Positions 1 to 37,131 of a DNA stretch of 37,131 nucleotides are shown piece after piece. The stretch spans positions 1 through 37,131 of IMG/VR virus record IMGVR_UViG_3300046794_000202. One strand, written 5' to 3'. The stretch is from a virus. The number at the start of each line of letters is the position of its first letter. The first letter of the stretch is position 1. The position numbers and the translations under genes were made by a program. The notes under the pieces are model-generated. The model was not told the DNA's origin and did no database searches. It worked only from the letters and a program-made list of their open reading frames with translations.

Positions 1-126
1 GTCCCGTCGTAGCCGATCAGCGTGGCGCCGTTGTCGCCGCTCAGGTCTGATGCGCTGATCGCTGCATTGACGTTATCGCGGTCCCAGATCGTGGCGCCGA
101 ATGAGTTCTTGAGTACGAAGCGGTAA
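1..126. repeat. Terminal direct repeat, left copy (circular overlap)
   Basis: These 126 bases recur without a mismatch at the right end (37006-37131). The tailspike gene continues in the same frame through the join, so one copy is redundant and the unit length is 37,005 bp. A 126-base overlap is what a k=127 de Bruijn assembler leaves on a closed circle (inference). It falls inside a coding gene, which argues against a natural terminal repeat. Confidence 0.95.
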
Positions 127-329
127 TTTCCGCTGCCATACAGAGTCGCCTCGCCGCGCTCGTTCAGGATGATCGGGTTCGTGTTCGGGATCGTGCCAGC
201 GGCATCCTGATACGTGGCCTTAGGCGTCGTTGTGCCAGCGGCATACGTGAACAGTTGACCACCGTTCAACGGGTGGCCGTTGCTGTCCTCGTATGATTGG
301 ATCGGCTCGGGTAGCAGGCTGAGAGACAT
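1..329 (-). CDS. Tailspike, N-terminal part (gene continues across the circular join)
   Basis: ATG at 327-329 on the minus strand opens a frame that runs off base 1 and resumes at 37005, ending at 35271; the joined protein is 687 aa. These first ~110 residues begin MSLSLLPEPIQSYEDSNG and include GGQLFTYAAGTTTPKATYQD, NTNPIILNERGEA and a G-x-Y-x-F-x-L segment before IWDRDNV. This pattern is typical of particle-binding N-terminal domains of podoviral tailspikes. It would attach the spike to the short tail while the C-terminal beta-helix faces the host. The gene starts just downstream of two tandem terminators, so it needs antitermination or its own promoter; I could not place one. Confidence 0.85.
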   Translation of the reverse strand, partial: MSLSLLPEPIQSYEDSNGHPLNGGQLFTYAAGTTTPKATYQDAAGTIPNTNPIILNERGEATLYGSGNYRFVLKNSFGATIWDRDNVNAAISASDLSGDNGATLIGYDG

Positions 330-350
330 GGGAGTTCAGGGCCTCAAATG

Positions 351-373
351 AAAAAGCCCGCTCTGTGGCGGGC
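351..373 (-). terminator. Intrinsic terminator (second of a tandem pair)
   Basis: Read on the minus strand, a GCCCGC/GCGGGC stem with a 6-base loop is followed by five T. It lies between the gp16-like ejection gene and the tailspike, in the direction of late transcription. Confidence 0.8.
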
Positions 374-376
374 ATG

Positions 377-401
377 AAAAAAGCCGGCGCAATGGCCGGC
401 T
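377..401 (-). terminator. Intrinsic terminator (first of a tandem pair)
   Basis: On the minus strand a 7 bp stem (AGCCGGC/GCCGGCT, 6-base loop) is followed by six T. It sits about 100 bp after the stop of the ejection gene. The AT-rich 402-501 between them holds no gene I can support. P22 carries its immI genes at the equivalent site between genes 16 and 9; here there are only terminators. Confidence 0.85.
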
Positions 402-501
402 GTCTGGGGTGTGCTACTCTTTCGCGATGGACTGGATAGACCTAAAAATCCTTCAAAAAGGCATGTATCTCATTGCCTTCGTCATGCTTTGGAACTTCGT
501 C

Positions 502-2730
502 TTAGGGCTTATTGAGGGCGTTCGCGCCCGCCGTCGCCCCAGCGGGGACGAGGTACGGAGCCAGGCGCTCGAGGAGAGCGTTTTGCGCCGGCGCCGCGAG
601 GAGTCCATTCCCGTTGAGAGCCGCTGGGTTGATTGACCGGTTTATCAACGACTGAACCAACCGATTGCTTCCGAGCGCTGCATTCGCTGCTCGGCCGCCA
701 GTCAGGCCGATCCCCACAGAAACCGGATCAATTGCGGCACCGCTCCCAAGCAGGCTGTACACTCCAACGCGCTGAGCAGTTCCGGAATCCCCGACACGCT
801 GCTTCAAGAACTGCGCGGCCACATCCGCCAACTCCCCGAGATCCTTTGATTTGACGCCACGGGCATTCGCGAGTCGGGCTGGCGAGATATCTCCCTCCGC
901 GCCGCGCGGCAGAATCTTTCCGAGTTCACGCAGGTTTGCCCATTGCTGGCGCGTCTTGGCGAACGCTTCGCCACCGTCTGGCAGAGAGCGGTTCAATGCG
1001 TCGAGAAGAGCCCCTCGCAAATCTCGCGAGTAGTACGCGAGCGTAGAGTCATTGCTGTTGCTAAGACGGTCGAGCCCTTTCTTGATGTTGTACGCAGCAT
1101 CGGATGGGATGACATCTCCCTCTTTCACCTTGCTCAGGATGTTGTTGATCTGCTTGGACAGGACGCCGAACTGCTGTTCGGTCATCTCATTTTGCGCATC
1201 GCCGACGATCCGCGCGAGATCATCTTGAAAGGCATTGTCAGCGTTGACTGTGGTGTTCTTCAGAACACGATCAAACTCGCCGCCTAGGCGCTTTTCCGCG
1301 TTCGTGATGGCTGCCGCCACGTTGTCGGTGTTCTCTCCGACCGTGCGTGACACGGCAGTGTTGAATTGCTTCTGCTGGGCAGACATCGCCGCGCCCTTTC
1401 CGCTGAACGGCACATAGTCGAGCGCAGCAGAGAGAACGTTGAGTGGCTTGCTATTTGCCACCTGATCTGCGCGGAGATCGATTCCAAGTTCTCCGGCGCG
1501 GCGAGCCAGATTTCCGACCTCTGGAGATGTCGCCTTGGGCGTCAGGGCATTCGCGACTCCGCGACCCGTAGCTCGAGCAGCGGCACCTGCCACCGGTATA
1601 GCCGCTCCCACCCCGGCACCAGTTACGATTTGAGCCAGCTTGTTGCCAGCGAAGTTGCCGTCGTCCTGCGTGACCGGAGTCACTGCGCCAGAGATCGCGC
1701 CCTGTGCTCCGGCTCGCCCTACTGCACCTGCGAGGCTTCCCGCGCCGGCCAGCGGCACCAGACGGTTGAGCGGGTTGGCGACAGAGCCGGCAACCTCGCC
1801 GACGACAGCCGTCACAGGGTTGGCATCAGCGTATGGCTTGGCCTGCGTCTCAAGATTGCGAGCGCCCTGTGTGGCATCGTTCACGAGCCAGTTGCCGGCG
1901 CGCTGGATCGGGTTGGCGCCAGCGCTGGATGCGTCGCCACTACCCAAGCCCTGCAACCCCTTGCCAACCAATTGCTGCGCCCCTAGCACGGCGTTGCCAA
2001 AGCCCTTGCCCGCTGTGGCGCCGAGCGTGGCGATAATGCCAGGCTCTTCCTTTGGCGTCTCCTTCGCGGCGGCAGGCGCAGGCGATGCGGAAGCGGTCGC
2101 AGAACCTGCGGCAAGCCCGAAGTGCTGGCGGATATCCGCGTCGCTATATCCAGCGTCACGCGCCTGCTTCAGTTTGTCCGCGAAGCCTTGGCTCTGCCCG
2201 AGATGCTGGAAAATCTCGTCGTCGGAATAGCCGGCTTCCTTGGCCTGCTTCACCTTCGCCGCGAGATCGCCGCCCGATGCGTTCGCCGTGCCGGATACCG
2301 AGCTGAGTGCCATGTCTGCGAATTTCCTTACGAGGTTCGTGGCGCCGGACAGTTTGGACACATATGCCGGGTCTTCTGCATAGCCGCCAGTCTTCAGTGC
2401 GGTAGCGAATTTGTTGACGTCTGCACCAGAGCCTACGGCGCCGCGGTATCGGCGCGAGATAAGGTCCGCGAAGTCACTGCCGAATGCCGATGGCGTGGCA
2501 TATGAACGATAGGCGTCGCTCGAGCCGGTCATGTTGTCAACCGCGCGCTGGCCGCCACCGGAGAAGTCTTTGATGTTGCCGAGGTTGTTCGTGCCCGGAA
2601 TCACTGACTTTCCCCAGCCAGTTTCCAGCCCCCACTGTCCGAGCAGTACGTCAGGCGCAACGCCGATGCGCTGACCGACCTCTGTGGCCACCGGGCCGTA
2701 GGTCTGCGCGAACCTCTTGACGTTATCCAT
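502..2730 (-). CDS. Ejection protein (gp16-like) with N-terminal glucosaminidase domain
   Basis: 742 aa, starting at MDNVKRFAQTYGP two bases after the previous stop; the open frame further upstream is only a shadow of that gene. Residues ~1-145 look like a FlgJ/glucosaminidase-type peptidoglycan hydrolase: APDVLLGQWGLETGWGKS, with the likely catalytic Glu in LETGWG, then NNLGNIK and an AYRSYATPSAFGSDFADL segment. Next come two short repeats ending in AGYSDDEIFQHLG and AGYSDADIRQHFG, then a long Ala/Gly-rich region with hydrophobic stretches, as in virion proteins ejected with the DNA. Likely role: local cell-wall digestion and DNA passage through the periplasm. It is the third of three consecutive ejection-type genes, in the P22 gene 7-20-16 position. 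The domain call is from sequence pattern; the ejection role rests mainly on position. Confidence 0.8.
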   Translation of the reverse strand: MDNVKRFAQTYGPVATEVGQRIGVAPDVLLGQWGLETGWGKSVIPGTNNLGNIKDFSGGGQRAVDNMTGSSDAYRSYATPSAFGSDFADLISRRYRGAVGSGADVNKFATALKTGGYAEDPAYVSKLSGATNLVRKFADMALSSVSGTANASGGDLAAKVKQAKEAGYSDDEIFQHLGQSQGFADKLKQARDAGYSDADIRQHFGLAAGSATASASPAPAAAKETPKEEPGIIATLGATAGKGFGNAVLGAQQLVGKGLQGLGSGDASSAGANPIQRAGNWLVNDATQGARNLETQAKPYADANPVTAVVGEVAGSVANPLNRLVPLAGAGSLAGAVGRAGAQGAISGAVTPVTQDDGNFAGNKLAQIVTGAGVGAAIPVAGAAARATGRGVANALTPKATSPEVGNLARRAGELGIDLRADQVANSKPLNVLSAALDYVPFSGKGAAMSAQQKQFNTAVSRTVGENTDNVAAAITNAEKRLGGEFDRVLKNTTVNADNAFQDDLARIVGDAQNEMTEQQFGVLSKQINNILSKVKEGDVIPSDAAYNIKKGLDRLSNSNDSTLAYYSRDLRGALLDALNRSLPDGGEAFAKTRQQWANLRELGKILPRGAEGDISPARLANARGVKSKDLGELADVAAQFLKQRVGDSGTAQRVGVYSLLGSGAAIDPVSVGIGLTGGRAANAALGSNRLVQSLINRSINPAALNGNGLLAAPAQNALLERLAPYLVPAGATAGANALNKP

Positions 2731-2732
2731 GG

Positions 2733-3830
2733 TCAGTTGCCGAAGATGTCGGATAGGGATGGCTTGGCCGAGGCACTGGCGCCCGACGAACCAGCGGCGT
2801 ACTTCTGCTGGATCTGACGCACCGTATTGAGCGCCGCGCGGCGGGTGGCGACAGGAAGATTGGCATCCCCGATCTGCGCCGCCATCTGACGATAGAGCAA
2901 CACATCCTTGTCGGACTGCGGGCCGCTCATCTTGGGCATCTTGGAAACAAGCGCACCTTCGAGCGCCTTCAATTGAGCGCCAGCCTGCGCACCCGGCGTT
3001 GAGATACCGAGCGCTCCGGCTCCTACATCGATGGCATTCCCGAGGCGACTCCCGGTCGCGTCGTTGAGCAGCTTGTCGGCCATGTTGATAAGGCCGAGAG
3101 CATCGTTTGCATCCTGCGTGCGCGTCTTCTCGGCCTGCGCGTCTTTGGTCTTTGCCGCCTCCGTAGCGCGGGCGTTCGTCTGATCCTGACCACGGCGCGC
3201 GGTATCTGCGCTCATGTCCTGCCCGCGCATGGTTACCTGCTGCCCCAGCAGCTGCACACCGCGATTTGCCTCGTCGTTCTGCTGCTGGTAGCCGAACTTC
3301 TGCTGGTCTAGGTCGTAGCCCTTCTGCTTCCACATCTGTTCGACCTGCTGCGCGGCAGTGAGCGCTTTCTGCTGCGCCTGCTGCACGAACGCCGGGTTGT
3401 ACTGCGGGGGCAATTGGCTCACGTCTATCCCTGCCTGTGCGGCCTGCTGGCGCGCGGCGTCGTAGGTGGCCTGATCGCGCACCCCGCCGAGCAACTGGCC
3501 CTGCAATTCGACATGCTGCTTGATGCTTTCGAGCTTGGCCTTGTCGGCCTCCCGCAGGGCCTTGTCTTGCGTAGCGAACTGCGTCTGCAATGCCGGGATC
3601 TTCGAGCCGAGTCCGCCCTGAGCGAACCCGGTAACGAGTTTCGTGCGGTCGATATTGCCATCCGGGCCGACAGCGGCAGCGTACAGGCGGTTGGCCGACT
3701 GCTCCTGCTGGTAGGCTTCCTCCGCGCGCTGTAGCGCCATCTGTTGGAGGCGGTTCTGACGCACGTTATCTGCCACCCCGATTGCGGACTGCTGCGCTTG
3801 CTGGAAAGCCAGCGGGTTGAAATCTGCCAT
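2733..3830 (-). CDS. Ejection/internal virion protein (gp20-like position)
   Basis: 365 aa, starting MADFNPLAFQQAQQSAIG. It is very rich in Gln and Ala, with long predicted helices (for example QQMALQRAEEAYQQEQ), no Cys and no transmembrane segment. This composition is typical of podoviral DNA-ejection proteins stored in the capsid. It lies between the 264-aa and 742-aa ejection-type genes and ends 2 bp before the latter, so the three are probably made together. Assignment is by position and composition; no conserved motif is visible. Confidence 0.65.
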   Translation of the reverse strand: MADFNPLAFQQAQQSAIGVADNVRQNRLQQMALQRAEEAYQQEQSANRLYAAAVGPDGNIDRTKLVTGFAQGGLGSKIPALQTQFATQDKALREADKAKLESIKQHVELQGQLLGGVRDQATYDAARQQAAQAGIDVSQLPPQYNPAFVQQAQQKALTAAQQVEQMWKQKGYDLDQQKFGYQQQNDEANRGVQLLGQQVTMRGQDMSADTARRGQDQTNARATEAAKTKDAQAEKTRTQDANDALGLINMADKLLNDATGSRLGNAIDVGAGALGISTPGAQAGAQLKALEGALVSKMPKMSGPQSDKDVLLYRQMAAQIGDANLPVATRRAALNTVRQIQQKYAAGSSGASASAKPSLSDIFGN

Positions 3831-3839
3831 GTCTGCCCC

Positions 3840-4634
3840 TTACTGGATCGGGATACCGTTGGTGCCGGAGTAATAGTCGTTGACTGGATAAGACGTGGCG
3901 CCCCCACTGTAGCCACCGCCATTTCCCCAGCCCGTGGCATTGCCATAGCCAATCAGGCCGCCAGAGATCGAGCCGAGGCCCGAACTGAGCGCGTTTGCTT
4001 GGTTCGCGTAACCCGATGCTCGAGCGGTTCCCCCGTATTGCAGCGCATTGCCAGTGTTGGCGGCATAGTTCTGCCCCGCCTGTCCTAGCTGGTTCGTCGC
4101 CTGCTGACCGACGCCAGCGATAGCCGCCAGACGATTGAAGATGTTGGCCTGATTCTGGTTGAACCGGTTGTAGGCGTTGTTGTACTCGTTCGAGGCGAAA
4201 TTCTGGTTGTACTGGCTGATCGCCTTGCCGGCCGCGCCGGACAGCAGACCACCGCGCGCGGCGGCGGACGATTCGATGCCCTTCTGCCCCTGTTGCATGC
4301 GCCATTGGTAGCCGGGGTCTCCCTCGAAGTCCTGCTGGCTGAAGCTGTCGAGAAGGCCGCCTTTACCGCCGTCGAGCCCGAGCCGAACGATGAGAGAGTT
4401 GAGCGCGCTATTCCCAGCGTCCCGCCAAGGCGCCTGATCCTCGCGCTGCTGCTGGTACATGTCCCACTGGACTTGCGCTTGCTGCGCGGCTGCATCCTTC
4501 TGCGCGTCAGCCGCCTTTCCGGCCGCCTTCGATCCCATGGCGCTACTCGCAACGCCGCCTACTACCGCTGCGCCGGCAACAGCTGCCGCGACCTCGAATG
4601 TGTGTCCGAGGGTCTTCCGCTTCATGTAGAGCAT
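3840..4634 (-). CDS. Ejection protein (gp7-like position)
   Basis: 264 aa. The N-terminus (MLYMKRKTLGHTFEV) leads into an Ala/Gly/Val-rich hydrophobic stretch (residues ~15-38). Then come a Gln/Ala-rich helix (AAAQQAQVQWDMYQQQRED), a WRDAGNSALN motif often seen in phage DNA-transfer proteins, and a DPGYQWRMQQGQKGIESSAA segment. The C-terminus is Gly/Asn/Ser-rich and low in complexity. Such proteins enter the cell envelope at infection to form a DNA conduit. The gene starts one base after the acetyltransferase stop. The family features are recognisable; the precise role is inferred from P22 order. Confidence 0.7.
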   Translation of the reverse strand: MLYMKRKTLGHTFEVAAAVAGAAVVGGVASSAMGSKAAGKAADAQKDAAAQQAQVQWDMYQQQREDQAPWRDAGNSALNSLIVRLGLDGGKGGLLDSFSQQDFEGDPGYQWRMQQGQKGIESSAAARGGLLSGAAGKAISQYNQNFASNEYNNAYNRFNQNQANIFNRLAAIAGVGQQATNQLGQAGQNYAANTGNALQYGGTARASGYANQANALSSGLGSISGGLIGYGNATGWGNGGGYSGGATSYPVNDYYSGTNGIPIQ

Positions 4635-4635
4635 G

Positions 4636-5094
4636 TCAGGACTCCAGCCACTTCACATAAGTCACCTCGAATGGCGTCATGCCGAGGTGTTCAAAGAGCT
4701 TCGTCACGTCGTGCGCGACCTTGCTGCCGACCATCCACGCGCGAACGCCGCGCCGGCGCAATTCGGCTTCCACGAACTGGAACATGCCGAGCGCCGCGCC
4801 GCCGCGCCGATAGTCCTGCTGCACGTAGAAGATGTCAGGCGAGCACGTGAGGCACGACTGGTAGTGCAGGGCCGGCGCGATGATGGCAACGAAGTAACCG
4901 ACGATCCGGCCGCTGTCGCGCGCGATGACCATCAGCAGGTTTCCAGCGTTCTCGCGCGCCTGGTACACGTCAGGCTGCGGCGCGAGGGGAATGCCCTGTT
5001 CCTTGTGCTGGCTGATCTCGTCGTAGTGCTCGACCAGCAGCGGGTACATTTCTTCGTAGACGTCGCCGAAGCGTTCGAGAGCGAATGTCAGCAT
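4636..5094 (-). CDS. GNAT-family N-acetyltransferase
   Basis: 152 aa, starting MLTFALERFGDVYEEM. The acetyl-CoA-binding region is visible: a beta strand with IVGYFVAII, then DIFYVQQDYRRGGAALGMFQ, in which the R-x-G-G-x-A pattern matches GNAT motif A, and FEHLGMTPFEVTYVKWL as the C-terminal strand. It would transfer an acetyl group to an amine on a protein or small molecule; the substrate is unknown. It sits inside the virion-protein operon, two bases after the 2OG-oxygenase stop and one base before an ejection protein, so modification of a virion protein is plausible (inference). The start is the only Met consistent with the GNAT fold length. Confidence 0.85.
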   Translation of the reverse strand: MLTFALERFGDVYEEMYPLLVEHYDEISQHKEQGIPLAPQPDVYQARENAGNLLMVIARDSGRIVGYFVAIIAPALHYQSCLTCSPDIFYVQQDYRRGGAALGMFQFVEAELRRRGVRAWMVGSKVAHDVTKLFEHLGMTPFEVTYVKWLES

Positions 5095-5096
5095 GT

Positions 5097-5693
5097 TCAG
5101 GTCCGGATATCGCAAATCAGATGGATGCGCTCGCTGGCGCTGTTGTTGATCACGGCGTGCTCGACGCCGTGGTCGAACCACCAGACTTCGCCCTGGCGCA
5201 TCCAAACCTGCTCGTCGCCACACTTGAAGACGTTGCCCGGATCGGACTGGAGCACGATGTGCATCCGGTTGTTCCAGTAGCTGACATGCTCGGGCGAGTC
5301 GGCATGCGGGAAAATCTGGCCGCCCGGGTTGACCTTGTTGACCATGCACCGGCCCAGCCGCGTACCGCCGAGGCGCGCCATCAGGCTCGTAATCAGCGGG
5401 CGCGCTTCGGGCAGTTCGGCATACGCCGGGTAGTCGATGGACTCGTGCTGGTCATAACCTGGCAGCAGGTTCTGCTTGTAAAGCGCCACCTTGCGCTCCT
5501 GCTCTGCCGGGTCTTCGTCATCGAACACGACGCGCTCCGGGAAGCGTAGGAAGATCGTTTCGACCTCACCGAATGGTCCCTGCGGGTAGTGGCGCAGGAA
5601 TGTGTCCTCTTGCCACAGATGAGATTTGCGCTGGATGGCGAGCAGCAGCGGCATCACGTCGATGCCTTCGGCGATACGCAGGAAATTCTTCAC
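5097..5693 (-). CDS. Aspartyl/asparaginyl beta-hydroxylase-like 2OG-Fe(II) oxygenase
   Basis: 198 aa from a GTG whose bases overlap the previous stop (GTGA). The metal site of the Asp/Asn beta-hydroxylase family is visible: HAD in GGQIFPHADSPEH supplies His-x-Asp, GVEHAVINNS the distal His, and SERIHLICDIR the 2-oxoglutarate-binding Arg. An RMHIVLQSDPGNVF strand lies between them. The enzyme would use O2, iron and 2-oxoglutarate to hydroxylate a protein side chain. The gene is translationally coupled to a small virion-type gene upstream and followed by a GNAT gene, so the pair may modify phage structural proteins. All catalytic residues appear intact. The substrate is unknown. Confidence 0.85.
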   Translation of the reverse strand: MKNFLRIAEGIDVMPLLLAIQRKSHLWQEDTFLRHYPQGPFGEVETIFLRFPERVVFDDEDPAEQERKVALYKQNLLPGYDQHESIDYPAYAELPEARPLITSLMARLGGTRLGRCMVNKVNPGGQIFPHADSPEHVSYWNNRMHIVLQSDPGNVFKCGDEQVWMRQGEVWWFDHGVEHAVINNSASERIHLICDIRT

Positions 5694-6031
5694 GAGTAGA
5701 AGGCTCCGGAGATGTAATGAGCGGTGATCGAGGTGGCAGACCCGGCCAGCGCCTGTAGGAAGTCGCCGGCAGCCATGGTAGGAAGGTCGATGTCGAGGTA
5801 GTCGCCGGGCCCGATTGACCGGGCATTGACGATGGTGTTTCCGGTCCCGCCAGATCCCCCCGCAGGCACCGCACACGCGGTCACGGGGACGGCGACGCCA
5901 CTGGTGTTTGTGAATCGCACCCGGCCCCCGCGCAACAGCACGTTCGTGGGCGCGGTGTCAACCGTGAACAGCGTGGCGAGCGATGTGGTCAGGACCGTCG
6001 GCTGGAATGCCTTCTTGTAAGTGATTGCCAT
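5690..6031 (-). CDS. Small beta-rich virion protein, possibly decoration or tail accessory
   Basis: 113 aa, starting MAITYKKAFQPTVLTTSLA. The sequence alternates short hydrophobic strands with Thr/Val/Gly turns (VLLRGGRVRFTNTSGVAVPV, then ALAGSATSITAHYISGAF), typical of an all-beta sandwich. A Gly-rich loop (AGGSGGTGN) sits mid-protein. There is no signal peptide, membrane segment or catalytic motif. It lies between the coiled-coil tail protein and the oxygenase in the late operon, so a surface or tail role is likely but unproven. It may be a substrate of the adjacent enzymes. Confidence 0.6.
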   Translation of the reverse strand: MAITYKKAFQPTVLTTSLATLFTVDTAPTNVLLRGGRVRFTNTSGVAVPVTACAVPAGGSGGTGNTIVNARSIGPGDYLDIDLPTMAAGDFLQALAGSATSITAHYISGAFYS

Positions 6032-6040
6032 ATCTGTTCC

Positions 6041-6697
6041 TTATGCGGCTCGGAAAGTGATGCCATCGAGCGCGAAATACGCGTTGCTGCCCTTGTAGGC
6101 GACTACATCCCCATTGCTATCCACGTAGGCAGCGCCGAAAAGATCATTGCTCACCACTGGAAAGAAGTAGCGCGCAGCAGGCCGATACCCGGCTGGCAGC
6201 GTGAAGATCGCGTTACCAATTACGCCGCTCGTAGGGAAGCCCAGCAGATGCACAATGCCGAATGGGTCTTTGTAGTAGCCGACAAGCCTGCCGACCGTGT
6301 TGACCCACGAGTTCAGAAGCGAAGCCGGATTCGTCACCGGCTCCACGAACGACGTGTTCTGCGTCGGACGCTGGATGTCGGCGATCACAGATTCCAGTTC
6401 GTCCAGCTTGCTTTGCAGCTTCGTGACGTTCTGGGTCGTTTCCAGCCTGCCGGCCAGTTCCGAGATCGCCACGGACAGGTCGTGCAACCCGGTCGGCTGC
6501 ATTTCCAGCGCCTGGTCCTGCACCTGTTTCGTCAGATCCGTCAGGACAGCAATGATCGTGCTCAGGTCCGGCACCTGCCCACCGCCGACGGTCTTCGCCA
6601 GACCTTGGAAAAACAACCACCACGACCGGGAAATGTTGCCTTGCGCGTCCTGTAGCGGTTCCCGGTAGTTCGGGAGCGAAATCTGCGTCGTAGCCAT
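6041..6697 (-). CDS. Coiled-coil tail protein, candidate tail needle/plug
   Basis: 218 aa. The N-terminus (LPNYREPLQDAQGNISRSWW) resembles short particle-binding segments of podoviral tail proteins. Residues ~45-115 form heptad-like repeats (LSTIIAVLTDLTKQVQDQAL, ELAGRLETTQNVTKLQSKLD), suggesting a trimeric coiled coil. The C-terminal ~100 residues are a beta domain (GYRPAARYFFPVVSNDLFGA). The gene overlaps the stop of the gp10-like gene by one base, exactly where P22 has its tail needle gp26. That position and the coiled coil support a needle or thin fibre capping the tail channel; the globular C-terminus could touch the host. No direct homology to gp26 is visible to me. Confidence 0.6.
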   Translation of the reverse strand: MATTQISLPNYREPLQDAQGNISRSWWLFFQGLAKTVGGGQVPDLSTIIAVLTDLTKQVQDQALEMQPTGLHDLSVAISELAGRLETTQNVTKLQSKLDELESVIADIQRPTQNTSFVEPVTNPASLLNSWVNTVGRLVGYYKDPFGIVHLLGFPTSGVIGNAIFTLPAGYRPAARYFFPVVSNDLFGAAYVDSNGDVVAYKGSNAYFALDGITFRAA

Positions 6698-8115
6698 CAG
6701 TTACCGACGCCGGGCACGGCGTTCACGAATGCCCCGTTGAAAGCGATGGGCGCATTTGCACTGGTCCCGAGACGGAAGATGCGGTCCTGCCCAGATCCGA
6801 GGCGCGTTACGTTGACCTGCTTGCGGCTCTCACCTAACTTTCCAAGCGAGCGGATGACAGACGAGGACCACGACACGCCGCCGTCGTCGCTCCACTGGAT
6901 CCACACGTTCGGCTCGCTGCCGGCCTCGTCACCCACGCCCACCTGGCAGTCAATCCGCAGACGGGAATAGAACATCCGCACACCCTGCGAGTTGTGCGGC
7001 GAGTCCTTGAACCGCACGATCTCGTCGCCGTTGTCCTGATAGACGTTCATCGACAGTTGGTAGATGTTGCCGTTCTCGAAGTCACCGATCAGGTGCTTGG
7101 CGTCGAAGTACGCATGGCAATTGCCCCGGTGCCGGATCAGCGAACCATCATCCTGCCGGTATGCGCGCTCGTGCCACAGGCCGGTGGCCACGTCGAATAC
7201 CCACGTCTTGCTCGCCGTCGGGAAAACCAGCACGTAGAAGGTGTGCCCCTCCTGCTGGTAGGTCCACGAAAAGGCGTCATCCGTCCTAGAGTAGGTGTCA
7301 AATTCCTGCTCGATGGCGTGCGTGCTGACGCGCTGTGGCTGGTAGTTCGACGCCCGGAACACGATGTTTCCGCCGTTGCGGTCTCGGCCCAGCCAGTAGA
7401 TCGTGTTGTCCAGGCGGTTGATCGAGTGCGGTGCAACACATCCAACTTCATTGAATGCGCCCTGCACGCGCTGATACGGCTGGTCCTGATCACCGCTGTC
7501 GTAGAAGATTTCCAGGCTCTGCGGCCCCCAGAACCACAATTCCGCGTGATCGACCAGCATCGACACGATGGCGTCTGGCGAGCCTTCAGCACTGGCGAAG
7601 TCCAGCGGGTCCAGCGTCAGTTCGTACAGCCCCGTCCAGTAGAACTGCTGGGTATCGGGCTTGTTGAAGACGATCCGGCCATTCAGGAAATAGCAGAAAT
7701 CTGCGCCATACCAGCCGTCTCCGGACATGGCGCCCTGCGTGAAATCGGTAAGGTTGACCGTCGGCGCCGTGGTTGATCCATCCACGAACACCGCGTTGGT
7801 GCCGTTGTCGGTTGCAACCACCCGGCCGGCAGTCGATCCAAGCGTCCCCGACTCAACCCATGATCCGCCGTTGTAGCGGTATAGGGTTGCGCCGCGTACC
7901 GCAAACAGAATGCCGTTACTCGACACGTAGGCTCCGCGCACCGGCCCGGACCCCGGAATCGTGCTCCAGAGCGTGTATCCAGGCGTGCCGTAGAACGTCG
8001 TCTGCGACGGAGCATCGGGCGGGTTGATCTCGGGAAACAGGTTCACGCAGCGCTGTGCCGACGCCTTCTTGCTCCGCGCGGTGTAGGCGGCGGTGATGAG
8101 CTGGACGCGGGCCAT
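6697..8115 (-). CDS. Packaged DNA stabilization protein, P22 gp10-like tail hub
   Basis: 472 aa, starting MARVQLITAAYTARSKKASA. QRCVNLFPEINPP near the N-terminus followed by YGTPGY is characteristic of the P22 gp10 / phage stabilisation family. The remainder is a series of beta strands with Gly/Asp turns (YVSSNGILFAVRG, ATLYRYNGGSWVESGTLGS), compatible with a beta-propeller-like fold. In P22, six gp10 copies close the portal channel and anchor needle and tailspikes. It follows the gp4-like gene by one base, as in P22. Length matches the family. Confidence 0.88.
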   Translation of the reverse strand: MARVQLITAAYTARSKKASAQRCVNLFPEINPPDAPSQTTFYGTPGYTLWSTIPGSGPVRGAYVSSNGILFAVRGATLYRYNGGSWVESGTLGSTAGRVVATDNGTNAVFVDGSTTAPTVNLTDFTQGAMSGDGWYGADFCYFLNGRIVFNKPDTQQFYWTGLYELTLDPLDFASAEGSPDAIVSMLVDHAELWFWGPQSLEIFYDSGDQDQPYQRVQGAFNEVGCVAPHSINRLDNTIYWLGRDRNGGNIVFRASNYQPQRVSTHAIEQEFDTYSRTDDAFSWTYQQEGHTFYVLVFPTASKTWVFDVATGLWHERAYRQDDGSLIRHRGNCHAYFDAKHLIGDFENGNIYQLSMNVYQDNGDEIVRFKDSPHNSQGVRMFYSRLRIDCQVGVGDEAGSEPNVWIQWSDDGGVSWSSSVIRSLGKLGESRKQVNVTRLGSGQDRIFRLGTSANAPIAFNGAFVNAVPGVGN

Positions 8116-8116
8116 A

Positions 8117-8836
8117 TCAGCGGCTGTACTGGTTGTCGATGATGTTCAGCCGCCCGATCCCCTGACCGCTCGGGATACCGGCCGGCATTTGCAGGTTGCG
8201 CACGCGGGCATTGCTGCGCTTGAGCTTCTTCAGGGACAGCGCTGCCACCTTGGCGATGTCCGGGCGGATCGGCGTGCTGAACGCCGGCCCAAGCAGGACG
8301 GCCAGATTCGAGCGGATCGGCAGGTCGTACTCGGGCGGAATGTTCATGTCCTCGCCAATCGACGTGTATTCCGACAGCGGGGTCTTTGTGATCAATTCGA
8401 ACTGTCCGCCAGTCGTCTGCGGCCACACGTACAGGGTGCCAAGCGGGAATGTCGGCTCATACAACACGGCGCTAGGCCATGCCTGCAACGCCTGGGTGGT
8501 CAGCTTCTGCCAGTCTTCGAGATTGACCATCACCCGCAGGGAGTAGACAAGGTCAGCAGGAAATGTGCCGTTGCGCCATGCCGCCGCGCTGATGCTCGTC
8601 GGACGATCTGTATCGATGGTGCCGCCCGGGCCGATGGTGTAGGTCGTCGCGCCAGTTGCCGGGACCACGATCTGCTTCTGGCAGTACACCTCCAGTTCGG
8701 AGGTGCGCCAGAGCGCGAGCATCTGGTTCAGCGTGTCGAAGACCGTTTCCGTATCCTCGCCCGAGAGGGTCTGACCATTACCGACGATCCCGGCGTCGAG
8801 CGCCGCGAGATTCATCAGCTTGCTGACCGTTGCCAT
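8117..8836 (-). CDS. Head-to-tail adaptor, P22 gp4-like tail accessory factor
   Basis: 239 aa. The helical N-terminus (LMNLAALDAGIVGNGQTLSG, ETVFDTLNQMLALWRTSEL) and the later PADLVYSLRVMVNLEDWQKL and LPIRSNLAVLLGPAFST segments match the P22 tail accessory factor family. This protein binds the portal after packaging and forms the upper tail ring. It stands immediately before the gp10-like gene, conserving P22 order, but lacks the extended C-terminus with muramidase activity reported for P22 gp4. Wall cutting is probably done here by the ejection protein with the glucosaminidase domain. Confidence 0.85.
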   Translation of the reverse strand: MATVSKLMNLAALDAGIVGNGQTLSGEDTETVFDTLNQMLALWRTSELEVYCQKQIVVPATGATTYTIGPGGTIDTDRPTSISAAAWRNGTFPADLVYSLRVMVNLEDWQKLTTQALQAWPSAVLYEPTFPLGTLYVWPQTTGGQFELITKTPLSEYTSIGEDMNIPPEYDLPIRSNLAVLLGPAFSTPIRPDIAKVAALSLKKLKRSNARVRNLQMPAGIPSGQGIGRLNIIDNQYSR

Positions 8837-8838
8837 GT

Positions 8839-9087
8839 TCAGCCTTGTGCCTTGGCGATTTCTTCGTGCAGACGCTTGGCCTTCCAGCGCTTGTCCACCT
8901 CGATGCCGAGTTCTTCGGCCTGGGCGCGCAACGCATCGATGTCATCGGTGTCGGGCTCGGCATCCAGATCGGGGATGTTGGCTGGCGAGTCGTACCAGCC
9001 TTCGCCGAGCGCTTCTTCTGCATCTGCGTCGTCCACGATGAGCGAGCGACCGTCGGCCGCATACTTCCACTTGGGGAACATGTCCAT
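8839..9087 (-). CDS. Conserved hypothetical late protein
   Basis: 82 aa, starting MDMFPKWKYAADGRSLIVDD. Acidic and Cys-free, with a short N-terminal strand region and a C-terminal helix (DALRAQAEELGIEVDKRW) resembling a SAP/HeH-like helix-extended-loop-helix segment. Small proteins with a similar WKY...DSP start occur between coat and tail genes of other podoviruses (recalled, not checked). It is the first gene after the terminator behind the coat gene, and ends two bases before the gp4-like gene. A small structural or assembly role is possible. Confidence 0.7.
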   Translation of the reverse strand: MDMFPKWKYAADGRSLIVDDADAEEALGEGWYDSPANIPDLDAEPDTDDIDALRAQAEELGIEVDKRWKAKRLHEEIAKAQG

Positions 9088-9108
9088 GTGAATCTCCTGA
9101 GGGGAATG

Positions 9109-9130
9109 AAAAACGGGGCCGAAGCCCCGT
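9109..9130 (-). terminator. Intrinsic terminator after the coat protein gene
   Basis: On the minus strand an ACGGGGC/GCCCCGT stem with a TTCG tetraloop is followed by four T. It lies 16 bp after the coat stop, within the late operon. It would let coat mRNA exceed the downstream tail mRNA. Confidence 0.85.
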
Positions 9131-9145
9131 TCCGTGTGCCGACCC

Positions 9146-10390
9146 TTACTGGGTCAGGCGGCAAGCCCACTCGGGGCGCAGCGCGGCGTAGCCGGCCAGA
9201 ATGTCGAAGCGGCAGAGGCGCTTGTTGTTGGTGATGTCGAAGCCACGCACGAAGCGCAGCGAGACGCCATCCGACACCATGCGCTCGGACATGTCCATCC
9301 CGCGCGGCAGGTCCATGTCCACCGTCACCAGCGTGAACGCGTCCTTGTGGAACAGCACGTTTTGGCCGTTCAGCGTGTTGGCCGCACCGGTCAGCACCGT
9401 AATCGCTGCACCCGAAGCCGGACGGGCGGTCACGTTCTGGTAGGCGCCACCGGCGATGATGGCCGGCGAGATGACGGCCGTCAGGTTGCCCGACGCGTCG
9501 GACGAAACGTCGGCCGTCACGACGAACTGCTGCAGCAGGCCGGTGGACTGCTTGTTCTCCGGGTTGACTGAGAACACGCCGGCGATGGTGAACACGTCAC
9601 CAGCGCGCAGGCGCAGCGCAGCGGCAGCCGTCCAGCCGTTCGTGACGAGCGACGTGGTTGCGGCGTAGGGGTTGTCGGTGGAACCCGAGTTGATAATGCC
9701 CTGGTTGGCACCGTTCACCAACGGCGTGCCGCCTTGCGGACCAGCCTGGTGCGTCGGCAGGTTCTGCGACATCTGGAAGTCCATACCCAGCGCCGTACCC
9801 ATCATGCCGGTGCGGTACTGCTTGCCGACTTCCTGCTGCGAGTTGAACAGCCCCTTCAGGCCATCAACCATGTACGCCTGCGACAGCGGGGTCAGCGCCA
9901 GCGTACGGTTGCCGTCACGCGGGCACGCGTTGTTGTCCAGGGCGACACCGGCGTTCAGCGCTGCCAGGGCGGTCGTCGGGGTGGTGCCCGGCGTGCCGGT
10001 GAAGTTGTACACCTGCTTGTAGAGCGATGCGATGCGCATGTCCAGTTCGGTCGCCAGACGCTTGCCGGCCGGCTGCAGGTAGCGCTCCGAGAACTTGTCC
10101 ACCGACAGCGTGAGGTCGAAGTCGGTGAAGTCCCAGTCGATACCGAATTCCGGCTGGATGGTGATCGTCACCGGGGTTTCGTTCACGTCCTGGAAGTTGG
10201 CGGTTGCGCCGGAGCGAACCGTGAACTGCACCGGGCGGCGAACGTTGACCGTGGCACCGGCCTTGGCGCCGGTCTTGGCGAATTGGTCGTTGTACTCGCG
10301 GTTGATGTTGCCGAGGAATGCCGACTCGTTGTGCAGAATGCGCAGCGTTTCGGCGGTGATGATGCTCGAGGTAATCAGATTGTCAGCCAT
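9146..10390 (-). CDS. Major capsid protein, P22 gp5-like
   Basis: 414 aa, starting MADNLITSSIITAETLRILH. The start with NINREYNDQFAKTGAKAGAT and VNVRRPVQFTVRSG is the recognisable N-terminal arm and strand of the P22 coat family. DWDFTDFDLTLSVDKFSERY and KRLATELDMRIASLYK follow in the usual order. It would form the HK97-fold icosahedral shell. It is directly preceded by the scaffold and followed by a strong terminator, as expected for the most abundant virion protein. The N-terminus seems complete, with no prohead protease gene nearby, matching scaffold-driven P22 assembly. Confidence 0.93.
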   Translation of the reverse strand: MADNLITSSIITAETLRILHNESAFLGNINREYNDQFAKTGAKAGATVNVRRPVQFTVRSGATANFQDVNETPVTITIQPEFGIDWDFTDFDLTLSVDKFSERYLQPAGKRLATELDMRIASLYKQVYNFTGTPGTTPTTALAALNAGVALDNNACPRDGNRTLALTPLSQAYMVDGLKGLFNSQQEVGKQYRTGMMGTALGMDFQMSQNLPTHQAGPQGGTPLVNGANQGIINSGSTDNPYAATTSLVTNGWTAAAALRLRAGDVFTIAGVFSVNPENKQSTGLLQQFVVTADVSSDASGNLTAVISPAIIAGGAYQNVTARPASGAAITVLTGAANTLNGQNVLFHKDAFTLVTVDMDLPRGMDMSERMVSDGVSLRFVRGFDITNNKRLCRFDILAGYAALRPEWACRLTQ

Positions 10391-10402
10391 GACAGGCTCC
10401 TG

Positions 10403-11155
10403 TTATCGCTTGCCGTGCGTCTGCTCGTTGCGCCATTTCGCCCACCCCTCAGGGTCTTTGGACGGGTCAGGCGCGCTGCCGGCCGCTGCTGCCTTGACGG
10501 GCTGCAGGGGCTTCGGAGCGTTGCTCGGCTTGGGTTCGGGTTTCTTGGCGAGATCGGCTTCGATCTGGCCAAGCTTTCGTGCTGCGCGCAGCGGAGACAT
10601 GTCGGCGAGTTCTTCCGCGACATCGAGATTCGTGCCGAGGTAGTGGAGAACCTTGTGGGGCTCGTCCGTCTCGAAGATCGCCTGCATCAGAGGCACGGGC
10701 TTGCCCTTCGCATCGAACAGCGGCGAGATCTGTTGAATCTCGGACAGTGCCTTGTCGAAGTCGCCCTTGAATGCCTTGACGCCAGTCTCGTAAATCTGGT
10801 TGCTGCGGTCGTTCAGCCGCTGGGTTTCGGTCATCGCGCGCGCCTTTTCATCGGCACGACGCTCGACCTCATCCGGCGTCAGCGTTTCCTGCTCGCCATT
10901 CGGCTGCGGGACTTGTCGTGTTTGCTCGAGCTGGGCGGAGAGTTGGTACTTCTCCCGCGTCAGCCGCGCCACACGGCGTTCCAGAGCTTTCGCAGCGCGT
11001 TCTGCCGCGGTCGGTTCAGGCTTGGTGCCCTCGCCGCCTTCTGGCGTTTGCGCTTCGTTGGCGTTGTCCTGCCCCGCGATCTCAGGAGTTACAGCGGATT
11101 CACCCGAAGGGATTTCGGTGACATCGGGAGTCGTCACCTGGCTTTCAGTCGTCAT
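10403..11155 (-). CDS. Scaffolding protein
   Basis: 250 aa, starting MTTESQVTTPDVTEIPSGES. Highly charged and Cys-free. A disordered Glu/Pro/Thr-rich N-terminus is followed by a long coiled-coil (AAERAAKALERRVARLTREK) and a mostly helical body; the C-terminus (DPEGWAKWRNEQTHGKR) is basic. A short basic C-terminal helix that binds coat protein is a hallmark of P22-type scaffolds. It lies between portal and coat, in the P22 gene 8 position. It would guide procapsid assembly and then leave. Confidence 0.85.
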   Translation of the reverse strand: MTTESQVTTPDVTEIPSGESAVTPEIAGQDNANEAQTPEGGEGTKPEPTAAERAAKALERRVARLTREKYQLSAQLEQTRQVPQPNGEQETLTPDEVERRADEKARAMTETQRLNDRSNQIYETGVKAFKGDFDKALSEIQQISPLFDAKGKPVPLMQAIFETDEPHKVLHYLGTNLDVAEELADMSPLRAARKLGQIEADLAKKPEPKPSNAPKPLQPVKAAAAGSAPDPSKDPEGWAKWRNEQTHGKR

Positions 11156-11199
11156 AGCTCTCGGCTAAGTGGGATCAGGCCGCGTCCCCGGCCAGTGGG

Positions 11200-13341
11200 T
11201 TACTGCTGGAACTGTTCGGGCGGAGGCTCCTGCGGGGCTTCCGCGCCTTGTTCGGGCAAAGAAAAACCGCCTTGCGGCGGTTCGGGTTGTGCTTCTTGTG
11301 CCGGCATGGCCGGTGGTGGTGCGCCGCCCTGGTCCAGCGGATCGGGCTGCATCAGCGCCTGCATCACGAGCTGAGCGGCCAGCGTGGCAATCTGCTGCGG
11401 GTCGGCAGCGGGCAGCGTTACCTTCAGTCGGTTCGTTTCCGCGTTGTAGGCGTCGATCTGGGCCTTCAGCGTGTCGTTGGAACGGTCGCCTTCGAGCTTG
11501 TTGTATTCCTCGCCCATCTTCTGCAGCAGTTGCTGGCATTGCTGCAGCTCCTGCTGCATGCCCTGCATCTTGGCCATGACCTCGGGCGGGATGTCGGTCT
11601 TGTCGCTCTCGATGGCCTGCACCTGTGGTGGCGCCATGGCCAGCAGCAGCTTTGCTACCTTCTCGGCGTTCGGCCAATCCTGGTTGCGGATCCATTCCGG
11701 GCCCAGCACAGGGATCAGGTTCGGCGCGCGCTGAAGCAGTTGCGCCATGGCCTCGCCCGATTCCTGACGCAGCGAAGTGAACGACGGGCCGACCTTCACA
11801 CGCACGTCGTATTCGCCGACGTTCGGGTTGATCGTCACCACTTTGCCGTCACGGTTCTTCGCCGCCGGCTCCGGCATGTTCGGGTCGATCTTCACCGAGT
11901 CAGAGGTGCCGTCCTCGCCCAAGATGCGGGCCACGCGCGGCGTGTCGTAAATCTGCGGGATCATGTCCACCACGATCCGGCCTAGGTGCTCCATCGAGCG
12001 CGACAGGTTGTCGATGTAGTGGAAATTCGCCGTGTCGCCCTCGATCTTCCGGGCGTTGATGGCCTTGCCGCTCGTCTCGTTCGACGGGGCGCCGAGGTTC
12101 GCGCGGTACATGCCAATGGACGCTTGGATGTCCGACAGCGCCATCTGGCCACCCTGGATGAAGCTCGCGGGGATGGTGGGCGGCGGCAGGCGCGTGGGCT
12201 GCGGGATCTGCGTGTCGCCGTCCTCGCCGTAAGCGTTCCACGGCAGGTATGACCGGTTCGACGTGTTCGCGCCCGCCCAGATCTCTTCGTACCCTTCGAT
12301 GGCTTCAGCCGAGGCCACCCACGGCGACTTGGGCTGCAGCGCCACGGACTCGATGTAGGCCGACCGCTCGTAGTTGTACGCCTGCTGGGCATCGCGCATC
12401 CGACGTACCATGCCGCACAGGTAACGCTTGCCTTCAACCCACAGCTCGTACCCAAGGACCGGGATCAGCGGAATCCACTTCGACGGGAAGTCGGTTTCCT
12501 CGAGAATCTCAGCGCCGGACATCGTGAGCCAGCGCACTGATCGTTCTTCGGCCTCGTAGGAGCCAGTCACCTCTGGGCGGAAGCCGGTCGTCTGCGCCAG
12601 ACGCCAGTATTCGTCCTCGGTCAACTCCATCGTGCCGTCGGGACCGCGCACCAGCAGCCGATTCGACTTCTTGCTGACGACCGTGAACCGCTCGGCAATG
12701 CGCAAACCATCCGTCGTGAACCAACCCGGCGCGGTCTGGCCATTCCACGATGCCGGCTTTGCACCCTGGAAGCGGCGCTCGAATGCCTTCTTCGACAGGG
12801 TGGACGTCACCCAGCCCCGCGTGGCGTCGGACCCGTCCGGCTCCGTCGAATCCGGGTCCAGCATCACCGACAGCGGGTCATGCACGCGCTGAATACGCAC
12901 TTCCTGCTGGTTCAGCTTCTCGTTGACCACCACCGGCAGCACGCGCATCCAGCCGAGGCCGATGCGGGCTGCATGCTCCTGCGCCGTGTCATACGTGATA
13001 CCGGCGCGGCTCTGGTATTCGATATGGCGGATCACGCCTTCGATGGCGTTGGCGACAGCAACGTCGCCGCCCTCGCTCGGCATGACCTTGATGCTCGGCT
13101 TGTTCTGCCGGCTGTCGTTCACCACCTGAGCGATGTACTGATTCGTCTGGTCGAACGTCAGGCACGGGCGCGCGCCATCCACCGACGATTCCCGCGCGCG
13201 GCGCACGTTCTCGTCCCACTGCTGCGGATCGGCAGGGTTCGAGAAATGCATATCCTCCCGCATCCCCTTGAACTGCTCGGCCCAATAGGACTCGTCGTCC
13301 TTGAAGTCCTGCAGCAGGTCGTTGATCTCGGAGGATGCCAT
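11200..13341 (-). CDS. Portal protein, P22 gp1-like
   Basis: 713 aa, starting MASSEINDLLQDFKDDESYW. Family features: DQTNQYIAQVVNDSRQNKPS, followed by IEGVIRHIEYQSRA and an acidic DPLSVMLDPDSTEPDGSDA loop, as in P22-type portals. The C-terminus is a Gln/Pro/Glu-rich tail after a coiled coil (MQGMQQELQQCQQLLQKM), like the barrel helix of P22 gp1. Twelve copies would form the DNA channel. The start codon overlaps the previous stop (TGATG). A terminator-like hairpin lies inside the last 30 codons. Confidence 0.93.
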   Translation of the reverse strand: MASSEINDLLQDFKDDESYWAEQFKGMREDMHFSNPADPQQWDENVRRARESSVDGARPCLTFDQTNQYIAQVVNDSRQNKPSIKVMPSEGGDVAVANAIEGVIRHIEYQSRAGITYDTAQEHAARIGLGWMRVLPVVVNEKLNQQEVRIQRVHDPLSVMLDPDSTEPDGSDATRGWVTSTLSKKAFERRFQGAKPASWNGQTAPGWFTTDGLRIAERFTVVSKKSNRLLVRGPDGTMELTEDEYWRLAQTTGFRPEVTGSYEAEERSVRWLTMSGAEILEETDFPSKWIPLIPVLGYELWVEGKRYLCGMVRRMRDAQQAYNYERSAYIESVALQPKSPWVASAEAIEGYEEIWAGANTSNRSYLPWNAYGEDGDTQIPQPTRLPPPTIPASFIQGGQMALSDIQASIGMYRANLGAPSNETSGKAINARKIEGDTANFHYIDNLSRSMEHLGRIVVDMIPQIYDTPRVARILGEDGTSDSVKIDPNMPEPAAKNRDGKVVTINPNVGEYDVRVKVGPSFTSLRQESGEAMAQLLQRAPNLIPVLGPEWIRNQDWPNAEKVAKLLLAMAPPQVQAIESDKTDIPPEVMAKMQGMQQELQQCQQLLQKMGEEYNKLEGDRSNDTLKAQIDAYNAETNRLKVTLPAADPQQIATLAAQLVMQALMQPDPLDQGGAPPPAMPAQEAQPEPPQGGFSLPEQGAEAPQEPPPEQFQQ
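11262..11282 (-). terminator. Intragenic terminator-like hairpin in the portal 3' end
   Basis: On the minus strand AACCGCC/GGCGGTT with a 4-base loop ends in five T. The stem is identical to that of the terminator before the small terminase gene; only the loop differs. It lies inside coding sequence about 80 bases before the portal stop. Confidence 0.6.
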
Positions 13342-13625
13342 CAGACGTAGTAGGTGACGTTCACGGTGCCGCTGGCGGCTTCTTCGATGAAGCGGATCTT
13401 GTTCAGATCGCCCATGTAGCGCATACCCTCGTTGGTAGGCAGAAGACGCATGCCGATGGCAATCGTCGGATTCACGCCGTCGTCGCGCCAGCGCACGGGC
13501 TGGCCTTCCACCTGGATCAGCGCGAATCGGCAGTTTGCCGGCACCGCCTTCAGGCCATTGGCGGCGGCATTGCCGGTCAACTGCTCGTAGCCCTGCACCT
13601 TGGCTGTGGTGTAGATGTCGATCAT
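13341..13625 (-). CDS. Hypothetical protein between large terminase and portal
   Basis: 94 aa from the ATG that overlaps the large terminase stop by four bases (ATGA). It begins MIDIYTTAKVQGYEQLTG and contains strands such as RFALIQVEGQPVRWRDDG and FIEEAASGTVNVTYYV, so probably a small beta protein. There are no membrane segments. Both ends are translationally coupled to essential packaging genes (its stop overlaps the portal start), suggesting a role in the head. The beta-rich pattern could suit a decoration or capsid-vertex protein, but I do not recognise the family with certainty. Confidence 0.7.
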   Translation of the reverse strand: MIDIYTTAKVQGYEQLTGNAAANGLKAVPANCRFALIQVEGQPVRWRDDGVNPTIAIGMRLLPTNEGMRYMGDLNKIRFIEEAASGTVNVTYYV

Positions 13626-14866
13626 GCGGCCATCCAATTGGTATGTTGAGGGGGTCTCGGCTTGGGCTTCGCGCCTACAGGCTTCTTGCCGGCGCGCCGC
13701 GCGCCCTCGCAGGCATAGCGCAGTGCGTCGATCACGTGGTTGTCCTTGTCTTCCAGGATCGGCAGCACGTCGCCGGTGTCCTTGTCGACCTTGTACTTGT
13801 AGAGCGTCAGTTCATCGATCAGGTGCTTGCAACGCGGATGCACCACGATGTCAAACGACTTCAGGAACTCGACGCCTTCTTCCAGCGACTTGGCGCCCTT
13901 GATGGCGGCGCGGATCTTCGGAAAACCGTGCTGCTGCATGTGGCTGATCGTCTCGGGCCGGGCGGAATCGGCAGTAATCGGCCATTTCTCTGCATCCGGC
14001 ACGCCCATGAACAGTTCGGGCAGGTTCACGATCTCGCAGCCCACCATGTACGCCTCATAGTCCACGTACAGGATGTTTCCCTCGATGGCGCACCGGATAA
14101 GCACCGATGGATCGACGGAGAAGCCCCAGTCCGCGCCGAGACGGAAGATCGTCCCGGCCGGAAGCTCGAATTCCTCGATGCGCCAGTTGCTGAAGACCCG
14201 CGCCTTCGTGTTCTTCTGGTACTGGCCCAGCCAGATATGCGCGTACTTGTCCGGGTCGCGCCGCTGGTCGTACTCCATTTCTTCCCGGAGTTCTTCCGGG
14301 AACCACGGGTTGTCCGTGTAGTTCGCTTCGACCACCACCGCGCCCTTGGGCAGCACCGGACCACGCAGTAGCGCGTCAATCGGGTCCGTCGGCTGGTCAG
14401 GGTTCCACGACGCCCAGATCTCAGAGCCTGGCGCGCGCATGGTCGGGCGCAGCAGGTCAAGGCTGCGCTGGCTCAGGCTCTGCGCTTCCTCGATCCACGC
14501 CCGCTTGAACCCTTCCAGCGACTTGATCGAGTCCGCGGTGTGGTCCTGCATGCCCTCGAAGATGATGACCCCGGCGCCGCCACCAGTCGGGCGGCACTTG
14601 ATGACCTTGTCCTGCACCTCGAAGTAGTCGCCGGCATTCATCTCGCCGATCTTCGATTCGATCAGCTTCTTGGCCGAGAACTTGAGAGACTTCTGCGTCT
14701 CGCGCAGGCACACCGCATCGAGCGGCTCGCGGATGCAGTCCTCGACCAGCATTCCAGCGAAGAAATGCGACTTTGCTGACCCCCGGCCACCGTACGCGCC
14801 CTTGTAGCGGGCCGGCTGCAGCAGCGGCGTGAACACGCGCGCCGTGGGGATCTGGAGGATGCTCAC
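13622..14866 (-). CDS. terL: Terminase large subunit
   Basis: 414 aa from a GTG overlapping the small-subunit stop (GTGA). Walker A is GGRGSAKSH near residue 25, and Walker B with the catalytic acid is RAWIEEAQ at about 110. LGADWGFSVDPSVLIR is the first nuclease strand with its Asp, and DNHVIDALRYACEG near the C-terminus gives the last metal-binding Asp. This is the Sf6 gp2 / Terminase_3 type: an ATPase motor plus RNase H-like nuclease that pumps DNA into the procapsid, probably headful. It works with the upstream small subunit and the portal. Confidence 0.93.
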   Translation of the reverse strand: MSILQIPTARVFTPLLQPARYKGAYGGRGSAKSHFFAGMLVEDCIREPLDAVCLRETQKSLKFSAKKLIESKIGEMNAGDYFEVQDKVIKCRPTGGGAGVIIFEGMQDHTADSIKSLEGFKRAWIEEAQSLSQRSLDLLRPTMRAPGSEIWASWNPDQPTDPIDALLRGPVLPKGAVVVEANYTDNPWFPEELREEMEYDQRRDPDKYAHIWLGQYQKNTKARVFSNWRIEEFELPAGTIFRLGADWGFSVDPSVLIRCAIEGNILYVDYEAYMVGCEIVNLPELFMGVPDAEKWPITADSARPETISHMQQHGFPKIRAAIKGAKSLEEGVEFLKSFDIVVHPRCKHLIDELTLYKYKVDKDTGDVLPILEDKDNHVIDALRYACEGARRAGKKPVGAKPKPRPPQHTNWMAA

Positions 14867-15366
14867 TTCTTCTCGGGGTCGACAATCACGCGCTCGATGC
14901 GCTCGTACTGGATCGGCGCCCCGTTCGGCCCGGTGTGCTCGGCGGTCACCTTCTCGCCGTATTTCTTCGGGTGCCACTTGGCCAGCAGCTTCAGGCGCGT
15001 GTCGATGCGCAGCTTCGAGCGCTGGACGTGCTCACCGTTGAGCTTCCAGCCCGGCGCCTCGTCTTCCTCGACCTTCTGCATCCAGTCGTTGCGCCCGTCG
15101 TCCGCGATCTCGAGCGTTTCCTCGGCGATGGCGTCGTAGCCAAGCTGCCGGGCAACGTCCATCCGCTCAGCGAACTCCGGATCAGCCTTGATCCAGTCGT
15201 AGACGGTCCGCCACTTGGGCATGCCATCTTCGCGGCAGATCACCTTCAGCGGCTCACCATCCGCGATGCGCTCGCAGATCGTGTCCTGCACTGCCCGCTT
15301 GGCGTCGCCGTCCAGCACGAGCGGCGTCGGGCCGACCGGCTTGTTGGGGTCGCGCTTGCGGGGCAT
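14863..15366 (-). CDS. terS: Terminase small subunit
   Basis: 167 aa, starting MPRKRDPNKPVGPTPLVLDG. Helix-turn-helix region: ICERIADGEPLKVICREDG followed by PKWRTVYDWIKADPEFAERM, typical of Sf6-type small terminases. Then comes an oligomerisation helix region and a basic segment (RIDTRLKLLAKWHPKKYGEK). It would recognise the packaging start site. It is the first gene of the late operon, about 20 bp after an intrinsic terminator at the end of a structured leader, and its stop overlaps the large-subunit start. Confidence 0.9.
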   Translation of the reverse strand: MPRKRDPNKPVGPTPLVLDGDAKRAVQDTICERIADGEPLKVICREDGMPKWRTVYDWIKADPEFAERMDVARQLGYDAIAEETLEIADDGRNDWMQKVEEDEAPGWKLNGEHVQRSKLRIDTRLKLLAKWHPKKYGEKVTAEHTGPNGAPIQYERIERVIVDPEKK

Positions 15367-15384
15367 TTCAGGACTCCGGAAATT

Positions 15385-15406
15385 AAAAAACCGCCCGGAG
15401 GCGGTT
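15385..15406 (-). terminator. Intrinsic terminator before the late operon
   Basis: On the minus strand AACCGCC-TCCG-GGCGGTT is followed directly by a T run (six T including the stem end). It stands at the end of the non-coding leader, just before terS, where lambda has tR'. Late genes are reached only if polymerase reads through, which fits control by the Q-like protein. Confidence 0.85.
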
Positions 15407-15410
15407 GGAA

Positions 15411-15591
15411 ACTAGCCTTTCGGGCTAGTGGAGGAGACAAGTTGAGGGGCCGGCGCTGCTTAATGCCGGCATGTCGCCTGTAGCGTTCTAGGCGACTCAC
15501 GCTGTTAGCGCATCAGCCTGCGCATTCCCTCACGGCTGGCGACCTCAGATCTTTCGATCTGGATCCTTCGGCATACGGTCCGGAGGTCGCC
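15411..15591 (-). ncRNA. Structured late-leader region with several hairpins (possible antitermination or packaging element)
   Basis: The gene-free stretch 15367-15662 has strong dyads: a 7 bp stem at 15411-15429, GCCGGC repeats at 15449-15470, a 7 bp stem GTCGCCT/AGGCGAC at 15473-15496, and a three-way junction at 15538-15591. In the junction a perfect 9 bp outer stem (GGCGACCTC/GAGGTCGCC) encloses AGATC-TTTC-GATCT and a second GGATC/GGTCC hairpin. It lies between the Q-like/Tat gene pair and the terminator before terS. By position it is the counterpart of the lambda late leader (6S RNA region). Candidates: a structured leader RNA, a put-like cis antiterminator, or a packaging site. The strand is assumed from transcription direction. 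No late promoter could be identified. Confidence 0.5.
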
Positions 15592-15662
15592 ATGCGTGAA
15601 GAGCCGAGACACCAATCTCAGCTTTCCCGAAATGCTACTAAATCACACTGAATCGTGCGGCG

Positions 15663-16100
15663 CTAAATTGCGCAGGTTTTCCCGCACACCCCAAAATCCG
15701 CGGCCTGTTGCGCTGGGAACCTGACAGAGATGCGGTTCAGCAGCCCCTCGCTTCCCTTGAGCAGATAGACCGCCGAACGCTCCTTGGTCAGCCGCATCTG
15801 GCTTACGTCGAAGACCGTGTCTGTGATGGCGAATTCCTTGCCCGCATAGACGTTGCAGAACCCTTTGATCTCGCAGTCATGGAACCGCGTCCGGTTGCCC
15901 ATGAACAGCAGCACGGGCTTTTCCAGCCTCTCCTTGGCGAACGTCATGCCATCGGGCACGCGGACCACGAGGAAGTCGCCATGGTCCTCGATCCAGTCCT
16001 TCGGCTTGGCTACAAAAAGGTGCGCCTCTCGGTAAAGCTGGGGCGCCGATGCGACTGCCGCGCCGGCGCCGAGCACCTTCAGAAATGTGCGTCGCAGCAT
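15663..16100 (-). CDS. Tat-signal secreted protein of unknown function
   Basis: 145 aa, with ATG overlapping the Q-like stop by one base (TGATG). The N-terminus MLRRTFLKVLGAGAAVASAP has a twin-arginine motif (R-R-T-F-L-K), a mild hydrophobic core and an Ala-x-Ala site near residue 18, so export by the Tat pathway, probably already folded, is likely. The mature part has alternating strands (FHDCEIKGFCNVYAGKEFAI) that look like a small beta-helix, and several Cys near the C-terminus (GVCGKTCAI). I do not recognise its function. Tat substrates are unusual in phages. Its position at the end of the early operon suggests a lysogen-independent role, for example in the envelope before lysis. Confidence 0.75.
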   Translation of the reverse strand: MLRRTFLKVLGAGAAVASAPQLYREAHLFVAKPKDWIEDHGDFLVVRVPDGMTFAKERLEKPVLLFMGNRTRFHDCEIKGFCNVYAGKEFAITDTVFDVSQMRLTKERSAVYLLKGSEGLLNRISVRFPAQQAADFGVCGKTCAI

Positions 16101-16501
16101 CAATCTACCTCCGCCATCGCCGCGGCCGTCTGCTCCAGGTGCACCCGTTTGATCGAGCCGGCGAGCTTTTGCGCCCGACCCGCAAACCGGTGCATCCGGT
16201 CGTAGAACGTCCGTGTGCCAATACCCAGCTTGTCCGCCATCAGCTTGACCGGGCGAATGCCGTGGAAGTAGTAGAGCGCAAAGCACATGGCCGACTCGGG
16301 GTCTTCGTCCGCCAGCCCGTGCACGGCCATGTTGAAGAACGCCATGTCCGGGTCCATCGGACCGTCCGGCTCACGCGGTGGCCGGGTACGCGGCTGCATC
16401 TGCGCGAGGATGTTCTGCGGCACCGGTGGCGCGAAGTACTTGCGCGTGAAGCTCCAGTACGCCCAATGGTGGCAGTGCAGTCTCAGTTCTTGGTCGTTCA
16501 T
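16100..16501 (-). CDS. Probable Q-like late antiterminator
   Basis: 133 aa, starting MNDQELRLHCHHWAYWSFTR. The C-terminal half has a helix-turn-helix: VKLMADKLGIGTRTFYDRMH followed by a basic helix (RFAGRAQKLAGSIKR). This layout resembles lambdoid antitermination Q proteins. Its location as the penultimate gene of the early leftward operon, before a non-coding leader with a terminator and the late genes, is exactly where Q is expected. It would load onto polymerase at the late promoter and allow read-through of the terminators at 15385-15406, 11262-11282, 9109-9130 and 351-401. The alternative is another small HTH regulator. Confidence 0.6.
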   Translation of the reverse strand: MNDQELRLHCHHWAYWSFTRKYFAPPVPQNILAQMQPRTRPPREPDGPMDPDMAFFNMAVHGLADEDPESAMCFALYYFHGIRPVKLMADKLGIGTRTFYDRMHRFAGRAQKLAGSIKRVHLEQTAAAMAEVD

Positions 16502-16514
16502 TTCCCGCTCCCCC

Positions 16515-16754
16515 TCAGTTGCAATCGGACCAACCGAATAGCGGCTTGATGTATCTCTCGCTGAAATTGTCAAGGGATAGCCCAAGCTCACAAATTGGCA
16601 CTTTGATGATCTTCCCCTCGTTGTGAATCTCAATGCCAGCAAGGTCAGATGAACAAAACACCTTCGCCGTCTGCTTGCAGCCAAACCGCTCAGCCACTCT
16701 CTTTGCCTCGCATTCGATGATTTGCCCAGTCAAGAAATACCTATCGCCGTACAT
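16515..16754 (-). CDS. Hypothetical protein, AT-richer than its neighbours
   Basis: 79 aa from ATG at 16752-16754, starting MYGDRYFLTGQIIECEAKRV. It has three Cys and alternating strands (AGIEIHNEGKIIKVPICELG). Base composition is visibly less GC-rich than neighbouring genes, suggesting a recently gained cargo gene. The longer frame upstream only overlaps the HNH-like gene in another frame. Its start is separated from that gene's stop by 14 bp, and its stop lies 13 bp before the Q-like start. Function unknown. Confidence 0.6.
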   Translation of the reverse strand: MYGDRYFLTGQIIECEAKRVAERFGCKQTAKVFCSSDLAGIEIHNEGKIIKVPICELGLSLDNFSERYIKPLFGWSDCN

Positions 16755-16768
16755 TCCGCATCTCCCCG

Positions 16769-17041
16769 TCAATCTTCCATCAGCAACCGGATGGTGTCGT
16801 TCAACACTGACATTTCGTCCTTCTTCAGCACCTTCCACATGCGCTGCTGGCCGTGGATTCCGTTGAACGCGCCCCGATGGCAGTCTGGGCATAGCGGCAG
16901 GCTTGTCCACCACATGCCCTGCTCGATCTCGTGCGCCTCGGATGGGCCTGCCGCACCGCAGCAGCCGCAGTCCATGCCCTTGATGCGGACGATGTGCTGC
17001 TGCTCGGCTACGGTCGGCTTAGGCTTGTTCCTCGCCTGCAT
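16769..17041 (-). CDS. HNH/Ref-like zinc-binding nuclease
   Basis: 90 aa, with ATG overlapping the previous stop. Visible motifs are DCGCCGAAGPSEAHE (C-x2-C then a His) and LPLCPDCHRGAFNGIHG (C-x2-C-H followed by G-I-H). This resembles short phage HNH-type zinc nucleases related to the RecA-dependent nuclease Ref. The Cys pairs would bind zinc and the histidines would serve metal-dependent DNA cleavage. It sits in the ninR-like stretch between replication genes and Q, where lambdoid phages carry small recombination nucleases. It might be non-catalytic. Confidence 0.65.
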   Translation of the reverse strand: MQARNKPKPTVAEQQHIVRIKGMDCGCCGAAGPSEAHEIEQGMWWTSLPLCPDCHRGAFNGIHGQQRMWKVLKKDEMSVLNDTIRLLMED

Positions 17042-17223
17042 CACTCCCCCTTGTTCAGCCGCTGCAACACCACGCCGGGCGGCAACTCGACCATGATCCG
17101 TTCCTCCCACTGCCACCGCGGCGAGTTCTTCTCGACGTAGGCGTAGTCGTCAGTCCAGACACCGCCCGGCACGCGCTCCTTCTTGAAGCCATCGGCGGTT
17201 TCGTAGGTCACCCACACTTGCAT
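17041..17223 (-). CDS. Hypothetical small protein
   Basis: 60 aa, starting MQVWVTYETADGFKKERVPG. Its stop (TGA) overlaps the next ATG, so it is coupled to the HNH-like gene. Beta-strand pattern with several Trp and charged residues; no membrane segment and no Cys. Nothing indicates its function beyond location in the leftward early operon. Confidence 0.65.
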   Translation of the reverse strand: MQVWVTYETADGFKKERVPGGVWTDDYAYVEKNSPRWQWEERIMVELPPGVVLQRLNKGE

Positions 17224-17312
17224 CAGTCCTTCTCCCGTTGTTGTCGCTTGCGGCCCGTGGCCATGGCTTCGATGAAGTAGCCCCACAGCAGGGCCATGAA
17301 GTAGAGCGGCAT
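17223..17312 (-). CDS. Very small membrane protein (29 aa)
   Basis: The ATG at 17310-17312 overlaps the preceding TGA (TGATG). The peptide is MPLYFMALLWGYFIEAMATG plus a basic tail (RKRQQREKD). It has one hydrophobic segment and positively charged residues after it, so the C-terminus is probably cytoplasmic. The coupled start supports it despite its length. Function unknown. Confidence 0.5.
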   Translation of the reverse strand: MPLYFMALLWGYFIEAMATGRKRQQREKD

Positions 17313-17494
17313 CAGCAGCCCCCGTTGATCGAGCACCAGACGCCAGCGCAGAAGAGGAATAGCAGCGTGCCGCCACCAACCACCAGCCACCCAGCGAGAT
17401 TGATCATGTCCCACCGCTCCAGATATTCACGCTGCTCGCGCATTGTGCTAACCACGTAGTCATGCACCGATTCGTCTTCCCGCTGCTGTCGCAT
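17312..17494 (-). CDS. Small single-span membrane protein
   Basis: 60 aa, starting MRQQREDESVHDYVVSTMRE. A charged helical N-terminal half is followed by one hydrophobic segment (INLAGWLVVGGGTLLFLFCA) and two Cys near the end. Its stop overlaps the start of the 29-aa gene. It is the middle member of three adjacent small membrane genes. Function unknown. Confidence 0.6.
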   Translation of the reverse strand: MRQQREDESVHDYVVSTMREQREYLERWDMINLAGWLVVGGGTLLFLFCAGVWCSINGGC

Positions 17495-17498
17495 CGCC

Positions 17499-17693
17499 CT
17501 ACTCCACAGTCGGCGCCTTGGCGCCAGCGTTGACCCACTGGTGGCGCGCCGGGGTGGCCTCGCCGTCCTGATCCGGGTAGACCTGCTCCGGGTCGTCCTC
17601 TCCGAGCGCCCCGATATGGACCAGCGCCCAGCCCATCAGGCCGATGAGCACGAACAGCGATCCGATGGCGAGGATGATTTGCGGCGTGGTCAT
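17499..17693 (-). CDS. Small single-span membrane protein
   Basis: 64 aa, starting MTTPQIILAIGSLFVLIGLM. An N-terminal membrane segment is followed by an acidic, Pro-rich cytoplasmic or periplasmic tail (GEDDPEQVYPDQDGEATPAR). No signal-peptidase site is evident. It ends 4 bp before the next membrane gene. Function unknown. Confidence 0.6.
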   Translation of the reverse strand: MTTPQIILAIGSLFVLIGLMGWALVHIGALGEDDPEQVYPDQDGEATPARHQWVNAGAKAPTVE

Positions 17694-17694
17694 G

Positions 17695-17850
17695 TCAGTC
17701 TCCCACCCGATACGACGGCACCTTTGACGCCAGCGACATCAACGGCGGCTGAGCAGCGCTCGCCCGCTGTTGGGCTGCGCGCATGGCGTTGTCTGCGCGG
17801 TACTCCCGATAGCTCGGGCTCGGGCATTTCGTTACCTTTGGCTTCGTCAT
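17695..17850 (-). CDS. Hypothetical basic small protein
   Basis: 51 aa, starting MTKPKVTKCPSPSYREYRAD, from an ATG preceded by GGGAG at good spacing; the longer open frame upstream lacks such a site. Basic, with Ala/Gln-rich helix NAMRAAQQRASAAQPP. It ends one base before the next start. Function unknown. Confidence 0.55.
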   Translation of the reverse strand: MTKPKVTKCPSPSYREYRADNAMRAAQQRASAAQPPLMSLASKVPSYRVGD

Positions 17851-17869
17851 GTGGCACTCCCTTCCTTGG

Positions 17870-18151
17870 TCAGTTGGTGATGGCCGCAATGGCCTGCTCT
17901 ACCGTTTCCACTACTGCGACTTGGCCGCGCCAGGCTGCGTGCCACTTTTCCTGATCCGGCGTCAGCTTCCTCGCGCTTGGCGGCTTGGAACCGTCCTTGA
18001 TCTCCAGCAGGCTGACCATTCCGCGCCAGCCAACCAGCAAATCCGGGCAGCCTTGGCCGACAGCGTGAAGAGGCTGAACACTGGCACCAATCTGGCGTAG
18101 AGCGGCCACGATCTCGGCCTGATTCGCATCGACCTTGGCTGCTCTGCGCAT
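17870..18151 (-). CDS. VRR-NUC-like (PD-(D/E)XK) nuclease
   Basis: 93 aa, starting MRRAAKVDANQAEIVAALRQ. The core GQGCPDLLVGWRGMVSLLEIKDG gives the PD...E-x-K nuclease signature, split here as GCPDLLVG and LLEIKDG. It is followed by KPPSARKLTPDQEKWH and the strand VAVVETVEQA. Phage proteins of this family act on branched DNA, for instance as small Holliday-junction or replication-intermediate nucleases. It overlaps its upstream neighbour by one base. Length is normal for the single-domain phage form. Confidence 0.8.
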   Translation of the reverse strand: MRRAAKVDANQAEIVAALRQIGASVQPLHAVGQGCPDLLVGWRGMVSLLEIKDGSKPPSARKLTPDQEKWHAAWRGQVAVVETVEQAIAAITN

Positions 18152-18456
18152 CAGACATTCCCTTCGCGCACGCGCGATGGTTGCGCGGTTCCGTCAACCT
18201 GCGCGTCGGTAAACTCCCGCTGGTACGGATCGGGCAAGCCATTGGCCGCGCAGAACTCAGCCATCCTCACGTAGCGCCCGCCCGCCTGGTACTTGTAGCC
18301 GGCGCGCTTCGCCTGAACCCAGACCGTGAAGAAGTGACTGAAGAATCCCGGATCAGCCTTCAGGCAACGCTTCGCCTCGTCCTTGTCCTCGTCGGTCCAT
18401 TCCTCGGTTTCCGACAGCCAGCGCAGATCGTCGGCGAGTTGCTTGGAGATTCGCAT
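18151..18456 (-). CDS. Hypothetical protein coupled to the helicase
   Basis: 101 aa from ATG at 18454-18456, overlapping the helicase stop (TGATG). It starts MRISKQLADDLRWLSETEEW, is acidic and helical in the first third and contains FFSHFFTVWVQAKRAGYKY. Phage proteins of this kind often follow DnaB-like helicases. A helicase partner is possible but not shown by any motif. Confidence 0.65.
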   Translation of the reverse strand: MRISKQLADDLRWLSETEEWTDEDKDEAKRCLKADPGFFSHFFTVWVQAKRAGYKYQAGGRYVRMAEFCAANGLPDPYQREFTDAQVDGTAQPSRVREGNV

Positions 18457-19430
18457 CAGAATGCCCCCTCGATGTCCACGGTTTCGGTGTGCGGCTTCTC
18501 CGCCTTCGGTGGCTCGATGCGATACTTCCGGTGCTGTTCGCCGCGACGTTCCACAAACTGCGGGCAATCCTGCGAACGCCACAGCGGAAACGGACCCTCG
18601 AAGCCGACAGTGCGCTGCTTCACCAGATCGAGCACGAGATCGGGAAGCGCGTAGGCGTCCTGAATCTCCGTATCCTTGGCCTTCACGCGGCCGGAAAGGA
18701 TGTCTTCCTTGGTCATGTTCCGGTAGACCAGCACCACGTTGTCCACGAGGTCGGTAATCGAGCTGGCGCCCTTCACGTCGTTCTTTGAAGGGGTTCCGCT
18801 CAACTTCTTGGTGTGGTGCACCAAATGGATGTGCGTCGGGTTGTCCTTGGCGATGGCGAAAAGCTTGTCCGTGAACGCCTTCTGGCCGTTGTAGTCGTCC
18901 TCGTTCGGGATGCACTTTTGCAGGTTGTCCAGGAAGAAGTGCTGCATTCCGAGTTCCATCACGGCATACCGGACAACCCCGACCATTTCCTGCGAATCGA
19001 CCGATCCAACGTGGTCGTACATCCACAGCCGGCCATCGGTCCACGCCATGAACTCCCGAATCTGGCTGGGCTTGAGTTCGTTTGTGCCGTAGGCCATGTA
19101 GGCCATCCGCTCCAGCGTCTTGGACGGCTTCATTTCGACGGATGCGATGCACACGCGCTGGCCCTGCTCGCACAGAGACAAGGCAACCTGCGTCGTAACC
19201 ATCGACTTCCCTTGGCCGTTGGGGCCGGCCCACACGGTCATTTCGCTGTCGCGCAGGTCGAACTTCCCGAGCATGCAATCGAAGCCCGTTACCACCCTTG
19301 GGAACTCGCGCGGGGCAAACAACGACCGTTCAAGATCGTCCGCGAACTCCGACGCCTTGCGGATCTTTACCCCGTTGACCGGCGCTTCATACCATGCGCG
19401 GAAGTCGATGTTGTCCTCGATCAGCCTCAT
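18456..19430 (-). CDS. DnaB-like replicative helicase
   Basis: 324 aa from ATG at 19428-19430 (MRLIEDNIDFRAWYEAP), overlapping the upstream stop by four bases. RecA-like core: Walker A WAGPNGQGKSMV, then VCIASVEMKPSKTLERMAYM as the DnaB-type motif after it, FFLDNLQKC with the Walker B Asp, and THIHLVHHTKK with the sensor His. It lacks the N-terminal primase-binding domain of full DnaB, as in several phage helicases. It would unwind DNA at the fork after loading by the O-like initiator two genes upstream. Confidence 0.88.
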   Translation of the reverse strand: MRLIEDNIDFRAWYEAPVNGVKIRKASEFADDLERSLFAPREFPRVVTGFDCMLGKFDLRDSEMTVWAGPNGQGKSMVTTQVALSLCEQGQRVCIASVEMKPSKTLERMAYMAYGTNELKPSQIREFMAWTDGRLWMYDHVGSVDSQEMVGVVRYAVMELGMQHFFLDNLQKCIPNEDDYNGQKAFTDKLFAIAKDNPTHIHLVHHTKKLSGTPSKNDVKGASSITDLVDNVVLVYRNMTKEDILSGRVKAKDTEIQDAYALPDLVLDLVKQRTVGFEGPFPLWRSQDCPQFVERRGEQHRKYRIEPPKAEKPHTETVDIEGAF

Positions 19431-19834
19431 ACCCGAACCTCTTGGAAAGTCCTGTTTTGCCAGTCCGACCACGGCCACAGAATCGCAGTCCAGTCGGACG
19501 TTTTGAATTCGCCCCCGCGCTTGTTCAACGCGCTTTCACGAAGGTGGACGATCAATTCCGTTCCTTCCTTGGCCTCCACGTCCCACAGGTACAGCCTGCT
19601 GGGGATGTTCGACCCAATGGCCATAGCCGTCTGCCGGTTCGGCGTACCGACCTTGCCGAAGATGCAAACCTGGAGCCCACGGCAGAATCGCCAGTCGTAT
19701 TCCGGCCCACACGCCACCACCACGGGGTTGCCCTCATCGAGTTGTCCGACCAACGACACGATCACCAGATCGGTGACCATTTCGCCTCTCAGGCGGGCTT
19801 GCAGGATGGGCTGTGCCCCGTGTGGCAGCTGCAT
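19427..19834 (-). CDS. Hypothetical replication-operon protein
   Basis: 135 aa, starting MQLPHGAQPILQARLRGEMV. Beta-rich, with VIVSLVGQLDEGNPVVVACG, then YDWRFCRGLQVCIFGKVG and SRLYLWDVEAKEGTELIVHL. Both ends are coupled: its start overlaps the O-like stop and its stop overlaps the helicase start. A P-like helicase-loader position is therefore occupied by an all-beta protein, not a typical loader. It could be a small accessory or DNA-end-binding protein; no motif decides. Confidence 0.65.
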   Translation of the reverse strand: MQLPHGAQPILQARLRGEMVTDLVIVSLVGQLDEGNPVVVACGPEYDWRFCRGLQVCIFGKVGTPNRQTAMAIGSNIPSRLYLWDVEAKEGTELIVHLRESALNKRGGEFKTSDWTAILWPWSDWQNRTFQEVRV

Positions 19835-20658
19835 CAGAAAACTCCCTCAACGAACCCGACCCCAGGGACGTAGGTCTTTCCTTCCGGCGCCCATTGCGGC
19901 GCGCCGGCGGCGTCACCACTGCCGATTTGCCCAAGGTACTGCTCGAACTTTGTCGCGCCAAACAGCGTCTCGGGCCGCAGGTACTTGTCCCGATCCGTGC
20001 CGGTCCACTCCGACACCTTGGCGTCAACGATTGCCTTGCACTGCTCCACGGTCACCCCGGACTTGAGACGTGCGTCGATCAAGCGGAGATTCGATTCCAC
20101 GGCGCGGTACTCCCGACCAGCTTTGGCATTCAGGTAGTCGAGGATGGCTTTTGCCTCAGACCGGTCGGGCTTGCCCGACAAGGGTTCTTCTTTTTCTTCT
20201 TCTCTACTCTTATCTAATCTGTCGTTGCCGAGCGTTGCACTGCGTTGCATGTCGTTGCATTGCGTCTCTGTGCGTTTCTTCCTGTCCCGGTGCAAACGCG
20301 ACCGCTCGGTGCTGGAAAGCGCGCCGGTATTGGGATTGCCGGAATCTTCGCGCTTCGGCTGACGCTCGTTCCACTTGGCAATTTCGCCGTCCACGATCAG
20401 TCCTCGGTCGGTCATGGCGTCGAAAATCGACTGCACCGTACCGTCTTCGAACCCGAGCAAAACATCGAAATCGTTGCAATGAAACGATGCAACGTTGCCT
20501 CGCGTTGCATCTGCGTTGCATCGCGTTGCATCACTGGCGCACTCCAACAGAGCGGCCCAGACCGCAATGACGGAACCGACCGGATGCCCGGTCTTGCGCG
20601 CGACCGACTGAAACTTCGGATCGGTCACGGTTCCATGCCACCAGCGAAACCAATCCAT
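19834..20658 (-). CDS. O-like replication initiator
   Basis: 274 aa, starting MDWFRWWHGTVTDPKFQSVA. The N-terminal ~100 residues look like a winged-helix DNA-binding domain (GSVIAVWAALLECASDAT, then DAMTDRGLIVDGEIAKWNER). After a charged linker (SREEEKEEP) the C-terminal domain (AKAILDYLNAKAGREYRAVE, SGVTVEQCKAIVDAKVSEW) matches the conserved phage replication C-terminus (TIGR02220 type). The gene carries two clusters of GCGTTGCAT-type repeats phased by 10-11 bp, so it likely contains the origin, as lambda O does. It follows cII by three bases and precedes the helicase by one gene. Confidence 0.85.
   Translation of the reverse strand: MDWFRWWHGTVTDPKFQSVARKTGHPVGSVIAVWAALLECASDATRCNADATRGNVASFHCNDFDVLLGFEDGTVQSIFDAMTDRGLIVDGEIAKWNERQPKREDSGNPNTGALSSTERSRLHRDRKKRTETQCNDMQRSATLGNDRLDKSREEEKEEPLSGKPDRSEAKAILDYLNAKAGREYRAVESNLRLIDARLKSGVTVEQCKAIVDAKVSEWTGTDRDKYLRPETLFGATKFEQYLGQIGSGDAAGAPQWAPEGKTYVPGVGFVEGVF
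20181..20260. other. Probable replication origin: four phased iterons next to an AT-rich polypyrimidine tract
   Basis: CGTTGC recurs at 20223, 20233, 20243 and 20253, exactly 10 bp apart, inside the O-like gene. It is flanked at 20181-20220 by an almost pure pyrimidine, AT-rich run (from TTCTTCTTTTTC to TATCTAATCT). This matches the lambda arrangement of O-binding iterons beside an unwinding element. A 10 bp period breaks codon phase, so the repeats are kept for DNA reasons. Confidence 0.7.
20472..20530. repeat. Second iteron cluster in the O-like gene
   Basis: CGTTGCA or close variants begin at 20472, 20485 (CGATGCA), 20493 (CGTTGCC), 20503, 20514 and 20524, about one helical turn apart. 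They lie in the part encoding the DNA-binding domain. They are probably extra initiator sites cooperating with the cluster at 20223-20260. Confidence 0.6.
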
Positions 20659-20661
20659 TGC

Positions 20662-20976
20662 CTACCCCTGTGCTGCTATTTGTTGCAGGTCAGCTTCCAG
20701 GTAGCGGAGCGCCATGCGCTTCAACGACCGGAGGTCTTCTGAGTCCACCACCATCGAGCCAACTGGCGCGATCTGTAGGCCAAGGCATGCAAGCAGTTGG
20801 GACCAGCGCTGGAGATCCTCGAGTGTCCGGCTAATCGTGCTGGCTGAGACGCCCATGCAAGACGCTGCATGCGCTTGCGTTACACGTGCAACGGCGCGCA
20901 AAACCTCGCCCTCGTTCCGTGCAGCCAACTTCCGTGCACTTTCAACCTCGTCGGCCGAAACTGTTTCCGTGGTCAT
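20662..20976 (-). CDS. cII: CII-like transcription activator
   Basis: 104 aa, starting MTTETVSADEVESARKLAAR. NEGEVLRAVARVTQAHAASC followed by MGVSASTISRTLEDLQRWS and LLACLGLQIAPVGSM is the lambda CII pattern: helix-turn-helix in an all-helical tetramer. The C-terminal helix (LRYLEADLQQIAAQG) could mediate tetramerisation or proteolysis. It lies between cro and the O-like gene, as in lambda, and would activate cI and int expression for the lysogenic decision. I could not place its TTGC-N6-TTGC targets. Confidence 0.85.
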   Translation of the reverse strand: MTTETVSADEVESARKLAARNEGEVLRAVARVTQAHAASCMGVSASTISRTLEDLQRWSQLLACLGLQIAPVGSMVVDSEDLRSLKRMALRYLEADLQQIAAQG

Positions 20977-20985
20977 CGCAGTCCC

Positions 20986-21186
20986 TTAGGCAGCAACGGG
21001 TTCAGGCAGTTGGGACGCCGCCTTCATGGCCTCACGCAGCTTCGTGTAGGTCCGCAGGTTTACGGATTCTTGACCGTGGGCGATGCGAGCCAGAGTTTTG
21101 GTGCTCAGGCCGGTGTCCGCGGCGATCCGCGTCCAGCGACCGCGCTGGTCGGCAAGCCAAGCACGCAGCACATTCATTTCGTCCAT
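20986..21186 (-). CDS. Cro-like repressor
   Basis: 66 aa, starting MDEMNVLRAWLADQRGRWTR. The helix-turn-helix is WTRIAADTGLSTKTLARIAHG followed by NLRTYTKLREAMKAA. It is the first gene transcribed leftward from the operator cluster at 21206-21268, divergent from cI, which defines it as Cro by position. It would bind the same operators and block repressor synthesis during lytic growth. Confidence 0.8.
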   Translation of the reverse strand: MDEMNVLRAWLADQRGRWTRIAADTGLSTKTLARIAHGQESVNLRTYTKLREAMKAASQLPEPVAA

Positions 21187-21205
21187 TTTGGAGCCTCATC
21201 GTGGC

Positions 21206-21268
21206 TAGACATATTCGTCTTAACCATAATAAGACAAACTCGCCTTATGTGCAAGACACAAACGTCTT
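21206..21268. promoter_or_regulatory. Operator cluster O-R (three 16 bp sites)
   Basis: Three imperfect palindromes of the form AAGACannnncGTCTT: 21206-21221 (TAGACATATTCGTCTT), 21231-21246 (AAGACAAACTCGCCTT) and 21253-21268 (AAGACACAAACGTCTT). They lie between divergent cro and cI, 22-25 bp apart. Matching sites recur beyond cI at 22343-22399. These are the expected CI/Cro sites. Confidence 0.85.
21226..21254 (-). promoter_or_regulatory. Early leftward promoter (PR-like)
   Basis: On the minus strand, TTGCAC (21249-21254) and TATTAT (21226-21231) are separated by 17 bp. The middle operator (21231-21246) fills the spacer, so repressor binding would exclude polymerase. It drives cro, cII, replication genes and the Q-like gene. 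Confidence 0.65.
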
Positions 21269-21293
21269 TGACGAGTCGATAGAGTTCGGCTCC

Positions 21294-21950
21294 ATGGATA
21301 AAGCACTAGAGATCCTCCTACAGAACCTGACTAACCTGATCGGCGAGGGGAAGCGATTCGAAAACGAATCCGTCTTTGCCCGGGCCTGCGGCATCCCTCA
21401 ACGCACGATCAATCGGATCAGAAGACGTGAGCAAGACTTGACCGTCGAGAAGCTTGGGCAACTCGCCCACGGCATCGGCGTCACGGTGTCCGCCCTCTTT
21501 GTGCCAGGCATGAACGAGACCGACGAGGACTTCGCCATGCTGCGCCGCCTCGATGTGAAGGCATCAGCCGGCAATGGCAACTTGGTGTTCTACGAGTCAG
21601 AGAAAGGCCGCTTGGCTTTCCGCCGAGACTTTCTCCGGACGGCCGGGGTAAAGGAAGACGAAGCTGTTGTCATCTATGCGGACGGACAGAGCATGGAGCC
21701 AACAATACCGGACGGCGCAGTCCTGCTGGTCGATACTGCACGCACTGAGCTGGCCAACAACGACATTTACGTCATCCGCCTAGATAGCGAGATCCTCGTG
21801 AAGCGCCTGCGCAAAGAGATCGGCGGCGGCGTCCTGATCGTGTCCGACAACCCTGACAAGCACAAGTATCCGGACATCCTTGTATCGCCCGACAAGGAAG
21901 ACCATCTATCGATCATTGGGCGCGTATTCTGGATGGGAGCCAGGCTGTGA
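21294..21950 (+). CDS. cI: CI-like repressor with self-cleavage domain
   Basis: 218 aa from ATG at 21294, the first Met after the operators. The N-terminal helix-turn-helix is FARACGIPQRTINRIRRREQ. The C-terminal S24/LexA-type domain has an Ala-Gly cleavage site in DVKASAGNGN, the catalytic Ser in ADGQSMEPTIPDG and the Lys in SEILVKRLRKE. It would maintain lysogeny by binding the two operator clusters and be inactivated by RecA-stimulated self-cleavage. A likely weak maintenance promoter has CATAAT at 21225-21230 with a poor -35, beside the first operator. Its last bases overlap a small membrane gene. Confidence 0.9.
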   Translation: MDKALEILLQNLTNLIGEGKRFENESVFARACGIPQRTINRIRRREQDLTVEKLGQLAHGIGVTVSALFVPGMNETDEDFAMLRRLDVKASAGNGNLVFYESEKGRLAFRRDFLRTAGVKEDEAVVIYADGQSMEPTIPDGAVLLVDTARTELANNDIYVIRLDSEILVKRLRKEIGGGVLIVSDNPDKHKYPDILVSPDKEDHLSIIGRVFWMGARL

Positions 21951-22252
21951 ATCAAGAAAGCGGAGCAGACATCCTGCATCGAGAACTGCAACTAGAGGCG
22001 CAGTCGAGATTCGAGGAAAATTTTCGCCCCAGACTACTAGATGCTGTCCAAGATCTACGCGACATCAGTGAACGAACGGCCGAGGACGCCGACAGAATCC
22101 ATATCGCAATCCTCGAGATGCACGAGACCCTGAAAGGCGTTGATGCTTACCTTCGATATGTAAAGCCCCAAACCGCGCCCCAATCGAAGGGGTACGGTAC
22201 TGCCATAATAGTTGCGCTGCTTTCCTATATTGCGTTCGCCCTGACCAAATAG
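21947..22252 (+). CDS. Repressor-coupled tail-anchored membrane protein
   Basis: 101 aa from a GTG that overlaps the cI stop by four bases (GTGA). The first ~75 residues are helical and charged (RELQLEAQSRFEENFRPRLL, RTAEDADRIHIAILEMHETL), likely a coiled coil. The C-terminus is one membrane segment (YGTAIIVALLSYIAFALTK). Co-transcription with cI and a strong terminator just after it mean it is made in lysogens, so a superinfection-exclusion or host-modifying role is plausible. No family is recognised. Confidence 0.75.
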   Translation: MNQESGADILHRELQLEAQSRFEENFRPRLLDAVQDLRDISERTAEDADRIHIAILEMHETLKGVDAYLRYVKPQTAPQSKGYGTAIIVALLSYIAFALTK

Positions 22253-22276
22253 CTCTCTCGGTCGCAACCCCTCCCA

Positions 22277-22300
22277 GCCCGCCGTCGCGCGGGCTTTTTT
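22277..22300 (+). terminator. Intrinsic terminator of the cI operon
   Basis: GCCCGC-CGTCGC-GCGGGC is followed directly by six T. It ends the cI and membrane-protein transcript just before the second operator cluster. Confidence 0.9.
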
Positions 22301-22342
22301 GCGTCTCAGAAGCCATAGGCTATCGGATATTAATGACCGATT

Positions 22343-22399
22343 GAAACGTTTTCGTCTTAACAAGACACATTAGTCTTGCTATGTAGACACTTCCGTCTT
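22343..22399. promoter_or_regulatory. Operator cluster O-L (three 16 bp sites)
   Basis: Sites at 22343-22358 (GAAACGTTTTCGTCTT), 22362-22377 (AAGACACATTAGTCTT) and 22384-22399 (TAGACACTTCCGTCTT) share the palindrome found upstream of cI. They are 19 and 22 bp apart. A lone half-site AAGAC follows at 22416. They precede the rightward early operon. Confidence 0.85.
22357..22385 (+). promoter_or_regulatory. Early rightward promoter (PL-like)
   Basis: TTAACA (22357-22362) and TATGTA (22380-22385) are separated by 17 bp, and the middle operator (22362-22377) lies in the spacer, mirroring the leftward promoter. The -10 is weak by consensus, so the exact hexamer is uncertain. Confidence 0.5.
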
Positions 22400-22446
22400 A
22401 AAGTAGAGCCATACCAAGACACGCAGCACCCGATGGGAGCCACGAA

Positions 22447-22710
22447 ATGACCGCAATCCACCCCGCCTTCGTTACCGCCCTGCGCCCGTTCGCCCCGGCA
22501 CCGCTGCCGGACGTGACTTGCAAGGTTGTGCGCTCGGGCCGCATCCACGAGCTGGAGTTTCGCGGCGACGCCTCGCAGGCAGTCCGCCGTGCTGCTGATG
22601 TCCGCATGTCGCAGATCGATCCGTACCGCTCGCCGGCAGTCGTGGCGCAGCGCAAGGACGTGGCCACGGGGGACTTCGTGGTGGTGGTTCGCTACTACAC
22701 GGTGGACTGA
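22447..22710 (+). CDS. Hypothetical first gene of the rightward early operon
   Basis: 87 aa, starting MTAIHPAFVTALRPFAPAPL, preceded by GGGAG at good spacing. A small alpha/beta protein with a basic central part (HELEFRGDASQAVRRAADVR) and C-terminal strand VVVVRYYTVD. There is no membrane segment or Cys pair (one Cys). It occupies the position of an N-like or early host-takeover gene, but no arginine-rich N motif stands out. Confidence 0.7.
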   Translation: MTAIHPAFVTALRPFAPAPLPDVTCKVVRSGRIHELEFRGDASQAVRRAADVRMSQIDPYRSPAVVAQRKDVATGDFVVVVRYYTVD

Positions 22711-22735
22711 ACAACAACGATTGGGGGGAACAACC

Positions 22736-23128
22736 ATGCAGATCGAAATCAAGGGCTGGGTATTTGCAAAGCCGGCTTGGGACGCAGAAAGCGTCGTGTA
22801 CGAATTCAGCCAATACGACTACGAAGAGTGGGCGAACAACCCGGCTATCGACACTGACGGCTCGTACAAGGCTTACCGGAAACTCGGCGCGCACACGATC
22901 AGCATCGAGTTTGATGCGCCTGACTTGGACCCGCGCCAAATGCTGGTCACGGGACTGGAGGCGCAGAAGAAGGCCGTGCGCGCCGAGTTGGGGCGCCGTA
23001 TCGCCGAAATCGAAGAGCAAATCAGCAAGCTCTTGGCACTTCCGTATGTGGCTGCGCCGGACGAGGAAGAGTCGAGGCCCAATCGTGACGTCAGCGATGT
23101 CACGGACGTCACTGACCTCCCGTTCTGA
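22736..23128 (+). CDS. Early protein with SSB-like C-terminal tip
   Basis: 130 aa from ATG at 22736, preceded by GGGGGGAA. It begins MQIEIKGWVFAKPAWDAESV and contains strands (GAHTISIEFDAPDLDPRQML) followed by a long coiled-coil (LEAQKKAVRAELGRRIAEIE). The C-terminus is acidic and ends DVSDVTDVTDLPF, very like the D-D-x-P-F tip that SSB proteins use to recruit repair enzymes. It may bind the same host partners or mimic SSB. Related phage proteins of this shape are known to me; their function is not. Confidence 0.7.
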   Translation: MQIEIKGWVFAKPAWDAESVVYEFSQYDYEEWANNPAIDTDGSYKAYRKLGAHTISIEFDAPDLDPRQMLVTGLEAQKKAVRAELGRRIAEIEEQISKLLALPYVAAPDEEESRPNRDVSDVTDVTDLPF

Positions 23129-23136
23129 GGCTCATC

Positions 23137-23274
23137 GTGATTGACATCGATGACCTCAAGACCATGCGCGCCTGGCAGCATCGCAACCGCAACGCGCTGT
23201 ACCTGTGCGGGGGCGCCTTCGCCTTCGCCGGGCTGATCGCCAACATCATCGATATCGTGAGGGGGCTGAAATGA
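23137..23274 (+). CDS. Small single-span membrane protein (45 aa)
   Basis: GTG start. The sequence has an amphipathic start (IDIDDLKTMRAWQHRNRN) and one membrane segment (ALYLCGGAFAFAGLIANIID), ending VRGLK. It fits the 8 bp gap after the previous stop, and its TGA overlaps the next ATG by four bases, supporting real translation. Function unknown. Confidence 0.55.
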   Translation: MIDIDDLKTMRAWQHRNRNALYLCGGAFAFAGLIANIIDIVRGLK

Positions 23275-23594
23275 GCGATACGAAATTCACGCCGGGGCCT
23301 TGGCACCTGATGCCACGCAGAGAAGATCGTCCACCCGTAGTGCAGCGTGGCCATGAAGGCGGCTTCGTTGTCTCTGGCGTTACCGCTTCACGGGAAGACG
23401 CAGACGCCCGCCTGATCGCGTCCGCGCCGGAGTTGTTCGAGGCGTTGCACCGGCTTGAAGTGGCCGCCAACACCATCGCCTACTGCTATCGAAATCGGCC
23501 CGAGAACTTCGCAATGGCTCTGCAATCGCTGGAGCAAGACGCTGAGCATGCTCGATCGATCGTATCCAAAGCGACCGGAGCCAGCCATGACTAA
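23271..23594 (+). CDS. Conserved phage hypothetical (TPGPW...ARLIASAPELFEAL type)
   Basis: 107 aa from ATG at 23271. It begins MSDTKFTPGPWHLMPRREDR, and the central EDADARLIASAPELFEALHR is a signature seen in many small phage proteins of unknown function. Helices fill the rest. It overlaps the genes on both sides. The recurring motif suggests a conserved interaction, but no activity can be assigned. Confidence 0.75.
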   Translation: MSDTKFTPGPWHLMPRREDRPPVVQRGHEGGFVVSGVTASREDADARLIASAPELFEALHRLEVAANTIAYCYRNRPENFAMALQSLEQDAEHARSIVSKATGASHD

Positions 23595-24378
23595 CCACGA
23601 GAAGCAGATGGCCGCGATCGAGCGGCAGTGCAAGGCGGCGAATTGCGGGTGCGTGCCGGAACGCCTACGCCAGTACATCGAGTACCGGCAGAAGTCCAAG
23701 GTACAAGGTCTCGATGACGTGATTCATGGGCTTAATGGTGACGTCGAGTTGCGCTTGTCGGACCTAGTTGCGTTGCTCGCCGCCGCCCCGACCGAAGGCG
23801 CGCGCGATGCGGGTGTAATCGACATCCTGCGCAAGATGACCGAGGCAACACTAGAAGACGCACTCGGCCCGAATCACCTCGCGCTGTGCTTGAAGCAGAT
23901 GGCAAATGAGGCCCTTGATCTGGCCACGGAGAAAAAGTGCACCAAGTGCGGACACAAGGTGCATGACGGCTCTTGCGTCAACGTACATCCGTCGTGGGAG
24001 CGGGATGCTGATCTGATCGCCAAGCACATCGGGAACCCTAGCGAATCGCTGCGTGTGGACTGCGAAAGGATGCTTGAAGAAGCGCGCGATGCGGGTGTGG
24101 GGACGGCGGTGGCGTGGCGTTGGAAAACCCCGACCCCTGAAGAACTGGGCGGTAGTTACGCATGGAGTTTTGGTAGCCACTGGTCTACCGGTCCCAAGGA
24201 TCGAAGCGAACCCCTCTACGCCCACCCCGACCCGCTCCTGGCTGAGGCCGTGGAGGCGTTGGAGAAGATCGTAGCGTTTTGGGACTCCATCACGATGGAA
24301 GACTGCGTAAACACACTTCATGTTGATGCCCGCGCCATCCTCGCCAAGGTGCAGGCCGCGAAGGAGCAAGCATCGTGA
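23587..24378 (+). CDS. Hypothetical mosaic early protein with a CxxC motif
   Basis: 263 aa from ATG at 23587, starting MTNHEKQMAAIERQCKAANC. It contains KKCTKCGHKVHDGSC, a C-x2-C...C group likely to bind zinc, and a C-terminal segment (DPLLAEAVEALEKIVAFWDS) ending in ARAILAKVQAAKEQ. An ARDAGV segment occurs twice (about residues 72 and 167), the DNA there being nearly identical, so the gene seems assembled from repeated blocks. An ARAILAKxxxxxEQA end recurs in the 310-aa gene at 27805. Function unknown. Confidence 0.65.
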   Translation: MTNHEKQMAAIERQCKAANCGCVPERLRQYIEYRQKSKVQGLDDVIHGLNGDVELRLSDLVALLAAAPTEGARDAGVIDILRKMTEATLEDALGPNHLALCLKQMANEALDLATEKKCTKCGHKVHDGSCVNVHPSWERDADLIAKHIGNPSESLRVDCERMLEEARDAGVGTAVAWRWKTPTPEELGGSYAWSFGSHWSTGPKDRSEPLYAHPDPLLAEAVEALEKIVAFWDSITMEDCVNTLHVDARAILAKVQAAKEQAS

Positions 24379-24620
24379 GCAAGTCCGTCGCAAACGTCAT
24401 TGAGGCCGCGTTGAACAATGCGAGGCGTGCCGCTAATGACGACCGTCTTCGAGGTCTTAGCCAATCCATCCCAGCACTTTGCTACGAGATCGGAATCATG
24501 CGTGGAGTCGAGTTCGCGGCTCCTTCTATTGGCAGCGTCGATGCAGACAACTTGCTGTCATTCGAGTCCGCCCGTAACGAGCTGAACTTCCTGTTCGGCA
24601 GGTATCAGGAGAGGACGTGA
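24375..24620 (+). CDS. Hypothetical protein
   Basis: 81 aa from a GTG that overlaps the previous stop by four bases. Helical and soluble (NVIEAALNNARRAANDDRLR), with a hydrophobic middle (ALCYEIGIMRGVEFAAPS). No motif is recognised. Its stop overlaps the next GTG. Confidence 0.6.
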   Translation: MSKSVANVIEAALNNARRAANDDRLRGLSQSIPALCYEIGIMRGVEFAAPSIGSVDADNLLSFESARNELNFLFGRYQERT

Positions 24621-24751
24621 TTACACCAGACGACCCCCTCATCCGCGCGGCGATGCACTCGAAGTGGAACCGCCGTCTGAAGTTCGCCACGCTCGCCAGC
24701 ATCGCGTTTGTTGCAGTGGTGGTGGCGTACCAATACCAGATTGGAGGCTGA
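24617..24751 (+). CDS. Small single-span membrane protein (44 aa)
   Basis: GTG start overlapping the previous stop (GTGA). The peptide begins ITPDDPLIRAAMHSKWNRRL after the start and has one membrane segment (FATLASIAFVAVVVAYQYQI). Basic residues precede the membrane, predicting a cytoplasmic N-terminus. It is followed after two bases by the next ATG. Function unknown. Confidence 0.55.
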   Translation: MITPDDPLIRAAMHSKWNRRLKFATLASIAFVAVVVAYQYQIGG

Positions 24752-24753
24752 GC

Positions 24754-24990
24754 ATGATCGACAAGAACACAGACCTGCGCCACATCACGACAGGCGTGAT
24801 CCTCACTAGCAAAGAGCGCCGTGCTGCGGAGTTCTCGCACATGGTGGCTGCGCAGGACGCTCGCCATCGCCAGATCGTGGCCGAGCTTGCCCGCAATGAG
24901 GTGAAACCGCGCGTCGCCATATCGTCGGCCTACGTTCCCGAGCGCGTGCGGCGTGCGTTCGCGTATGTCGCGGTGGGCGGCCTGCGGTAA
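24754..24990 (+). CDS. Hypothetical basic protein
   Basis: 78 aa, starting MIDKNTDLRHITTGVILTSK. Helical and basic (ERRAAEFSHMVAAQDARHRQ). It ends where the next ATG begins (TAATG). No motif is recognised. Confidence 0.6.
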   Translation: MIDKNTDLRHITTGVILTSKERRAAEFSHMVAAQDARHRQIVAELARNEVKPRVAISSAYVPERVRRAFAYVAVGGLR

Positions 24991-25193
24991 TGGACGCCAT
25001 CGAGTACTGGCAAACGGTCGGCCAGCAAGAGGAATGGGAAGCCGCCGAGGCCATGCGCTGGTACGAGGAATTGGCGGCAAGGATGAACTCTCAGGAATAT
25101 CAAACGCAAGGAATCAATCATGGCATTCGCGAAAGCAGTGAGGAAAAAGGCAAAGCTCCGTTTGGCGCTGACCGGCCCGTCGGGCTCTGGTAA
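24990..25193 (+). CDS. Small acidic hypothetical protein
   Basis: 67 aa, starting MDAIEYWQTVGQQEEWEAAE, coupled to the preceding stop (TAATG). Its first 43 residues are an acidic amphipathic helix; the last ~24 overlap the recombinase gene in another frame, which is unusual in this compact operon. It could be real and coupled to the recombinase, or terminate translation there by chance. Confidence 0.5.
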   Translation: MDAIEYWQTVGQQEEWEAAEAMRWYEELAARMNSQEYQTQGINHGIRESSEEKGKAPFGADRPVGLW

Positions 25194-25989
25194 GACCTAC
25201 GGTGCCCTGCAAATTGCTCGGGGCTTGGGTGGGCGCATCGCCTGCATCGACACCGAGCACGGGAGCGCATCGCTCTACAGCGATCTGGCCGACTTCGACG
25301 TCATGGAACTGGCCGCGCCGTACACGCCGGAACGGTACATCGCCGCCATCAAGGAGGCAGAGGAAGCCGGCTACGACGTGCTGATCATCGACAGCACCAC
25401 GCACGAGTGGTCGGGCTCTGGCGGCATTCTCGAACTGGTGGATCAGGTCGCATCGGCCAAGTACCGGGGCAACTCGTGGAGCGCCTGGAACGAACTGACG
25501 CCACGCCACCGTGCCTTCATCGATGCAATGCTTCAGTCGCGGATGCACATCATCGCCACAGGCCGCAGCAAGACCGAGACGGCCCAGGTGGAGGAAAACG
25601 GGCGCAAGAAGGTCGCCAAGCTCGGGATGAAGACCGAGCAGCGAGACGGCTTCGAGTACGAGTTCACCGTGGTGCTGGACATCGTGCATGACGGCCACTA
25701 CGCCGTTGCATCCAAGGACCGTACCGGGCTGTTCGGGGGCGACGCAAAGCCCATTAGCGAGCAGACCGGCGCTGACCTGCTGAACTGGCTGGAAACCGGC
25801 GAGGCTGGCCCGAACGTCGAGGCGATTCTCGAAGGCATCCGCAACGCACAGAACATTTCGGCCCTGAAAAGCCACTTCGACGCCGCTATCCAGATGCTCG
25901 GCAAGGAACACCGCGACGCGGTGATCGCCGCCAAGGATCAGCGCAAGACCGAACTCACCGAACAGCAACCGGAACCGGAGCACGCTTAA
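25120..25989 (+). CDS. Sak4-like RecA-fold recombinase/ATPase
   Basis: 289 aa, starting [20 protein letters not shown]. Walker A is [13 protein letters not shown], Walker B is [17 protein letters not shown], and HIIATGRSK is a later RecA-core strand. This is the phage AAA/RecA-like family including Sak4, which anneals single strands with SSB help (established for related phages). The SSB gene follows after two bases, the usual pairing. It would act in recombination-dependent replication and genome circularisation. Confidence 0.85.
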
Positions 25990-25991
25990 TC

Positions 25992-26423
25992 ATGGCATCC
26001 GTCAACAAAGTAATCCTCGTCGGCAATCTGGGCGCCGACCCTGAAACCCGCTACCTGCCCAGCGGTGATGCCGTGACGAACATCCGTCTGGCGACGACTG
26101 ATCGCTACAAGGACAAGCAGTCCGGCGACATGAAGGAACTGACCGAGTGGCACCGCCTGAGCTTCTTCGGGAAGCTGGCAGAGATCGCCGGCCAGTATCT
26201 CCGCAAAGGCAGCGCGATCTACGTCGAGGGTCGTATCCGCACCCGGAAGTGGCAAGACCAATCCGGACAGGACAAGTACTCGACTGAGATCGTTGTCGAT
26301 CAGTTGCAGATGCTCGGCGGCAAGCAGGAGGGCCAGCAACAGGCGCCGGCTCAGCGTCAGGCACAGCGCCCTGCTCCGCAGCATGAGCCCGATGGCTTCG
26401 AAGACAACGACGTGCCGTTCTAG
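25992..26423 (+). CDS. ssb: Single-stranded DNA-binding protein
   Basis: 143 aa, starting [20 protein letters not shown]. The OB fold is clear: [34 protein letters not shown] and [21 protein letters not shown] Gln/Pro-rich linker is followed by the acidic tip [10 protein letters not shown]. It coats single-stranded DNA and recruits the adjacent Sak4-like protein. Length is slightly short of host SSB owing to the linker. Confidence 0.95.
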
Positions 26424-26432
26424 GAGCCAGCC

Positions 26433-26945
26433 ATGACTGCCCTGAGCCTTTACACCCTTTCCAGCGAAGTTGAGCGCCTGCTGAGCAGCGAAGAGGCGTT
26501 CGACCCCGATACCGGCGAACTGTCGCCCGCTCTGGTGGGCGCACTGGATGCCACGAAGGACAAGGCCGCGAATGTCGCTGCCTTCATCCTGAACGGTGAC
26601 GCCGAGGTCGCCATGATCGAGCAGCACCTTGCAACCGTGGAGAAGCGCAAAGCCGCCATTGTCAGCCGGCAAGAGAAGTTGCGCGAGTACCTGGCTCTGA
26701 ACATGAAGCGCACCGGCATCCACGAGATCGCCGCGAATGACGGCACGTTTGTCGCGAGGCTGTACATCGACCGTGACGAGTCCGTGGACGTCTACGACGA
26801 AAAGCAGATCCCGGCGTCGTTCATGTCGAAGCCGAAGCCGCCAGAGCCGAAGCCCAGCAAGGCCGAGATCAAGAAGGCCATCAAAGCTGGCACAGAAGTG
26901 CCCGGTGCGCGGATCGTCAAGAAAGACCGCCTGGAACTGAAATGA
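26433..26945 (+). CDS. Gp157-family protein
   Basis: 170 aa, starting MTALSLYTLSSEVERLLSSE. DPDTGELSPALVGALDATKD followed by KAANVAAFILNGDAEVAMIE and a helix (LATVEKRKAAIVSRQEKLRE) is typical of the Siphovirus Gp157 family. The C-terminus is Lys/Pro-rich (KPKPPEPKPSKAEIKKAIKA). It lies directly after SSB and Sak4-like genes, as often found, so an accessory recombination or DNA-protection role is likely. Biochemical function is not established to my knowledge. Confidence 0.85.
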   Translation: MTALSLYTLSSEVERLLSSEEAFDPDTGELSPALVGALDATKDKAANVAAFILNGDAEVAMIEQHLATVEKRKAAIVSRQEKLREYLALNMKRTGIHEIAANDGTFVARLYIDRDESVDVYDEKQIPASFMSKPKPPEPKPSKAEIKKAIKAGTEVPGARIVKKDRLELK

Positions 26946-27283
26946 GCGACGACGCAGAAATCAACGTTTTCCGGCGACTGGACTTCATCCGCGATTCCGC
27001 TCCGGTGTTGGCAAAAGCAAAGGCTGACCGTGTACACCTGGAAGGTTATCTGAAGGTTAAGAAGGCCACGCTGATGAAGGCTGTGCAGGCCGAATACCCG
27101 AGCGTAGCGGCGCAGGAGCGCGAAGCGTATAGCCATCCGGAATATCTGGAAGTGCTGGACGGTCTACGAGTAGCAACTGAGCAAGAAGAGAAGTTGCGTT
27201 GGCAGATGATCGCCGCGCAGGCTGGAATCGAATGCTGGCGCACGCTGGAATCGTCGCGCCGCATCGAAGCAAAGACTGTTTGA
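26942..27283 (+). CDS. Hypothetical recombination-module protein
   Basis: 113 aa, starting MSDDAEINVFRRLDFIRDSA, overlapping the Gp157 stop by four bases. All-helical: KADRVHLEGYLKVKKATLMK, then EAYSHPEYLEVLDGLRVATE and EKLRWQMIAAQAGIECWRTL. It resembles short helical proteins that accompany Gp157/SSB in other phages. No catalytic residues are evident; an accessory role is inferred. Confidence 0.7.
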   Translation: MSDDAEINVFRRLDFIRDSAPVLAKAKADRVHLEGYLKVKKATLMKAVQAEYPSVAAQEREAYSHPEYLEVLDGLRVATEQEEKLRWQMIAAQAGIECWRTLESSRRIEAKTV

Positions 27284-27300
27284 GCCGCGAGGACCCTGCC

Positions 27301-27402
27301 ATGAATCGCTATCAACTGAAGTGCAGCCGCTGCGGCGGTGACGGCCACGACGCGCGGTATTGCCCGTGGCCTGGTGTGAGACTGGCCGGAGCCAGAGCAT
27401 GA
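27301..27402 (+). CDS. CCHC zinc-knuckle microprotein (33 aa)
   Basis: ATG at 27301 gives MNRYQLKCSRCGGDGHDARY and a short tail. CSRCGGDGHDARYC is an exact C-x2-C-x4-H-x4-C zinc knuckle, a fold that binds single-stranded nucleic acid. Its stop overlaps the next ATG (ATGA), supporting translation. The location after SSB and Gp157 suggests a nucleic-acid-binding accessory (inference). Confidence 0.65.
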   Translation: MNRYQLKCSRCGGDGHDARYCPWPGVRLAGARA

Positions 27403-27794
27403 GCGAGCGCCTGAGCGTTGGCGAGCACCTCAGGCTCGCGTTTCTCCGAGGCGAAACCGTGTGTCTCGGATCATTCTCGGAAAAGCATGGCGTGACGAAG
27501 CAAGCCGTCCATGCGTCTCTGAAGCGTTTCGGTGAGTTGGTAGTGAGCAAGAAGAACCCTGACGCACCAATGACGCAGTTGTTTGAGTGCATCGACATGG
27601 CAGGCATGCAGGCATTCACGCCTGCACCGTATCGCGGATCAGGACGACCGAAGGCTGCGAAGACCGGATGCGCACGAGCAAATACGCCGATTGGCCGGCT
27701 GATGGATGCATGGGGAATAGGGCCCGCGGATATCGCCCTCCCATACATGCGCCATCAAATGGCCCTCTCTGACGACGAACCCGAAGCAGCATAA
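27399..27794 (+). CDS. Putative DNA-binding HTH protein
   Basis: 131 aa from ATG at 27399, overlapping the zinc-knuckle stop. It starts MSERLSVGEHLRLAFLRGET. A helix-turn-helix is likely at LGSFSEKHGVTKQAVHASLK; the rest includes a basic Gly/Lys stretch (PYRGSGRPKAAKTGCARANT). It could be an early regulator. The longer frame upstream has no better start. Confidence 0.6.
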   Translation: MSERLSVGEHLRLAFLRGETVCLGSFSEKHGVTKQAVHASLKRFGELVVSKKNPDAPMTQLFECIDMAGMQAFTPAPYRGSGRPKAAKTGCARANTPIGRLMDAWGIGPADIALPYMRHQMALSDDEPEAA

Positions 27795-27804
27795 GGATAA
27801 CAAC

Positions 27805-28737
27805 ATGAACGACAACTATTGGCCGCAGGACCAGCGAGACATCGAGTCGCGCGAGGCGTTGAGCAAGAGCATTGACTCTTTGGCATCCACACTTGCGAAT
27901 GTCGATATGTCTGTACGCAAGACGCTCGATATTGACCCCGAAGCAGATGATTCACTGCCGGAACTTGTCTTGGATTGGCACGAAGAAGTTCTTGGCGATG
28001 CGCGGCAAATCGCCTTGGCATTGCACGTTGCCCATTTCAACGATCCCGGATTGGAATGGGAGCCGCTTCACACGATCAAAGGTGTACTGAGCCAGATCGA
28101 CAACATGGTCGCTGGACTCGCCCGCCCCGCCCCGGAAGCGTTGCTGTGGCAGATCATGGTCGCGGGTCCGGCAGGCTACGTGCGGCGAGAGGCGTTCGCA
28201 GGATCGAATCTCGCAGAGGCTTTGGAGAACGTTCGCAAGCAAGGATTCGCGTGGGTGGAAGACGAAGACAGCGGCTTTCCTGACGTGCTCGTGAAGATGG
28301 CCGCCCCGGAAGCGTTGCCCGTAGCCGCGAGGGTGCCTGAAGGCATCCTTGACGCGCTGCGCTTCTACGCAAACGGTAGCCACTTCACCATGCACGATTC
28401 CTCGGCGTGGGACACGGTGAGCGGCGAGCCGCAGAACTTCTACGAAGACGAGTCGAACACCGCGACAGTCGAGGATGGAAGCGTTGCCAAGCTGGCCTTG
28501 CAGGGCAAGTTCTTCCCCGACCCCGAGTACAAGGAGCCTGTCGTGGAAGGCGAGGCATTCATCCCCGCCCCGGAAGCGTTGGGCGCTGCGAAGGGGGTGG
28601 AGTTGAGCGATGCGGAGATTTCCCGAATCGCCATGGCCGTGGAAATGTTCCATTCCGAGTTTCACAAGGTCGGCACCGATGCGATCATCAAATTCGCCCG
28701 CGCCATCCTCGCAAAAGCAAAGGGAGAGCAAGCATGA
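27805..28737 (+). CDS. Hypothetical mosaic early protein
   Basis: 310 aa, starting [20 protein letters not shown]. Acidic and soluble. The 15 bp sequence GCCCCGGAAGCGTTG (APEAL) occurs three times (28129, 28303, 28567), separating blocks: a helical N-terminal part, a [20 protein letters not shown] block, a [20 protein letters not shown] block and a C-terminal [20 protein letters not shown] block ending [12 protein letters not shown]. It seems built from interchangeable modules joined by the repeat. Function unknown. Confidence 0.65.
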
Positions 28738-29150
28738 ACTGGTATCACGACAAGGGAGTCGATTTCTCGACCATGATCGGCAAGACGCTGGTGCGCGCCG
28801 AAGCCACTGATGAGCGCGTCGAGTTCGAAGACTCGGACGGAAACGTCTACCGCATGGATCACGAGCAAGATTGCTGCGAGTCGGTGCGAGTCGAAAGCAT
28901 TGTCGGCGATCTGCAAGACCTTATCGGTACGCCGATCCTGATGGCAGAGATGCCCTCCACAGAAGGCGAAACAGCAATGGTAGATCCGGACTATCCGGGA
29001 TGGTCGGACGATTCCTTTACCTGGACTTTCTACAAGCTGGCGACGATCAAAGGTTACGTGGACATTCGCTGGTACGGAACATCGAACGGTTACTACAGCG
29101 AACGCGTGGATTTCTACCTCGTAGGCGGAAATGCAAAGGACCAATCATGA
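28734..29150 (+). CDS. DUF7448-like phage protein
   Basis: 138 aa from ATG at 28734, starting [40 protein letters not shown] with [18 protein letters not shown] is the signature I associate with DUF7448 phage proteins; it carries a Cys pair next to acidic residues. The remainder is beta-rich ([20 protein letters not shown]) with many aromatics. Role unknown. It overlaps the genes on both sides by four bases. Confidence 0.7.
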
Positions 29151-29752
29151 CCGACCACAACGCACGCCAAGCGGGGCTGACTAGCATCCTTGGTCCCGAT
29201 GAAGACGGACTACCTATTGAGCGGTATTCGCACCGATCCTTTGGCATGGCGCCACATCCTAATGGCACGTATGTAAGGTACAGCGAAGTCGAGCGACGCC
29301 TCGCCGCCCATTCTGCGGATGCCCGCAATGGGGAGGGGGTGGCGAACATCGATGGCGATGCCATCTTTGCAGCCATGTACAAGCGTGACCCTTACTGGGA
29401 CACGCAAGAACGTAGCAGCGCCGCCGCCGTTCGGCTTGCACTTGCATGTGCTCGTGCCCTACTCGCCGCGCCCGCTGCACCAGCGCCGAAGTGCACACGC
29501 TGCGAGTACATCGGCAAGTGCGATTGCGAACCAGCCCCGGCACCCGCTGCGCAGGCGGAAGCCTACTACGATGGCACGAGTAAAGAGCCAACGCTGATGT
29601 GGGTATATCCGGGCTATCAGCCAGCACCTTCTGACGTTGTTCTTTATACGCGCCAGCAATCCACCGCCCCGGCACCCGCTGCGCAGGCGGATCGGTTTGA
29701 GCGTATCAAGCGGCTGGCGCTAGACGCTGGCGGCGAAGGCGGCTGGGCTTGA
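29147..29752 (+). CDS. Hypothetical mosaic early protein
   Basis: 201 aa from ATG at 29147, starting [21 protein letters not shown] middle helix ([20 protein letters not shown]) leads to a [12 protein letters not shown] cysteine cluster that may bind metal. Two copies of an APAPAAQA linker encoded by a 25 bp repeat separate the last parts. Such linker-built proteins are common in phage early regions; no function can be given. Confidence 0.6.
29535..29691 (+). repeat. 25 bp direct repeat pair
   Basis: The 25 bases at 29535-29559 recur at 29667-29691, beginning CCCCGGCACCCGCTGCGCAG, in the same reading frame of the 201-aa gene (132 bp apart). They encode an Ala/Pro linker and could support module exchange by recombination. 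Confidence 0.8.
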
Positions 29753-29759
29753 TGTACGG

Positions 29760-30005
29760 ATGACATGGACGCCAGGCAAGACACCATGGGTACGAAACGA
29801 GAATGGAACGGCAAGTCCATGGAATCCGCTGGAACGCGATGGCGACGCGCTGCGGCTGGCAGTAACTTTGGGAATACTTGCAAGCCCGGAACTGTGGAAT
29901 TACATCGGCTTTGAACAACTGCTAGGGAAGGACAAGGACTGTATCTACGCAGCCACCCGTCGCGCCATCGTCCGCGCAGCCGCAGCCATCGGAGAGAAAA
30001 CGTGA
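29760..30005 (+). CDS. Hypothetical protein
   Basis: 81 aa, starting MTWTPGKTPWVRNENGTASP. Trp-rich beginning, then a helical segment (DALRLAVTLGILASPELWNY) and DCIYAATRRAIVRAAAAIGE. No motif is recognised; a small soluble protein. It overlaps the following GTG by four bases. Confidence 0.6.
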   Translation: MTWTPGKTPWVRNENGTASPWNPLERDGDALRLAVTLGILASPELWNYIGFEQLLGKDKDCIYAATRRAIVRAAAAIGEKT

Positions 30006-30295
30006 ACGAGGAATTTGAGAAGATGCGCGCGGAGGTCATCGCATGGATGACCGGCACGTACCCGGATGTCTACACCTTGGATGCGGCTGAGATTTATTGG
30101 GACGAAAACCATGTCTCGGCACTAGCATGGCAAGCCTCGCGCAAGCAGGCGCTGAACGATGCCGTTGGCGTGTGCAAGGACTTGGCGATCCAGGCTCATG
30201 AGGATGCAGTAACCGAGGAAGACGAGCGCTATCGCATCTACGCCAAAAAGTACGCAAGGGCGGCGGCGGCCATCCGGGCTTTGCAGAAGGAATGA
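30002..30295 (+). CDS. Hypothetical helical protein
   Basis: 97 aa from a GTG overlapping the previous stop. All-helical and acidic (EEFEKMRAEVIAWMTGTYPD), ending in a coiled-coil-like basic segment (YAKKYARAAAAIRALQKE). No membrane segment. Function unknown. Confidence 0.6.
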   Translation: MNEEFEKMRAEVIAWMTGTYPDVYTLDAAEIYWDENHVSALAWQASRKQALNDAVGVCKDLAIQAHEDAVTEEDERYRIYAKKYARAAAAIRALQKE

Positions 30296-30354
30296 TGGAA
30301 GCAGCAGCACAACGGATCATCGACACGACCGCACGCATCTGGGGACTGAGGTAG
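30292..30354 (+). CDS. Possible 20-aa peptide
   Basis: An ATG overlapping the previous stop (ATGA) opens MMEAAAQRIIDTTARIWGLR before a TAG at 30352. It fits the gap before xis and follows the overlap pattern of this operon, but is too short to prove. Confidence 0.25.
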   Translation: MMEAAAQRIIDTTARIWGLR

Positions 30355-30359
30355 CCATC

Positions 30360-30650
30360 ATGGTACGCTTTGTAACAATTGCCAAGTTCTGCGAGCTGAC
30401 CGGATACACCCCGGCAGCCGTCTACACGCGGAAGTGCAAGGGCATTTGGCCCGAAGGCGGGGTCTGGCGATATGAGCCAGGCACCAAGAAAATCGTCATC
30501 GACATGGACGGCTACGAACGATGGGTCGAAAAGGGACAGGAGTCGCTATCGTTTCAGACTCCAGCTATGAAATCACCTTCACTTTCAAGGGCAAGCGTTG
30601 CCGCGAACGCGTCAAGGCGAAGCCCTGTCCTGCCAATACTCGAAAGCTAA
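30360..30650 (+). CDS. xis: Excisionase (Xis-like)
   Basis: 96 aa, starting MVRFVTIAKFCELTGYTPAA. The winged-helix start AKFCELTGYTPAAVYTRKCK with GIWPEGGVWRYEPGTKKIVI and DMDGYERWVEKG is typical of phage excisionases. It would bend attachment-site DNA and direct Int to excision. The last 130 bases overlap int in another frame, so the tail beyond residue ~60 is unlikely to be conserved. Confidence 0.82.
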   Translation: MVRFVTIAKFCELTGYTPAAVYTRKCKGIWPEGGVWRYEPGTKKIVIDMDGYERWVEKGQESLSFQTPAMKSPSLSRASVAANASRRSPVLPILES

Positions 30651-31753
30651 CGCAGTTCCGAGCGGCGATTCTCCACGCCATCGAGAAAGGCGAGTTCGAC
30701 TACGCGAAGACCTTCCCCAAATCCGGGCACGCCGCTGAACTTGCCGAGCGGCCCGGCGACGTCCTCACCGTCGAATCCTATTTCGACACCTGGCTGAAGC
30801 GGAAGAAGGTCGAACTAAAGGCTTCGACGTACAAGGGCTATGAGTTGATCGTGAACCGGTGGGTCATCCTGAAGTTCGGGAAACTTCCCCTCTCCGACTT
30901 GAAGCGCGCTCAAATCCGCGACTGGCTGGCCACAATCGACGCCGACAAAGACAAGGACAAGAAAGTCTCCAACAAGCGGCTGTCCAACATCCAGAGTTGC
31001 ATGCGTTCAGCCTTGGGCGACGCCGCTGCCGATGAAATCATTGATGCGAACCCGCTTGCCGGCTACACCTATACGCGCGCCGAGCGTCCCGCCGATGGCG
31101 AAGGCGGCGACGAAATCGACCCCCTGTCACCCGACGAGCAGAAAGCGGTGCTGGGAGCACTTCGTGCAAGCGACAGCAACATGATCCAGTTCGCCCTGTG
31201 GACTGGCATGCGAACTTCCGAATTCATCGCGCTGAACTGGTCCGACATCGACTTCGTGGGCGGCTACGTGCGCGTGCGCCGGGCGATGACCCGCGAGGCG
31301 AAGGGCGAAGCGGAGTTCCCTAAGACAGCGGCGGGCCGGCGCGACATCCGGCTCCTGGCACCTGCTGCCGCCGCGCTGGAAGCACAGAAGGCATTGACCT
31401 TTCTGGCCGCGCTCGACGGGCCTGTGTTCACGACTGCCGCGGGCGAAAGGTTCTCAGGATCGCATCAGGTGTGGCGTATCTGGCAGTCGGCCTTGAAGCG
31501 TGCCGGCGTGCGATACCGAAACCCATACCAGACCCGGCATACCTACGCCTCGATGATGCTGTCGGCTGGAGAGCACCCGATGTGGGTGGCAAAGCAAATG
31601 GGGCACGCAGATTGGACGATGATCGCCCGCGTGTATGGCCGCTGGATGCCGTCGGCGGATACCGAGGCCGGCAATCGGGCCGTTGAGAAGTTCGCCGGAA
31701 ATGCTGGCGAATTCACTGGCAAATCCACAGCAAAGCTGGCAAAAACAGGCTAG
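30521..31753 (+). CDS. int: Tyrosine-type integrase
   Basis: 410 aa, starting MGRKGTGVAIVSDSSYEITF. The N-terminal arm-binding domain (DUF3596 type: FKGKRCRERVKAKPCPANTR) is followed by a core-binding domain (YFDTWLKRKKVELKASTYKG) and a catalytic domain with WTGMRTSEFIALNW (Arg), YQTRHTYASMML (Arg, His) and the nucleophile Tyr in MIARVYGRWMP. The first His of the H-x-x-R box is Tyr here, a variant seen in this subfamily. It acts on attP 50-130 bp downstream. The start fits the usual M-x-R-K-G-T-G of the family. Confidence 0.93.
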   Translation: MGRKGTGVAIVSDSSYEITFTFKGKRCRERVKAKPCPANTRKLTQFRAAILHAIEKGEFDYAKTFPKSGHAAELAERPGDVLTVESYFDTWLKRKKVELKASTYKGYELIVNRWVILKFGKLPLSDLKRAQIRDWLATIDADKDKDKKVSNKRLSNIQSCMRSALGDAAADEIIDANPLAGYTYTRAERPADGEGGDEIDPLSPDEQKAVLGALRASDSNMIQFALWTGMRTSEFIALNWSDIDFVGGYVRVRRAMTREAKGEAEFPKTAAGRRDIRLLAPAAAALEAQKALTFLAALDGPVFTTAAGERFSGSHQVWRIWQSALKRAGVRYRNPYQTRHTYASMMLSAGEHPMWVAKQMGHADWTMIARVYGRWMPSADTEAGNRAVEKFAGNAGEFTGKSTAKLAKTG

Positions 31754-31885
31754 ATTTTTGCCAGCCATCAGTAAATAAGTCACTGATTCCAAACGAAATT
31801 TTGGTGCGAGGGAGGGGACTCGAACCCGCGCACAATGGCGTAACCGTGCGGCTCGGCAGCAAATGCTGGCAAAAAGCTGGCATTC
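31735..31885. other. attP: tRNA 3'-end core with arm-type repeats
   Basis: The core 31802-31827 is, on the minus strand, GGGTTCGAGTCCCCTCCCTC followed by GCACCA: the T-arm, acceptor stem and CCA end of a tRNA, probably tRNA-Leu. GCTGGCAAAAA occurs on the left at 31735-31745 and inverted at 31755-31765, and on the right at 31865-31875 followed by GCTGGCATT at 31876. Weaker copies lie at 31702 and 31715. This suits a lambda-type attP with Int arm sites on both sides. Confidence 0.8.
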
Positions 31886-31888
31886 GCT

Positions 31889-32092
31889 TCAATCCGACCC
31901 CGGCTCCCGCGAGTACGACGGGCAGGTCGCCAGCGGCACGAAGGCACTGTACGCACAGTCGAGGCGCATCCTCGGGTGGGGGTATTCCGCCGTTACCATG
32001 ATCTGCACCCGCGAGCACGTCCGGCACGCCCACTCTTCGGAGATCGAGTAGGACGGCATGGGTTCTGCTGGAGGATGGAAGTTTGTAGACAT
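31889..32092 (-). CDS. Candidate SOS-controlled small Cys protein
   Basis: 67 aa if started at 32092, or 56 aa from ATG at 32059 (MPSYSISEEWACRTCSRVQI). It contains a C-x2-C (WACRTCSRV) and two further Cys (RLDCAYSAF, LATCPSY), possibly a metal site. Third codon positions are very GC-rich, as in real genes here, but an antisense frame shares this. A LexA box starts five bases upstream of the first ATG, with a possible promoter (TTGATG at 32122-32127, TACAGT at 32099-32104, 17 bp spacing). It reads toward attP and int. It might be an antirepressor or toxin, but existence is unproven. Confidence 0.35.
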   Translation of the reverse strand: MSTNFHPPAEPMPSYSISEEWACRTCSRVQIMVTAEYPHPRMRLDCAYSAFVPLATCPSYSREPGSD

Positions 32093-32097
32093 GCTTA

Positions 32098-32117
32098 CAC
32101 TGTATATCCGTACAGTA
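32098..32117. promoter_or_regulatory. LexA (SOS) box
   Basis: CACTGTATATCCGTACAGTA has the perfect CTG-N10-CAG core and agrees with the enterobacterial consensus at 16 of 20 positions. It lies between attP and the O-antigen polymerase gene. It could repress transcription in either direction: a rightward pair CTTACA/TATACG or the leftward promoter of the small Cys ORF. Confidence 0.75.
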
Positions 32118-32215
32118 TACGCATCAAGCTTGCCTAAAGAAAAGTGCGCATGCGGGCGCCCGGATACTCATTTTGTTCGAGCCGCGCGAAAAAAGTGCTG
32201 ATGTTGAGAGCAACC

Positions 32216-33511
32216 ATGGCCGTCTTGCGGCCTGATACAATCGCGCCCGACGCAAAAATCCACAAAAGTGACATGCTTGCAGTATGTGCATTGATCGCCC
32301 TTACTGGCTGGGCGATATCGGTCGGGAGCAGGCTGGGGCCAGGTAACCCGTTCGGGATCTTCTTCGGCCTGTGGCTTGTCATGTCGGTTGGCTTCATGGC
32401 CACCGGTGACACCTTCTACCCGCCATCTACCTACTTCTGGTTCCTCCTGGCGCTGCTTCTGGGGACGTACCTAGCGCTGGAGGTGGTTGCCGTCAGCCAC
32501 AAGGTGCCGCTGGCCGCGCCGGTGGGTACTGGCCTCGAGTACCGTGAAAAGTGGCTGAAGGTGGCCCAGTGGGTTTCCGTCGCATCGGTTCCGCTGATCT
32601 ACCTTGAGGCGAACGATTTGGCCGGCGGCGACATCTTCTCAGCGCTTGGCTACATGGCACTGCGCGGCGCGCTGACGGACGGCAGTGAGGGCTATGGGCC
32701 GCTGGGATACTTCGTACCGCTGGGCTTCGTGGTGGCGTCGATCAGGTTGATGCAGTTCGCATCTGACCGCCGAGGGTTCTGGGACATGGCCATATCGGTG
32801 GGAACGGCCGTGGCTATGGCGTTCCTGTGCACCGGGCGCACGTTCTTCCTGATGATGTTCTGCTTCCTCGTCTTCCCGCTGATCGTTTCCGGCAAGGTGC
32901 GCATGCGCGGCCTGGTCATGTTCGGCGCTCTGCTCGTGGCGTCATTCCTGATGATAGCGCTGATGACGCGCAAGGGCCTGGACCCTGACGCGAGCATGGT
33001 GGACAACATCGAAGGGCTGCTGAACATGCTCCGCGTGTACGTGCTGTCCCCGACGATGGCCATGGCCGTGGTGGTGGACGGCAATACCGATCCCATGGCA
33101 ATGGGCGGCTACTCGCTGCGATTCTTCCAGATCCTGATGGGCAAGTTGGCCGGCGTCGGCTTCGAGGCGCCCCCTCTGATCCGCGACTACGTGCAGGTAC
33201 CCGATGAGGTGAACGTATTCACGGTCATGGACCCCTACTTCCGGGACTTCGGCTTTGCCGGCGTGGTCGGGTTCGCGGTGCTCTCTGCCTCCCTGCACTT
33301 CGGTCTGTTCCGGGCCATGCAGCGCCGGGGCGGCCCGTGGATCTTCATCTACTCCGCGACCCTGTTCCCGCTGGTGATGCAGTTCTTCCAGGATATGTAT
33401 GCGACGCTGCTATCCACATGGGTACAGGTGTTCTTCTGGTTCCTGCTGCTGGTGAAAGAGACGAGCAGCGCCCCCAAATCCGCCTACGTTCCACTTCAAA
33501 ATGAAGCGTGA
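32216..33511 (+). CDS. O-antigen polymerase-like (Wzy) membrane protein
   Basis: 431 aa from ATG at 32216, chosen for GAGAG at good spacing; in-frame ATGs at 32144 and 32201 lack one. There are about ten or more membrane segments (AVCALIALTGWAISVGS, WLVMSVGFMATGDTFYPPST, FWFLLALLLGTYLALEVVAV and others), and a large periplasmic loop with ALGYMALRGALTDGSEGYG. This is the oligosaccharide repeat unit polymerase pattern. It would join O-units in the periplasm with an altered linkage, changing serotype in the lysogen. Its location between attP and the lysis genes is a standard conversion site. A LexA box lies about 100 bp upstream. Confidence 0.8.
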   Translation: MAVLRPDTIAPDAKIHKSDMLAVCALIALTGWAISVGSRLGPGNPFGIFFGLWLVMSVGFMATGDTFYPPSTYFWFLLALLLGTYLALEVVAVSHKVPLAAPVGTGLEYREKWLKVAQWVSVASVPLIYLEANDLAGGDIFSALGYMALRGALTDGSEGYGPLGYFVPLGFVVASIRLMQFASDRRGFWDMAISVGTAVAMAFLCTGRTFFLMMFCFLVFPLIVSGKVRMRGLVMFGALLVASFLMIALMTRKGLDPDASMVDNIEGLLNMLRVYVLSPTMAMAVVVDGNTDPMAMGGYSLRFFQILMGKLAGVGFEAPPLIRDYVQVPDEVNVFTVMDPYFRDFGFAGVVGFAVLSASLHFGLFRAMQRRGGPWIFIYSATLFPLVMQFFQDMYATLLSTWVQVFFWFLLLVKETSSAPKSAYVPLQNEA

Positions 33512-33701
33512 CCTCAAACGCCTTGCCTCCGTACTCTGGATGGCCGTCGGGATACCTGCACTCGGGCTGCTCTCTCACGAGCTCGAGCCGATGGATTCGA
33601 CGCTGTTCGCAGCCGCGTTCCTCTGGATCGCGGGCCTGATCCCGTCGATATCGTCCATCTTCTCGGAGCCTGCTTCCGGGTCGGCGGAGACGGGTCGGTA
33701 G
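33501..33701 (+). CDS. Small two-span membrane protein coupled to wzy
   Basis: 66 aa, starting MKRDLKRLASVLWMAVGIPA. The start overlaps the polymerase stop by 11 bases. Two hydrophobic spans (LASVLWMAVGIPALGLLS and STLFAAAFLWIAGLIPSISS) are joined by a short acidic loop. By analogy with phage D3, where a tiny protein inhibits the host polymerase next to a phage Wzy, it may silence the host Wzy (inference by layout only). It ends one base before the convergent Rz1 stop, with no terminator between. Confidence 0.65.
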   Translation: MKRDLKRLASVLWMAVGIPALGLLSHELEPMDSTLFAAAFLWIAGLIPSISSIFSEPASGSAETGR

Positions 33702-33702
33702 G

Positions 33703-33951
33703 TTACTTGCCCTTCGGCTTCCAGCCGCACTGCTTGGCGCCAGCAAGGTTGTGCGCCAGGATCGCAGCTGCGGTCGCGTCGGTAAGCACGTCCGCCTTAC
33801 TCACATAGATCGGCTTCGTCCAGTCACACCCGGTATCTACCGTCCGAGTGCGCGTGACGATCTGCGGTTCCGGGTCAGTCTCGGGACCAGTCTGCGCGCA
33901 GGCGGTCAGCAGACTCCCCAGCAGCGCCACCAGCAATCTCATTTTCCACAT
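33703..33951 (-). CDS. Rz1-like outer-membrane spanin lipoprotein
   Basis: 82 aa from ATG at 33949-33951, with GGGAG upstream. MWKMRLLVALLGSLLTACAQ is a lipoprotein signal with the lipobox LLTAC. The mature part has two Cys (DTGCDW, KQCGWK) that could pair. It starts within the Rz-like gene in another frame (77-base overlap), the classical Rz/Rz1 arrangement. It would join the Rz protein across the periplasm to fuse the membranes at lysis. Confidence 0.82.
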   Translation of the reverse strand: MWKMRLLVALLGSLLTACAQTGPETDPEPQIVTRTRTVDTGCDWTKPIYVSKADVLTDATAAAILAHNLAGAKQCGWKPKGK

Positions 33952-34183
33952 TGGTTCGCTCCCTCGATGCGTCGGCACCGGCGCGTGCGGCGGCGGCATT
34001 TGCTTCAGCTTCGGATTTCGCTGCCTGTGCTACCTTGGCCTCGGACTCGGCCACCTTCTGGCTGGCCTGCGCCTCGGCGGTCTGGGCCTGTTTGTGCCGA
34101 GCCCAGCCGGTGAGCAGCGCGACAATCGCGACGGCGCCACCGGCCAGCAGCGGCCACAGGTCGGAAAGGATGGCGGGGATCAT
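33875..34183 (-). CDS. Rz-like inner-membrane spanin
   Basis: 102 aa from ATG overlapping the endolysin stop (ATGA). MIPAILSDLWPLLAGGAVAI has one N-terminal membrane anchor, followed by a long Ala/Glu/Lys-rich coiled coil (ASQKVAESEAKVAQAAKSEA) reaching into the periplasm. Together with the overlapping Rz1 lipoprotein it forms the spanin that disrupts the outer membrane. Confidence 0.8.
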   Translation of the reverse strand: MIPAILSDLWPLLAGGAVAIVALLTGWARHKQAQTAEAQASQKVAESEAKVAQAAKSEAEANAAAARAGADASRERTNVENEIAGGAAGESADRLRADWSRD

Positions 34184-34674
34184 TTGATGACCTCCAGCCG
34201 GGCCAGCGTGTGATTGCCTGCCCATGTCTCCGGGCGTGGCTTGCCGGGGCGCCACGTGCGCAGGTAGAGCCCCCACGCGCCATCGGCGTCATCGATCTTG
34301 GGCAGGCGCAATGGATCGGTGAACAGCAGCAGCCGCGCCACGCCAGCGGCGAGCACGTCATCCGTCTCCATTGCGCGCCAGATGCTCTCCGGCAGGAACT
34401 GCACCCCGCGCGAGGCGCAGAGCCGGTCCAGCCAGAAACGGGATGCGTCGTGCAGGTAGACGCCCCACACCCCACCGCGCGTCTGCCTCGTGCCAAGTTC
34501 GAACTGCGGATACCCGCGCGCCGGACCGTTGCCCATCTGCTTGCGGTGGATCAGGCCGGATTCCTGTAGGCAGATGGCTATGACCATCACGCGGGCTTGT
34601 GGCGTGTCCATGGGTGCCGGCAGGATGCGGAGCGCGTCGGACAGAGGTCCACTGTTGAATTCACGCGCCAGCAT
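34180..34674 (-). CDS. Endolysin (lysozyme-like)
   Basis: 164 aa from ATG at 34672-34674, six bases after AAGGAGG; the GTG two codons upstream lies against that site. AICLQESGLIHRKQMGNGPA gives the likely catalytic Glu in QES, and ARGYPQFELGT is the usual second motif of this family. DDVLAAGVARLLLFTDPLRL and WRPGKPRPETWAGNH follow. I recall such proteins from Burkholderia and Bordetella podoviruses. No signal peptide is seen, so the holin would release it. The enzyme class (muramidase or transglycosylase) cannot be fixed. Confidence 0.7.
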   Translation of the reverse strand: MLAREFNSGPLSDALRILPAPMDTPQARVMVIAICLQESGLIHRKQMGNGPARGYPQFELGTRQTRGGVWGVYLHDASRFWLDRLCASRGVQFLPESIWRAMETDDVLAAGVARLLLFTDPLRLPKIDDADGAWGLYLRTWRPGKPRPETWAGNHTLARLEVIK

Positions 34675-34930
34675 CGTCACCCTCCTTCTTCTCGTCGCGC
34701 CGGCGTACGGACGTGTAGCGCACGAAGATCATCAGCACGAAGGCTGCGGTGGACACCCATCGAGCCGTGCCCTCAGGGAGCGCGCCCTTCAGGTCTGACG
34801 GCAACAGGTTCCACGTATCGACCAGCGTCGGCCCGAAGGCCGTCACCATTGCGAAGAAGGTAGCGAGCACCACAGTGCCGCGCTTGTGAAGCTGACGCCA
34901 GCCATCAGCTAGTCCAAGTCGAAAGTTCAT
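34661..34930 (-). CDS. Holin
   Basis: 89 aa from ATG overlapping the previous stop by four bases; a GTG three codons upstream is an alternative. Two membrane segments (TVVLATFFAMVTAFGPTLVD and WVSTAAFVLMIFVRYTSVRR) are separated by a short loop, with a charged C-terminus (RRRDEKKEGDDAGA). This is the layout of class II holins (DUF7940-like). It would form the membrane lesion that frees the endolysin. Its end overlaps the endolysin start by 14 bases. Confidence 0.78.
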   Translation of the reverse strand: MNFRLGLADGWRQLHKRGTVVLATFFAMVTAFGPTLVDTWNLLPSDLKGALPEGTARWVSTAAFVLMIFVRYTSVRRRDEKKEGDDAGA

Positions 34931-35244
34931 CGCGTCCACCTCTTGATGTCGGGCCGCTGCCCTGCGGCGTTGTCGAGCAGGTAGTCGCGGATCTTCTCGA
35001 CGTTCTGCCCGATGGCGTTGAGCTTTTCCGTTGTCTCCTGTCGCTGTCGCTCAATTGCCGCGTCAGTCCGCGCAAAGCGTTCGTCGTAGGTGAGCGCCTT
35101 GCTCTGCAGCGCTTTCACGTCCGTGATCACGCTCAGGTAGATGCCGACGCCAGCAACGACCGCGAGGATCATGCTGACGACGAGCGATTGCACGTTGATC
35201 GTGAAATCCAGCCAGCGCTTCGGCTTTTCCTGCTGTGCTTCCAT
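34927..35244 (-). CDS. Single-span coiled-coil protein, possible antiholin or lysis accessory
   Basis: 105 aa from ATG at 35242-35244, preceded by GGGGGG. MEAQQEKPKRWLDFTINVQS is followed by one membrane span (LVVSMILAVVAGVGIYLSVI) and a periplasmic or cytoplasmic coiled coil (RTDAAIERQRQETTEKLNAI). It lies between tailspike and holin, coupled to the latter. It could regulate the holin. Family not identified with certainty. Confidence 0.65.
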   Translation of the reverse strand: MEAQQEKPKRWLDFTINVQSLVVSMILAVVAGVGIYLSVITDVKALQSKALTYDERFARTDAAIERQRQETTEKLNAIGQNVEKIRDYLLDNAAGQRPDIKRWTR

Positions 35245-35270
35245 ACTGCTACCCCCCGGTTGGCTGCTAC

Positions 35271-37131
35271 TTACGTAATCGTCGCGAAGACCTGAGACCA
35301 GTCGTTGTTCAGGACGTTGTTGGACCCTGTGTTCAGACGTGACCAGCCGATCATGATCTTTCCGCCCGACTGCACCGGAACGTCGTTCTTGACGAAGGTT
35401 CCGAAGAACCAGACGCCAGACGTGGGAATCGAGTTGGTGTTTGTCCAGCCGAGCACGTTTTCCGTGCGGATAGCGGCATCGTTGGTCGCGCCCTGATTGG
35501 CATAGCCGGTCCAGTCGCAGTTCTGCACCAGACAACCCGTGCCGAACGTCACCTGATTGCCGGGTTCATTGCGGAAGGCGCGCAGCACCGTGCCGTCGTA
35601 CGGCGCATCGACGCTGTAGATTATGTTCGTCTGCGTGATCGCTCCGCGGCCTTCGTTGTGGCACTGCACAGCGAATGGGGAGCCGCCGCCGACCGAACCG
35701 AACGCACGGCCGCGCACGCGACCCCGGAAGACATTGGTCACACGGTGCGCGGCACCGTTATAGTTCGTGATTTCGCCCCGGATGTCGAAGTCGGTCAAGG
35801 CATTGGCGCGGCCGTAGAAAATGCCGTTCGTGACATTGTTCATCGTCCAGTCGGCTTCCACGCGCTGGGAAAAATCGTGCGTCACGCCCTCGCCGCGCAC
35901 TGAGTCGTAAGAGAGCGAGCCGCGCACCTTCAGGTCTGCCACTCGGGTGAATGGCGTCGCCGTCAGCGAAGCGCCCGTGGTGCCCGTCTTCAGGATGCGG
36001 CATCCCTGAATCGTGATGCCGAAGCAATTCCAGTCGCGATTCGCGTCGTTACCGGAGATCGACTTGCCGAAGACACCAAGCCCGGAAGTCCCAGCGGTGA
36101 CGATCTCTGCATAACCGATGCGAATATTGGCGCAGGTCTGGTAGCCCTGATCCGGCTCGATATCGACCCCGCCAGGCATGATGAAACTGCCGATGGTGCC
36201 CCCTACATTGATCGATCGAACATCATCGATGTCGATGAACGTGCCGGAGATAATCGAGATCGTGTTGCGGCCATCATTGGCCGAGTTGAGCGCGCTGACC
36301 GAGCCGACCTTGATGCGGGTGGAGTTCGCGCTGTTGGCCGTCCAATCCTGCTGCCCGATGTACAGACCATCGCCGCGGATTTCGTTGAACTCGAGGCTCG
36401 GCAATTCGACATCTGCCGCTCCCGCCAGACCCACGCAGATGATCTGCTCGCGCGCGGTCATGGCTGCCCGATTACCATTCCAGCGCAGACTGGCCTTAAC
36501 GCCGCCGCAGTTGCGGATCAGCACACCGACCCATCCCCCGCTGAAGTTTGAATTACCGCCGTCAGGCTTCAATTGAAGCGTGCCGCGGCATTCGATACGC
36601 GTGTTGTTGTAGGTGCCCCCGTCAAGCATGATGCCAGCGCACAGGAACGTCTTGCCCGCGTCGATGACGACCAGCTTTCCCTTCATGCCGTCAACGGCCT
36701 TCTGGATCGCCACGCTGTCATCGGTGGTGCCGTCTCCCTTGGCGCCGAACTGGCAAACGCTGGCCCAGCTTTGCCCGTGCGTCAGCTTCCAGCGCGCGCC
36801 GTCGCTGGCCACGATGATCGTGCCGTTGTTGTCAGCGCTAGTGGTATCGCTGGCGTCATACCAGTACGGGCCACCGCCGCCGTCACCAGCAGCGTAGTAG
36901 CCCGTCACGAAAGCACGCGTGTACTTGGTCTTGTCGAGCGCGCGCAGTTGGGCAATCGTATCGACCACCCGCAGCAGTCGCGACTTGAAGAACTGATCGA
37001 GCGTCGTCCCGTCGTAGCCGATCAGCGTGGCGCCGTTGTCGCCGCTCAGGTCTGATGCGCTGATCGCTGCATTGACGTTATCGCGGTCCCAGATCGTGGC
37101 GCCGAATGAGTTCTTGAGTACGAAGCGGTAA
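35271..37131 (-). CDS. Tailspike, main part (gene starts across the circular join at 329)
   Basis: This carries the remainder of the 687-aa protein from base 37005; bases 37006-37131 repeat 1-126. After the N-terminal domain, TLDQFFKSRLLRVVDTIAQL leads to FGAKGDGTTDDSVAIQKAVD, the pectate-lyase-3 start of a right-handed beta-helix. Many short strands with Asn/Gly turns follow (IECRGTLQLKPDGGN, AVQCHNEGRGAITQTNII), then a C-terminal beta domain. It would bind, and possibly cut, a surface polysaccharide. The catalytic acids cannot be read from sequence alone. No intramolecular chaperone signature is obvious. Confidence 0.85.
   Translation of the reverse strand, partial: YRFVLKNSFGATIWDRDNVNAAISASDLSGDNGATLIGYDGTTLDQFFKSRLLRVVDTIAQLRALDKTKYTRAFVTGYYAAGDGGGGPYWYDASDTTSADNNGTIIVASDGARWKLTHGQSWASVCQFGAKGDGTTDDSVAIQKAVDGMKGKLVVIDAGKTFLCAGIMLDGGTYNNTRIECRGTLQLKPDGGNSNFSGGWVGVLIRNCGGVKASLRWNGNRAAMTAREQIICVGLAGAADVELPSLEFNEIRGDGLYIGQQDWTANSANSTRIKVGSVSALNSANDGRNTISIISGTFIDIDDVRSINVGGTIGSFIMPGGVDIEPDQGYQTCANIRIGYAEIVTAGTSGLGVFGKSISGNDANRDWNCFGITIQGCRILKTGTTGASLTATPFTRVADLKVRGSLSYDSVRGEGVTHDFSQRVEADWTMNNVTNGIFYGRANALTDFDIRGEITNYNGAAHRVTNVFRGRVRGRAFGSVGGGSPFAVQCHNEGRGAITQTNIIYSVDAPYDGTVLRAFRNEPGNQVTFGTGCLVQNCDWTGYANQGATNDAAIRTENVLGWTNTNSIPTSGVWFFGTFVKNDVPVQSGGKIMIGWSRLNTGSNNVLNNDWSQVFATIT
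37006..37131. repeat. Terminal direct repeat, right copy
   Basis: Identical to bases 1-126. See the left copy for interpretation as circular overlap. Confidence 0.95.

Follow-up and report, generated by a model that had tools for sequence, protein, structure and literature searches.

The window, that is, the whole stretch of 37,131 bases that we analyzed (virus record IMGVR_UViG_3300046794_000202), carries a wzy-like polymerase gene and an overlapping gene for a 66-a.a membrane protein (p66), both placed between the phage attachment site and the lysis genes. On balance, and judging from sequence comparisons, we favor reading the two as lysogenic-conversion cargo of a temperate Cupriavidus-type phage, in which p66 would probably provide an independent second exclusion layer. 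The polymerase probably re-links sugars on the host surface, and the two products together probably exclude other phages.

Genome organization, integration site and likely host

A 126-base direct repeat at its two ends (1-126 and 37006-37131) makes the window look like a complete genome whose assembly overlaps itself. Nucleotide searches against phages returned no match, either for the lysis/wzy region or for the first 25 kb of the window. The right part of the genome runs in the order integrase, attP, four-cysteine gene, wzy, and p66, with Rz1, Rz, the probable endolysin, holin, and tailspike following on the opposite strand:

30521..31753, + strand, tyrosine integrase (Pfam Phage_integrase 1.8e-18; phrog_1 5e-66)
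31802..31827, no strand, attP core (26-nt identity with the 3′ end of Cupriavidus tRNA-Leu(TAG))
31889..32092, − strand, small four-cysteine protein, 67 a.a (zinc-ribbon-like by eye; conserved part of the att-proximal slot)
32216..33511, + strand, wzy-like oligosaccharide repeat unit polymerase, 431 a.a (TIGR04370, E 1.6e-43)
33501..33701, + strand, p66, two-span membrane protein, 66 a.a (homologues: p54 and 95-a.a proteins)
33703..33999, − strand, outer spanin (Rz1-like; phrog_1275 2e-23)
33875..34276, − strand, inner spanin (Rz-like; phrog_1026 8e-6)
34180..34680, − strand, lysis-cassette gene, probable endolysin by position (phrog_3108 8e-41, a PHROG of unknown function)
34661..34939, − strand, holin (phrog_1356 7e-14)
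35271..36968, − strand, tailspike (N-terminal matches to PHROG tail fibre/EPS depolymerase families; pectate-lyase-like PF12708 just below the cut-off)

The first-pass annotation had described a polymerase-like gene and an overlapping two-span 66-a.a gene between attP and the lysis cassette, and both its coordinates and its description were right. Its further suggestion of a β-helical tailspike recognizing surface polysaccharide agrees with the depolymerase-type N-terminus and the near-threshold Pfam match listed above. The Rz1-like gene is convergent with p66, lies 1 nt from the p66 stop codon, and forms the boundary of the cargo slot; being enclosed between attP and this gene, the cargo would sit at one end of the prophage, on the strand that does not encode the lysis genes.

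The tRNA-Leu(TAG) identity of the attP match was assigned by ARAGORN, and a 25-nt core of attP was found with at most one mismatch in 59 of the 60 Cupriavidus genomes sampled. Repeats of the GCTGGCAAA type occur around attP at 31735, 31757 (inverted), and 31865, and may be candidate integrase arm sites. Prophages in two Cupriavidus genomes (G045 and G047) encode lysis proteins 81–84% identical to those of the window. Given this similarity and the match of attP to a tRNA-Leu(TAG) end, the phage host is likely Cupriavidus or a close relative.

The polymerase and its exchangeable slot

The 431-a.a protein had been called O-antigen polymerase-like from the letters alone, and its TIGR04370 match bears this out: it scores 149 bits with the NCBIfam model (cut-off 40) over residues 44–411 of 431, and the protein shows ~10 transmembrane (TM) segments by hydropathy, where about 10–14 spans are expected of the polymerase family. 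By these measures, it is a clear member of the TIGR04370 family. Its reading frame ends at 33511 and offers possible starts at 32144 (GTG), 32201, and 32216 (ATG, preceded by GAGAG near −10). Neither a PDB sequence search nor a Pfam search, the latter including Wzy_C, gave a match, and an AlphaFold model built from a 3-row alignment had a pLDDT of 41, too low for use in judging a GT-C-type polymerase fold.

In the phage collection searched, the sole match to the window Wzy was HkcF of HK620. The two share membership of TIGR04370 and the placement of the gene at a temperate phage genome end beside a tailspike, but HkcF is only 26% identical over 40% of the length and has no annotated small overlapping partner. 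Closer homologues had identities of 57% (L004, C. pauculus), 48% (G018), 42% (L002/G017), and ~36% (G034). The G034 homologue lies between flippase-like and glycosyltransferase-like genes, both read by eye from translations, an arrangement expected for a Wzx/Wzy cluster. The L004 homologue (6010-7296) is an orphan, alone on the C. pauculus chromosome among housekeeping-like neighbors (aminotransferase-like and transglycosylase-like). In L002 (5941-8645), a prophage of another phage, the wzy homologue comes straight after the tailspike and ahead of a gene with a twin-arginine-like start.

What relatives carry at the same position was surveyed with the 34180..34680 lysis gene as an anchor. This gene has relatives in 18 viral contigs, and we read those loci that reached beyond the spanins, together with the Cupriavidus prophages. 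The slot in relatives is bounded by a spanin on one side and an att end on the other, and its occupants differ. It holds an AT3-SGNH acyltransferase in L006 and L061 (Pfam) and in L008 (by eye), an LbetaH (hexapeptide) acyltransferase in L011, a GDSL hydrolase in L012, and nothing recognizable in the G047 prophage of L060. On contig C163 of G045, a different prophage carries a divergent TIGR04370 Wzy beside Rz/Rz1-like genes and the same small cysteine gene, past which a tRNA-like att sequence could be seen by eye. Homologues of the window four-cysteine protein (50–63% identical) likewise stand beside AT3-SGNH cargo (L006, L008) and beside wzy (G018, G045). From this comparison of loci, the attP–Rz1 interval is an exchangeable site for surface-modifying cargo, and these interchangeable occupants give the strongest support for conversion. 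Lysogenic glycan conversion by the phage Wzy is accordingly the part of the earlier serotype-conversion proposal that stands, well supported by family, position, and slot occupants.

Which polymer the enzyme would act on bears on how the conversion is described. TIGR04370 is not specific to O-antigen, and Wzc-type Wzz-domain proteins occur in Cupriavidus genomes, so that an exopolysaccharide or capsule rather than the LPS O-antigen could be the substrate. The slot neighbors in relatives point the other way in that they resemble a known O-antigen acetylase: the L006 acyltransferase is homologous to the D3 enzyme (97% coverage, 5e-51). We consider the other-polymer substrate rather unlikely. Between the attP and lysis genes of the window itself, no O-acetylase gene was found.

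The 66-a.a protein and its relatives

With 302 open reading frames of at least 50 a.a in the window at 61% GC, a 66-a.a frame is in itself weak evidence of a gene. The case that p66 is a real gene comes from its homologues (35–39% identity). A genome search recovered p54 in G018, which overlaps the end of the wzy homologue by 8 nt, and 95-a.a homologues in two G047 prophages; two more 95-a.a homologues (L070, L071) came from an alignment search. In shuffles that kept the hydrophobic segments, p66 scored z ~13 against p54 and against the 95-a.a proteins. Its codon-position GC (0.61/0.52/0.79) is similar to that of the neighboring genes. The p66 frame overlaps the end of wzy by 11 nt and shows no evident Shine-Dalgarno sequence of its own. 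Two TM segments are predicted, and the AlphaFold model is a helical hairpin of modest confidence (pLDDT 64).

Other searches did not extend the family. No match was obtained in the p66 family search (PHROG and PADLOC included), no relative in the single-sequence search of phages and viral contigs, and none by tblastn of the p66 family against phages and plasmids. Matches antisense in glnE (L062, by eye) and others at E 1e-3 or weaker were taken as chance.

The 95-a.a homologues are predicted to have three spans and lie antisense among internal-virion genes:

L059 4056-4340, antisense, 95-a.a three-span p66 homologue
L060 13023-13307, antisense, 95-a.a three-span p66 homologue
L070 and L071 5989-6276, antisense, 95-a.a three-span p66 homologues

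They are flanked on one side by a transglycosylase-type internal-virion gene and on the other by a gene for a virion protein (phrog_684, as tested in L070), and no wzy homologue occurs within the locus DNA examined in any of the four. Their reading frame is supported by an excess of differences at third codon positions (19/40, 16/30, and 19/38). Conversely, Wzy is found without p66 in L004, in L002/G017, and in the equivalent slot of G045. Judged by these homologues, p66 is one of a small family of phage membrane proteins that moves independently.

The overlap of wzy with a member of the p66 family was seen twice, in the window and in G018, which would also fit a functional link between the two genes. 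The G018 locus (L058 8061-10283) consists of a tRNA-Ser(GGA) followed within ~2 kb by a cysteine gene, wzy, and p54, and then by a phage-type small gene; it looks like a prophage relic retaining the conversion cassette. In an empty-site comparison of this tRNA-Ser element, the flanks were not common beyond the tRNA.

In one form of such a link, the phage Wzy would depend for its activity on p66 as an accessory subunit, through stability, assembly, or chain length. The translational overlap in two diverged loci fits this; the existence of Wzy homologues without p66, one of them 57% identical, and of p66 homologues far from any wzy makes it distinctly unlikely in our estimation. Proximity to the spanins and the two predicted spans could instead recall a holin or antiholin-like protein that times lysis. 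Yet p66 is encoded on the strand opposite to the cassette, the cassette already has a holin, and relatives with the same lysis cassette have no p66 there, all of which renders a lysis-timing role highly improbable.

Comparison with D3 and with exclusion proteins

The earlier proposal had modeled the pair on phage D3, with the 66-a.a protein in the part of the inhibitor, and this half of it is not supported. In D3, Iap is a 31-a.a peptide reported to mimic TM2 of Wzz (PMC12004945; PMC4815439), and an equivalent p66 would inhibit the host Wzy, or its partnership with Wzz, while the phage Wzy makes a new linkage. The overlapping genes in the window and G018, the presence of a small membrane protein in both phages, and the location of the D3 unit (Iap, O-acetylase, Wzy-β), whose surface-glycan genes likewise lie close to attP and the lysis genes, are all in keeping with such a role. 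The D3 acetylase is also homologous to the sister-phage acetyltransferase of the same slot. Iap showed no similarity to p66 (z 0.9), p54 (z −1.3), or the 95-a.a protein (z −0.1), and p66, p54, and the 95-a.a protein were also without similarity to the TM1 segments of Cupriavidus Wzz-type proteins. D3 Wzy-β matches Pfam Wzy_C, though below the cut-off, and does not match TIGR04370, the reverse of the window Wzy, and the search for homology between the two polymerases gave no significant match (best E 1.1). Furthermore, the D3 genes are not linked to one another and occupy both strands, whereas the window wzy and p66 overlap.

The distribution of the two genes also tells against the D3-like arrangement, with four loci holding p66 homologues and no nearby wzy. 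Apart from the window and HK620, five wzy loci entered the comparison, a number too small for co-occurrence statistics; the partner is absent where the polymerase is kept in three of them, both are kept in G018, and no p66 match was found in G034 in the loci compared. Since none of the five is a close relative of the window phage, this outcome is suggestive and not decisive. Taken together, we regard a D3-like inhibitor role for p66 as unlikely, and the window pair does not emerge as a copy of the D3 polymerase-and-inhibitor system; as a parallel, D3 does fit the polymerase as cargo.

A function of its own is likelier for p66 than that of an obligatory Iap-type inhibitor, because its relatives without wzy are found in sister phages, amid genes for DNA ejection. 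HK97 gp15 and P22 SieA are small phage inner-membrane exclusion proteins, and p66 is likewise small with two predicted spans. HK97 gp15 is cited as an exclusion protein blocking DNA injection (PMC10883804). The gp15 gene, an annotated moron, adjoins the tape-measure gene, much as the 95-a.a homologues lie among internal-virion genes; the window p66, unlike gp15, is beside wzy and not beside ejection genes. Homology to gp15 was rejected, with no sequence similarity to p66. Independent exclusion by p66 is our preferred reading, held with low confidence and by guilt of location.

Under this preferred reading, the phage Wzy would work on the periplasmic side of the inner membrane, where it would connect lipid-linked O-units of the host, or repeats like them, through a linkage of its own, altering the surface glycan. 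Phages whose tailspikes read the old glycan would then adsorb less. The p66 protein, whose translation is probably coupled to the end of wzy, would sit in the inner membrane as a predicted two-helix hairpin and probably act on DNA entry as a second layer of exclusion. More tentatively, and with some doubt, p66 may found a small family of mobile membrane exclusion proteins acting on DNA ejection; one of them would here have been recruited behind a Wzy through an overlapping gene, so that a single cassette would both change the receptor and block entry.

A brief search of the open-access literature found no dedicated paper on a surface-conversion slot in Cupriavidus-type phages; the loci compared here place an exchangeable slot of this kind in these phages. 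A phage wzy with a nearby small membrane protein is read through the D3 paradigm. Because p66 homologues occur with and without wzy, the two genes can be tested apart, and the case suggests that the small partner need not be a polymerase inhibitor.
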